Shown: positions 1-44,989 of the stretch, piece by piece
How the letters are laid out: each line of letters opens with the position of its first letter
Numbering within the stretch: position 1 is the stretch's first letter
Assembly (NCBI GenBank): GCA_017886765.1
Contig: JAGHJI010000054.1
Coordinates: 1-44,989 of the forward strand
DNA length: 44,989 nucleotides
Direction of reading: 5' to 3'
From: Eubacterium sp.
GTDB taxonomy: Bacteria; Bacillota; Clostridia; Oscillospirales; Acutalibacteraceae
Program-made: the position numbers and the translations under genes
The notes under the pieces: generated by a model
What the model was told of the DNA's origin: nothing
The model's input: the letters and a program-made list of their open reading frames with translations, nothing else
Database searches by the model: none

Positions 1-812
1 CCCATATGATACGCGGCGAGAACGGACATCGTGTGTGCACCGTTCAATATTCTGACTTTTCTCGCGCGGTATTCCTGAAGGCTGTCAACGAAGGAAATTC
101 GCTTATCGTTCCGATCAAAAGGCAGCGCCTTTCTGACTTCATCGTCAGCCTCAATAAGCCATGAGGCATACGGCTCGCACGCCACAGCGCACTTGTCATT
201 TTTATATTCCGTATGACCGGTTACGATTCTGTCAACAAGCGTATTGCAGAAAGAACATTCATTATCAATATAGGACGCAAAATCCTCACCCAAATTCCAG
301 AGCGCAATATATTTTTTTATACATTCTTTAAGCTGTCCGCCGTTATTTTCAATAAGCTCCACCGGGAGAAAAATAACGCCGTTTTTTCCGGCTTTATATC
401 GTTCATAAAGCAGCGCAGTGACCTTGGCAGGAAAGGAGACGTCAGGACAGTCGGAAAGCTTATCCGCAGAATGAAAGCAAATACCTGCCTCCGTGGTATT
501 GGAAATCACGATATCCAGAACGGCGTTTCTGAACAGATCCACAAGGCTGTCATACTCACCTACAGTATCTATGCAGCGTGAAACACAATCAACGGGCATA
601 ACCTCATCAACGATCTGACCGTTATCCCTTCCCCTGATTACGATATGGTATCCGCATTTCTGTGCTTTAAGGGCATTGATTACCGCAGTATTTTTTCGCG
701 GCTGACAAATAATGACCTCGCTTCTGATGCCGGCCTGGTTTGAAAGCTGAATAAAGTATTCGGCAAAGGCACGCAGAAAATTCCCCTCGCCAAGCTGAAG
801 AATGGTTTTCAT
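1..812 (-). CDS. uxaB: Tagaturonate reductase / mannitol dehydrogenase family, 5' part only
   Basis: The gene starts at ATG 812 behind an AGGAG site and runs off the left edge, leaving about 270 N-terminal residues. The N-terminus reads MKTILQLGEGNFLRAF, the signature opening of altronate oxidoreductase (UxaB), with QLGEGNFLRAF forming the nucleotide-binding start of the polyol/mannitol dehydrogenase fold. KVRILNGAHT near the truncated end is the start of the family's C-terminal domain, where the catalytic lysine region begins. Family knowledge: UxaB interconverts tagaturonate and altronate with NAD(H) in galacturonate breakdown. Other long-chain polyol dehydrogenases are possible, because the C-terminal half is not visible. 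It has its own promoter (849-877), so it appears separate from the 878-1447 unit upstream. Confidence 0.8.
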   Translation of the reverse strand, partial: MKTILQLGEGNFLRAFAEYFIQLSNQAGIRSEVIICQPRKNTAVINALKAQKCGYHIVIRGRDNGQIVDEVMPVDCVSRCIDTVGEYDSLVDLFRNAVLDIVISNTTEAGICFHSADKLSDCPDVSFPAKVTALLYERYKAGKNGVIFLPVELIENNGGQLKECIKKYIALWNLGEDFASYIDNECSFCNTLVDRIVTGHTEYKNDKCAVACEPYASWLIEADDEVRKALPFDRNDKRISFVDSLQEYRARKVRILNGAHTMSVLAAYHM

Positions 813-848
813 CTTAATTCTCCTGAAAAATTGATTTTATGCAAAATC

Positions 849-877
849 ATTATATAACCAAACGCCCGGCAATGCAA
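849..877 (-). promoter_or_regulatory. Sigma-A promoter of the uxaB-like gene
   Basis: On the minus strand, -35 TTGCAT (872-877) and -10 TATAAT (849-854) are 17 bp apart. The predicted start of transcription is about 30 nt before the ATG at 812. It lies just downstream of the terminator hairpin at 883-909. Confidence 0.65.
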
Positions 878-882
878 CAGAA

Positions 883-909
883 AACTCCCGGTTTTTTACA
901 CCGGGAGTT
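883..909 (-). terminator. Intrinsic terminator ending the 570-nt unit
   Basis: A perfect 9-bp stem (AACTCCCGG at 883-891, CCGGGAGTT at 901-909) with a 9-nt loop is followed on the minus strand by a short T-rich run (GTTTTCTGTT). It closes the transcript that starts near 1447, upstream of the uxaB promoter. Confidence 0.65.
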
Positions 910-1314
910 CCTTTAATTTATTAAATTTTAAATTATAATTTTATTTTAATCTTAACTGTACATTGGACTAACCTCTAACTTTTATCAAAATGGAATATTT
1001 ATTTTACCTTTCTATTCCTGATTTAAATTTTACTATTGGTTTTTAATAAAAGCTATTTAACTGTACATTGGAGTTCACCTTAAATTAAATTTTAGATTTT
1101 TAATTCTATAGGTTCATCTCATTTATGTGGTTTTCAGCCACAAATTATCTGCAGGTAGATAATCGAATAAATCTATATAAAAAGTTATTTAGTTTTGTTG
1201 TTGCACTCACCTTGTAAATACCAACCCTGCTTAATAACTTTTTTCATCAACTTCATAAAGCCCGTATCCGTCAGTAATTCCGTTTTACCGCTGTCGATAC
1301 AATTTTCCGTTATT

Positions 1315-1362
1315 CTATTGGCTTACAATATGAGTGCTTGTCTGAACAGGTTCTAAATCCAT
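1315..1362 (-). CDS. Possible 15-residue peptide ORF within the 570-nt unit
   Basis: ATG at 1362 follows a strong AAAGGAGG site at 9-nt spacing and reads MDLEPVQTSTHIVSQ before TAG. A 7-bp inverted repeat (GCTTGTC/GACAAGC) encloses the start, so initiation could be controlled by folding. A second frame from ATG 1408, behind AAAGG at short spacing, reads 32 residues with three cysteines across the same segment and ends at TAA near 1310. I recognise neither peptide. They may be accidental ORFs in a structured RNA. Confidence 0.25.
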   Translation of the reverse strand: MDLEPVQTSTHIVSQ

Positions 1363-1453
1363 TGGACAAGCCTCCTTTACATAAATTGAACAAGCGTTTC
1401 TTTATCATATACCTTTAACTACATCCTAAAGGTTATCTCCTTTGTTCATCTAC

Positions 1454-1482
1454 ATAATAGCACGTTGTTTGTGGATTGTCAA
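1454..1482 (-). promoter_or_regulatory. Sigma-A promoter of the 570-nt unit
   Basis: On the minus strand, -35 TTGACA (1477-1482) and -10 TATTAT (1454-1459) are 17 bp apart, so the start should fall near 1447. It is divergent from the DUF1292 promoter at 1552-1580. The A/T-rich block between them (1483-1551) shows no other feature. Confidence 0.75.
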
Positions 1483-1551
1483 TAGTTTTTTTAAAGTTTT
1501 TTTATATTTTTTGTAAATATTTTATAATCGGCTATTTACAAATAATTGCTA

Positions 1552-1580
1552 TTGACGAAAGTGAAATAAAAATATATAAT
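1552..1580 (+). promoter_or_regulatory. Sigma-A promoter of the DUF1292 gene
   Basis: -35 TTGACG (1552-1557) and -10 TATAAT (1575-1580) are separated by exactly 17 bp, upstream of the DUF1292 start at 1624. Confidence 0.75.
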
Positions 1581-1623
1581 AAATATCAGCAGTAGAACGC
1601 AGAAAGAAAGGCATGTGATAACA

Positions 1624-1941
1624 ATGGCTAATGAAGAAGAATTCTATGAGCCGGATATTATCAGCGTCACCGATGACAACGGTAATGAAATTTTATTCGA
1701 GCTGCTTGAAAGATACGAAACGGACGATGATGTCTATGTGGCTATCACCCGCTATTATGAGACGGACGAAGAGATCGTTGAGGGTGATTACGAAGTCATC
1801 ATCCTTAAAGTAGTCAGCGAGGACGGCGAGGAATACCTGACCGAAATCGACGACGATATGGAATTTGAACAGATATCGGATATCCTCATGGCGAAGGTTG
1901 AGGAAAAGTATGATGTTGAATACTTTGAACCCGAGCAGTAA
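1624..1941 (+). CDS. DUF1292 family protein
   Basis: A strongly acidic protein of 105 residues beginning MANEEEFYEPDIISVTDDNG. The pattern of aspartate- and glutamate-rich strands around ILFELLERYE and YVAITRYYE is typical of the DUF1292 family, which in Firmicutes often lies near yqgF/ruvX. Its function is not known. I place the start at ATG 1624; an in-frame GTG at 1615 would add three residues but sits only 3 nt from the AAAGG site. It is one of only two plus-strand protein genes here and has its own promoter. Its last codons overlap a possible promoter for the structured RNA that follows. Confidence 0.8.
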   Translation: MANEEEFYEPDIISVTDDNGNEILFELLERYETDDDVYVAITRYYETDEEIVEGDYEVIILKVVSEDGEEYLTEIDDDMEFEQISDILMAKVEEKYDVEYFEPEQ

Positions 1942-1944
1942 ATA
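1916..1944 (+). promoter_or_regulatory. Possible promoter of the 6S-like RNA
   Basis: TTGAAT (1916-1921) and TAAATA (1939-1944) are 17 bp apart inside the 3' end of the DUF1292 gene. The implied start near 1951 coincides with the 5' side of the RNA's closing stem. The -10 is a weak match, so the RNA could also be processed from the DUF1292 transcript. Confidence 0.4.
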
Positions 1945-1953
1945 ATAGTTTTA

Positions 1954-2137
1954 AATCTGCCCTTCTCGACAACCTTGGGCTTTAGTAACCCGAACACGTA
2001 TTTTAAGGGATTTATCTTCCGTGAAACGGGAATGCAGACCTCCCTTTATACAGGAAGCTGGGAGCACAAAGTGATCGGAGTAAAACCCACCTGCTGAGGA
2101 TGCAGGTTATTCTCAGCCCGGGGCGGCTGGGTGGATT
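1954..2137 (+). ncRNA. ssrS: Probable 6S RNA (SsrS-like), about 184 nt
   Basis: The ends can pair over long range: AATCTGCCC at 1954-1962 with GGGTGGATT at 2129-2137 forms nine consecutive pairs, two of them G-U. The interior shows successive hairpins: TTGGG/CCCGA near 1974-1992, TTCCGT/ACGGGAA near 2028-2044, CTCCC/GGGAG near 2050-2074, and CCTGC/GCAGG near 2090-2106. A long closed rod of about 184 nt with an interrupted middle, ended by a strong terminator, fits 6S RNA, which binds sigma-A RNA polymerase by mimicking an open promoter. The stretch CCTTGGGCTTTAGTAACCCG also resembles what I recall of Firmicutes 6S. This is a structural assignment, not a database hit. Confidence 0.6.
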
Positions 2138-2147
2138 AATGAAAAAC

Positions 2148-2181
2148 AAAAGCGTTGCAGTTTGTTCTGCAACGCTTTTTT
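2148..2181. terminator. Bidirectional terminator between the 6S-like RNA and the SDR gene
   Basis: AAAAGCGTTGCAG (2148-2160) pairs with CTGCAACGCTTTT (2168-2180) around a short loop. T-runs follow on both strands, so it can end the plus-strand RNA and the minus-strand gene whose stop is at 2189. Confidence 0.85.
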
Positions 2182-2188
2182 GCTATTT

Positions 2189-3208
2189 TTATTCGCCCTT
2201 CATTTCAAGCAGCTTTGCCTTGCCTTCAAAAGAAGCCTTAGATAGTTTGATTGAATCGAAGATTGCCGACTCAATATCATCCGGCGTACAGCCAAGTTCC
2301 TTGCAGTCATCGGTAGGAATGAACAGATCCATACCCATAATGTCGGCAAGACCTACAGGGTCTATACCGCCCTCAACATTACGCTTTGCATAGTCTTTCC
2401 TCATAACCAGACCAAAAGCCTGAAAAGCTGCCTTTGGAACATCTACGATCTTTCTGTCAGGGATACCGTCCATCGCGCGGTAAACAATTTTCAAAAACTC
2501 CCTCCAGTGGAGATTATAGCAGGAAATACCGTATGCCCTGGCGCCCTTGACCTGCTCTGCGGCGCCTACAATAGCCTCGCCTACCTGGCGGACAGTCAGC
2601 ATTGCCGTTCCTCCCTTGGGATACATAGTAAACGGCATTTTCTCAAATCTCTGAAGCTGTTCAATAAGGATTACCCAAACAGGACGGCGGCCGGGTTGCG
2701 TACCGAAAATATATGGAAGCTCAAGAACACCAACGCCCATATTCTCGTCAGCATATTTGAAAGCGACTTCTTCCTGCTCAATACGTGAACGTATGTACGG
2801 ATGCTTGTCACAAAGGTTCATATCCGGTCTCTGTTTTGCAAGCCAAGCAAAATAAGAGCCGAGAACAACGCACCTTTTAACGCCGCATTTCTTTGCCATT
2901 GCCAGACAGCGGTCTACAGGATCAATATTATATTTTTTGTACGCGTCGTATACGGGAGGCGGGAACTCCACTCTCTCGTCAACGCCGGCGGCATAAACAA
3001 AAGCGTCCATGCCTGTCATTGCCTTTTCAAGCTCCTCATCGGTAAGCTCAAGGAAATTTCCGAATTCGATCTCCATCTCCTCCGGAATCGGAGCGCCCTC
3101 CGGCAGCGGCGGAAGCGCGATCGTCTTGACTTTATGACCGCGGTCAATAAAGATCCTTGCGGCGGCTGAGCCCAGCAGACCAGTACCGCCGAAAATGAGT
3201 ACGTTCAT
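2189..3208 (-). CDS. NAD-dependent epimerase/dehydratase family (SDR) protein
   Basis: A 339-residue protein whose N-terminus has the extended/atypical SDR nucleotide-binding motif GGTGLLGS (residues 7-14) in a beta-alpha-beta start (MNVLIFGGTGLLGSAAARIF). Central segments such as MDAFVYAAG and CVVLGSYFAW match the later strands of the Rossmann fold. A classical YxxxK catalytic pair is not evident, which suggests an atypical SDR that may bind rather than reduce its ligand. The substrate cannot be read from the sequence. The start is ATG 3208 behind GGGGGT. It has its own promoter (3245-3273) and terminator, so it is monocistronic, with no pathway context. Confidence 0.8.
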   Translation of the reverse strand: MNVLIFGGTGLLGSAAARIFIDRGHKVKTIALPPLPEGAPIPEEMEIEFGNFLELTDEELEKAMTGMDAFVYAAGVDERVEFPPPVYDAYKKYNIDPVDRCLAMAKKCGVKRCVVLGSYFAWLAKQRPDMNLCDKHPYIRSRIEQEEVAFKYADENMGVGVLELPYIFGTQPGRRPVWVILIEQLQRFEKMPFTMYPKGGTAMLTVRQVGEAIVGAAEQVKGARAYGISCYNLHWREFLKIVYRAMDGIPDRKIVDVPKAAFQAFGLVMRKDYAKRNVEGGIDPVGLADIMGMDLFIPTDDCKELGCTPDDIESAIFDSIKLSKASFEGKAKLLEMKGE

Positions 3209-3244
3209 AACTTTACCCCCTGTTATGTTAAATTATACAAATAG

Positions 3245-3273
3245 AGTATAGCACTTAATTCATATTTCGTCAA
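3245..3273 (-). promoter_or_regulatory. Sigma-A promoter of the SDR gene
   Basis: Minus-strand -35 TTGACG (3268-3273) and -10 TATACT (3245-3250) with a 17-bp spacer. A second -10-like TATAAT follows closer to the gene but lacks a partner. Confidence 0.6.
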
Positions 3274-3282
3274 TTACGAATA

Positions 3283-4113
3283 CTAACTAAAAATAAGAAA
3301 GTATGCAAGAATGATTATACCCAGTACAATTCTGTACCAGCCGAATACTTTGAAATCATGCTTTTTAATAAAGCTCATAAGGAATTTAATACACAAAACA
3401 GACACCGCAAAAGCCACGACCATACCAATCAAAAGCGTCATGATTTCCGTGCCGGTAAAATCGAAACCGAATTTTATCAGTTTTAAAGCGCTGGCGCCCA
3501 CCATTGTGGGTACTGCCAGGAAAAAGGTAAACTCAGCGGCTGCCGTTCTTGATACACCCAGGAGCAATGCGCCGATAATCGTAGCTCCGGAGCGTGAGGT
3601 GCCGGGTATCATGGAAAGCACCTGAAAAAGGCCGATAAAAAATGCCGTCCTGTAAGTAATATCGTCAAGCGCTTTGATCTTAGGTGTTCTTTTTTTATTC
3701 CAGCTTTCAATCAGAATAAAGGCTATACCGTAAACAATGAGCATAATAGAGATCGTAATGGCGTTGCCGAAATACTCCTCCAGAAAATCATCCAGCAAAA
3801 GTCCCAGAACCGCCGACGGAATACAGGCGACGACCACTTTCAGCCACATATTGATCGTATCCATTTTAACCACCGGCTGCGATTTATCCCTGAACTGGAA
3901 CGGCCACATCTTTTTCCAGAACATAACCACGACCGCGATGATAGCACCGAGCTGAATAACGACAAAGAACATTTCCTTAAAGTCCTCACTCATATTAAGA
4001 GTGATAAACTCGTCGACCAGGAGCATATGCCCCGTACTGCTTATGGGAAGCCATTCTGTTATACCCTCGACGATACCGAGAAAGATAACTTTTAAAATCT
4101 CAATAATATCCAA
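3283..4113 (-). CDS. uppP: Undecaprenyl-diphosphatase (UppP/BacA)
   Basis: This membrane enzyme of 276 residues removes a phosphate from undecaprenyl diphosphate, recycling the lipid carrier for peptidoglycan and other surface polymers; activity also gives bacitracin tolerance. Visible signatures are the family's first motif with E16 and E20 in [16 protein letters not shown] (S26 and H29 included), and the second motif PGTSRSGAT near residue 170. Hydrophobic segments cover most of the chain. The start is a TTG at 4113, supported by AAGGGGA about 8 nt upstream; no ATG fits. It is preceded by a promoter at 4166-4194 and looks monocistronic. Confidence 0.95.
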
Positions 4114-4165
4114 TAATATATCCCCTTTCGGAAAATCTATTTAATCATATTATAATTACTGAAAT

Positions 4166-4194
4166 ATTATACTAAACAAGAAAATCTTTTGCAA
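4166..4194 (-). promoter_or_regulatory. Sigma-A promoter of uppP
   Basis: Minus-strand -35 TTGCAA (4189-4194) and -10 TATAAT (4166-4171) with a 17-bp spacer, immediately after the terminator of the carboxyltransferase cluster. Confidence 0.65.
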
Positions 4195-4196
4195 CA

Positions 4197-4228
4197 GAAA
4201 AGGACCATTCAGTGTGAACGGTCCTTTA
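4197..4228 (-). terminator. Terminator of the carboxyltransferase cluster
   Basis: The minus strand reads AAAGGACC, TTC, a short loop, GAA, then GGTCCTTTT, forming a stem with one mismatch and a T-run. It sits a few bases after the stop of the 5S-like gene at 4235. Confidence 0.75.
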
Positions 4229-4234
4229 AACGAT

Positions 4235-5632
4235 TTATACTGGATGAACCTTTGTTTCCATATTGTCATGCTTGCCGTCGAGATTATATTTTGCGTCCCT
4301 TCTTTTTTCAAAGAATTTGACAGCGACCTGACCGAACTGCGCGTAGGAGAGAATATCCTCCTCCTGCTCATAGAATTCCTGAATCTCGTTTTTGAAAGAT
4401 TCAATTGTATCTGTAATCAGGTCAGCCGGACGGCAATCAATAATATCATCATCGCCGACAATTTTCTTTCTGAACTCAGGATCAATATCACAAGGAGTCT
4501 TGCCGTATTTTCCGGCAACCAGATCCTTAAATTCCTTGGTTACCATCTTATACCTTTCACCCATAATGATATTGAACACAGCCTGAGTACCGACAATCTG
4601 GGAAGTAGGCGTAACAAGAGGCGGATATCCGGAATCCTCACGGACTCTCGGTACCTCACTAAGTACCTCCTCAAGCTTATCCACCTTTCCGGCCTGTTTC
4701 AGCTGTGACACAAGGTTGGAAAGCATACCGCCGGGAACCTGATAAAGAAGTGTGTTGGCGTCAACGCCCAGCATCTTGGGATCAAGCAGTCCGGATTCCA
4801 GGTATTTTTCACGAAGCGGATTAAAGTAATCTCTGATTTCAGTAAGCATTTTTATATCAAGACCGGTATCGTAGGGCGTACCCTGAAGCGCCGCCACCAT
4901 GGATTCGGTAGCAGGATGTGAAGTACCCATTGCAAGCGGGCTTATCGCCGTGTCGATAACGTCCACACCGGCTTCTATACCCTTAAGATGAACCATAGAA
5001 GCAAGTCCCGAGGTATAGTGGGAATGGAGCTGAATCGGCAGCTTGACCGTCTCCTTAAGAGCTTTTACCAGATCATATGTGCCGTAAGGCGTAAGCAGAC
5101 CCGCCATATCCTTGATGCAGATTGAGTCAGCGCCTGCGTCTTCAAGCTGTTTGGCATAATTGCAATAATACGCAATATCAAATACAGGTCCGGTCGTATA
5201 GGAAATAGCCGCCTGTACATGACCGCCGTATTTTTTTGCGGCGTTTATAGCAGTCTGAAGATTGCGGACGTCGTTAAGCGCGTCAAATATTCTGAGAATA
5301 TCAATGCCGTTGTCAATACTCTTTTTTACAAAATAGTCGACAACCTCATCTGAATAATGACGATAACCCAGCATATTCTGACCGCGGAAAAGCATCTGGA
5401 GCTTTGTATTAGGACATTTTTTACGGATCAGTCTGAGTCTGTCCCACGGATCCTCGTTTAAAAATCGCAGACACGCGTCGAAAGTAGCGCCGCCCCAGCA
5501 TTCAAGCGAATGATAGCCGACCTTATCCATGGTCTCGAGAATACCCGAAAACTCCTCTGTAGTCATACGTGTCGCAATCAGTGACTGATGGGCATCTCGC
5601 AAAACTGTTTCTGTAATTCCGATTTTTGCCAT
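4235..5632 (-). CDS. oadA: Pyruvate/oxaloacetate carboxyltransferase (OadA / transcarboxylase 5S-like)
   Basis: A 465-residue member of the DRE-TIM metallolyase carboxyltransferases that move CO2 between oxaloacetate/pyruvate and biotin. Metal ligands are in place: D13 in LRDAHQSL, the carbamylated K174 in ICIKDMAG, and H203 and H205 in QLHSHYTSG. The C-terminal conserved domain follows, but the fused biotin domain of many OadA proteins is absent, as in the 5S subunit of Propionibacterium transcarboxylase. The carrier is encoded separately just upstream. The ATG at 5632 follows AAGGGG. No oadB or oadG lies nearby, so a sodium-pumping decarboxylase is not supported by this locus alone. Pyruvate carboxylase subunit B is another label for the same fold. 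Confidence 0.9.
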   Translation of the reverse strand: MAKIGITETVLRDAHQSLIATRMTTEEFSGILETMDKVGYHSLECWGGATFDACLRFLNEDPWDRLRLIRKKCPNTKLQMLFRGQNMLGYRHYSDEVVDYFVKKSIDNGIDILRIFDALNDVRNLQTAINAAKKYGGHVQAAISYTTGPVFDIAYYCNYAKQLEDAGADSICIKDMAGLLTPYGTYDLVKALKETVKLPIQLHSHYTSGLASMVHLKGIEAGVDVIDTAISPLAMGTSHPATESMVAALQGTPYDTGLDIKMLTEIRDYFNPLREKYLESGLLDPKMLGVDANTLLYQVPGGMLSNLVSQLKQAGKVDKLEEVLSEVPRVREDSGYPPLVTPTSQIVGTQAVFNIIMGERYKMVTKEFKDLVAGKYGKTPCDIDPEFRKKIVGDDDIIDCRPADLITDTIESFKNEIQEFYEQEEDILSYAQFGQVAVKFFEKRRDAKYNLDGKHDNMETKVHPV

Positions 5633-5643
5633 TATTCTACCCC

Positions 5644-6069
5644 TTAGTTTAACGTAATAATTACCTGACCGGCTTCAACGCTGTCACCCTTGCTGACATT
5701 GATTGAAGCAACGGTACCATCCTGAGGAGATACGATTTCATTCTCCATTTTCATAGCTTCAAGTATGCAGAGCACCTGACCGCTTGATACAGATGCGCCG
5801 ACAGATGTTTTAACATCCAGAATCGTTCCCGGCATCGGAGCGTCAACCGATACGCTGCCGGCAGTTCCTGACGGAGCCGGTGCAGGAGCCGGTGCTGCCT
5901 CTGCCGCTGGCGCAGGTGCAGCTGCGGGAGCCGGAGCCGCTGCGGGAGCGGGCGCAGCCGCAGGTGCGGGAGCCGGAGCTGCCTGAACAGGAGCTGCGGC
6001 TGAGGAAGTGCCTTCCTCAACAGTTACATTGTAAGGTACGCCGTTTACGGTAATCGTATAGTTTTTCAT
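5644..6069 (-). CDS. Biotin carboxyl carrier protein (1.3S-like)
   Basis: A 141-residue carrier. Residues 1-20 form a short N-terminal strand region, residues 24-66 are an almost pure Ala-Pro hinge, and residues 72-141 form the biotinyl domain with biotin-accepting K107 in EAMKMEN. The long Ala-Pro linker lets the arm swing between two active sites, as known for oxaloacetate decarboxylase gamma/alpha and transcarboxylase 1.3S. The gene starts at ATG 6069 behind GGAGG, 15 bp after the 12S-like gene and 11 bp before the 5S-like gene, so the three are almost certainly one operon and one complex. Confidence 0.93.
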   Translation of the reverse strand: MKNYTITVNGVPYNVTVEEGTSSAAAPVQAAPAPAPAAAPAPAAAPAPAAAPAPAAEAAPAPAPAPSGTAGSVSVDAPMPGTILDVKTSVGASVSSGQVLCILEAMKMENEIVSPQDGTVASINVSKGDSVEAGQVIITLN

Positions 6070-6084
6070 ATTTTTAGTCCTCCA

Positions 6085-7401
6085 TTATTTTACAGAATGT
6101 TTTCTTGGTAAAGTATTTTCTCTTTTACCTGCCAGTATATCCAGAGCGGCGATTACCTTCGTTCTTGTTTCGGCAGGCGTACAGATATCATCAACAGCGC
6201 CGCAGGCGGCCGCTGTAAACGGTGAAGCAATCGTTTCTTCATACTCTTTTTCAAGGGCTTTTCTGTCCTCGCCGCCGGCAAGTCTGTCACTGAACAGGAA
6301 AGCAACCGCCGAATCCGTATCAAGCGGTGACGCAACAGCGCTGTCCCAGGCAATCGTCATATCGGCGTTTGCGCCCTTACCGGCAAGTATGATATAAGCA
6401 CAGCCGATTGCCTTACCGGTTATAACCGAGACCTTGGGGCAGGTAGCGGCGGCATAAGCCGACGTAAGTTTGGTAAGCGCTGTCAAAGTCTGATTTTCCT
6501 TCTCGCCGATAACACCCTTTGCATTGACAAATGTAACAATCGGTATGGAGTAGGCGTCACAGAGCTTGACCATTGCCTCCGCTTTATAAGAACAACCGGG
6601 GCAAAGAGAATCCCCGTCAAAAGCCACAAATCCAACTGTTGTGCCCATAACCGACGCCAGAGCGGTTTTGCAGTTTGAAGCGGCGTATCCGCCCTTAAAC
6701 TCCACGACCGAAGAAGCGTCAGCAACAGCGTTTATGATAGAAAGGGCGTCCGAATCCTCCTGAACAGCCGCCTGAGAATCTGAAAAATCAAGAACGGGAG
6801 CCGGTGAGAGATTGTTTGACGGCAGTAGTGAAACCAAATCGGTAACTGCTTTGATCGCGCTGTCAAAATCGTCGCACAGAATGTCAACGGTTCCTTCCTT
6901 ATATGATTCTTCGGCAGTGATATCACCGGGTGCTGAAACGTAAAAATCTGCATCCTTCACAGCAATAACAACGTCTGCCATATTTGCTATAAGCGCAGAA
7001 GTTCCGAGGCAAGCTCCGGCAATGACTGCGATCTGAGGACATACGCCGCTCAAGGAAGCGGATGCCTTTACAAGCTCGCCGTAAGCGCTCATGACTTCAA
7101 AGCCTTCGGTGATCTTAACACCGTTTGAGTCAAACACAGACACAACGGGACATCCCGTTTTCATCGCCAAGTCATAAATCTTTTTTACTTTGGCACATTG
7201 CGCAACACTGACGGCGCCGTCGTTAACGGCTATATCCTGTGAAAAGGCATAAACCGCGCACCCGTTCACTGTACCGAAGCCGGCCGCGACTTCAACCTCA
7301 CCGTCAGCAGATTTAGCATAAGCGTCAATCTGGGTAAAGGAGCCGTCGTCAAAGAGTGCCTCAAGCCTTTTCAGCGCTTTGGATTCTTTCAGTTCACTCA
7401 A
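6085..7401 (-). CDS. Divergent acyl-CoA carboxyltransferase (12S/MmdA/PccB-like)
   Basis: A 438-residue crotonase-fold carboxyltransferase, shorter than the usual 510 or so of MmdA and PccB. The two halves remain recognisable: YGTIDG-like GFGTVNG near 41-47, the segment DSNGVKITEG (91-100) where active relatives have DSGGARIQEG, and GACLGTS (129-135) in place of a GPCAGGA-type loop. In the C-terminal half GKAIGCAY replaces RKAYGGAY, and NAKGVIGEK replaces the VPGFLPG loop. These are the loops that build the oxyanion holes and the acyl-CoA site, so the substrate may be unusual or activity reduced. The start is TTG 7401 with AGGAGG 8 nt upstream. It is first in the operon with the biotin carrier and the 5S-like subunit. 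Confidence 0.8.
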   Translation of the reverse strand: MSELKESKALKRLEALFDDGSFTQIDAYAKSADGEVEVAAGFGTVNGCAVYAFSQDIAVNDGAVSVAQCAKVKKIYDLAMKTGCPVVSVFDSNGVKITEGFEVMSAYGELVKASASLSGVCPQIAVIAGACLGTSALIANMADVVIAVKDADFYVSAPGDITAEESYKEGTVDILCDDFDSAIKAVTDLVSLLPSNNLSPAPVLDFSDSQAAVQEDSDALSIINAVADASSVVEFKGGYAASNCKTALASVMGTTVGFVAFDGDSLCPGCSYKAEAMVKLCDAYSIPIVTFVNAKGVIGEKENQTLTALTKLTSAYAAATCPKVSVITGKAIGCAYIILAGKGANADMTIAWDSAVASPLDTDSAVAFLFSDRLAGGEDRKALEKEYEETIASPFTAAACGAVDDICTPAETRTKVIAALDILAGKRENTLPRKHSVK

Positions 7402-7470
7402 TTTATTTTCCTCCTAAAAACTGTAAAACGAATAGAAAATTTCAAAATATTCCAAAATTTCCTATTATAG

Positions 7471-7499
7471 ATATTAACATTTTATTGCAATAATATCAA
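7471..7499 (-). promoter_or_regulatory. Likely promoter of the carboxyltransferase operon
   Basis: In the A/T-rich gap 7402-7567, the minus strand has TTGATA (7494-7499) and TAATAT (7471-7476) with 17 bp between them. A better -10, TATAAT at 7464-7469, has only a 15-bp spacing to TTGCAA (7485-7490). Which pair is used cannot be decided by eye. Nothing else is visible in the gap apart from a weak GATTTG/CAAATC hairpin after rluB. Confidence 0.4.
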
Positions 7500-7567
7500 C
7501 AATAAAATGATTAAATATATTAAAAATTTATTTTATTTAGAGATTTGCAGTCAAATCATGGGTACAA

Positions 7568-8314
7568 TCAGCGATCATCCGCGTCCGCCGGGCTTGAGGA
7601 ACGGATCAGCTTTTTTATCTCATTATCCGTAAGCTGTCTGGTCTTTCCTGTCTGGAGCATCCCCAGCTTTACAGGCCCGATTGCAATTCGCTTAAGGCGT
7701 GCCACCTCAAGTCCTACAGCCTCGCACATCTTTCTTATCTGCCTGTTTCTGCCTTCCCTCAGGATAAACTCGAGAACGACCCTGCCCTCTTCCTCTGTAA
7801 TGACACTGACATCGCAGGGAGCCGTTTTTCTCCCGTCGATTTCGATTCCATTTCTGAGCCTGTCAAGGATTTCATCGCTGACGGCGGGGCGCACCGTGAC
7901 ACGGTAAACCTTGGCAAAGCTGTGCTTAGGGTGCGTGAGAAGATTGGCAAAGGCGCCGTCATTTGTAAGAAGCAGAAGCCCTTCGGAATCCTTGTCCAGT
8001 CTGCCTACGGGATACACTCTTGCCTTAACGTCAATCAGGTCCATCACTGTTTTGCGTCCGAATTCATCGGAAACGGTGGTAAGATATCCCCTGGGTTTAT
8101 TAAGCATAATATAATACAGCTTGTCTGCTTTATTTATTTTCTTCCCTCCCACGGTGACCAGATCCTTTTTAGGGTCGATTTTGTCACCGATACGAGCAGT
8201 ATGGCCATTGACCTTAACCTTTCCGGCTTCAATCAGCTCCTCGCTTTTTCTGCGGGACGCAACGCCGCAGTCAGCCATAAATTTCTGCAGACGTACTTTG
8301 TTCTTCTCCGGCAT
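7568..8314 (-). CDS. rluB: 23S rRNA pseudouridine synthase RluB
   Basis: A 248-residue RsuA/RluB-type enzyme. An S4 RNA-binding domain covers about residues 5-60 (RLQKFMADCGVASRRKSEELI), followed by the catalytic domain with D107 in the GRLDKDSEGLLLLTNDG motif. The family makes pseudouridine in helix 89 of 23S rRNA (position 2605 in E. coli). The start codon lies 44 bp inside the end of dacF, which implies translational coupling. In Bacillus rluB also sits after scpAB and a penicillin-binding protein gene, with spmA and spmB between; those two are missing here. Confidence 0.93.
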   Translation of the reverse strand: MPEKNKVRLQKFMADCGVASRRKSEELIEAGKVKVNGHTARIGDKIDPKKDLVTVGGKKINKADKLYYIMLNKPRGYLTTVSDEFGRKTVMDLIDVKARVYPVGRLDKDSEGLLLLTNDGAFANLLTHPKHSFAKVYRVTVRPAVSDEILDRLRNGIEIDGRKTAPCDVSVITEEEGRVVLEFILREGRNRQIRKMCEAVGLEVARLKRIAIGPVKLGMLQTGKTRQLTDNEIKKLIRSSSPADADDR

Positions 8315-9332
8315 AGTATTCTACATCCTCGTCAGCCTTTACAGGCAGTCTTTCAATCAAATTTTCATGTGAATAAACACATACATATCCCAATATATCA
8401 CCTTTTCTGACAGGCGCGTAATAGAAAGGTTTGTGATAAACCTCAATTTTCAAATCCGATAAAATATAATACGTTTCTTTATAGGAAGCGGAAACGGTAT
8501 CGACAGGACTGCCCACTACGTTGATTTCCAACGTGTCGGACAGCTCATATTCATTATACCTGCTCTCACACTCGTCAAGCAGTTCCATATGGTCGTTCCA
8601 GTCATCCGGAGCGTTGAGCGTTACGCAGATCAGTTTGTTGCCGTTATAATTTTTGGCGGAGACCAAACAGCGGCCTGCCTTTTCCGTAAAACCGGTCTTA
8701 ACGCCGAAAAAATCTTCGTCCCTTGAAAGCAGCTTGTTGTGATTGTATACGGTAACCTTTTTCCCGTCAATAACAAGCTCGGCGCTTTTAAGCGAAACAA
8801 TTTCACAGAAAGTCTCGCTTTTTACAGCTTGTGCTGTCAGCAACGCCATATCGTAAGCTGTGGAATGATGCTCTCCCTCGTCAAGACCTGACGGCGTGAC
8901 AAAATAGGAATTGTTCATTCCCAGCTCTTTCGCGCGCTGATTCATAAGGGCGGAAAACTTTTCAATACTGCCGGAAAGAAAAAACGCCACCGCGTTGGCA
9001 GAATCGTTTCCGGATGTCAGCATCATCCCGGTTATCAGCTCTTTCAACGTCATGGCGTCGCCGTCTCTCAGCCCCATTGACGAGCCTTCCGTCTGCAGCA
9101 TTTCATTGGTAACGCTGACGGTTTCGTCAAGCCTGCCGCTTTCTATCGCCAGAAGCGCCGTCATGATTTTCGTGGTTGAAGCCATCGGGCGCTCCTCATA
9201 CGCATTTTTTTCATACAGGATGATCCCGGTATAAGCGTCCATGACAATCGCGCTCTGCGCGGAGATCTCGGCCGCGTAAGCGTGAAACGGAATAAGAAAC
9301 AGCACTGCCAGAAAAAAAGCAAATTTTTTCAA
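8271..9332 (-). CDS. dacF: D-alanyl-D-alanine carboxypeptidase (DacF/DacB-type, low-mass PBP)
   Basis: A secreted or membrane-attached serine carboxypeptidase that trims the terminal D-Ala from peptidoglycan stems. All three catalytic motifs are present: S52-T-T-K55, S107-G-N109 and K212-T-G214. I chose the TTG at 9332, which gives MKKFAFFLAVLFLIPFHAYA, a clean signal peptide ending AYA, with GGGTGA 8 nt upstream. ATG 9350 is in frame but has no good site, and a longer frame to 9455 would overlap gerW. About 353 residues are expected. The position between gerW and rluB suggests a role in spore cortex formation, as for Bacillus DacB and DacF. Confidence 0.9.
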   Translation of the reverse strand: MKKFAFFLAVLFLIPFHAYAAEISAQSAIVMDAYTGIILYEKNAYEERPMASTTKIMTALLAIESGRLDETVSVTNEMLQTEGSSMGLRDGDAMTLKELITGMMLTSGNDSANAVAFFLSGSIEKFSALMNQRAKELGMNNSYFVTPSGLDEGEHHSTAYDMALLTAQAVKSETFCEIVSLKSAELVIDGKKVTVYNHNKLLSRDEDFFGVKTGFTEKAGRCLVSAKNYNGNKLICVTLNAPDDWNDHMELLDECESRYNEYELSDTLEINVVGSPVDTVSASYKETYYILSDLKIEVYHKPFYYAPVRKGDILGYVCVYSHENLIERLPVKADEDVEYYAGEEQSTSAEIYG

Positions 9333-9378
9333 CAAAATAATCACCCACATAAATATATGCAGGTGATTTATGTTTATA

Positions 9379-9780
9379 TTATTCCGCGGCAGTTTCCTCG
9401 GTTTTCTCATCCTCGGATTTTTCCGCTTTAAGAAGCTCAGTAACCCTGTCAACAAGCTCGGGAATCATTGCGACCGCACGGTCCGCGGATGAAGTATAGT
9501 TATTGATCTGCATCATTCTGCACTTTCCGTTTTCAATAACGATAAAAGCAACGGGCGTAATGGTGATACCGCCGCCACCACCGCCGCCGAAAAGTTCAGC
9601 GTTCGACTTTGACGGAAGGTCTGTTCCGCCCGAAGTAAAGCCGTATGACACCTTGGAAACAGGAATCAAGGTTGTATTACCCGTAACCATAGGCTCACCG
9701 ATGATCGTGGAAACATCCACCATCTGACGCATTTTTTCCAAAGTGTTTTCCATTATTTTGTTTACCGGAGTTTCTTTCAT
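9379..9780 (-). CDS. ytfJ: GerW/YtfJ family spore protein
   Basis: A 133-residue protein with the family's ordered features: an N-terminal helix (NKIMENTLEKMRQMVDVSTIIGEP), the strand VSYGFTSGGTD, a glycine run (GGGGGGG near residue 66) followed by ITITPVAFIVIENG, and an acidic tail. In Bacillus the homologue is a sporulation protein needed for normal lysozyme-dependent germination. Its ATG overlaps the stop of the DUF2953 gene by 4 bp. The DUF2953-ytfJ pairing is common in Clostridia. It indicates a spore former, or one that kept part of the gene set. Confidence 0.92.
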   Translation of the reverse strand: MKETPVNKIMENTLEKMRQMVDVSTIIGEPMVTGNTTLIPVSKVSYGFTSGGTDLPSKSNAELFGGGGGGGITITPVAFIVIENGKCRMMQINNYTSSADRAVAMIPELVDRVTELLKAEKSEDEKTEETAAE

Positions 9781-10547
9781 GCTTTTTTATCCCCTTTTTT
9801 ATTATTAATAAAATTCTTTAAAAATACAATTCCGGCCTTTAAGACCGCTTTCAGCAACAAGCCGACGCTTATGCTGCCGATAAACTGAAATTCAAATTCG
9901 GTCCTGTCGGCTATGAAATCAGGCTGGATATAATCGTCATACTGATCAACCTTCATACCGTTAAGAATCAAACCCTTGACCGGATAATAGTATTTGCACA
10001 GCGTACCATAGGACCTTGCGATCATATCCGCGTCAGGACCGCCTACTAATATCATAACATAAAGTGAGTAAATATGTAAACCCCTAAATATAGTTAAAAC
10101 AGCAGAATTTGCGGTTTCAAGAAGATTTGAGGCAAAGGACAGGATACCGACGATTCCCTCTTCGTCCCACATCTTTTTAATGGGGTTCGTTTTTTTCTGT
10201 TCAGGCTGTTTCTGCGCCGGCTTATTCTCCCGGGCTTTCTTCTCATCGGACTTTACGGTAAATTCCGCCTCCGACGGTTCAGACGCAGGTTCTTCCGCTT
10301 TTTCCGCCGGTTTGGATTTCTTCACCTTTTTCTTGTTCTTTCTTTCTTCCGCAGCGTCCTGCGCTTTTTTTTCAGGAAACAAAATAAAAGAAATAAGGTC
10401 TGAAAGGATAATATCCTTTTCAATAAAAAGCACCTTGATTTTTGTATACCAGCCCTTGTCGTATACAACCGTAAAAGTTGCGGACAGGGAAAGGATAAAA
10501 GCAATTATAACAGCAAGAACAGCAACTATAATCAAGAATACTGTCAT
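9777..10547 (-). CDS. ytfI: DUF2953 membrane protein (YtfI-like)
   Basis: A 256-residue protein. Residues 1-27 are one hydrophobic segment (MTVFLIIVAVLAVIIAFILS). A short beta segment with FTVVYDKGWYTKIKVLF follows, then a highly charged Lys/Glu/Ala linker at about 65-125, and the conserved C-terminal part with ILVGGPDADMIARSYGTLCKYYYPV. This layout is that of DUF2953 proteins, usually the partner gene of ytfJ. The biochemical role is not known. The linker is low complexity and probably disordered. The start is ATG 10547, directly after the scpB stop. Confidence 0.85.
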   Translation of the reverse strand: MTVFLIIVAVLAVIIAFILSLSATFTVVYDKGWYTKIKVLFIEKDIILSDLISFILFPEKKAQDAAEERKNKKKVKKSKPAEKAEEPASEPSEAEFTVKSDEKKARENKPAQKQPEQKKTNPIKKMWDEEGIVGILSFASNLLETANSAVLTIFRGLHIYSLYVMILVGGPDADMIARSYGTLCKYYYPVKGLILNGMKVDQYDDYIQPDFIADRTEFEFQFIGSISVGLLLKAVLKAGIVFLKNFINNKKGDKKA

Positions 10548-11165
10548 TTACTCACCATCCTCCTGTTTTTCATCGGAATCTTTGCCGCCGTCAACACTGT
10601 CGCCCGAGCCGCCTTCCTCAAAAAGAGATGTTTGGGAATCATCCTTCTCGTCACTATTATCCGGCAAATCAGGCAAATCGTCAAGACTATTCAGTGAAAA
10701 ACATCTTAAAAATCTGTCCGTCGTTCCGTAGACCAGCGGTCTTCCCGGCAGATCAAGCCTGCCCTTTTCCTCAATCAAGCCTTTCTGAATCAGGTTTGAA
10801 ACAGGTCCGCTGCAGTCAACTCCTCGTATCTGTTCAATGAAGGAGCGCGTGACCGTTTTATTATAGGCAACGATTGCAAGCACCTCAAAAGCCGCCTGAC
10901 TTAAAGGCGTATTCTTTTTTATCTCCAGCAGACTTCTCACGTCGTCGGCATATTCCTCACGGGTGCAAAGCTGATATTTGCCGTCAATGCGGATCACCCT
11001 GAGCCCGCTGTCCTTTTCATCATACAGCGCCTCCAAATGCCCCAGCATTTTGATGACATTTTCAATATCAATATCCAGAACTTCCGCCAGCTTCGCCGGC
11101 TCCACGGGATCACCCGCCGCAAAAAGCATAGCCTCAAGAGAGGCTAAAACATTTTTACCCTTCAA
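10548..11165 (-). CDS. scpB: Segregation and condensation protein B
   Basis: The 205-residue kleisin-associated winged-helix subunit of the SMC-ScpAB condensin. The two tandem winged-helix domains are visible: SLEAMLFAAGDPVEPAKLAEVLDI at the start and QAAFEVLAIVAYNKTVTRSFIEQIRG in the middle, followed by KGLIEEKGRLDLPGRPLVYGTT. The acidic C-terminal tail (about 175-205) is typical and variable. The start is TTG 11165, with AGGT 8 nt before it, inside the end of scpA (11-bp overlap). No ATG fits. Confidence 0.95.
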   Translation of the reverse strand: MKGKNVLASLEAMLFAAGDPVEPAKLAEVLDIDIENVIKMLGHLEALYDEKDSGLRVIRIDGKYQLCTREEYADDVRSLLEIKKNTPLSQAAFEVLAIVAYNKTVTRSFIEQIRGVDCSGPVSNLIQKGLIEEKGRLDLPGRPLVYGTTDRFLRCFSLNSLDDLPDLPDNSDEKDDSQTSLFEEGGSGDSVDGGKDSDEKQEDGE

Positions 11166-11877
11166 TATTGTTTACCTCGTTTGTTATCTGAACGGAGGGA
11201 TTTATCATATCCCCCTCAATTGTAATTTTCTTCGTTTTTGCGAGTTCCAGCACAGCGAGAAAAGTAGCCACCATATCGCTTTTTGTTTTCGCGTCCTGAA
11301 AAAGAGCAAGAAATTTAACTTTTTTTCCCTTCCAGAGCTTGCGCATAACGGTGGTAACCTTATCGGCAACGGCAACAAATTTCTTCGCCACAATCACCTT
11401 AAAGGAATCAAGGGGCGGCGGCAGCTTGCGCCGTCCTCTTCCGGCAGCGCTGATATATGCGTTCAAAAGCTCCTCACCCTCATGGAACCGTTCATAGTCA
11501 TAATTGACATAGCCCTCCTGCGCGGGACGCACAAAACGGTTAAACCCGTCGGTCTGACGGGAAAGCTTTTCAGCCATCAGCTTACAGTCACGGTATTCGA
11601 TAAGCTCGCCTGTCAATTCTTTCTTCAGTTTCTCCGCTTCCTCGTGCTTAGGCAAAAGGGACACGGTTTTGATATAAATCAGTCTTGCCGCCATTTCAAG
11701 AAACTCACCGGCAATATCAAAATCCTGTTCCTGCATCTGCCTCACGTAATCGACATACTGATTCACAAGCTCCACGATAGGAATATCGTTGATATTCAGT
11801 TTATGCTTTGAAATAAGATGGAGAAGAAGATCCATAGGGCCTTCAAAAACATCTATCTTATAATTGATCTGTTCCAT
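11155..11877 (-). CDS. scpA: Segregation and condensation protein A (kleisin)
   Basis: A 240-residue kleisin that bridges SMC heads and binds ScpB. It opens with the family motif YKIDVFEGPMDLLLHLISKHKLNINDIPI and continues with FLEMAARLIYIKTVSLLP, then a C-terminal winged helix ending in VQITNEV. The length is normal. The ATG at 11877 follows GGGTGA and lies 3 bp after the protease gene, with scpB overlapping its 3' end. This supports equal expression of the two subunits. Confidence 0.96.
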   Translation of the reverse strand: MEQINYKIDVFEGPMDLLLHLISKHKLNINDIPIVELVNQYVDYVRQMQEQDFDIAGEFLEMAARLIYIKTVSLLPKHEEAEKLKKELTGELIEYRDCKLMAEKLSRQTDGFNRFVRPAQEGYVNYDYERFHEGEELLNAYISAAGRGRRKLPPPLDSFKVIVAKKFVAVADKVTTVMRKLWKGKKVKFLALFQDAKTKSDMVATFLAVLELAKTKKITIEGDMINPSVQITNEVNNIEG

Positions 11878-11880
11878 AAA

Positions 11881-12549
11881 TCACCCGAAAATAAGTCTGG
11901 GAATAATTGAAATGAAATCAAGCATCCTGTTGGTAAGCCATGCGATCGGCGTATTGAGCAGACCGGTAAAGAGCAGTATCATCAGGGCGATCATAATATA
12001 TCTGTCATACTGCATAATTTTAAAATAAATTTTATCCGGAAGAACAGCGGAAAAAATCTTTGCTCCGTCCAGCGGCGGTATAGGCAGAATATTAAATACT
12101 GCCAGCATGACGTTTACCTGCGCGGCATAGAGGAAGAAATATCCGAGCGCCGCAACGCCGGCGTTTATGCTGCCGGCAGCGTTAATAATATAGTAAATGA
12201 AAACCGAAACAAATCCCATAAGGAGATTTGAAACCGGACCTGCCAAAGCAACGAGCGCCATATCACGTCTCGGGTGGCGCAGTCTTGCGGGATTGACCGG
12301 CACCGGCTTTGCGTAACCTATGCCGAAAAGCAGAATCATAATCGTTCCGATCAGATCCAGATGCGCAAAAGGGTTGATTGTAAGTCTGCCCTTAAGCTTG
12401 GCGGTATCATCCCCGCATTTATACGCAGCATAGCCGTGGGCAAGCTCATGGATGGGCATACAGCAGAATATTACAAAACATTTTGATAATATAATGATCA
12501 TAAAGCTCAGGTAATCTCCTGATCTTAAAAGGCTTAACATTTGACTCAT
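11881..12549 (-). CDS. Site-2 protease family (M50) membrane metalloprotease
   Basis: A 222-residue intramembrane protease-like protein with the zinc motif H34-E-L-A-H38 and the third-ligand motif NILPIPPLDGAKI near residue 155. Hydrophobic segments match the compact YwhC-type M50 family rather than RseP or SpoIVFB, because no PDZ or CBS domain is present. The substrate is unknown. Such genes are often found beside scpAB in Clostridia. The start ATG 12549 is served by AAGGA within the end of prmC. In many Clostridia prfA follows prmC; here this gene occupies that place. Confidence 0.9.
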   Translation of the reverse strand: MSQMLSLLRSGDYLSFMIIILSKCFVIFCCMPIHELAHGYAAYKCGDDTAKLKGRLTINPFAHLDLIGTIMILLFGIGYAKPVPVNPARLRHPRRDMALVALAGPVSNLLMGFVSVFIYYIINAAGSINAGVAALGYFFLYAAQVNVMLAVFNILPIPPLDGAKIFSAVLPDKIYFKIMQYDRYIMIALMILLFTGLLNTPIAWLTNRMLDFISIIPRLIFG

Positions 12550-12553
12550 CGTA

Positions 12554-13375
12554 TCAATCCTTTTTTACGGCGGTGACGAATCTGTCGTTGCCGTACATAT
12601 CTTTAATAACTTTTTTATTTTGAAACGCAGTAAGCACATGCAGAACATCATTCCCCTGATCTTCACCGATCTCAAGAAAAAGGTGTCCGTTATTATTCAG
12701 CATACAAGACCAATTATCGTTGATTATACGATAAAAGTCAAGACCGTCTTTTCCGCCGTCCAGCGCCGTCAAAGGTTCATGAAGGACTTCCTGCTGAAGC
12801 TCTTTTATATCCGAGCTTTTGATATAAGGCGGATTGGATATGATTACATCCGCTCTTTTCAAATCATGGGTATTTTTTATATCGCCGCAGATCACTTTTG
12901 CGTTTTCAATTCCCTGGGCGTTTTTGGTAAGATAGTTCATGGCGTCGGCGCTCTTTTCTATCATATATACCGACGAGTGCGGACACGTCTTTGCAACACT
13001 GATCCCGATACAACCAGTGCCGGCGCATAAGTCATACACGACGCAGCTGCCGAGAGTTTTGATATACGCAACAGCCATCGCGCAGAGCTCCTCGGTTTCC
13101 GGTCTGGGGATGAGTACGCCCTTACCCACATAAAATTCACTTTCATAAAAATCCCATTTGCCGATAACGTACTGAAGCGGCTCTCCGCTCTTCACTCTCC
13201 AAAGGAGGTCGGCAAATCTTTTCATGATAATATCATCATCTTGATGCATCCGGTATTCGCTGTTCTTGATTCCAAGCAAATGACACACCAGGCACATAGA
13301 CTTAAATTCCGCCTCGTCAACACCGTTGCAGGACAAAAAATAAACGCCGTAGTTATACGCTTCCTTAGCTGTCAT
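12554..13375 (-). CDS. prmC: Peptide chain release factor N5-glutamine methyltransferase
   Basis: A 273-residue SAM-dependent methyltransferase that modifies the GGQ glutamine of RF1 and RF2. The N-terminal helical domain is followed by VYDLCAGTGCIGISVA (about 113-128, SAM binding) and the catalytic NPPY (181-184) in ISNPPYIKSSDI. GVLIPRPETEEL near 86-97 is the conserved PrmC substrate-recognition stretch. The ATG overlaps the DUF1385 stop by 4 bp. It ends in TGA, which shows that UGA works as a stop codon in this organism. Confidence 0.95.
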   Translation of the reverse strand: MTAKEAYNYGVYFLSCNGVDEAEFKSMCLVCHLLGIKNSEYRMHQDDDIIMKRFADLLWRVKSGEPLQYVIGKWDFYESEFYVGKGVLIPRPETEELCAMAVAYIKTLGSCVVYDLCAGTGCIGISVAKTCPHSSVYMIEKSADAMNYLTKNAQGIENAKVICGDIKNTHDLKRADVIISNPPYIKSSDIKELQQEVLHEPLTALDGGKDGLDFYRIINDNWSCMLNNNGHLFLEIGEDQGNDVLHVLTAFQNKKVIKDMYGNDRFVTAVKKD

Positions 13376-14343
13376 TTGATTTCATCGTCCTCCGGATTAT
13401 CGGTTATGACCGCCTTCAGCGCTTCGATACCCACCTCAATGATTTCATCGTCCGGTTCCTTTGTGGTAAGGCGCTGCATCCAGAGCCCCGGGGCTGAAAG
13501 CACCCGGACAAAAAGGTTATCGTGCTTTCCGGCATATTTGATAAATTCGTAGCCAACGCCCATCAAAAGCGGAATAAAAGCGATTTTCAAAAACATCCAA
13601 AGAATTCTGACAGTCGCAATCTCCGGGAATATCTTGGAGAGAATCGTACTGAAAATGATACTGAATATCAGCATTACGAAAATAAAGGATGTACCGCACC
13701 TGGGATGAAAACGGGTACATTTTTTCACGTTTTCAACGGTGAGCTCCATTCCCGCCTCATAGCAGGCAATGGACTTGTGCTCGGCGCCGTGATACATAAA
13801 GGTGCGTCTGATATCCTTCATACGGCTGACCAGGGCGATATATATAACAAAAATCAATATTTTGAGCACGCCCTCAATCGTTCCCTGCCAAGGGGTCAGA
13901 ACGCCGTCCGTCCAAGCATTCAGCCTGTTAAAAACAAGAACGGGAAGATAAAAGAAAATGAGAAAGGCAAGAGCAAAACCGCATACGGTGGCAATACCCA
14001 TGATGATGTCCATAAATTTGTCGCCAAGCTTGTCGGTCAGCCATTTCTCAAATTTATTCATTTCAACGTCTTCCATATTCTCCATACCGGAGGCTTCAGC
14101 GGAATACATCAGCATTCTGTAGCCGAGTATCATCGACTCCACGAACGCCACCATTCCCCTGATAATAGGAAAGCCTAAAAATTTTACCTTATCCTTGGCA
14201 TGCTTAAACTTATGATGCTCAACGAGTATATTGTCGTCGTCCTGCCTGACGGCTGTGGCAACGCCTCTCGGTCCCTGCATCATAACCCCCTCGATAAGCG
14301 CCTGACCGCCAACGGAGGTTTTGTGTGATTTTTTATCGCTCAT
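13372..14343 (-). CDS. DUF1385 membrane protein (YqhQ-like)
   Basis: A 323-residue polytopic protein. The N-terminus SVGGQALIEGVMMQGPRGVA is the family hallmark, followed by several membrane segments (about 105-135, 155-175, 210-260) and the conserved FMYHGAEHKSIACYEAG with FHPRCGTSFIF. These His/Glu/Cys-rich motifs suggest metal binding, but the family has no assigned activity. DUF1385 next to prmC is a known Clostridia arrangement. The start ATG 14343 is 4 bp after the kinase stop. Confidence 0.92.
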   Translation of the reverse strand: MSDKKSHKTSVGGQALIEGVMMQGPRGVATAVRQDDDNILVEHHKFKHAKDKVKFLGFPIIRGMVAFVESMILGYRMLMYSAEASGMENMEDVEMNKFEKWLTDKLGDKFMDIIMGIATVCGFALAFLIFFYLPVLVFNRLNAWTDGVLTPWQGTIEGVLKILIFVIYIALVSRMKDIRRTFMYHGAEHKSIACYEAGMELTVENVKKCTRFHPRCGTSFIFVMLIFSIIFSTILSKIFPEIATVRILWMFLKIAFIPLLMGVGYEFIKYAGKHDNLFVRVLSAPGLWMQRLTTKEPDDEIIEVGIEALKAVITDNPEDDEIK

Positions 14344-14347
14344 ACTT

Positions 14348-15880
14348 TCAGCCTTTCATTTTCATACCCTTATTTATTTCAGCGTCGTCGGGATTATCGG
14401 CAATATTATGTAATTCATTCTCCGACGGTGCCTCTTTTACGGGAAGATAAATCGTAACGAGAGTACCCTGACCCTCTTCACTGTCAATTTCAAGTCTGCC
14501 TTTATGCAGATTAATGATTTCATTGGTTACGGCAAGACCGATTCCGGAACCTCTCACAGACACATTTGCCTTGTAGAACTTATCCTTTACATGGGGAAGG
14601 TCCTCCTTGCTTATGCCGCAGCCCTGGTCCGCAATAGCGATACTGATAAAATCCTTGCCGTCAAGCTTAACGAACTGCGCTTTAACAAATATCTTGCTGG
14701 GCGCCCGGGAATACTTCAGCGCGTTGTCCAGAATATTCATAAACACCTGTCTGAGTCTGTTGGCGTCGGCGTCGGCAATTGCCGGGACATCGGGGATACT
14801 GTATTTTACCTCTATGCCCTCTCTCAGCGCCCTTTCGCGGAAAGTAAATACGGTTTCATCCAGTTCTGCAAAAACGTCGGTCTTTGCCAGTTTCAGGTTC
14901 ATTCGTCCGCTTTGAAGCCTTGAAAAATCCAGCAGTTCCTCAACAAAGCCTTCCAGCCTTCCGGCTTCTTTTACAATGACTTCAAGTCCCTTTCTTGTCA
15001 CCTCGTCAAAAGAATCGTTGGCGCCGAAGGTAAGTGTTTCACCCCAGCCCTTAATGGATGTCAGAGGCGTCCTCAGTTCATGAGATATGGTGGAAATAAA
15101 ATCGTTTTTCATTTTGTCGGTTGTGGAGATCTCTTCCGCCATGGAATTGATAGAATCGCACAGGTCACCGATCTCATCGTTATACTTTTTTTCAATACGC
15201 ACGGAGTAATCGCCCTGGGAAATCTTTTTTGTAGTTTCGTTGATCTCCTGGACGGGGATGATTATGGAACGGATAAAAAATAAATTGGAAAAAATGATGA
15301 TCCCAAAAACAATCAAAAGCGCCAGGAAAATCAAAAACACCATGGAATGGATCTGATTGTCCACCTGTTCAAGGGATGACATGACACGCACGGCGCCGAC
15401 AATATCGCCGTCGGGATTTTTTATTGCCCTGCATATTGCCATTACCTTTTCTCCGCTGTCGATTTTTCCTACAAATTCTCCGCTGTTATCTTCACTGACC
15501 AGCGCCTGATCATAGTCCGGCATATCCTGTTTTTCAATCGCAAAGCCGCTGGAGGACAGAATGACCTGTCCGTCGCTGTCAATGACCCAGATCGTGGTTT
15601 TATCTTTATAGCTGAAGCTGTCTATAAAATCCACCGCCGACTGTTCCAGTGAAACGCCTTCCTCCAGATTAGAGGAAAAGTAATCTGTGGCGGTTGTTGA
15701 CGTGCCTGAACTCAAAATACTTTCTACATTTGAATAGTAATGATTTTTAATGGCGAAGGAAGAAACCAGAAAAACGATAATAAAAAATATCGCGATAACG
15801 CCCAGTATATTTATTATCCATCTGAGCGTGATTCCCTGGATTTTGGGAATATGAAATTTTTCAGTCAGTTTGCTTTTCAT
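14348..15880 (-). CDS. Sensor histidine kinase with HAMP domain
   Basis: A 510-residue PhoR/ResE-class membrane kinase. TM1 is at about 20-45, an extracytoplasmic sensor at about 46-180, TM2 at about 182-205, and a HAMP domain at about 205-258. The HisKA domain carries the phospho-accepting H268 in STISHELRTPLTSIKGW. The ATPase domain has the N box (NILDNALKYSR), G1 (DQGCGI) and G2 (GSGIGLAV). The sensor reads like a Cache-type fold (TIWVIDSDGQVILSS and EKVMAICRAIKNPDG), but the ligand is unknown. It pairs with the response regulator 28 bp upstream. An acidic tail extends past the ATPase core. Confidence 0.92.
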   Translation of the reverse strand: MKSKLTEKFHIPKIQGITLRWIINILGVIAIFFIIVFLVSSFAIKNHYYSNVESILSSGTSTTATDYFSSNLEEGVSLEQSAVDFIDSFSYKDKTTIWVIDSDGQVILSSSGFAIEKQDMPDYDQALVSEDNSGEFVGKIDSGEKVMAICRAIKNPDGDIVGAVRVMSSLEQVDNQIHSMVFLIFLALLIVFGIIIFSNLFFIRSIIIPVQEINETTKKISQGDYSVRIEKKYNDEIGDLCDSINSMAEEISTTDKMKNDFISTISHELRTPLTSIKGWGETLTFGANDSFDEVTRKGLEVIVKEAGRLEGFVEELLDFSRLQSGRMNLKLAKTDVFAELDETVFTFRERALREGIEVKYSIPDVPAIADADANRLRQVFMNILDNALKYSRAPSKIFVKAQFVKLDGKDFISIAIADQGCGISKEDLPHVKDKFYKANVSVRGSGIGLAVTNEIINLHKGRLEIDSEEGQGTLVTIYLPVKEAPSENELHNIADNPDDAEINKGMKMKG

Positions 15881-15908
15881 TAAATTCCCTTCTGATTTCT
15901 GTCAGATT

Positions 15909-16622
15909 TTACTGTTTTGAAGTAATCCATTTATAACCGAGTCCCCAGATCGTAACAAGCCTTGTTGGATTGGAGGGATTTTCCTCAATTTTTATCCTCA
16001 GACGTCTTATATTAACGTCAACTATTTTTTCATCGCCGTAATAATTTGCGCCCCATACCGTTTTCAATATATCCGTACGGGAAAGCGCGGCGTTGGGATT
16101 TTTAAAAAAGTATTCGATAATCTGAAATTCAACCTGCGTAAGCTCAATCGGCTCACCGTTTTTGGAAAGCGTCCTGTTCCTGAGGTTAAGCTCAAACTCG
16201 TCCAGAACGATACTGTCACCGGTGGTATCGTTTTTTCTGAAACCGCGGGTCATCTCCACCCTTCTGTATACAGCGTCAACACGAGCCATCAGCTCGCTTG
16301 GCGAGAAGGGTTTTGTTACGTAATCGTCGGCGCCGAACAGCAGACCGGTGACTTTGTCCATCTCCTGCGTTTTCGCGCTGAGCATAATAATACCCAGATC
16401 CGCCGAGCGTTTTCTCATCTCCTTACATACGGTAAGGCCGTCAACCTCGGGCATCATGATATCCAGAATGACTACGTCAAAACTGTTCTGATCCTGTGAA
16501 AACTTTTCAAGAGCGACTGCACCGTTTTCCGCCTGTTCAACCTCATACCCGCTTCTTGTAAGATTGATTACGATAAACTCGCGGATGGATTCCTCGTCCT
16601 CTGCTACTAATACTTTTTTCAT
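15909..16622 (-). CDS. OmpR/PhoB-family response regulator
   Basis: A 237-residue regulator. The receiver domain (1-120) has acidic residues E8-D9-E10, phospho-accepting D54 in VILDIMMPEVDG, and K at the switch position in DYVTKPFSP. The C-terminal winged helix (about 140-235) ends in VDVNIRRLRIKIEENPSNPTRL, the PhoB/OmpR DNA-recognition region. The ATG at 16622 follows AGGAGG. The gene lies between the lipoprotein gene and the kinase, so the three likely form one signalling operon. Confidence 0.95.
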   Translation of the reverse strand: MKKVLVAEDEESIREFIVINLTRSGYEVEQAENGAVALEKFSQDQNSFDVVILDIMMPEVDGLTVCKEMRKRSADLGIIMLSAKTQEMDKVTGLLFGADDYVTKPFSPSELMARVDAVYRRVEMTRGFRKNDTTGDSIVLDEFELNLRNRTLSKNGEPIELTQVEFQIIEYFFKNPNAALSRTDILKTVWGANYYGDEKIVDVNIRRLRIKIEENPSNPTRLVTIWGLGYKWITSKQ

Positions 16623-16636
16623 AATAGTAGTTCCTC

Positions 16637-17944
16637 CTAATAAGGTTTAATCATACTTTTCAGATCATCGACTGAAACTTTTATATCCGCGTTCTCATTC
16701 ACCCTGGCAAGATAAACAAAACCGGAATCACTGAATATTTCAGTATAGCCTGCATATGCGGTTTTATCGGCGTCATATGCCGATTTGATTACCGTAACAA
16801 TACGGAAACATTCGTCTTCACTTTCATTTGATATTACTGTCATCTGCCTGTTTTCACTGTCATATTCAACACGTACATCGGAAAAAATCTTGTCATCCAT
16901 CAACAGTGAATAGGAATCTCTGCGGCAAGAATAAGTATAGCACTTATGAATAAGCACTGTATTGTCATATATGACCCAGTTATGCGCAGTAATCTCAGAC
17001 GGCAGATCATCCACCTGCCTGTCCGTGGGAATCTCAATAACACCATCGCCGTCAATATCCTGGCTGTAGATCACGCTGTCCCTTGCGGTATCCGACGTTC
17101 TGCCGGTGCTGTAGCTGTAAAACGGTGAAACGATGGAATCATAATAATCCGACCAGTAAATGAACTCCGTAACCATGGAGTTACCGTCGGTCTTGAGCGC
17201 GTCCGCATAGACGCTGACACCTTCATCCGTCACGCCGGAAGTGATATTTTCAAAGGAAATAATTGTACTGTCCAGTTTTGTTTCACCCAAAAGTCTTTGC
17301 CTGTTGTCCGCAAAGGAATACAGCCGGGCTGTCGGGGATTCCTCAGTTGAGCCGAGCTGAAACACAACCACCTCGTCAAACCCGTCTTCATCCATATCCA
17401 CACAGATAAATTCACCTGCGGAAATCGGATCGGATATCAGCTCAAGGGCATTTCCCTCCTCGGAGGCATGATGTCTGTAAACACAGAATCTGTAGCTGTT
17501 CGCCGATGAAATAACGCTCCAGCACACAAGTATCTCATCCGTTCCGTCATGATTAACATCACAAAAATCGACCGACTTTACATCGCTGCCTTCGCCTCTT
17601 ATACTTTCCACAACATTCCATTCGTCCTGCGATTTGCTCAATACCGCAAGACTTGTGGTGCCCCGGTCATCCGTCGGCTCGTAAAACGCCACGGCCTCAT
17701 TCTGACCGTCCGCGTTCAGGTCATAAAAAATAAAGGATGTTGTGTAATTTCCGCTTGAAGGCATTTTGATAAGGAATCCAGATTTGCAGTACTCGTTTAC
17801 AGCGTTTTGAACACCGGCGTTGTCACCGCTGGGAGACACAGGGGAGATTAAATCGTCAATAGAGGAAGCGAGCCTGAAATTTCCGCATCCGGCAAGCAGA
17901 AGTGACAAAGATAAAATAACCAAAAAAATTCTGATTTTTTTCAT
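16637..17944 (-). CDS. Lipoprotein with FG-GAP/VCBS-like calcium-loop repeats
   Basis: A 435-residue exported protein with a lipoprotein signal (MKKIRIFLVILSLSLLLAGC, lipobox LAGC at 17-20). The mature part carries repeated DxNxDGxxE-type loops: YDLNADGQNEAV, CDVNHDGTDEIL, VDMDEDGFDEVV and QDIDGDGVIEIP. This pattern is typical of FG-GAP/VCBS beta-propeller blades that bind calcium. Its function is unknown. Standing first in the operon with the two-component system, it could modulate the kinase at the outer face of the membrane, which is inference. The start follows AGAGGTGA. An extended -10 promoter precedes it. Confidence 0.8.
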   Translation of the reverse strand: MKKIRIFLVILSLSLLLAGCGNFRLASSIDDLISPVSPSGDNAGVQNAVNEYCKSGFLIKMPSSGNYTTSFIFYDLNADGQNEAVAFYEPTDDRGTTSLAVLSKSQDEWNVVESIRGEGSDVKSVDFCDVNHDGTDEILVCWSVISSANSYRFCVYRHHASEEGNALELISDPISAGEFICVDMDEDGFDEVVVFQLGSTEESPTARLYSFADNRQRLLGETKLDSTIISFENITSGVTDEGVSVYADALKTDGNSMVTEFIYWSDYYDSIVSPFYSYSTGRTSDTARDSVIYSQDIDGDGVIEIPTDRQVDDLPSEITAHNWVIYDNTVLIHKCYTYSCRRDSYSLLMDDKIFSDVRVEYDSENRQMTVISNESEDECFRIVTVIKSAYDADKTAYAGYTEIFSDSGFVYLARVNENADIKVSVDDLKSMIKPY

Positions 17945-17975
17945 TTTGTCACCTCTTTTTACACATATATTAGAT

Positions 17976-17984
17976 ATTATAACA
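17976..17984 (-). promoter_or_regulatory. Extended -10 promoter of the lipoprotein/two-component operon
   Basis: The minus strand reads TGTTATAAT, a TGnTATAAT extended -10. The -35 region (TTTATT) is a poor match, as is usual for this promoter class. The surrounding 17985-18050 is very A/T rich. Confidence 0.5.
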
Positions 17985-18054
17985 GAAATGAAAAATAAAA
18001 TAAATATAAAATTAAAAATTAATTACAAAAAATTACATCATAAAGGTATAAAAA

Positions 18055-18085
18055 ATAAGACGGAGACATAAAGTCTCCGCCTTAT
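18055..18085 (-). terminator. Terminator of the upp-uraA operon
   Basis: CGGAGAC (18061-18067) pairs with GTCTCCG (18073-18079) and the stem extends through flanking AAG/CTT. On the minus strand it is followed by a run of six T, shortly after the uraA stop at 18098. Confidence 0.85.
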
Positions 18086-18097
18086 CAACCTATTTAC

Positions 18098-19465
18098 TTA
18101 TTTATCAGCAGGCTTAGCTTTTTCCGTTTCAGCGCTTGCTTTTTCAAAATCATAATCTTTTCCCGGGAAAATCGCGTTGAGCACAATACCGGCAATGGCT
18201 GCAACGGCAAGAGCGGAAAGCGTGATATCAAATTCACCTATCGTGAATGAAACGCCGTCGCCCAGACCCAAAGCGCACACAAGGATTACAGCGGCGATAA
18301 TGGTATTACGCGCCTTTGAAAAATCAACGTGATTTTCAACCATATTACGAACACCGATGGCTGAGATCATACCGTAAAGCACAAAGGATATGCCGCCTAC
18401 GATAGCCGCCGGCATGGAGTTGATAAGCGCGGCGAACTTAGGTGAGAAAGAGAAAATGATCGCAAAGTATGCGGCAATTCTGACTACTCGCGGATCATAG
18501 ACCTTTGAAAGCGCAAGCACGCCGGTATTCTCTCCGTAGGTCGTATTTGCCGGTCCGCCGAAAAGAGCGGAAAGAGAGGTGGCAAGACCGTCGCCGGTCA
18601 GAGAACGGTGCAGTCCCGGATCCGCAATATAATTTCTGCCGCAGGTAGCGCTGATAGCCGAAATGTCACCGATGTGCTCCATCATTGTTGCCAGAGAAAT
18701 CGGCATGATTGCTATAATCGCTGAAATGGCCTTTGAGCTGTCGTGAACGCCGCCGAACACGGTCAGTCCCCAGTCGATGGGGAAACCAATCCAGTCCGCC
18801 TCTTTAACCGCGGTAAAATCAATTGCAAAGCTTTCTACTCCCGCAACGTTGCCTACAACAGCCGCAACGGCATATGATCCGAGAATACCGAGAAGAATCG
18901 GAACAATCTTCACCATACCTTTACCGAAGATATTAAATGCGATTACAAGCGCAAGAGCAATAATTGCCAGCCACCAGTTCGTTGAACAGTTGCTGATCGC
19001 GCTGGGCGCAAGACCGAGACCGATTGCGACAATAATAGGTCCGGTCACTACCGGCGGAAAGAACTTCATGACCTTGTTGATACCGATAATTTTGATAATA
19101 GCGGCAAGCACAAGATAAACAAGTCCCGCGAAAACTACGCCGAGGCAGGCATAAGGGAGCATCTCCCTGTTTGGCGAGCCGTCCTCAAGCATCGGCGCAA
19201 CCGTAGCGTATCCGCCGAGGAAAGCAAAGGATGAGCCTAAAAACGCAGGTACCTTAAACTTGGTAAAAACATGAAATAAAAGCGTACCCAAACCTGCCAT
19301 CAGGAGCGTTGTGGAAATATCCAGTCCGGTAATAAGGGGCACAAGTACCGTTGCTCCGAACATAGCGAACATATGCTGAAAGCCGAGGATGATCATCCGT
19401 CCTGTTCCCAGCTTACGAGCGTCATAAATGCCCTCGCTGCCTACTTTAAACTTCTCTTTAGCCAT
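18098..19465 (-). CDS. uraA: Uracil permease (NCS2 family)
   Basis: A 455-residue nucleobase:cation symporter-2 protein with about 14 membrane segments. Hallmarks are ILGFQHMFAMFGATVLVPLITGLD near the N-terminus and GGPANTTYGENTGVLALSKV, the NCS2 signature around the substrate site. It imports uracil with protons or sodium. Pairing with upp 38 bp upstream makes uracil the best substrate assignment. The start ATG 19465 follows GGGGAG. A short charged tail ends the protein. Confidence 0.93.
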   Translation of the reverse strand: MAKEKFKVGSEGIYDARKLGTGRMIILGFQHMFAMFGATVLVPLITGLDISTTLLMAGLGTLLFHVFTKFKVPAFLGSSFAFLGGYATVAPMLEDGSPNREMLPYACLGVVFAGLVYLVLAAIIKIIGINKVMKFFPPVVTGPIIVAIGLGLAPSAISNCSTNWWLAIIALALVIAFNIFGKGMVKIVPILLGILGSYAVAAVVGNVAGVESFAIDFTAVKEADWIGFPIDWGLTVFGGVHDSSKAISAIIAIMPISLATMMEHIGDISAISATCGRNYIADPGLHRSLTGDGLATSLSALFGGPANTTYGENTGVLALSKVYDPRVVRIAAYFAIIFSFSPKFAALINSMPAAIVGGISFVLYGMISAIGVRNMVENHVDFSKARNTIIAAVILVCALGLGDGVSFTIGEFDITLSALAVAAIAGIVLNAIFPGKDYDFEKASAETEKAKPADK

Positions 19466-19502
19466 AATTTTTTCTCCCCGTTAAGTCAATATATGAATGA
19501 AA

Positions 19503-20135
19503 TTATTTTGTGCCGAATATTCTGTCGCCAGCGTCACCGAGACCCGGCACAATATAGCCGTGGTCGTTCAGTCTCTCATCCATTCCGGCGCAGAAAATAT
19601 CCACGTCGGGATGCGCTTCTTTAAGCGCCTCAAGACCTTCCGGAGCGGCAATAATACAGAGAAACTTGATGGAATGAGGCTTTCTCAGCTTAATCTGAGA
19701 GATAGCGTCAATGGCCGAGCCGCCTGTAGCAAGCATGGGGTCAAGAACAAAAACATCCCTTTTTTCAATATCTTTCGGCAACTTACAATAGTATTCCACC
19801 GGCTTAAGGGTCTCCTCGTCACGATACAGTCCGATATGACCTACTCTTGCCGCCGGAACAAGCTCAAGCGCCCCTTCGACCATACCCAGACCTGCGCGCA
19901 GAATCGGAACGAAAGCCAGCTTCCTGCCCGCAATCACTTTACAGTCCGCAATACCGCAGGGCGTTTCAACCTTTTTATCGGTAAGCGGAAGGTCCCTTGT
20001 GGCGTCATAAACCATAAGCATAGCGATCTCATTGACAAGATCACGGAATTCCTTGGTGCTTGTTTCGATGTCACGCAGAATACTGAGCTTATGCTGGATA
20101 AGAGGATGGTCCATTATTACTACTTTCCTCGGCAT
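19503..20135 (-). CDS. upp: Uracil phosphoribosyltransferase
   Basis: A 210-residue enzyme that makes UMP from uracil and PRPP. The PRPP loop is [10 protein letters not shown], and the uracil-binding C-terminal region [17 protein letters not shown] is intact. I use the ATG at 20135 ([11 protein letters not shown]), which has GGGGGA at good spacing; an upstream in-frame TTG at 20150 would place that site inside the gene. It is first in an operon with uraA, under the promoter at 20169-20197. No PyrR-type antiterminator is obvious in the short leader. Confidence 0.96.
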
Positions 20136-20168
20136 GATATGATCCCCCAATACAAATTATTTTAAAAA

Positions 20169-20197
20169 ATAATAACATAATGCGACAAATTAAACAA
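20169..20197 (-). promoter_or_regulatory. Promoter of upp-uraA
   Basis: Minus-strand -35 TTGTTT (20192-20197) and -10 TATTAT (20169-20174), 17 bp apart. The leader to the ATG at 20135 is only about 25 nt. Confidence 0.55.
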
Positions 20198-20280
20198 GAA
20201 ATATTACATTATTGTAAATTAAAAAGCGGTTTTGTAATCAAAGCAGAACAAAAAAGATTTTTACATATTTCACATTCAAA

Positions 20281-23100
20281 TCATTTAAGACATTTTTTAA
20301 GATACTGTCCGGTGTAGGACTTTTTACACTTCGCAACCTCTTCCGGAGTACCGGTGGCGACTATCCGTCCGCCGCCTTTACCGCCCTCGGGGCCCAGGTC
20401 GATGATATAATCGGCGGTTTTGATAATATCCAGATTATGTTCAATGACCACCACTGTGTTGCCGGAGTCAACCAGCATATTCAGCACATTGACAAGGCGG
20501 TGAACATCGGCGGTATGGAGACCGGTTGTGGGCTCGTCCAGTATATAAATCGTCTTGCCCGTACTCCTGCGGGAAAGCTCGGTAGCCAGCTTTACACGCT
20601 GGGCTTCACCACCGGAAAGTGTGGTAGCACTCTGTCCGATTTTTATATAACCGAGGCCGACGTCGGAAAGCGTTTTCAGCTTATTATAAATTTTCGGCTG
20701 CTGCGCGAAAAACTCCACGCCTTCGTCAACGGTCATTTCAAGAACATCATAGATGGATTTGCCCTTGAACTTGACTTCAAGGGTCTCCCTGTTATAGCGT
20801 TTGCCGCCGCATACCTCGCAGGGAACATAAACGTCGGCAAGAAAGTGCATCTCGATTTTCACGATACCGTCGCCCTGGCAGGCTTCACATCTGCCCCCCT
20901 TGACGTTAAAAGAAAAGCGGTTGGCTTTATATCCGCGCTGTTTGGCGTCAGCAGTCTGGGCGTACAGCTCACGTATATCGTTAAACACGCCGGTATACGT
21001 AGCCGGGTTTGAGCGGGGCGTCCTGCCGATTGGTGACTGGTCGATATTTATAACCTTGTCCAGATTGTCCGTGCCCGTTATTTTTTCAAATTTGCCGGGT
21101 CTTTTTTTTGCTCCGTTCAGGACATTGGACAGATACTTATTGAGTATCTCGTTTACAAGGCTTGATTTACCGGAACCGGATACACCGGTAACGGCAACGA
21201 ATCTGCCCAAGGGTATCTCAACATCAATATTTTTCAGATTGTTTTCGGCGGCTTTGTAAATGGTCAGCTTTTTGCCGTTGCCCTTTCTGCGTTTTTCGGG
21301 TACGGGAATGGAACGTTTGCCGCTGAGATACATACCTGTAACCGAACGCTCGCAGTTAATAATATCATCCACGGTGCCCGCCGCAATCAGCTCGCCGCCG
21401 TGGATTCCCGCGCCGGGACCGATATCCACAATGTAATCGGCGTTTCTCATGGTATCCTCGTCGTGCTCAACGACAATCAGCGTATTACCCAGATCACGCA
21501 GATGCTTGAGCGTACCCAGCAGCTTGTCATTATCCCTCTGGTGCAGTCCGATGGACGGCTCGTCCAGAATATACAGTACACCCATCAGAGAAGAACCGAT
21601 CTGCGTAGCAAGGCGTATTCTCTGCGCTTCACCGCCGGAAAGCGTCGCCGCCTCACGTGACAGCGAAAGGTATTCCAGCCCTACGGAATTGAGAAATTCA
21701 AGCCTTTCTCTTATTTCATTGATAACAAGGGTGCCGATAAGTTTTTCCCTTTCTGTCAGCTGAAGGGAGTTAATAAATTCAAGTTCCTCGCCTATGGGCA
21801 TCTTGCAGAACTCATATATATTTTTTCCGCCTACAGTCACGCTCATGATTGCCGGCGTAAGACGTGAGCCCTTGCAGTCTGGACAGGTACAGGTGGTCAT
21901 AACGGATTCTATATCGCTTCTCGCCCAATCCGAAGTGGTTTCGTCATAGCGACGTTTCAGGTTTGAAATAATACCCTCAAAGGTATTCTTGTATGTTCCG
22001 GTTCCGTAGGAGGTGGCGCGTTTCATTGTCAGCTTTCTGTCACCCGTTCCGTACAGAATCGCGTTAAGCCCCTCCGGCGGTATCATCTCAACGGGAACAT
22101 CAAGGGAAAAGCCATACTCCTTGGCAAGTCCCTCATAATACATTTTTGCAATCGAGCCGTCATTTATATTCCATCCAGACGCCTTTATGGCGCCTTGATT
22201 GATGGACAGCTTTTTATTGGGAATGATCAGGTCGGGGGCAATTTCCTTATAAGAGCCCAGACCGCCGCACTTTTTGCAGGCGCCGAAGGGATTGTTGAAA
22301 GAAAACATACGGGGGCTCATTTCCTCAATCACGGCTCCGTGTTCCGGACAGGCGTAGTTCAGGGAAAAAAGCTCTTCCCTGTCGCCAACAATATCAATCA
22401 GCACAATACCGTCGGAAAGATGGGTCGCCGTTTCAACGGAATCCGTAAGTCGTGATTTTATGCTGTCATTGATTACCAGTCTGTCAACGATGACCTCGAT
22501 ATTATGCTTTTTATTCTTGTCCATTTTTATCTCTTCGGACAGATCATAGACAGCGCCGTCAACGCGCACGCGCACAAAGCCCGATTTACGCACATTGTCA
22601 AGCTCTTTTACATATTCGCCCTTGCGCCCTCTTACAATCGGTGCAAGAATCTGTATCTTTGTTTTTTCTTCCAGCTTAAGAACAGCGTCCACGATCTGAT
22701 CTACAGTCTGCTGGCTGATCTCGCGTCCGCATTTTGTACAGTGCGGCTTGCCTATCCGGGCATAAAGGAGTCTGAGGTAATCGTAAATTTCCGTTACCGT
22801 TCCCACTGTGGAACGCGGATTACGGCTGGTGGTCTTTTGGTCAATGGAAATCGCCGGAGAAAGTCCGTCGATATAATCCACGTCCGGCTTTTCCATCTGT
22901 CCCAGAAACTGCCTTGCGTAAGAGGAGAGGGACTCAACATACCTGCGCTGTCCCTCGGCATAGATCGTGTCAAAGGCAAGACTGGATTTGCCGGAGCCGG
23001 AAAGTCCGGTAAACACAATCAGCTTGTCCCTGGGTATCTCAATATCGATATTTTTTAAATTATGCTCTCTGGCGCCTTTGATAACAATATTTTTAGCCAT
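20281..23100 (-). CDS. uvrA: Excinuclease ABC subunit A
   Basis: A 939-residue damage-recognition ATPase of nucleotide excision repair, of normal length. The first Walker A is [10 protein letters not shown] (about 32-41) and the second is [10 protein letters not shown] (about 635). Both halves have [24 protein letters not shown] signatures and Walker [15 protein letters not shown] and [14 protein letters not shown]. Zinc motifs are visible at CPDC and at CEACQGDG with [10 protein letters not shown]. It lies 26 bp after uvrB and shares its promoter and LexA site. Confidence 0.98.
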
Positions 23101-23126
23101 TCTTTTTCACCACTCTGTTCATAGAT

Positions 23127-25079
23127 TTATTTTTCCAGCTCAGCAATCTGGTCACGCAGGAATGCGGCGTGCTCAAATTCCAGCATACGCGCCGCCTCTT
23201 TCATCTCGCTTGTGAGCTGCTTGATAAGAAGCTGCTTTTCTTTCTTGGTAAGGTGCTTGCGCTTTCCGTCCAGCTTTTCTTTGGAAGTAATTTCAATGAT
23301 CTGACGGACGTCCTTTTTGATCGTTTTGGGTGTAATTCCATGTTCTTTATTATATTTTTCCTGGATACCGCGTCGTCTTACCGTTTCCGTTATAGCCCGC
23401 TCCATAGACGGTGTAACGCTGTCGGCGTACATGATTACCTCGCCGTTTTCATTACGCGCGGCTCGTCCGATGGTCTGTACCAGTGAGGTTTCGGAACGCA
23501 GAAAGCCTTCCTTGTCAGCGTCAAGAATCGCCACAAGGGACACCTCCGGTATATCCAGACCCTCACGTAAAAGGTTGATACCCACCAGCACGTCGAACTC
23601 ACCAAGCCGCAAGTCACGGATAATCTCCATACGCTCAATGGTATCAATATCATGGTGCATATACCTTACCTTAACATCAAAGCCCTCAAGATAAGCGGTC
23701 AGATCCTCCGCCATAGCCTTTGTCAGCGTGGTGACCAGCACCCTTTCTTTTCTTTCGGCACGGATGTTGATTTCAGACAAAAGGTCATCCATCTGGTCCT
23801 CTGTAGGCTTGACTGTAATAATCGGGTCAAGCAGTCCGGTAGGCCGGATGACCTGCTCTACGATCTGCGTGCTTCTTGATTTCTCAAACTCTCCCGGCGT
23901 AGCAGAGGTAAAAATCACCTGATTTACCTTATTATAAAACTCATCAAACTGCAGAGGGCGGTTGTCAAGAGCGCTGGGCAGACGGAAGCCGTATTCGACA
24001 AGACTCTCCTTGCGGGCTCTGTCCCCTGCGTACATACCTCTCAGCTGGGGCAGCATAACATGACTCTCGTCACAGAAAAGCAGAAAATCGTCCGGGAAAT
24101 AGTCAATCAGTGTAAAGGGCGCCTCGCCCGGCTTTCTTCCGCTCATGACCGCCGAATAGTTCTCAATCCCCTTGCAAAAGCCGGTTTCCCGGAGCATTTC
24201 AATATCATTCATCGTGCGCTCTTTGAGTCTCTGCGCCTCAAGGAGCTTGCCTTTTTCCTCAAAGAACGCCACCCTCTCCACCATTTCGTTATATATCTTT
24301 TCAATGGCGGTATTCATTTTTTCAGCGCCTACAACATAATGGGAAGCCGGGTAAAGACAGACGTGGGACAGCACGCCCTCCACCTTGCCGGTAAGGGGCT
24401 GTATCTCACAGATCCTGTCAATTTCATCGCCGAAAAATTCAATTCTTATGGCAGTGCCGGAGGAGCCTGCCGGAAAAACCTCCAGCGTATCCCCTCTGAC
24501 TCTGAACTTATTGCGGACGAAATTGATATCATTTCTCTCATACTGGATGGACACCAGTTTTTCTATCAGGGCGTCCCGTCCGTATTCCATACCTGTCCTC
24601 AGGGAAATCACCATGCTCTTGTAGTCGATAGGGTCGCCGATGGAATAGATGCAGGAGACGGACGCCACGATAATCACGTCACGGCGTTCAAAATGCGCCG
24701 CCGTGGCGGAATGGCGCAGTTTGTCAATCTCATCGTTGATTGCCGAGTCTTTTTCAATATACGTATCGGTGGTCGGCACATACGCCTCCGGCTGATAATA
24801 GTCGTAATAGGAGACGAAGTATTCCACCGCGTTTTCGGGGAAGAACTCCTTAAACTCACTGCAAAGCTGCGCCGCCAGCGTTTTGTTATGCGCCAGCACA
24901 AGGGTGGGTCTGTTCACTTTTTCAATGATATTTGCCATGGTAAAGGTCTTGCCGGAGCCCGTAACGCCCATCAGCGTCTGCTCTCTGTCGCCGCTTAAAA
25001 CGCCCTTCACAAGCGCTTCAATCGCCTCAGGCTGATCGCCCGTAGGCTTAAATTTACTAACCAGCTTAAACTTGTCCAT
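23127..25079 (-). CDS. uvrB: Excinuclease ABC subunit B
   Basis: A 650-residue helicase-like subunit that verifies lesions and loads UvrC. The Walker A is GVTGSGKT (38-45), the beta-hairpin region is [12 protein letters not shown], the DEAD-like box is DESHV, and motif VI reads QTIGRAARN. The C-terminal UVR domain ([17 protein letters not shown]) closes the protein. The reading frame is open 276 bp further upstream, but the UvrB start is [20 protein letters not shown] at ATG 25079, downstream of the promoter. A LexA box lies upstream, so SOS induction is expected. Confidence 0.98.
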
Positions 25080-25124
25080 CGTAACTACCTGCTCTGTTTT
25101 TGCAAATTTTTCGCATATGGAATT

Positions 25125-25153
25125 ATTATATGCCAAATGAAATAAAAAGTAAA
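25125..25153 (-). promoter_or_regulatory. Promoter of uvrB-uvrA
   Basis: Minus-strand -35 TTTACT (25148-25153) and -10 TATAAT (25125-25130), 17 bp apart. The start of transcription falls about 40 nt before the uvrB ATG. Confidence 0.6.
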
Positions 25154-25173
25154 TAGGAAACGGCAAAAAAGCG

Positions 25174-25187
25174 CGAACTTTTGTTCG
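25174..25187. promoter_or_regulatory. LexA (SOS) box upstream of uvrB
   Basis: CGAACTTTTGTTCG is a full match to the Bacillus-type LexA/DinR operator CGAAC-N4-GTTCG, and the symmetry extends one more base each side. It lies about 20 bp upstream of the -35 of uvrB. Control of uvrBA by LexA is known in Firmicutes. Confidence 0.8.
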
Positions 25188-25201
25188 CAATAAATAAAAA
25201 A

Positions 25202-25550
25202 AGAACAGGCATCCAAATGCCTGTTCCCAGCGTGTAGAAAAAGTTGTAAATTTAGATAAGCATATACCCCTACACGCTGGACAGACTTCGAGAAATCGAG
25301 GTGAATTTCGTTTTCTTGCGAGCGGGAGCTGTACGATGGTACTGCCCCCGAGCAAAAGACGAAAAACGCCAAACAGCGGTAAGGATTCGATATCCTTACC
25401 GCTGTTTCTTGTTAGAATCCCTCTGTCAGAACGGGACGGCGAGGATGCCGTCCCCTACAAAAGAAAATGCTATACTGCATACATTTGTTTTGGCGTGGTT
25501 CAGCTGACTTTATCGACAGTCTGAGAACAGGCATCCAAATGCCTGTTCCC
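25202..25550. repeat. Patch of palindromic repeats between uvrB and the 101-residue ORF
   Basis: The roughly 500-bp gap from 25080 to 25579 holds no credible gene. Besides the uvrB control sites it has four kinds of palindrome. A 27-bp unit with arms GAACAGGCAT/ATGCCTGTTC occurs twice in the same orientation (25202-25228 and 25524-25550). CCAGCGTGTAG (25227-25237) pairs with CTACACGCTGG (25270-25280). A 16-bp perfect stem AAACAGCGGTAAGGAT lies at 25371-25407. GGGACGGC/GCCGTCCC lies at 25433-25454. Such short GC-rich palindromes are typical of dispersed REP-like sequences. The copy at 25524 could also act as the terminator for the gene ending at 25580. Confidence 0.7.
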
Positions 25551-25579
25551 CTTCCATCAGCGCGCATATCCTCTACGCT

Positions 25580-25885
25580 TTATACCTTATTGCTTTTCAT
25601 AGCCGTCCTATAATATGATTTTAAGCAATCTTCTTTCTCGTCTTCATTATACCAATACCATTCTTTGATTACTTTTAAAAACCAGTTCGTATCTGTAAGA
25701 GAAAAAGTGCTTCCAAAGGCATTAATATCGTCTTCCTCGCCGACAAAAACACCTTCCTGAATTTCTTTGATTGTTCCGTTCTTATTCCATTTATCAAAAT
25801 GCTTTCTTATAACTACATAACAATCGCCTTTTTCAAAGCCTTCTTTTTTGCATTTTTCATCATCCATTATAAATTCCATTTTCAT
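25580..25885 (-). CDS. Hypothetical small acidic protein
   Basis: A 101-residue soluble protein starting MKMEFIMDDEKCKKEGFEKG. It has an N-terminal alpha/beta region with CYVVIRKHFDKW, a central IKEIQEGVFVGEEDDINAFGSTF and a Trp/Tyr-rich LTDTNWFLKVIKEWYWYNEDEK. I recall similar uncharacterised Clostridia proteins with the TNWFLKVIKxWYWY motif, but I know no function. Two ATGs (25885 and 25879) share the GGGTGA site. The frame is open to 25924 without a start signal. It is flanked by palindromic repeats, which hints at a variable spot. No promoter is clear. Confidence 0.6.
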   Translation of the reverse strand: MKMEFIMDDEKCKKEGFEKGDCYVVIRKHFDKWNKNGTIKEIQEGVFVGEEDDINAFGSTFSLTDTNWFLKVIKEWYWYNEDEKEDCLKSYYRTAMKSNKV

Positions 25886-25986
25886 AAAATCACCCGACCT
25901 TAATTTTGAGCCGAAGCTGCACACATAAAACGCATAACTTCGTATTTTTCAGAGATATAAAAAAACTTTTATCCTCTTACAAACTA

Positions 25987-26010
25987 AAGGACAGACTGAA
26001 GTCTGTCCTT
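25987..26010. terminator. Hairpin after the Fn3-CHAP gene
   Basis: AAGGACAGACT (25987-25997) pairs perfectly with AGTCTGTCCTT (26000-26010). It begins 11 bp after the stop of the CHAP gene. The T-run is weak, so it is a likely but not ideal terminator. Confidence 0.6.
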
Positions 26011-26020
26011 ATATGTTTCT

Positions 26021-28195
26021 TTAATTGTGACCGTAATCCGGTGTGGCGTAACCGTAAATGTAGACGTTGCCGCGATGTGAATATCTTCTTTTTTGTACAA
26101 CGTCGTCTAAGTTTCCTTCAATCGTGTAAACATATCCGTTCTGATACTTTTCTACAATACCGATGTGATACGGATAGGACTGACCCTGATAAGCGAAGAA
26201 AATCAGATCACCGGCTTTCGGGATATAATTTCTGTTTTTAAAGAGCCCTTTTGATTTAAACCAGTTTGCTGTATTTCTCGGCGCCTGATAAAGAGGGATT
26301 CTTCCCGAATCATAGTAGCCAAGCTGATCAGCGCACCAGGTAACAAAAAGATTACACCACGGCACACGACGACTGTATCCGGCCCAAGACCATATCTTCC
26401 GTCCGCCGGAATATCCCAACTGCTTTTCAGCTACTTGTACCATATCATTTTTCGTTGACGGAGATGAAACGGAGGTAGCACTTTTACCCGCAGCGTCAAA
26501 CCAGCTTGTATAACTGGTAGCACTGCTGTTGACACAACGAACGGTATACGTATACCTTGTTCCCTTTTTCGCCTGAACATCAGTAAAATTGGTATAAGCC
26601 GTAACACCTAAAGCAGTCCAGCTGGTAGCGTTTACCGTTTTGCGGAATACCTTGTATTTTGCGGCGCCGTTTACCTTCCCCCATTTTAGCTTAATGCCTG
26701 AGGAAGTGGCTGATATGGAAGAGATTTTTGGAGCAGCAACGAAAGTAATACTCTTACCAGTAGTATTGTAGCCGCTGGTATATGCAGTGCAGCTGGCGTT
26801 CACGCAGCGAACGGTGTAGTAGTATTTATAACCGCTCCTGGCAGTTTTATCCACATAGGATGTTGAGGTCGTGGTCGTCAGAGTGACCCAGCTACCGCCT
26901 GATGTTTTCCTATACACACGGTATTTTTCTGCCTTTGAAACGCTGCCCCATTTGATCTGGACGCCGTTTACGGCAGCTGATACCGATGAGATCTTGGGAA
27001 TTGAAAGTGCAGTGAAACTCTTTCCCTCTTCATAATATCCGCTCAACAAGGTTTTTGCGTACATGCTGACGCAGCGCACGGTATAAGTATATTTCGTTCC
27101 CTTTTTAGCCGTTGTGTCCGTAAAGGTCGTGGAGGTCGTTGTTCCAATCGAGGACCATGACGCCCCGCCTGCCGTTTTACGGTAAACCCTGTATCTTGCA
27201 GCACCGGATACCTTGCCCCATTTTATTTCCGTACCGGAATTTATGGCGCGAATGGATGAAATTTTAGGCTTGGCAAGACTGATTACATTTTTTCCCGATG
27301 AATAAAAACTGCTGGCATATGCCTTTGCGTCAGCCGTTATACACCTTACGGTAATCGTGTATTTTATACCGGCTTTTGCCCCTGACCAGGTGTAGCTTGT
27401 GGAAGTGGTATCCGTTATTTTTGTCCAGCTGCTGTTGCCCACTTTATAGTAAACTCTATATTTTTCAGCGCCCGTCACCTTATTCCATTTAATTACGGTT
27501 CCCACATTATTAACGTAAACCGATGAAAGTGAGGGAGCGGAAATAAAGGTTATGCTTTTTCCGGCAACATCATAGCCGCTGAAATAGGTATTTGAACCAC
27601 CGCTAATGCAACGCACGGTATAGCTGTAAGCCGTACCCGACTTAGCGGTCTTATCCGTAAAAGATGTAGCGGCGGTAGTGCCGACAGAAGACCAGCCTTT
27701 TCCGGCTGTTTTACGGAATACTCTGTATCTTGCGGCGCCGGAAACCTTTTGCCAGCTAAGCTGTACGCCGGAGGTTGTATTGGATACAGACAACAATTTC
27801 GGCGCCGGAAATACAATAACGCTTTTACCTGCTGAATCAAAGCCGCTTGCATATGCTTTTCCGTCACTGGTTATACATCTAACGGTAAAGGTATATCTCG
27901 TGTCGGTTTTCGCTCCTGACCAGGTGTAGCTTGTGGAAGTGGTATCGGCGATTTTCCTCCAGCTGCTGTTGCCTACTTTATAATAGACTCTGTATTTTTC
28001 AGCGCCTTTTACCCTGTTCCATTGGATTACGGTTCCCGCATTATTTACATAAGCGGATGATAGAGAGGGAGTGGAAAGATTTGTAACGCTCTTTGCCTGC
28101 GCGCTGTAATCCGCCGCAAATACTGTACACAGCGGAATCATGCAAACTGCAATCATTACAGAAATCAAAACACGAATATATCTTTTTTTCATCAT
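26021..28195 (-). CDS. Secreted protein with six Fn3-like repeats and a C-terminal CHAP domain
   Basis: A protein of 724 residues. A signal peptide (MMKKRYIRVLISVMIAVCMI, cleavage near VFAA) is followed by six tandem repeats of about 89-90 residues, each with a W, a YRVYRK or YRVYYK strand, a T-rich turn and YTVRC, which looks like fibronectin type III. The last 140 or so residues form a CHAP amidase/peptidase domain with catalytic Cys in VPWCNLFVTWC and His in YPYHIGIVEKY. This suggests a cell-wall hydrolase with a long spacer or adhesive arm. The start is ATG 28195 with GAGGAG 6 nt upstream. No sortase motif or choline repeats are seen. Confidence 0.85.
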   Translation of the reverse strand: MMKKRYIRVLISVMIAVCMIPLCTVFAADYSAQAKSVTNLSTPSLSSAYVNNAGTVIQWNRVKGAEKYRVYYKVGNSSWRKIADTTSTSYTWSGAKTDTRYTFTVRCITSDGKAYASGFDSAGKSVIVFPAPKLLSVSNTTSGVQLSWQKVSGAARYRVFRKTAGKGWSSVGTTAATSFTDKTAKSGTAYSYTVRCISGGSNTYFSGYDVAGKSITFISAPSLSSVYVNNVGTVIKWNKVTGAEKYRVYYKVGNSSWTKITDTTSTSYTWSGAKAGIKYTITVRCITADAKAYASSFYSSGKNVISLAKPKISSIRAINSGTEIKWGKVSGAARYRVYRKTAGGASWSSIGTTTSTTFTDTTAKKGTKYTYTVRCVSMYAKTLLSGYYEEGKSFTALSIPKISSVSAAVNGVQIKWGSVSKAEKYRVYRKTSGGSWVTLTTTTSTSYVDKTARSGYKYYYTVRCVNASCTAYTSGYNTTGKSITFVAAPKISSISATSSGIKLKWGKVNGAAKYKVFRKTVNATSWTALGVTAYTNFTDVQAKKGTRYTYTVRCVNSSATSYTSWFDAAGKSATSVSSPSTKNDMVQVAEKQLGYSGGRKIWSWAGYSRRVPWCNLFVTWCADQLGYYDSGRIPLYQAPRNTANWFKSKGLFKNRNYIPKAGDLIFFAYQGQSYPYHIGIVEKYQNGYVYTIEGNLDDVVQKRRYSHRGNVYIYGYATPDYGHN

Positions 28196-28269
28196 TTGCA
28201 ACTCCTCTTTTATCTTGCTTACTTAAACATCACAGGCATTAAAATTTGATTGTTTTCTCAGAAAAGCAT

Positions 28270-28313
28270 AAAAGCTCTGAACTGTCCGAAAAATCGGTAA
28301 ATTCAAAGCTTTT
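28270..28313 (-). terminator. Probable terminator of the tRNA operon
   Basis: On the minus strand AAAAGCTTTGAA and TTCAGAGCTTTT form a 12-bp stem with one G-U pair, right after tRNA-Lys. A smaller CCGA/TCGG hairpin lies in its loop. T-runs are moderate on both strands. Confidence 0.6.
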
Positions 28314-28318
28314 TTGAT

Positions 28319-28394
28319 TGGTGACCCATCGGGGAGTCGAACCCCGGACACCTTGATTAAAAGTCAAGTGCTCTGCCATCTGAGCTAATGGATC
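28319..28394 (-). tRNA. tRNA-Lys (UUU)
   Basis: A cloverleaf of 76 nt: acceptor GATCCAT/ATGGGTC, anticodon loop CTTTTAA giving UUU, T-loop GGTTCGA and an encoded CCA end. It is last of five tRNAs in the cluster. Confidence 0.97.
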
Positions 28395-28419
28395 ATATCA
28401 CCCTGCAAAATCAGGGTGC

Positions 28420-28494
28420 TGGCTGGGGAGGCGGGATTCGAACCCACGCATGACGGAGTCAAAGTCCGTTGCCTTACCGCTTGGCTACACCCCA
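28420..28494 (-). tRNA. tRNA-Gln (UUG)
   Basis: 75 nt with acceptor TGGGGTG/CTCCCCA (one U-U mismatch), anticodon loop CTTTGAC giving UUG, T-loop GGTTCGAAT and an encoded CCA. Confidence 0.96.
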
Positions 28495-28555
28495 ATATCT
28501 TGGGATAGATTATATTAGACTTGTCTGAATTTATAACAAATCCGTTTGTAAAAAA

Positions 28556-28633
28556 TGGGGTGGGATATCGGATTCGAACCGATGACCTCCAGTGCCACAA
28601 ACTGGCGCTCTAACCAACTGAACTAATCCCACC
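28556..28633 (-). tRNA. tRNA-His (GUG)
   Basis: The acceptor stem includes the extra G at -1 that pairs with C73, a tRNA-His feature. The anticodon loop TTGTGGC gives GUG. CCA is encoded. Confidence 0.97.
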
Positions 28634-28673
28634 ATATATGTAAAAGCGCGTTGGCGCTGTTACGGCGTTCTTA

Positions 28674-28750
28674 TGGCGCGCTGAGAGGGACTCGAACCCC
28701 CGACCTACTGCTTAGAAGGCAGTTGCTCTATCCAGCTGAGCTATCAGCGC
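28674..28750 (-). tRNA. tRNA-Arg (UCU)
   Basis: 77 nt with acceptor GCGCTGA/TCAGCGC, anticodon loop CTTCTAA giving UCU, T-loop GGTTCGAGT and an encoded CCA. Confidence 0.97.
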
Positions 28751-28758
28751 AAAATAAA

Positions 28759-28832
28759 TGGAGCGGGTGATGGGAATCGAACCCACACAACCAGCTTGGA
28801 AGGCTGGGATTCTACCATTGAACTACACCCGC
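28759..28832 (-). tRNA. tRNA-Gly (UCC)
   Basis: 74 nt with acceptor GCGGGTG/CACCCGC, anticodon loop CTTCCAA giving UCC and an encoded CCA. It is first in the cluster, about 10 nt after the expected start of transcription. Confidence 0.97.
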
Positions 28833-28839
28833 ATAGCGA

Positions 28840-28864
28840 CGGTCATTATTATACATAATGACCG
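28840..28864. repeat. 10-bp palindrome overlapping the -10 of the tRNA promoter
   Basis: CGGTCATTAT (28840-28849) and ATAATGACCG (28855-28864) are perfect inverted arms around a 5-bp centre. The arms cover the -10 and part of the spacer. It could be an operator, a hairpin that ends Clp transcription, or both. Confidence 0.65.
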
Positions 28865-28876
28865 CCGAAGTGTCAA
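28848..28876 (-). promoter_or_regulatory. Consensus promoter of the tRNA operon
   Basis: Exact consensus on the minus strand: TTGACA (28871-28876), 17 bp, TATAAT (28848-28853). It lies between the Clp gene and tRNA-Gly and should drive all five tRNAs. Confidence 0.85.
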
Positions 28877-28890
28877 GTATTTTTTTAAAA

Positions 28891-31212
28891 TTAATTAATT
28901 TTTATATCTATTTTGTCTTTTGCAGATAACGTGAAAGTTTCAATCTTAATATCCTGATTAAAGACGATCTCATTGGCAAGCTTTTCCTCAACATCCCGTC
29001 TCACAGCGTCACGCAGACCGCGGGCGTTCTTCTTTGAGCCGTACGCTTCTTTGGCAAGGAAAACCGGTACGCTGTCGTCATAAACAAGCGCAATGCCTTT
29101 ATCCTTGAGGCTTTCAACAAGCTCGTCAAGCATCAGTCTCGCAATCTTTTCAAAATTATCGTGGGTAAGCTGATTGAAAACGATGACCTCGTCAACCCTG
29201 CCTAAAAATTCGGGTCTTAAAAATCTTTCAAGGGCTTTCATAGTCACTTCAACATTGATGTCACCCTCCGATTTATTAAAGCCGAGAGAGCCGGAGTCCG
29301 TTGAGCCGGCGTTTGACGTCATGATGATAACCGTGTTCTCAAAGTTTACCGTTCTGCCCTGGGCGTCGGTGATCCTGCCCTCATCAAGTATCTGAAGCAG
29401 GATATTGAGAACGTCTTTATGCGCCTTTTCAATCTCGTCAAACAGGATAACGCTGTAGGGTTTTCTTCTTACCTTTTCGGTAAGCTGACCGGCGTCGTCA
29501 TATCCAACATAACCGGGAGGAGAGCCGATAATTCTGGAAACGCTGAACTTTTCCATAAATTCGGACATATCCAGTCTGATAAGATTATCAGGGCTGTCAA
29601 ACAGCTCGTCAGCCAAGCGCTTAACAAGCTCGGTCTTACCCACGCCGGTAGGACCGACAAAGATAAAGGACTGGGGTCTCCTTTTCGGACTGATCTGTAC
29701 CCTGCCGCGTCTTACTGCGTTGGAAACCTTTTCTATTGCTGTGTCCTGACCGATAATATGCGCTTTCAGATTTTTCTCCAATGAGGCAAGCTTCTTAATA
29801 TCATTCTGCTCAATTTTTGACGCCGGTATACCCGTCCACATGGAAATGACCTTTGCCAAATCCTCCTCAAGCACCTGATTATCCTTCGCTTTTTCCTCCA
29901 ACTCCGGAAGTTCTCCGTCAATCTGGAATATCTCGCTTTTAAGCTTAGTGATCAGCTCATAATCAATGGTATCATTTTCCTCCGGCGAGGACAGTTTTTC
30001 TATATTTTCCTCCAGTAGTCTTTTTCTGTCAAGCTTCATCTGATATTGACTGATAGCAGGATTTCTCAGGTTAGCGCAGGTACAGCTCTCATCAAGCAGG
30101 TCTATCGCCTTATCGGGAAGATAGCGATCCGTCACAAAGCGCTCGGACATAGTGACAGCGCGGTAAACAAGGGAATCAGAGATTCTTACTTTATGGTAAT
30201 CCTCATAATAGCCCTTGATTCCCAGCAGCATTTTATAAGCGTCATCAATCGAGGGCTCCTCAATCTTAATAGGCTGAAAACGTCTTTCCAGCGCAGCATC
30301 CTTTTCAATATATTTACGGTATTCATTAAATGTAGTTGCGCCGATAACCTGTATTTCCCCTCTTGAAAGAGCAGGCTTTAGGATGTTGGCAGCGTTCATT
30401 GTCCCCTCAGAATCGCCGGTGCCCACAAGATTGTGAACCTCGTCGATAAAGAGTATAATGTTGCCCTCGTGTTTTACCTCGTCAACAAGACCTTTTATTC
30501 TGCCCTCAAACTGACCTCTGAACTGCGTTCCCGCAACAAGAGCGGTCAGGTCGAGAAGATAGATTTCCTTGTCTGCAAGGCGAGCAGGCACCTGTCCTTT
30601 GGCAATACGTATGGCCAATCCTTCGGCAATAGCGGTTTTACCTACGCCGGGCTCACCAATCAGGCACGGATTGTTTTTTGTACGTCTTCATAAGATCTGA
30701 ACAGCGCGTGAAATCTCGTTCTCCCTGCCGATAATATTGTCAATCTTCCCCTGCCTTGCCCTGTCGGTCAGATTATTGCAGTAGGTATTAAGAAACTTTC
30801 TCGCGTCATCCTGAGCATTTTTCCTGCCACGCTTAGGACGTCTTTTATTACCGGTATTTTTTGTTTCACTCTCCGCTCCGTCCTCCTGAGGTACAAGAGC
30901 GCCGCCGTTAAACAGCTCATTAAAGGGCATGGTCTGCGCGCCGTCCATATTATCTGGATTGAACATCTCGCCAAGATTACCGAAATCAAAATCGCCCATA
31001 TTCTCCATAAAATTAGCCATCTGCTCGGACGCCATTTCCAGTTCCTCGTCGGAAATACCGAGCTTGTCAATCATCTGGTTTATTGAGCCTATATTCAGCT
31101 CACGGGCGCAATTGATACACAGCCCCTGAGGGGTAACGTTATCCCCCTCCATTTTCTGAATAAACACAACTGCCGGACGTTTGCCGCAGCGTGAACACAT
31201 TTCCTGTTTCAT
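28891..31212 (-). pseudogene. clpC: Clp protease ATP-binding subunit (ClpC-like), interrupted by an in-frame UGA
   Basis: The gene reads as 773 codons in one frame, broken only by TGA at codon 175 (30688-30690). Before it: a zinc ribbon (C6, C9, C32, C35), an acidic linker, and [15 protein letters not shown]. After it: [18 protein letters not shown] with the first Walker A, Walker [11 protein letters not shown], second Walker A GPTGVGKT, Walker B ILFDEIEKAH and the C-terminal D2 domain. Relatives have Cys or Ser at the stop position, so one base change explains it. There is no frameshift. The part after the stop has no ribosome site at its first Met (30618). A recent nonsense mutation, a sequence error or recoding are all possible. 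If intact, the product is an AAA+ unfoldase for ClpP. It is last in the long operon. Confidence 0.85.
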
Positions 31213-31239
31213 TATATCTCCATAGCCTTTCCGTAGATA

Positions 31240-31863
31240 TTACTTACTCTTTTTCTTCTTGTTTTCCTTCAGCTGCCGAATAAAGCCCGGAGCGTATCCG
31301 AGAAGTGAAACAAGCGTGCAGACGGCGGAAATACCGACTAAAATCCAGGTAACAACATCGGGAAGAGTAAAGCCCGTGATTTCACAAAGGGCGCCGTTTT
31401 TTCCAAACGCCAGAATAAATATCATACCGATATAAAATACGTTTGTGGCAACCTTGCCCCATATCTCCGCAGCCGTGGGACGCATACCCAGTGACAGCAG
31501 TAAGGCGCCGCCGATAATCATAATAATTTCCTTGGCAATAAAAAACATAAAGAGATACTTTATGGCGTTATCCCAGTATGTAACGATCAAAACGATTACG
31601 ATTGCCATTTGTGAAAGCTTATCAGCAATAGGGTCAAGTATTTTGCCGAGATTTGACACCTGATTAAATTTTCTTGCAATCTTGCCGTCAAACAAATCCG
31701 TAAGCGCCGCGCAGATCATTATAATGACCGCAGTGAGCTCATAACCTTTTATAAATAGGACGACAAATACGGGTATAAGGGCAATTCTGATAAAGGAAAG
31801 CCAGTTGGGAATGGTGTTCCACCCCTGGAAAAGATCGCTGACATTTTTCTTTAAATCGCTCAT
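31240..31863 (-). CDS. pgsA: CDP-diacylglycerol-glycerol-3-phosphate phosphatidyltransferase
   Basis: A 207-residue membrane enzyme that makes phosphatidylglycerol phosphate. The CDP-alcohol phosphotransferase motif is complete, with D56, D59, G60, A63-R64, G73, D77 and D81 in the stretch ALTDLFDGKIAR...LGKILDPIADK. Several hydrophobic helices follow. A basic tail ends the protein. The start ATG 31863 follows GGAGGT, 12 bp after cvpA. Its place in a long housekeeping operon supports the phosphatidylglycerol role rather than another CDP-alcohol acceptor. Confidence 0.93.
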   Translation of the reverse strand: MSDLKKNVSDLFQGWNTIPNWLSFIRIALIPVFVVLFIKGYELTAVIIMICAALTDLFDGKIARKFNQVSNLGKILDPIADKLSQMAIVIVLIVTYWDNAIKYLFMFFIAKEIIMIIGGALLLSLGMRPTAAEIWGKVATNVFYIGMIFILAFGKNGALCEITGFTLPDVVTWILVGISAVCTLVSLLGYAPGFIRQLKENKKKKSK

Positions 31864-31875
31864 AAAGTACCTCCA

Positions 31876-32547
31876 TTAAATTTTTATAAACGGATTGTAA
31901 TGATTTATAAATTCCAGCAAAAAGCTGTTATTTGCCTGTGTGACGAAAGAATTGTCGGCCGGAAGTATACCGCAGACATATCCGATAATGGTAGACGCTG
32001 TAAATACAAGCAACGCGGCTTTCAGAAGGCCGAATACGCCGCCGAAAAACCTGTTTGTATGCTTAAGGGGCGCGTGCTTCTTTTTCTGCATTTTTGAGAA
32101 AGCAGAAATAAGAACACTTACTATTATACAGAAAACTATAAAAAGAACAACAAAAAGGATAATTCTTAAAACGGTAAGTATTACCGGCTCAAGAACAGAA
32201 TCCGTAAGACTGGCGCTGAACTGCTGAGCAGTAAGTCCGCTGAGAGCCGAAAGATCAAATTCACCCGCAAGGGTTTCAGGCAAACCGTTTACAAATTCCT
32301 TTATGCCGTTAATCATATTTTCAGCAGACACGGAAGCCGTGATCTCTTCCAGAATTCTGTCATACACCAAATCCCTTACAACGCCGTCATAAAGCCGTTC
32401 ATATAACAGGCCGCTGACGAAGTAAGAAAGCGGTATACCTACTATATATTTAAGCGTGCTCAGCAGGGACACGATCAGTCCCCTGGAAGCTCCTGCAATC
32501 ACCATAATAACAGCTACTGCAATAAAAGCAATATCAATGTAATTCAA
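31876..32547 (-). CDS. CvpA family membrane protein
   Basis: A 223-residue protein opening MNYIDIAFIAVAVIMVIAGASRGLIVSLLS, the CvpA/colicin V production fold start, with four hydrophobic helices (about 5-22, 28-48, 125-150 and 175-195). The second half has the family's FFGGVFGLLKAALLVF. Its role in Firmicutes is poorly defined. The start is TTG 32547, which overlaps the DUF5711 stop as TTGA, so coupled translation is likely; GAGG lies upstream. Confidence 0.85.
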   Translation of the reverse strand: MNYIDIAFIAVAVIMVIAGASRGLIVSLLSTLKYIVGIPLSYFVSGLLYERLYDGVVRDLVYDRILEEITASVSAENMINGIKEFVNGLPETLAGEFDLSALSGLTAQQFSASLTDSVLEPVILTVLRIILFVVLFIVFCIIVSVLISAFSKMQKKKHAPLKHTNRFFGGVFGLLKAALLVFTASTIIGYVCGILPADNSFVTQANNSFLLEFINHYNPFIKI

Positions 32548-33737
32548 TTTATTTCAGCCTCGCTTCTGTCAATCAAAGACTGCCTGTGAATAAAGATTTC
32601 AGAACCCATACAACAGATAGATCTTGCCGAATCGTCGGTACTGAGCCGGCTTTTTTCCTCACCGTCAGAAAGATTATAGCTGATGATTTCGCTGTTTGTC
32701 AGAACACTGACAAGGCTTGAACCTGCCGACACGGATTTTATATTGCCGGAAACGCTGATTTCTCTTTTCAGCTGACCGTTTTTCTTAATATAGGCAATCA
32801 CGTTTTCCGTAGAATTGCTGTATGAATTATATACAAGGACCAGATCGCCGGACGGCGTATAAGCCAAGCTTTGGGTACTGATATCGCCGCTTTTATAAAT
32901 ATCCTTGTACTTGCCGGAATTGTCTATTACACCGGCATAACTGTCTCCCACAACCAGAACATTGCGGGAAGTATAGTTCAAATCAATGATCAGTCCCTGG
33001 GGAAGCTCCACCGCGGTCCTGCTTACCTCCCCTTCGGAAACTTCATAAATATAAACTGAGGTTTTCAGGTCGGCATTTTCTCCGGTCACAACAGCGGCGG
33101 CCACTTTTTTACCGTTATCGCTCAGGGAAATGGAAACAATATACCCGTCGGAAAGACTGATTTCCATTTCCTTTTCAAGGGATTTTGAATAAACGATGAT
33201 GTCGCAGAGTTTCTCTGCGGAAGTGGTAGCAACGGCAACCGTACCGTTTTTGGCAACATCGGCGCATAGCAGGGTATTGGCTACTTCCTCCTCGTAAACG
33301 GCGCCGCTCGCCGTATCCAGCCTGTAAACACTTGATCCCTGGTCGTAAACCAGGGAATATATTCCCTCGGTCTCAAGCGCCGGATTTGAATAACCGTGTT
33401 CAAAGGCATATTTTACCTCGGCGTTCTTACTGTTTAAAACGGTAAAACTGCCGGGGGTCAGTACACCCAACTGATTGTTGATATTGACAATCGATACATT
33501 TTGGGAAGAGTCAATATTGTAAGGAAAGTTATCCTCAACAACGCCTTCTGTCAGCGTAAAATTCCCCTGCTCGTCCGTAAACCTGTCAATAACCGAATTA
33601 ATATTTATTTCAAAAACTTTCATAATAATGAGAATCAGAACAATGACGGCAATAATAATCCATATGATTTTTTTATTGCGTCTGTCCTTGCGGGCGCGTT
33701 TTTCACGGCGCTCCATCTCACGTTGATTGTCAGCCAT
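32544..33737 (-). CDS. DUF5711 family membrane-anchored protein
   Basis: A protein of 397 residues: a basic cytoplasmic N-terminus (REMERREKRARKDRRNKK), one membrane segment (IIWIIIAVIVLILIIMKVF) and a long beta-rich exterior domain with repeated strands such as VAKNGTVAVATTS, LSDNGKKVAAAVVTG and YTPSGDLVLVYNS. This resembles a WD40/quinoprotein-like propeller, as known for DUF5711 proteins of Clostridia. There is no catalytic signature. I chose ATG 33737 with AGGTG 5 nt before it; a GTG at 33743 is an alternative. It sits between truA and cvpA with almost no gap. Confidence 0.8.
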   Translation of the reverse strand: MADNQREMERREKRARKDRRNKKIIWIIIAVIVLILIIMKVFEININSVIDRFTDEQGNFTLTEGVVEDNFPYNIDSSQNVSIVNINNQLGVLTPGSFTVLNSKNAEVKYAFEHGYSNPALETEGIYSLVYDQGSSVYRLDTASGAVYEEEVANTLLCADVAKNGTVAVATTSAEKLCDIIVYSKSLEKEMEISLSDGYIVSISLSDNGKKVAAAVVTGENADLKTSVYIYEVSEGEVSRTAVELPQGLIIDLNYTSRNVLVVGDSYAGVIDNSGKYKDIYKSGDISTQSLAYTPSGDLVLVYNSYSNSTENVIAYIKKNGQLKREISVSGNIKSVSAGSSLVSVLTNSEIISYNLSDGEEKSRLSTDDSARSICCMGSEIFIHRQSLIDRSEAEIN

Positions 33738-33748
33738 ATTCACACCTG

Positions 33749-34483
33749 TCAGTAGTTGATTTTATTAAGATACAGTCCCTGGGGAGGCGCTGTTCTGCCG
33801 GCGGCTTTTCTGTTCTTTGACCGGATAATGTCCGCAAGCTCTCCCGGTCCTATCTTACCCTCCGACACAAAGAGCAGTGTGCCTGCCATGATTCTGACCA
33901 TATTGTAAAGAAAGCCGTCCGCCTCCACCCTGAAGTACACCATATCGCCGTCACGCCATACTTCAAAATTTTTTACAGACCTGACAGTGTCCTCCACATC
34001 ACTTTTAGCGGAGCAAAAGCCCCTGTAATCATACGTTCCTATAAACGCCTTACATTCCCTGTTAAGGTACTCTTCATCTATTTTATATCGGTAATGAAAG
34101 GCATATTTTGAATAAAAGGGATCTCTGATCTTACCGTTATAGATCTTATAGATATATTCCTTTGATTTACAGGAATATCTGGGATGAAAATCCTCGCTCA
34201 CCTCGCGGCAGCCGATGACGGCAATGTCATCGGGCAAATGCGTGTTCAGCGCAAATATGACACCGTCGCAGCTGATCTTCATATCCGTTTTCAGCGTAAG
34301 GCAGTACATATTGGCGTGAACACCGGCATCAGTCCTGCTGCAGCCCTTTACGTCAAGCCTTTTCAGAAAGACCTTTTCAACGGCATTCTGAAAAACCTCC
34401 TGCACGGAAACAGCGTTTTTCTGAACCTGCCAGCCGTGATAGCCACTGCCGTCATACTTGATTGTTAAAAGTAAATTTCTCAT
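33749..34483 (-). CDS. truA: tRNA pseudouridine(38-40) synthase
   Basis: A 244-residue enzyme that modifies the anticodon arm. The catalytic D52 lies in KGCSRTDAGVHANMY. RNLLLTIKYDGSGYHGWQVQ is the family start, and FLYNMVRIMAGTLL is the C-terminal motif. The frame is open 141 bp upstream, but that lies inside ecfT; the real start ATG 34483 overlaps the ecfT stop by 4 bp (ATGA). truA after ecfA1A2T is a widely conserved order in Firmicutes. Confidence 0.95.
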   Translation of the reverse strand: MRNLLLTIKYDGSGYHGWQVQKNAVSVQEVFQNAVEKVFLKRLDVKGCSRTDAGVHANMYCLTLKTDMKISCDGVIFALNTHLPDDIAVIGCREVSEDFHPRYSCKSKEYIYKIYNGKIRDPFYSKYAFHYRYKIDEEYLNRECKAFIGTYDYRGFCSAKSDVEDTVRSVKNFEVWRDGDMVYFRVEADGFLYNMVRIMAGTLLFVSEGKIGPGELADIIRSKNRKAAGRTAPPQGLYLNKINY

Positions 34484-35292
34484 ATAATATCGGGTACAAA
34501 ACAATTGATAACAATAATAACCGCAATAAATGCTATAACAACGCCGAGAGCGACAAAATCCCTGGCTGAAAATTTCATGACCTTCATTTTTGTTCTGCCG
34601 CTCCCACCCCGGTAACACCGGCATTCCATGGCATAAGCAAGCTCGCTTGCGCGTCTGAAAGAAGAAACAAACAGCGGTATAAGCACCGGTATCAGCGCTT
34701 TCGCCCTGTGAATCAGTCCGCCGGAATCCATATCCGCACCGCGGGATTTCTGCGCCGCCATTATTTTTTCTATTTCTTCAATGAGAGTGGGAATAAAACG
34801 CAGAGCTATCGTCATGGTCATAGCTATGGAATGAACGTCCACCTTGACAAAAGTCAAAGGCTTAAGCAGTCTTTCCAGCGCGTCTGTCAGTTCCGTGGGC
34901 GACGTCGTATAAGTCAGCAGGGAGCTTATCACCACAAGGGTGATAATACGTATTGCCATAAACACCGCGGTTTCAATACCGTTTGCCGTAATTTTAAGTC
35001 TGCCGAGATGTACAAGGGGCTCTCCTTCACCGTAAAACAAATTCAGTACGGCGGTGATAAGAATAATTACAACCAGGGGCTTGATACTCTTAAGCACCGT
35101 TTTAAACTTGATTTTTGAAACAAGGACAAGAATAACGGTACACAGAATAACCGCCGCCAGCGAGACGATATTTTTACATATAAAAATGGACACAATCAAA
35201 AACAAAACAAGAATGATTTTCATTCTGGCGTCCATTTTATGGATAACGGAATCGCCGGGAAAATACTGACCGATTGTGATATCAGATATCAT
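34480..35292 (-). CDS. ecfT: Energy-coupling factor transporter transmembrane protein EcfT
   Basis: A 270-residue membrane scaffold with about five helices that couples EcfA ATPases to vitamin- or metal-binding S components. The coupling-helix motifs with Ala-Arg-Gly appear as AAQKSRGAD and SELAYAMECRCYRG. TIGQYFPGDSVIHKMDARMKI is a typical start. ATG 35292 has GGGGGTG at good spacing and overlaps ecfA2 by 11 bp. No S-component gene lies in this window, so the module is probably the shared (group II) one. Confidence 0.93.
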   Translation of the reverse strand: MISDITIGQYFPGDSVIHKMDARMKIILVLFLIVSIFICKNIVSLAAVILCTVILVLVSKIKFKTVLKSIKPLVVIILITAVLNLFYGEGEPLVHLGRLKITANGIETAVFMAIRIITLVVISSLLTYTTSPTELTDALERLLKPLTFVKVDVHSIAMTMTIALRFIPTLIEEIEKIMAAQKSRGADMDSGGLIHRAKALIPVLIPLFVSSFRRASELAYAMECRCYRGGSGRTKMKVMKFSARDFVALGVVIAFIAVIIVINCFVPDII

Positions 35293-36154
35293 ACGCAGCA
35301 CCCCCAAGCAATCTTTTCATTTCCGTAACGCCCTGGTCCACCGTATAGATATTGGTACGGCAATCTACTCCTGCGGCTTTCAGCTTAAGAAAAATATCTG
35401 TTATTTCCGGAACATTCAATCCCATGGATTTCAGTTCGCTGCCGTGGGAATAGACCTCGTCTACGGTGCCGTACATGGCAACGCTCCCCTTATTCATAAC
35501 AAGCACTTTTCTGCAAATCGAGGCAACGTCCTCCATAGAATGAGAAACAAGGATAACCGTATTGCCCATCTGGTGCTGGTAATCCTGAATCAGCCTTAGA
35601 ATTACGTTTCTGCCTCTGGGGTCCAGTCCGGCGCAGGGCTCGTCCAGTACAAGCACCTTGGGCTCCATTGCGATTATGGAAGCGATCGCCACACGGCGTT
35701 TCTGACCGCCGGAAAGGTCAAAGGGCGATTTCTCCATAAGCTCCTGACCGATCCCCACAAACCGCGCGCTGTCACGCACACGCTTGTCAATCTCTGCGCT
35801 GTCAAGACCCATTTGTTTGGGGCCGAAAGCAATTTCTTTGTATACGGTCTCCTCAAAAATCTGATATTCGGGATACTGAAAACAAAGACCGACAGCAAAC
35901 CGAACCTGTCTAATATTTTTTTTATTCTCCTTGAACCAGATATCCTTGCCGTCAACAAAAACCTTGCCGCCGTGGGGCTCCAAAAGCCCGTTAAAATGCT
36001 GAATAAGCGTTGATTTCCCGGAGCCGGTATGACCGATAATCCCGATCAGGTCACCGTTCTCAGCCTCAAAGCTGACATTGTCAATAGCGGCGGTCTCAAA
36101 AGGCGTGCCCACGCTGTAAAGATATTTTAAATTTTCACAGACGAGAAACGCCAT
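35282..36154 (-). CDS. ecfA2: Energy-coupling factor ATPase EcfA2
   Basis: A 290-residue ABC ATPase. It has Walker A GHTGSGKSTLIQ, Q-loop FQYPEYQIFEE, signature LSGGQKRRVAIA, Walker B VLVLDEPCAGLDPRG and the H-loop VSHSMEDV. The Tyr-Pro-Glu after the Q-loop separates EcfA2 from EcfA1. It forms a heterodimer with the upstream gene product and drives vitamin or metal uptake with EcfT. The ATG directly abuts the EcfA1 stop. Confidence 0.94.
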   Translation of the reverse strand: MAFLVCENLKYLYSVGTPFETAAIDNVSFEAENGDLIGIIGHTGSGKSTLIQHFNGLLEPHGGKVFVDGKDIWFKENKKNIRQVRFAVGLCFQYPEYQIFEETVYKEIAFGPKQMGLDSAEIDKRVRDSARFVGIGQELMEKSPFDLSGGQKRRVAIASIIAMEPKVLVLDEPCAGLDPRGRNVILRLIQDYQHQMGNTVILVSHSMEDVASICRKVLVMNKGSVAMYGTVDEVYSHGSELKSMGLNVPEITDIFLKLKAAGVDCRTNIYTVDQGVTEMKRLLGGAAYDI

Positions 36155-37009
36155 CTATCTTTCCTCCAGCTTTGATTTTAAAAATTCCACGCATTTATCA
36201 GCGTTTAGTATGGTTTCATCACTTTTTAAACCTAAACGATACACAAGCTCCGTTGACTGGGGCACATCAAGTCCCAGAGATTTGATCTCATCCACTCTTG
36301 CGAAAACTTTCTGCGGTGTATCGTCCATTCTTATTTTTCCGCCGTCCACAACGACTACCCTGTCCGCCTGAACAGCCTCATCCATATAATGCGTGATCAG
36401 GACAATGGTGATGCCCTCCTCACGATTCAGCTTTTTAACGGTTTCAATAACCTCTCTCCTGCCGCTGGGATCCAGCATAGCGGTAGGCTCATCCAGAACG
36501 ATACACTGGGGCTTCATTGCGATAATACCGGCAACCGCCACACGCTGCTTCTGCCCGCCGGAGAGTTTATTGGGCGCCTTGGTCCTGTATTCATACATTC
36601 CCACTGTTTTCAGCGCCTCGTCCACTCTGCGCCGGCATTCCTCCGGGGGTACTCCGAGATTCTCAACACCGAACGCCACGTCCTCCTCAACGATGGAAGA
36701 AACGATCTGATTGTCAGGATTCTGGAAAACCATTCCGACCTTTTTTCTTATATCAAAAATAGAGTCGTCATCCTTTGCTGTCTGACCGTCAACAATGATC
36801 TCGCCGTTTTTTGCGAACAGGATACCGTTGGTCAGTTTGGCAATGGTGGATTTTCCGGAACCGTTATGGCCGAGAATCGCCACAAAAGAACCCTTTTCAA
36901 CCGTCAGGTTAAAATTTTCCAGGACCTTTATTTCATTTTCTTCCGAATTACCGTTATCATCATCGGCAAAATAAGAAAAATCTACGTTTTTAAACTCAAT
37001 TAAATTCAT
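36155..37009 (-). CDS. ecfA1: Energy-coupling factor ATPase EcfA1
   Basis: A 284-residue ABC ATPase. It has Walker A GHNGSGKSTIAK, Q-loop FQNPDNQIVSSIVEEDVAFG (the EcfA1 form), signature LSGGQKQRVAVA, Walker B CIVLDEPTAMLDPSG and the H-loop ITHYMDEA. It is first of the ecfA1-ecfA2-ecfT-truA set. It follows the methyltransferase gene by 10 bp, so the ECF module is read through from upstream. Confidence 0.94.
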   Translation of the reverse strand: MNLIEFKNVDFSYFADDDNGNSEENEIKVLENFNLTVEKGSFVAILGHNGSGKSTIAKLTNGILFAKNGEIIVDGQTAKDDDSIFDIRKKVGMVFQNPDNQIVSSIVEEDVAFGVENLGVPPEECRRRVDEALKTVGMYEYRTKAPNKLSGGQKQRVAVAGIIAMKPQCIVLDEPTAMLDPSGRREVIETVKKLNREEGITIVLITHYMDEAVQADRVVVVDGGKIRMDDTPQKVFARVDEIKSLGLDVPQSTELVYRLGLKSDETILNADKCVEFLKSKLEER

Positions 37010-37019
37010 TATATGTCAA

Positions 37020-37889
37020 TTAATCCTTTGTCCAGATTGCAGATGAACCGCAGGGCAGCACCTGATGATTTGAGGAAACAGGCAGCCCGATCTCATCCGC
37101 AGTTACCCTGCCGCCCTTTTCCGCCGTAACAACATTGTCAAGTATGTATTTCATAACGGAGGCGGAAAGACCGGTGGTGTAAGAATTAAGAAGTATCATA
37201 ATGGGTTCGTCTGAAAGCACCTGAACAACGAGCTTGACAAAATCATAAATACTGTCCTCCAAATGCCATATTTCGCCCTTGGGTCCCCTGCCGTAGCTGG
37301 GAGGGTCAAGAATGATAATATCATACTTGTTTCCCCGGCGAATCTCACGCTGAACGAATTTCATACAGTCATCAACGATCCAGCGGACGCTCTCCTCCTC
37401 CACGCCGGAAAGTCTGGCGTTTTCCTTAGCCCACTGGACCATACCCTTTGAAGCGTCCACATGAACCACCTGAGCACCCTCCTTAAGACAGGCAACAGTA
37501 GCTCCGCCGGTATAGGCAAAGAGGTTTAAAACCTTTACGTCTTCCCTGCCTGACTGACGGATCAGCTGCCTTGTATAATCCCAGTTTACCGCCTGCTCCG
37601 GAAACAGACCGGTATGCTTGAAGCCCATTGTCCTTACAACGAAGGTCAGGTCCTTGTATCTGACCTGCCAGGCGTCCGGCATACGCTTGTAGACCTGCCA
37701 TTTGCCGCCGCCTGTACGGGAACGTATATATTTCGCTCCGGGCTGATACCACAGTCTGTTTTTCTTTTCACTTTTCCAGATAACCTGAGGATCGGGGCGG
37801 ATCAGGATTTCTCTTGTCCACCGTTCCAGCTTTTCGCCGCAGGAGCAGTCGATAAGCTCATAATCCTTCCAGTCTGTTGTATATCTCAT
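37020..37889 (-). CDS. Class I SAM-dependent methyltransferase (RlmI/RlmL C-terminal-like)
   Basis: A 289-residue protein. VLNLFAYTGGATVACLKEGA is the SAM-binding motif I, VHVDASKGMVQWAKENARLSG motif II, and IILDPPSYGRGPKGE motif IV, the pattern of the YccW/RlmI and RlmL methyltransferases acting on 23S rRNA. The PUA domain of RlmI is missing; instead an N-terminal beta domain of about 95 residues precedes the catalytic part. The RNA target is not known. It stands 38 bp after glmM and 10 bp before ecfA1. Confidence 0.85.
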   Translation of the reverse strand: MRYTTDWKDYELIDCSCGEKLERWTREILIRPDPQVIWKSEKKNRLWYQPGAKYIRSRTGGGKWQVYKRMPDAWQVRYKDLTFVVRTMGFKHTGLFPEQAVNWDYTRQLIRQSGREDVKVLNLFAYTGGATVACLKEGAQVVHVDASKGMVQWAKENARLSGVEEESVRWIVDDCMKFVQREIRRGNKYDIIILDPPSYGRGPKGEIWHLEDSIYDFVKLVVQVLSDEPIMILLNSYTTGLSASVMKYILDNVVTAEKGGRVTADEIGLPVSSNHQVLPCGSSAIWTKD

Positions 37890-37927
37890 CTATAAATAAT
37901 CCTAAAATATTGTAATCTATTCCTATA

Positions 37928-39280
37928 TTATGACAGGCGCTCACGGACCACATCGGCAATACAGTTGCCGAGTTTTGTGATCTGTTCAATATCAGAACCC
38001 TCCAGCATAACACGTACAAGAGGCTCGGTCCCGCTGACGCGGACAAGGACCCTGCCCTCACCGGAAAGTTCCATTTCCGCCTGCTGCACAGCCGAAATAA
38101 TATACTCGTCATTGTTATATTTCTGCTTACCCTCCGGCGTGACCTTAACATTAATAAGCACCTGGGGATAAACACGCATGATCTGTGCAAGCTCGGACAG
38201 CTTTTTACCGGATTTCACCATGGTCTCAATCAGCTGAACGCCTGAAAGCTCGCCGTCACCGGTGGTGGCGTAATCCAGAAAAATCACATGACCGCTCTGC
38301 TCTCCACCGATATTATAGCCGTCCTTTAACATTTTCTCAAGAACATATCTGTCACCGACGGCGGTTTTGGCGCATTCAATATCATTCTGCTTGCAGAATT
38401 TAAAAAAGCCCATATTGCTCATTACGGTAACAACGGCGGTATTTTTGGCAAGCTTGCCCTCATCCTTCATCCTTTTAGCGCAAATGGCGATGACCTTATC
38501 ACCGTCAACAAGCTCCCCGTTTTCATCCACGGCAAGCATTCTGTCCGCATCGCCGTCAAAGGCAAGACCCAGGTCAAGCCCGGCATCCTTAACGAATTTC
38601 ATAAGCTCCTCCGGATGCGTGGAGCCGCAGTTGTCATTAATATTAACGCCGTCAGGCGTGTCTGAAAGCATAAGGCATTTCGCGCCCAGCGAGGTAAATA
38701 TTTCCTTGGCGCACACAGAAGCGCTGCCGTTGGCGCAGTCAAGCGCTATCGAAAGTCCGTCAAAACGAACGTCCGTGGTGGAAACGATATGATCCACATA
38801 ATCCCTGACAGCTGTTTTGCAGTAAAGCCTGTTGCCCACTGCCCCGCCTGTCAATACAGGTATCTCCTCCGCATTGTCAAGGACGATGGCTTCTATCTCC
38901 TCTTCAATGGCATCATCCAGCTTATAGCCGGTTTTCTGAAAAATCTTAATTCCGTTATATTCACAAGGATTGTGGGACGCGGAAATCATTACACCGGCCT
39001 CACACTCATATTTGCAAACAAGATAAGCAACGGCGGGAGTAGGAACAACGCCTACGGAAAGCACATTGCAGCCCACCGAGGTAAAGCCGGCAGTAAGCGC
39101 CGCCTCAAGCATATCCCCCGATGCTCTTGTATCCTTTCCGATAAGGATCGTAGGCTTTGACGATTTGCTCTCTCTGAGTAAAACCATTGCCGCTGCTCTG
39201 CCTATCTGCAGAGCAAGCTCAGGGGTCAAGCTCTCATTTGCTACGCCTCTGACACCGTCTGTACCGAATAATCTGCCCAT
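37928..39280 (-). CDS. glmM: Phosphoglucosamine mutase
   Basis: A 450-residue enzyme converting glucosamine-6-phosphate to glucosamine-1-phosphate for peptidoglycan. The phosphoserine is S102 in VMISASHNPCEYNG, the metal loop is DGDADR, the sugar loop is GGEQSGH and the phosphate loop is RVSGTEPLVRVM. RLFGTDGVRG is the family start. I use ATG 39280 behind AGAGGA; the frame is open for 18 bp more without better support. It sits 24 bp after ruvB. Confidence 0.96.
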   Translation of the reverse strand: MGRLFGTDGVRGVANESLTPELALQIGRAAAMVLLRESKSSKPTILIGKDTRASGDMLEAALTAGFTSVGCNVLSVGVVPTPAVAYLVCKYECEAGVMISASHNPCEYNGIKIFQKTGYKLDDAIEEEIEAIVLDNAEEIPVLTGGAVGNRLYCKTAVRDYVDHIVSTTDVRFDGLSIALDCANGSASVCAKEIFTSLGAKCLMLSDTPDGVNINDNCGSTHPEELMKFVKDAGLDLGLAFDGDADRMLAVDENGELVDGDKVIAICAKRMKDEGKLAKNTAVVTVMSNMGFFKFCKQNDIECAKTAVGDRYVLEKMLKDGYNIGGEQSGHVIFLDYATTGDGELSGVQLIETMVKSGKKLSELAQIMRVYPQVLINVKVTPEGKQKYNNDEYIISAVQQAEMELSGEGRVLVRVSGTEPLVRVMLEGSDIEQITKLGNCIADVVRERLS

Positions 39281-39303
39281 AATGAAAAATCCTCTCAATC
39301 ATT

Positions 39304-40338
39304 TTATAATAAACTCTGCTGGCCGTCCTGCTCAAAGCCCAGATGCCTGTAAGCAAGAGCGGTGGCGCATCTGCCTCTCGGCGTTCTGGAAAGAAAGCCT
39401 ATCTGCATAAGATACGGCTCATACACATCCTCGATGGTAACCGCCTCTTCCCCTATTGCGGCGGCAATCGTCTCAAGACCCACAGGACCGCCGTTATAAT
39501 TTTTTATCATAGTTGTAAGGAGAATTCTGTCGATATTGTCAAGACCGAGGTCATCAATCTCCATTCTGCCCAGCGCGTCGACTGCTGCGTCACGGCTGAT
39601 AACGCCGTCGTATTTTACCTGGGCGAAATCACGGCTTCTTTTCAGCAGTCTGTTGGCAATACGGGGCGTTCCCCTGGAGCGTGACGCGATTTCAGCCGCA
39701 CCCTCGTCATCAATAGCGATATTCAGAATACCGGCGCTGCGTTTGACGATGGTTGAAAGCTGTTCCTTGGTGTACATTTCCAATCGGAAAATAACGCCGA
39801 AACGGTCACGCAGCGGCGCGGATAACTGACCGGCTCTGGTAGTAGCACCGATCAGCGTAAAATGAGGCAGATCAAGCCTTATGGAACGTGCCGAAGGCCC
39901 TTTGCCTATAATAATATCAAGAGCGCCGTCCTCCATGGCCGGATAAAGCACTTCCTCCACCTGACGGTTAAGGCGGTGAATCTCGTCAATAAACAGCACA
40001 TCGCCCTCCTGCAGATTGGTAAGCAGCGCCGCAAGATCCCCCTGCTTTTCAATAGCCGGACCGCTGGTCACACGTATATTTACATTCATTTCATTGGCAA
40101 TAATGCCTGCCAGGGTGGTTTTACCGAGACCCGGAGGACCATAGAGCAAAACATGGTCCAGCGCCTCTCCCCTGCCTCTGGCGGCCTCGATATAGATTTT
40201 CAGATTCTCCTTAACCTTATCCTGCCCAATATAATCGTAAAGTTTTTTCGGTCTGAGAGAATTTTCTATATGCCTGTCCTCAGGCGTAAAATCAGAGGTA
40301 ACGATGCTGTTTTCAAAATCCATTTCCGTTTCCTGCAT
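39304..40338 (-). CDS. ruvB: Holliday junction branch migration helicase RuvB
   Basis: A 344-residue AAA+ motor of the RuvAB complex. It has Walker A GPPGLGKT (67-74), Walker [16 protein letters not shown], sensor 1 [19 protein letters not shown] and the C-terminal winged helix with [17 protein letters not shown]. The length is normal. The ATG follows TAGGAG, 10 bp after ruvA. It is part of the ruvC-ruvA-ruvB set. Confidence 0.98.
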
Positions 40339-40348
40339 AGCTTAGCTC

Positions 40349-40954
40349 CTACAAATTCCCGGCAAGCTGCTTGAGCCCGAGCCTGATCATCTCATCAACC
40401 GTGAGAGATTTGTCCATACCGCCCACAACGACCGCTGCGTCAGACTGGGAATAGCCAAGGGCCACCAGCGCCTCAACCGCTTCAGCCGAAACACTGCCGT
40501 CCGTAACCGACGCCGCGTTTGAAACGGCGTCCGAAGTATTGCCCAGCGCAATAGAGCCCATCTTGTCCTTAAGTTCGAGAACGATTCTTTCAGCCATTTT
40601 CTTTCCAACGCCCTGCGCTCTTGTAATAGCCTTTGCGTCACCGGAGGCAATACAGACGGCAAGCCTGTCCGGAGAAAGTTCCGACAAAACGGAAACGGCT
40701 GCTTTGGGACCGATTCCCGAAACGCTTATAAGCAATTTAAAGGTTTCCAGCTCCTCAATGCTTGAAAAGCCGTACAGATCCATAGCGTCCTCACGCACGC
40801 TGAGATAGGTAAACACATTTACTTTTTCACCGACCTTGCCGATCCCTTTGACTGTGTTGAGGGTGGTAAAGCATTTGAAGCCTACGCCGGAACATTCAAC
40901 CACAATAAAATTCGGATCGCAGACGGTAAGCGTACCGCTCAAATTATATATCAT
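40349..40954 (-). CDS. ruvA: Holliday junction complex protein RuvA
   Basis: A 201-residue junction-binding protein. The N-terminal OB domain (1-63) is followed by two helix-hairpin-helix motifs (LLISVSGIGPKAAVSVLSEL and RAQGVGKKMAERIVLELKDK) and a C-terminal domain III (AVEALVALGYSQSDAAVVV) that contacts RuvB. ATG 40954 follows AAGGTG. It lies 9 bp after ruvC. Confidence 0.97.
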   Translation of the reverse strand: MIYNLSGTLTVCDPNFIVVECSGVGFKCFTTLNTVKGIGKVGEKVNVFTYLSVREDAMDLYGFSSIEELETFKLLISVSGIGPKAAVSVLSELSPDRLAVCIASGDAKAITRAQGVGKKMAERIVLELKDKMGSIALGNTSDAVSNAASVTDGSVSAEAVEALVALGYSQSDAAVVVGGMDKSLTVDEMIRLGLKQLAGNL

Positions 40955-40963
40955 AGTTTCACC

Positions 40964-41461
40964 TTATTTTCCTGATAATCTGCCCATAATTGAGCCGCTG
41001 CAATGACCGTGACAGATTGCCATAGCCAGCGCGTCGGCAGTATCGTCAGGCTTGGGAATTTTATCAAGACCGAGAATAATTCTGGTCATTTCCTGCACCT
41101 GCTTTTTTTCCGCTCTGCCGTAGCCGACAACCGACTGCTTGACCTGAAGCGGCGTATATTCATAAATATCCGCACCGTAATTCTGGGCAGACAGCGTAAT
41201 AACGCCCCTTGCCTGGGCAACATCAATAACCGTCTTCGCATTGTTGTTGTAAAAAAGTTTTTCCATACTCATGGCCTGCGGCTCATACTTTTCAAACAGA
41301 TAACACATATCGTTATAAATCGTCTGAAGCCGGAGGGGAAAAGGCGTGTGCGCGTCGGTGGTAATGGCGCCGTAGCCCAGCACTCTGAATTTATTTGATT
41401 TATACTCCAAAACGCCCCAGCCCACGATGGCGTACCCGGGGTCGATTCCAAGGATGATCAT
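40964..41461 (-). CDS. ruvC: Holliday junction endonuclease RuvC
   Basis: A 165-residue resolvase of the RNase H fold. Catalytic acids are D7 in ILGIDPGYAIVGWG, E67 in SMEKLFYNNN, and D140 and D143 in KPDDTADALAMAICH. The frame is open 30 bp further upstream, but ATG 41461 has GGAG at suitable spacing and begins with the standard MIILGIDPG. First gene of the long run that continues to the Clp gene. Promoter at 41491-41519. Confidence 0.97.
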   Translation of the reverse strand: MIILGIDPGYAIVGWGVLEYKSNKFRVLGYGAITTDAHTPFPLRLQTIYNDMCYLFEKYEPQAMSMEKLFYNNNAKTVIDVAQARGVITLSAQNYGADIYEYTPLQVKQSVVGYGRAEKKQVQEMTRIILGLDKIPKPDDTADALAMAICHGHCSGSIMGRLSGK

Positions 41462-41490
41462 TGTGTACTTCTCCAAATTAAATTCATTCA

Positions 41491-41519
41491 ATTATATCAC
41501 GTAAAATATTAATATGCAA
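41491..41519 (-). promoter_or_regulatory. Promoter of the ruvCAB-led operon
   Basis: Minus-strand -35 TTGCAT (41514-41519), 17 bp, -10 TATAAT (41491-41496) with an added TG (extended -10). I find no other terminator or strong promoter between ruvC and the Clp gene. Confidence 0.7.
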
Positions 41520-41547
41520 TAATTAATATATAAATTATAAATGAACG

Positions 41548-41577
41548 AAAAAAGGGAGGATACAGTCTCCCCCCCTT
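41548..41577 (-). terminator. Terminator of the flavodoxin-like gene
   Basis: GGGAG (41554-41558) pairs with CTCCC (41567-41571). On the minus strand six T follow. It lies just after the stop at 41586. Confidence 0.7.
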
Positions 41578-41585
41578 AAAATCAG

Positions 41586-42137
41586 TTATTCTCCCTTCAG
41601 AAAATGCACAAATTTCTTCAGCTCGGTTAAATTAAATGTATAGTTACCCGCGTCCGTATTCGGTATATAATAGCGTGAACAGAGTTCGCCGTTTAAGACC
41701 GTGAAGGATTGCTTGAGGGTGGACACCATATAATCGGCGCACTGTCTGGCATTTGAGCCGCTGACAATGACTGCACCCACTCGTTTGTGCTTTTTTATGG
41801 GCGGTTTGGCTCCCCGTTTGAAACGGGCGCTGTAATAGCGCTGGAAGCGGTCAATAACCGCCTTGAGCGGCGCCGGAAAAAAGTTATTATATATCGGTGT
41901 GAAAAACGCTATGTAATCAGCGTCCTCAAAATCCTCAAAAAACAAGTCCAGATCCCTGTTTGAGCAGCCGTCGTGATACTCGCAGTATTTACAGTCACAG
42001 CAAGGCGCCGGCGCCATTTTAAACGTATCGTACTGTTTGATTTCGCAGTCAAAAAAATATTTTTTTACCTGGTTTATGACCTCCGCCGATACGCCGTTTT
42101 CTCTCGGCGAACCGTTAATAATCAATATTTTTCTCAT
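41586..42137 (-). CDS. Flavodoxin-like NAD(P)H-dependent oxidoreductase with cysteine cluster
   Basis: A 183-residue protein of the FMN-reductase/WrbA-like fold. The FMN phosphate loop is INGSPRENGVS near the start, and YIAFFTPIYNNFFPAPLKAVIDR is the second flavin-binding region. A cysteine-rich segment APCCDCKYCEYHDGCSNRD at about 47-65 resembles relatives with an added metal or redox site. The substrate is unknown. ATG 42137 is used; the open frame to 42176 lies across the promoter. It is divergent from the CDF transporter. Confidence 0.85.
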   Translation of the reverse strand: MRKILIINGSPRENGVSAEVINQVKKYFFDCEIKQYDTFKMAPAPCCDCKYCEYHDGCSNRDLDLFFEDFEDADYIAFFTPIYNNFFPAPLKAVIDRFQRYYSARFKRGAKPPIKKHKRVGAVIVSGSNARQCADYMVSTLKQSFTVLNGELCSRYYIPNTDAGNYTFNLTELKKFVHFLKGE

Positions 42138-42166
42138 CTTATCACCATTTAAATCCTTATTTGCAT

Positions 42167-42195
42167 AGTATATCACATAATTATATTGTTTTAAA
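42167..42195 (-). promoter_or_regulatory. Promoter of the flavodoxin-like gene
   Basis: Minus-strand -35 TTTAAA (42190-42195), 17 bp, -10 TATACT (42167-42172) with an upstream TG. Its -35 overlaps that of the divergent CDF promoter at 42190-42191. Confidence 0.55.
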
Positions 42196-42214
42196 GTGTA
42201 AAATATGCTACAAT
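42186..42214 (+). promoter_or_regulatory. Promoter of the CDF transporter gene
   Basis: -35 TTGTTT (42186-42191), 17 bp, -10 TACAAT (42209-42214). The -10 covers the upstream in-frame ATG at 42213, which rules that ATG out as the translation start. Confidence 0.55.
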
Positions 42215-42239
42215 GACTGAAAATGTGAGGTCTTTCATA

Positions 42240-43406
42240 ATGATAAATAAAATACTTGACAACATAATCAACAAGAAAAAATGGAACGCCTCGGCATCCC
42301 GTGAAAAGCTGGGCATATTCAGCGGCATATTCGGAATCATCTGCAATGTTCTGCTTTGCTCGGTGAAATTTTTGATTGGCTCGCTTACCGGCTCGGTATC
42401 CATTACCGCCGACGCAGTGAACAATCTGTCCGACGCCGGTTCAAGCATCGTCACGATTGCCGGAACAAAGCTGGCCAACAAGCCTGTGGACGAGGAGCAT
42501 CCTTTCGGTCACGGCAGAATTGAGTATATTTCCGCGCTGATTGTTTCCTTTTTAATTTTCCTGATGAGTATCGAGCTTGCAAAAAATTCAATAACCAAGA
42601 TTATCCATCCTGCGGATGTTGATTTCAGCGGCTGGTATATAGCCGTGCTGATCCTTGCCGTTCTGGTAAAATTGTTTATGGCTTACATCAACAACATACT
42701 GTACAGAAAAACAGATAATCTTAATTTAAAAGCCGTCAGACAAGACAGTCTGAATGACTGTATCGCCACCGGCGCTACGATAGTCGCCCTGCTGATCTCA
42801 GCCTTTACACCGTTCAAAAGGGCTGACGGAATCATCGGTCTTGCCGTAGCAGTAATCATTTTCCTGGCAGGTGTTGATATCGTTAAGGATATTCTCGGGC
42901 GGCTTTTGGGCCAGCCGCCGTCAGAAGAGCTTGTAAAAAATATTGAAAGAATCATGCTTGACGAAGAACAGATCGTGGGTGTGCATGATCTGATCGTGCA
43001 CGATTACGGACCGGGAAGAATCATTGCCTCTGTTCACGCAGAAGTACCGTCCACGGCGGATATCGTTGAGATACATGATATAATAGACAATGTGGAAAAG
43101 AAGATATCCAAGGAACTTAAAATCGTTATCTGCATCCATATGGACCCGATTGTCGTAAACGACGAGGAGGTTGACCGCTACAAAGCGCTCACCCGGAATG
43201 TACTTGACGGCATAAACGAACAGTACAGCTTCCATGACTTTAAGATGGTAAAGGGTCCTACGCATACGAATCTTATATTTGACTTAGTTGTACCCTATGA
43301 AAAACACAAGACCGGTTCCGACATTCTGAGAGAACTGAGAAATAAATTTAAAGAAGTGGACGAAACGATAAACCTTGTGGTAACGGTGGAACATTCCTAT
43401 GTATGA
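42240..43406 (+). CDS. Cation diffusion facilitator (CDF) family transporter
   Basis: A 388-residue metal/proton antiporter exporting divalent cations such as zinc, iron or manganese. Six helices are expected. Metal-site residues are D58, N61 and D65 in ITADAVNNLSDAGSS and H87 and H91 in EEHPFGHGRIEYIS. The cytoplasmic C-terminal domain has VHDLIVHDYGPGRIIASVHAEV and ICIHMDPI. The start is ATG 42240 behind GAGG; the upstream ATG 42213 lies on the -10. The metal is not predictable by eye. It is one of two plus-strand protein genes in the window. Confidence 0.92.
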   Translation: MINKILDNIINKKKWNASASREKLGIFSGIFGIICNVLLCSVKFLIGSLTGSVSITADAVNNLSDAGSSIVTIAGTKLANKPVDEEHPFGHGRIEYISALIVSFLIFLMSIELAKNSITKIIHPADVDFSGWYIAVLILAVLVKLFMAYINNILYRKTDNLNLKAVRQDSLNDCIATGATIVALLISAFTPFKRADGIIGLAVAVIIFLAGVDIVKDILGRLLGQPPSEELVKNIERIMLDEEQIVGVHDLIVHDYGPGRIIASVHAEVPSTADIVEIHDIIDNVEKKISKELKIVICIHMDPIVVNDEEVDRYKALTRNVLDGINEQYSFHDFKMVKGPTHTNLIFDLVVPYEKHKTGSDILRELRNKFKEVDETINLVVTVEHSYV

Positions 43407-43446
43407 TTTTTAATTAATATTCCTATATAATTTAATACCGACATAA

Positions 43447-43482
43447 AACAGCTCCCTTGAGTAAATCTCAAAGGAGCTGTTA
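43447..43482. terminator. Bidirectional terminator between the CDF gene and the 129-residue ORF
   Basis: AACAGCTCC(C)TTGAG pairs with CTCAA(A)GGAGCTGTT. It is flanked by A/T runs on both sides and lies between converging genes ending at 43406 and 43483. Confidence 0.8.
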
Positions 43483-43872
43483 TTAATTTTCCAGCCTGTA
43501 GCTGACACCGTTTTCCTCGCACCAGCCGGTAACTTTTTTCATAACGTATTCATTTTCAAAATCGTCGAATCCGGCTGAAATATCCTTATATGCGTTAAAA
43601 TACTTCCAGAAGGTCTCCACACAGTCATAGGAGGAGAGTCCCTCAAATTTTGCCGCCACTTTTGGATTGTTCAGTGATTTGATATAAGCGCGGATAACCT
43701 CTTCATTGCTTATGGTAAGAAAGGGTATGAAGCCCATCTCCACCAGCTTTGCGTAATCCTCGCACGGCAAGTCACTGTTTTTATGAATCGTGTAATCCGT
43801 GCGGGAAAACCAGTATTCCGTTGCTGAGCCCCACGCGTAGCGTAAATTTTCCTTAGTTAAAACAAGTTGCAT
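43483..43872 (-). CDS. Hypothetical protein after leuD
   Basis: A 129-residue soluble protein starting MQLVLTKENLRYAWGSATEYW. It looks mostly helical, with DLPCEDYAKLVEMGFIPFLTISNEEVIRAYI and FWKYFNAYKDISAGFDDFENEYV, and ends with GWCEENGVSYRLEN. I do not recognise the family. ATG 43872 has AGAGG at good spacing, 27 bp after leuD, so it is probably in the leucine operon or read through from it. Its terminator is shared with the converging CDF gene. Nothing ties it to leucine synthesis except position. Confidence 0.65.
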   Translation of the reverse strand: MQLVLTKENLRYAWGSATEYWFSRTDYTIHKNSDLPCEDYAKLVEMGFIPFLTISNEEVIRAYIKSLNNPKVAAKFEGLSSYDCVETFWKYFNAYKDISAGFDDFENEYVMKKVTGWCEENGVSYRLEN

Positions 43873-43899
43873 TTTTCTGCCTCTTATTCATTTTATGCT

Positions 43900-44382
43900 T
43901 TATTTGTCTATGGAATTCATCAAGCCGCCGTTTTTGATAATATTCTGAATGAACGGCGGGAAAGGCTGCGCCTGATATGTTTTTCCGGTGGTGCAGTTGG
44001 TAATTAAACCGCTGTCAAAATCCACTTCCACCTCGTCGCCGTCTTTGATATCCTTTGCCGCCTCATCACACTCCAGAATCGCAAGGCCGATATTGATGGC
44101 GTTGCGGTAAAAAATTCTGGCAAATGTGGAAGCAATAACACAGGAAATACCCGACGCTTTAATCGCTATGGGAGCGTGCTCACGCGAGGAGCCGCAGCCG
44201 AAATTTGCCTGGGCGACCATAATATCGCCCGGTTTAACTTTGTTTACAAAATCGGCGTCAATATCTTCCATACAGTGTGAAGCCAGCCACGCCTCGTCAC
44301 TCTTATTCAGATAACGCGCGGGGATGATAACGTCCGTATCCACGTTATCTCCGAACTTATGTACTAAACCTTTTGCTTTCAT
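43900..44382 (-). CDS. leuD: 3-isopropylmalate dehydratase small subunit
   Basis: A 160-residue small subunit of the leucine pathway isomerase, of the short archaeal/Clostridia type. The signature [18 protein letters not shown] is complete, and [16 protein letters not shown] is the usual start motif. It works with the [4Fe-4S] subunit LeuC, encoded 12 bp upstream, to convert 2-isopropylmalate to 3-isopropylmalate. Related homoaconitase or citraconate subunits share this fold. Confidence 0.93.
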
Positions 44383-44394
44383 TTTCTGTCCTCC

Positions 44395-44989
44395 CTACGC
44401 TTTCCTGGGGTCTGCGATATATCCAGCCACTGCGGAAGCAGCCGCCACTGCAGGTGAAGCAAGATAAATCTCTGATTTTGTATGACCCATTCTGCCAACA
44501 AAATTACGGTTTGATGTGGAAACGGCTTTCTCGCCTGCCGCAAGAATGCCCATATGACCGCCGAGACACGGTCCGCAGGTGGGAGTTGAAACGATGGCGC
44601 CAGCCTCCACAAAAATCTCGGCAAGGCCCTCTTTGATACACTGGAGATAAATCGACTGGGTAGCCGGTATTACAATGCAGCGCACACCCTTAGCCACTTT
44701 CTTTCCTTTAAGGATCTCAGCGGCTGTTCTCATATCCTCCATACGTCCGTTGGTACAGGAGCCGATAACGACCTGGTCAATTTCTATTTTTCCAAGCTCA
44801 TCAACAGTCTTTGTATTTTCCGGAAGATGAGGACAGGCGACCGTGGGCTTGAGCGTGCTGATGTCGATTTCAACAACACTGTCATATTCCGCGTCATCGT
44901 CCGCCTTATAGATTTTGTATTCTCTCTCACTTCTGCCGTTTACGTATGCAAGAGTAACATCATCCACGGGGAATATACCGTTTTTCGCG
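44395..44989 (-). CDS. leuC: 3-isopropylmalate dehydratase large subunit, 3' part
   Basis: The gene enters from the right edge, so only the C-terminal 197 residues or so are visible, beginning [18 protein letters not shown]. The iron-sulphur ligands of the aconitase family are present: Cys in [13 protein letters not shown] and two in [37 protein letters not shown] is the usual LeuC end. It precedes leuD by 12 bp. Confidence 0.93.

Follow-up and report, generated by a model that had tools for sequence, protein, structure and literature searches.

The window, the whole stretch of 44,989 nucleotides that was analysed, carries on its minus strand a clpE-like gene (28891-31212) that is interrupted once. 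Translation from 31212 to 28891 gives a single frame of 773 codons followed by a terminal TAA, and the sole internal stop is a TGA at codon 175 (30688-30690), where relatives have a Cys codon. Both the stop and the intact remainder of the gene are read directly from the sequence. A 174-codon N-terminal part (30691-31212), which contains two CxxC pairs, a linker and the start of the first AAA+ module, precedes the TGA, and a C-terminal part of 598 codons plus the TAA (28891-30687), which contains the Walker A motifs, an LGF motif and the Pfam domains, follows it. The open reading frame list splits this frame in two (30688-31212 and 28891-30618), and the initial annotation had rightly joined the pieces as parts of one frame divided by one TGA. 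The gene is flanked by pgsA (encoding a CDP-alcohol phosphatidyltransferase) and by a cluster of five tRNA genes. The draft assembly comprises 91 contigs with a total of 1,902,614 bases, and its listed completeness is 97.94%.

The N-terminal part matches no Pfam family at an E-value of 0.001. Its two CxxC pairs lie at residues 6 and 9 and at residues 32 and 35, and all four cysteines are kept in at least 80% of 40 relatives. The part after the stop has the conserved domains AAA, AAA_lid_9, AAA_2 and ClpB_D2-small. The Walker A motifs of the frame are at codons 186 and 520 and the LGF motif is at codon 643; this LGF motif is the one feature seen that bears on a putative role as an unfoldase partner of ClpP. 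In NCBIfam, the top models for the two pieces of the gene are ClpA and ClpB, and all matches are under their cut-offs. No model named ClpE matched, and the label clpE-like is our own assumption, taken from the zinc-finger Clp ATPases. Judged by these motifs and domains, the protein is of the ClpE type: it shares with such ATPases an N-terminal CxxC...CxxC region (a predicted zinc finger), two AAA+ modules, the D2-small domain and the LGF motif, and differs from them in that its gene is broken by the TGA at codon 175.

The nearest named relative by the N-terminal part is the metagenome-assembled "Candidatus Eubacterium faecigallinarum" (L010; 87%), which has a DNA identity of 79.8% to the window over approximately 6 kb. 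When the read-through frame is used as query, matches are found in 59 of 60 close genomes (including the genome of the window), and among the matches listed the internal stop is present only in the window's own. A clpE-like gene with 78-90% identity and without an internal stop is found in 31 of the 36 other genomes of the genus; 30 of these genes span the frame completely or fall one residue short of its end, and one reaches residue 704. G006, G008, G017, G018 and G020, also of this genus, have no match to the gene type (completeness of 68-79% for four of them and 99% for G008). With the 100-residue stretch around the stop, 297 of 300 family genomes match, and the window's own is again the only stop-bearing row among the matches listed. 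The uniqueness of the stop among the relatives examined is, like the stop itself, directly established.

A row at the codon 175 site is obtained for 66 of 71 clp loci (nine further loci are not clp loci and fall outside the 71). The Cys codon is identical in 65 of these rows, and TGA stands only in the row of the window's own copy. Once duplicates are removed, the identical Cys codon is present at this site in all 56 distinct stretches from relatives (drawn from 72 rows, with the window's two copies and two paralogous ClpC loci left out). The aligned residue is Ser in both copies of the paralogous ClpC that were examined (L138 and L139). The initial annotation had expected Cys or Ser at this position and had described the change as Cys-to-UGA; both statements hold, with Cys in the same gene type and Ser in the two ClpC copies. 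The Cys at codon 175 is not known to be a redox-active site. The other Cys columns of the clp gene use mixed codons, unlike the codon 175 column, whose Cys codon is one of six invariant codons among 393 invariant residues. A DNA-level signal at the invariant Cys codon was considered and, given that there are six such codons among the 393, was not built on.

In the same assembly, all that is present of the canonical ClpC paralogue is a C-terminal frame of 169 residues, cut off by the end of contig C16 (L081, end at 59383). This fragment is 87.5% identical to the ClpC of G011 over 168 residues, and we read the truncation as an assembly gap and not as a loss of the gene.

In a codon alignment of the window and 40 distinct full-length relatives, strong purifying selection acts on the clpE-like gene, by these sequence comparisons, both before and after the stop. 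Between the window and L010, the nearest relative, dN is 0.084 before the stop and 0.029 after it, and dS is 1.1 before and 2.8 after (near saturation). The window has no private changes at otherwise invariant columns. Among the relatives, private changes after the stop range from zero to three and 16 of 40 have none, so that the window is at the low end without being unusual. When pairwise counts are split among the window, L010 and L011, approximately 14 nonsynonymous changes after the stop are assigned to the window branch, compared to approximately 26 on the L010 branch. No sign of relaxed selection on the window clp gene is seen in dN, in private changes or in branch counts, and the stop is therefore either very recent or absent from the living population. 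An established pseudogene was rejected, as the frame has no further stop, dN is low on both sides and no invariant column has changed.

The window was also scanned for other interrupted genes. An initial scan was dominated by antisense frames and a stricter repeat was used, which returned 44 positions. Of these, 41 are plus-strand positions that all lie opposite minus-strand genes and were discounted. Among the three minus-strand positions, the clp stop at 30690 has 63 HSPs. The other two positions have one HSP each and were likewise discounted: 30134 is within the clp gene and out of frame, and 42511 is opposite the plus-strand CDF transporter gene. No further interrupted gene was accepted among the 20,463 minus-strand bases that lie under matches from relatives.

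The initial annotation excluded a general recoding of UGA on the grounds that it is a true stop elsewhere in the window (prmC and ecfT were named), and this conclusion stands. Release factor RF2 is present (prfB, 536.6 bits; cut-off 370), and eight window genes end in TGA at most one codon from the end of a relative's protein (for five of the eight, by comparison with a single relative each). Seven of these stops are on the minus strand, starting at 11883, 12556 (prmC), 13374, 32546, 33751 (truA), 34482 (an EcfT-like gene) and 35284 (ECF ATPase), and one is on the plus strand, starting at 43404 (CDF transporter). The EcfT-like gene has a CbiQ-type match of 94.9 bits, under the cut-off of 111.8. 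As RF2 is retained and UGA ends eight neighbouring genes, genome-wide reassignment was rejected. A suppressor tRNA was rejected as well, since none is seen at the 40 tRNA places of the genome: in ARAGORN readings of all 40, none has a UCA anticodon (TCA in DNA). Both tRNA-Trp and tRNA-Cys fold normally. In PMC13092985, a tRNA-Trp anticodon stem of 4 bp is tied to UGA decoding; because the tRNA-Trp of this genome has a full anticodon stem of 5 bp, decoding of that type is not indicated. No tRNA-Ile(GAU), tRNA-Asn or tRNA-Ala(UGC) is seen among the 40 places either. The tRNA set of the draft is probably incomplete, so a hidden suppressor tRNA gene stays conceivable.

A UGA at a position where all of the relatives' stretches examined have Cys, with a hairpin that can be drawn downstream of it, resembles the arrangement in bacterial selenoproteins, which occur in Cys/Sec pairs and share with this gene a UGA at a Cys position. 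The window genome differs from theirs in that neither selenocysteine machinery nor a SECIS element was found. SelA has no matches in the genome in a profile search that was positive for the E. coli and M. jannaschii controls, and none of 60 near genomes has a match over the cut-off (a single weak match, in G012, scores 17.8 bits; cut-off 22.8). The best SelB match scores 187.8 bits (cut-off 242.25) and is a 413-amino acid frame near a 705-amino acid frame on contig C84; these two are presumably EF-Tu and EF-G. The best SelD match scores 45.9 bits (cut-off 125). For both SelB and SelD, 12 of 14 control genomes likewise match only under the cut-off. The best tRNA-Sec match is close to its threshold (45.8 bits; gathering score 47) but under it, and ARAGORN assigns it to tRNA-Ser (anticodon TGA); five of 14 control genomes have tRNA-Sec matches over the cut-off. 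The search for sel genes that the initial annotation had proposed as a check hence finds selA absent and selB, selD and tRNA-Sec matches that are all under cut-off. Recoding machinery is directly seen to be lacking in the draft.

The hairpin that the initial annotation had put forward as a possible SECIS element (30657-30673, minus strand; CAATC/GATTG with loop CGTGCCT) is present with the letters given and is a weak one of 5 bp. It starts 14 nt past the UGA, close to the approximately 15 nt originally noted, and overlaps the conserved NPCLIG codons, as had also been pointed out. Its proposed role is not borne out. The 60-nt stretch from the TGA onwards has a folding z-score of +1.57 (193 of 200 shuffled sequences are at least as stable), and none of 40 distinct relatives forms all five pairs (two pairs form in 16 of them, three in 13 and four in 11). 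A search of 30000-31300 against Rfam gave no SECIS and a single match, to a snoRNA, which is sub-threshold (E-value: 0.79). A literature search joining selenocysteine with ClpC found only a paper concerned with non-canonical amino acids in studies of proteases. By the machinery, the relatives and the hairpin, selenocysteine is ruled out as far as the 97.94%-complete draft allows, and insertion of this residue to give a new selenoprotein Clp ATPase is extremely improbable. The feature is most likely an ordinary one and not a new selenium-containing protein.

The stop in the clpE-like gene of this Clostridia strain, which is of gut type, is probably a recent private nonsense mutation. This explanation is favoured by several observations: the TGA is the only break in the frame, every distinct stretch from relatives has Cys at the site, the only stop-bearing row among the matches listed in the 60 close and 300 family genomes is the window's own, selection is purifying on both sides of the stop without relaxation on the window branch, and neither selenocysteine machinery nor a suppressor tRNA was found. 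We infer that the cell itself carries the TGA and has lost the product. Against this explanation, so conserved a gene would not readily be expected to be lost, and the ClpC that could serve as a backup is known as a fragment at a contig end, its presence being deduced across an assembly gap. In addition, the lack of a companion lesion is explained equally well by an error. A wrong base in the draft consensus, arising from sequencing error, strain mixture or DNA damage, would leave the gene of the cell intact, and this is a possible, if more doubtful, explanation. It would fit a draft of 91 contigs in which the paralogous clpC is cut at a contig end, and it would account for a difference that stands alone in a gene otherwise free of lesions and under strong constraint. 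However, even the nearer window end is approximately 14 kb away from the base, which is thus not at a contig edge, and the 20,463 comparable minus-strand bases gave no second interrupted gene that was accepted. A literature search on premature stops as assembly errors or pseudogenes in metagenome-assembled genomes returned no papers. That a nonsense mutation is preferred over a consensus error is a judgement. The initial annotation had considered a point mutation or an assembly error more likely than selenocysteine; the first two are what remains of its interpretation, and the selenocysteine part is dropped for want of sel machinery over cut-offs and of a stable or conserved hairpin.

It is also conceivable, though improbable, that the UGA is read through by near-cognate tRNAs in a tolerated or regulated manner to give a low level of full-length ATPase. 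The strong purifying selection on the part past the stop would agree with this, as would the frequent readthrough of in-frame stops that is proposed for bacteria in PMC7918605. That study concerns in-frame stops in conserved bacterial genes and kept those shared by at least two species. The gene described here shares with those nonsense substitutions a single stop and an intact and constrained remainder, and differs from them in that its stop is seen in one genome only. For this reason, selection after the origin of the stop cannot be shown. The 5-bp tRNA-Trp stem, unlike the 4-bp UGA-decoding type of PMC13092985, and the lack of a UCA anticodon at the 40 tRNA places also argue against readthrough. 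A real, leaky UGA, with low-level readthrough that is lived with or used as a dial on the level of the unfoldase, is slightly less probable still.

The proposed model for the nonsense mutation is as follows. Translation would end after a 174-residue peptide consisting of the predicted zinc finger and linker. Past the stop, no in-frame ATG, GTG or TTG occurs before codon 199 (a TTG), which is already downstream of the first Walker A motif, and an ATG overlapping the TGA at codon 175 belongs to a different frame; internal restart was rejected on this basis. Because no in-frame start-type codon is found between the stop and that Walker A motif, the first ATPase module of a restarted protein would not work. 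Save for traces from ordinary misreading of UGA, the strain would be left without its ClpE-like ATPase and would depend on its other Clp ATPases.

The locus is a caution for genome annotation, as a UGA in place of a conserved Cys codon mimics a selenoprotein. It also provides a route by which such a candidate can be dismissed, namely a machinery search, the codons of relatives, a hairpin control and constraint along the branch. Should the readthrough be real, the gene would be informative on the frequency with which bacteria go on using genes that contain internal stops.

A nonsense mutation would also be in keeping with G008, the sister genome without a clpE-like match, which offers a hint that the gene can be lost. 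In G008, a repeat of approximately 100 bp follows pgsA where the clp gene should begin. This repeat is found in three places (96-100% identity over 81 bp) and its first approximately 20 bp overlap the end of the pgsA match. The contig itself stops within the repeat, 81 bp beyond that match, so the gene may simply be unassembled. A TAG within the pgsA match falls in the repeat; it belongs to the repeat and was rejected as an internal break of pgsA. A search of G008 with the tRNA cluster gave scattered matches only (52-81 bases; 79-85% identity). In the window itself, this cluster (28319-28832) is preceded by a 12/12 match to a sigma-70 promoter (TTGACA, 17, TATAAT; 28848-28876, minus strand), which lies directly past the clp stop codon.
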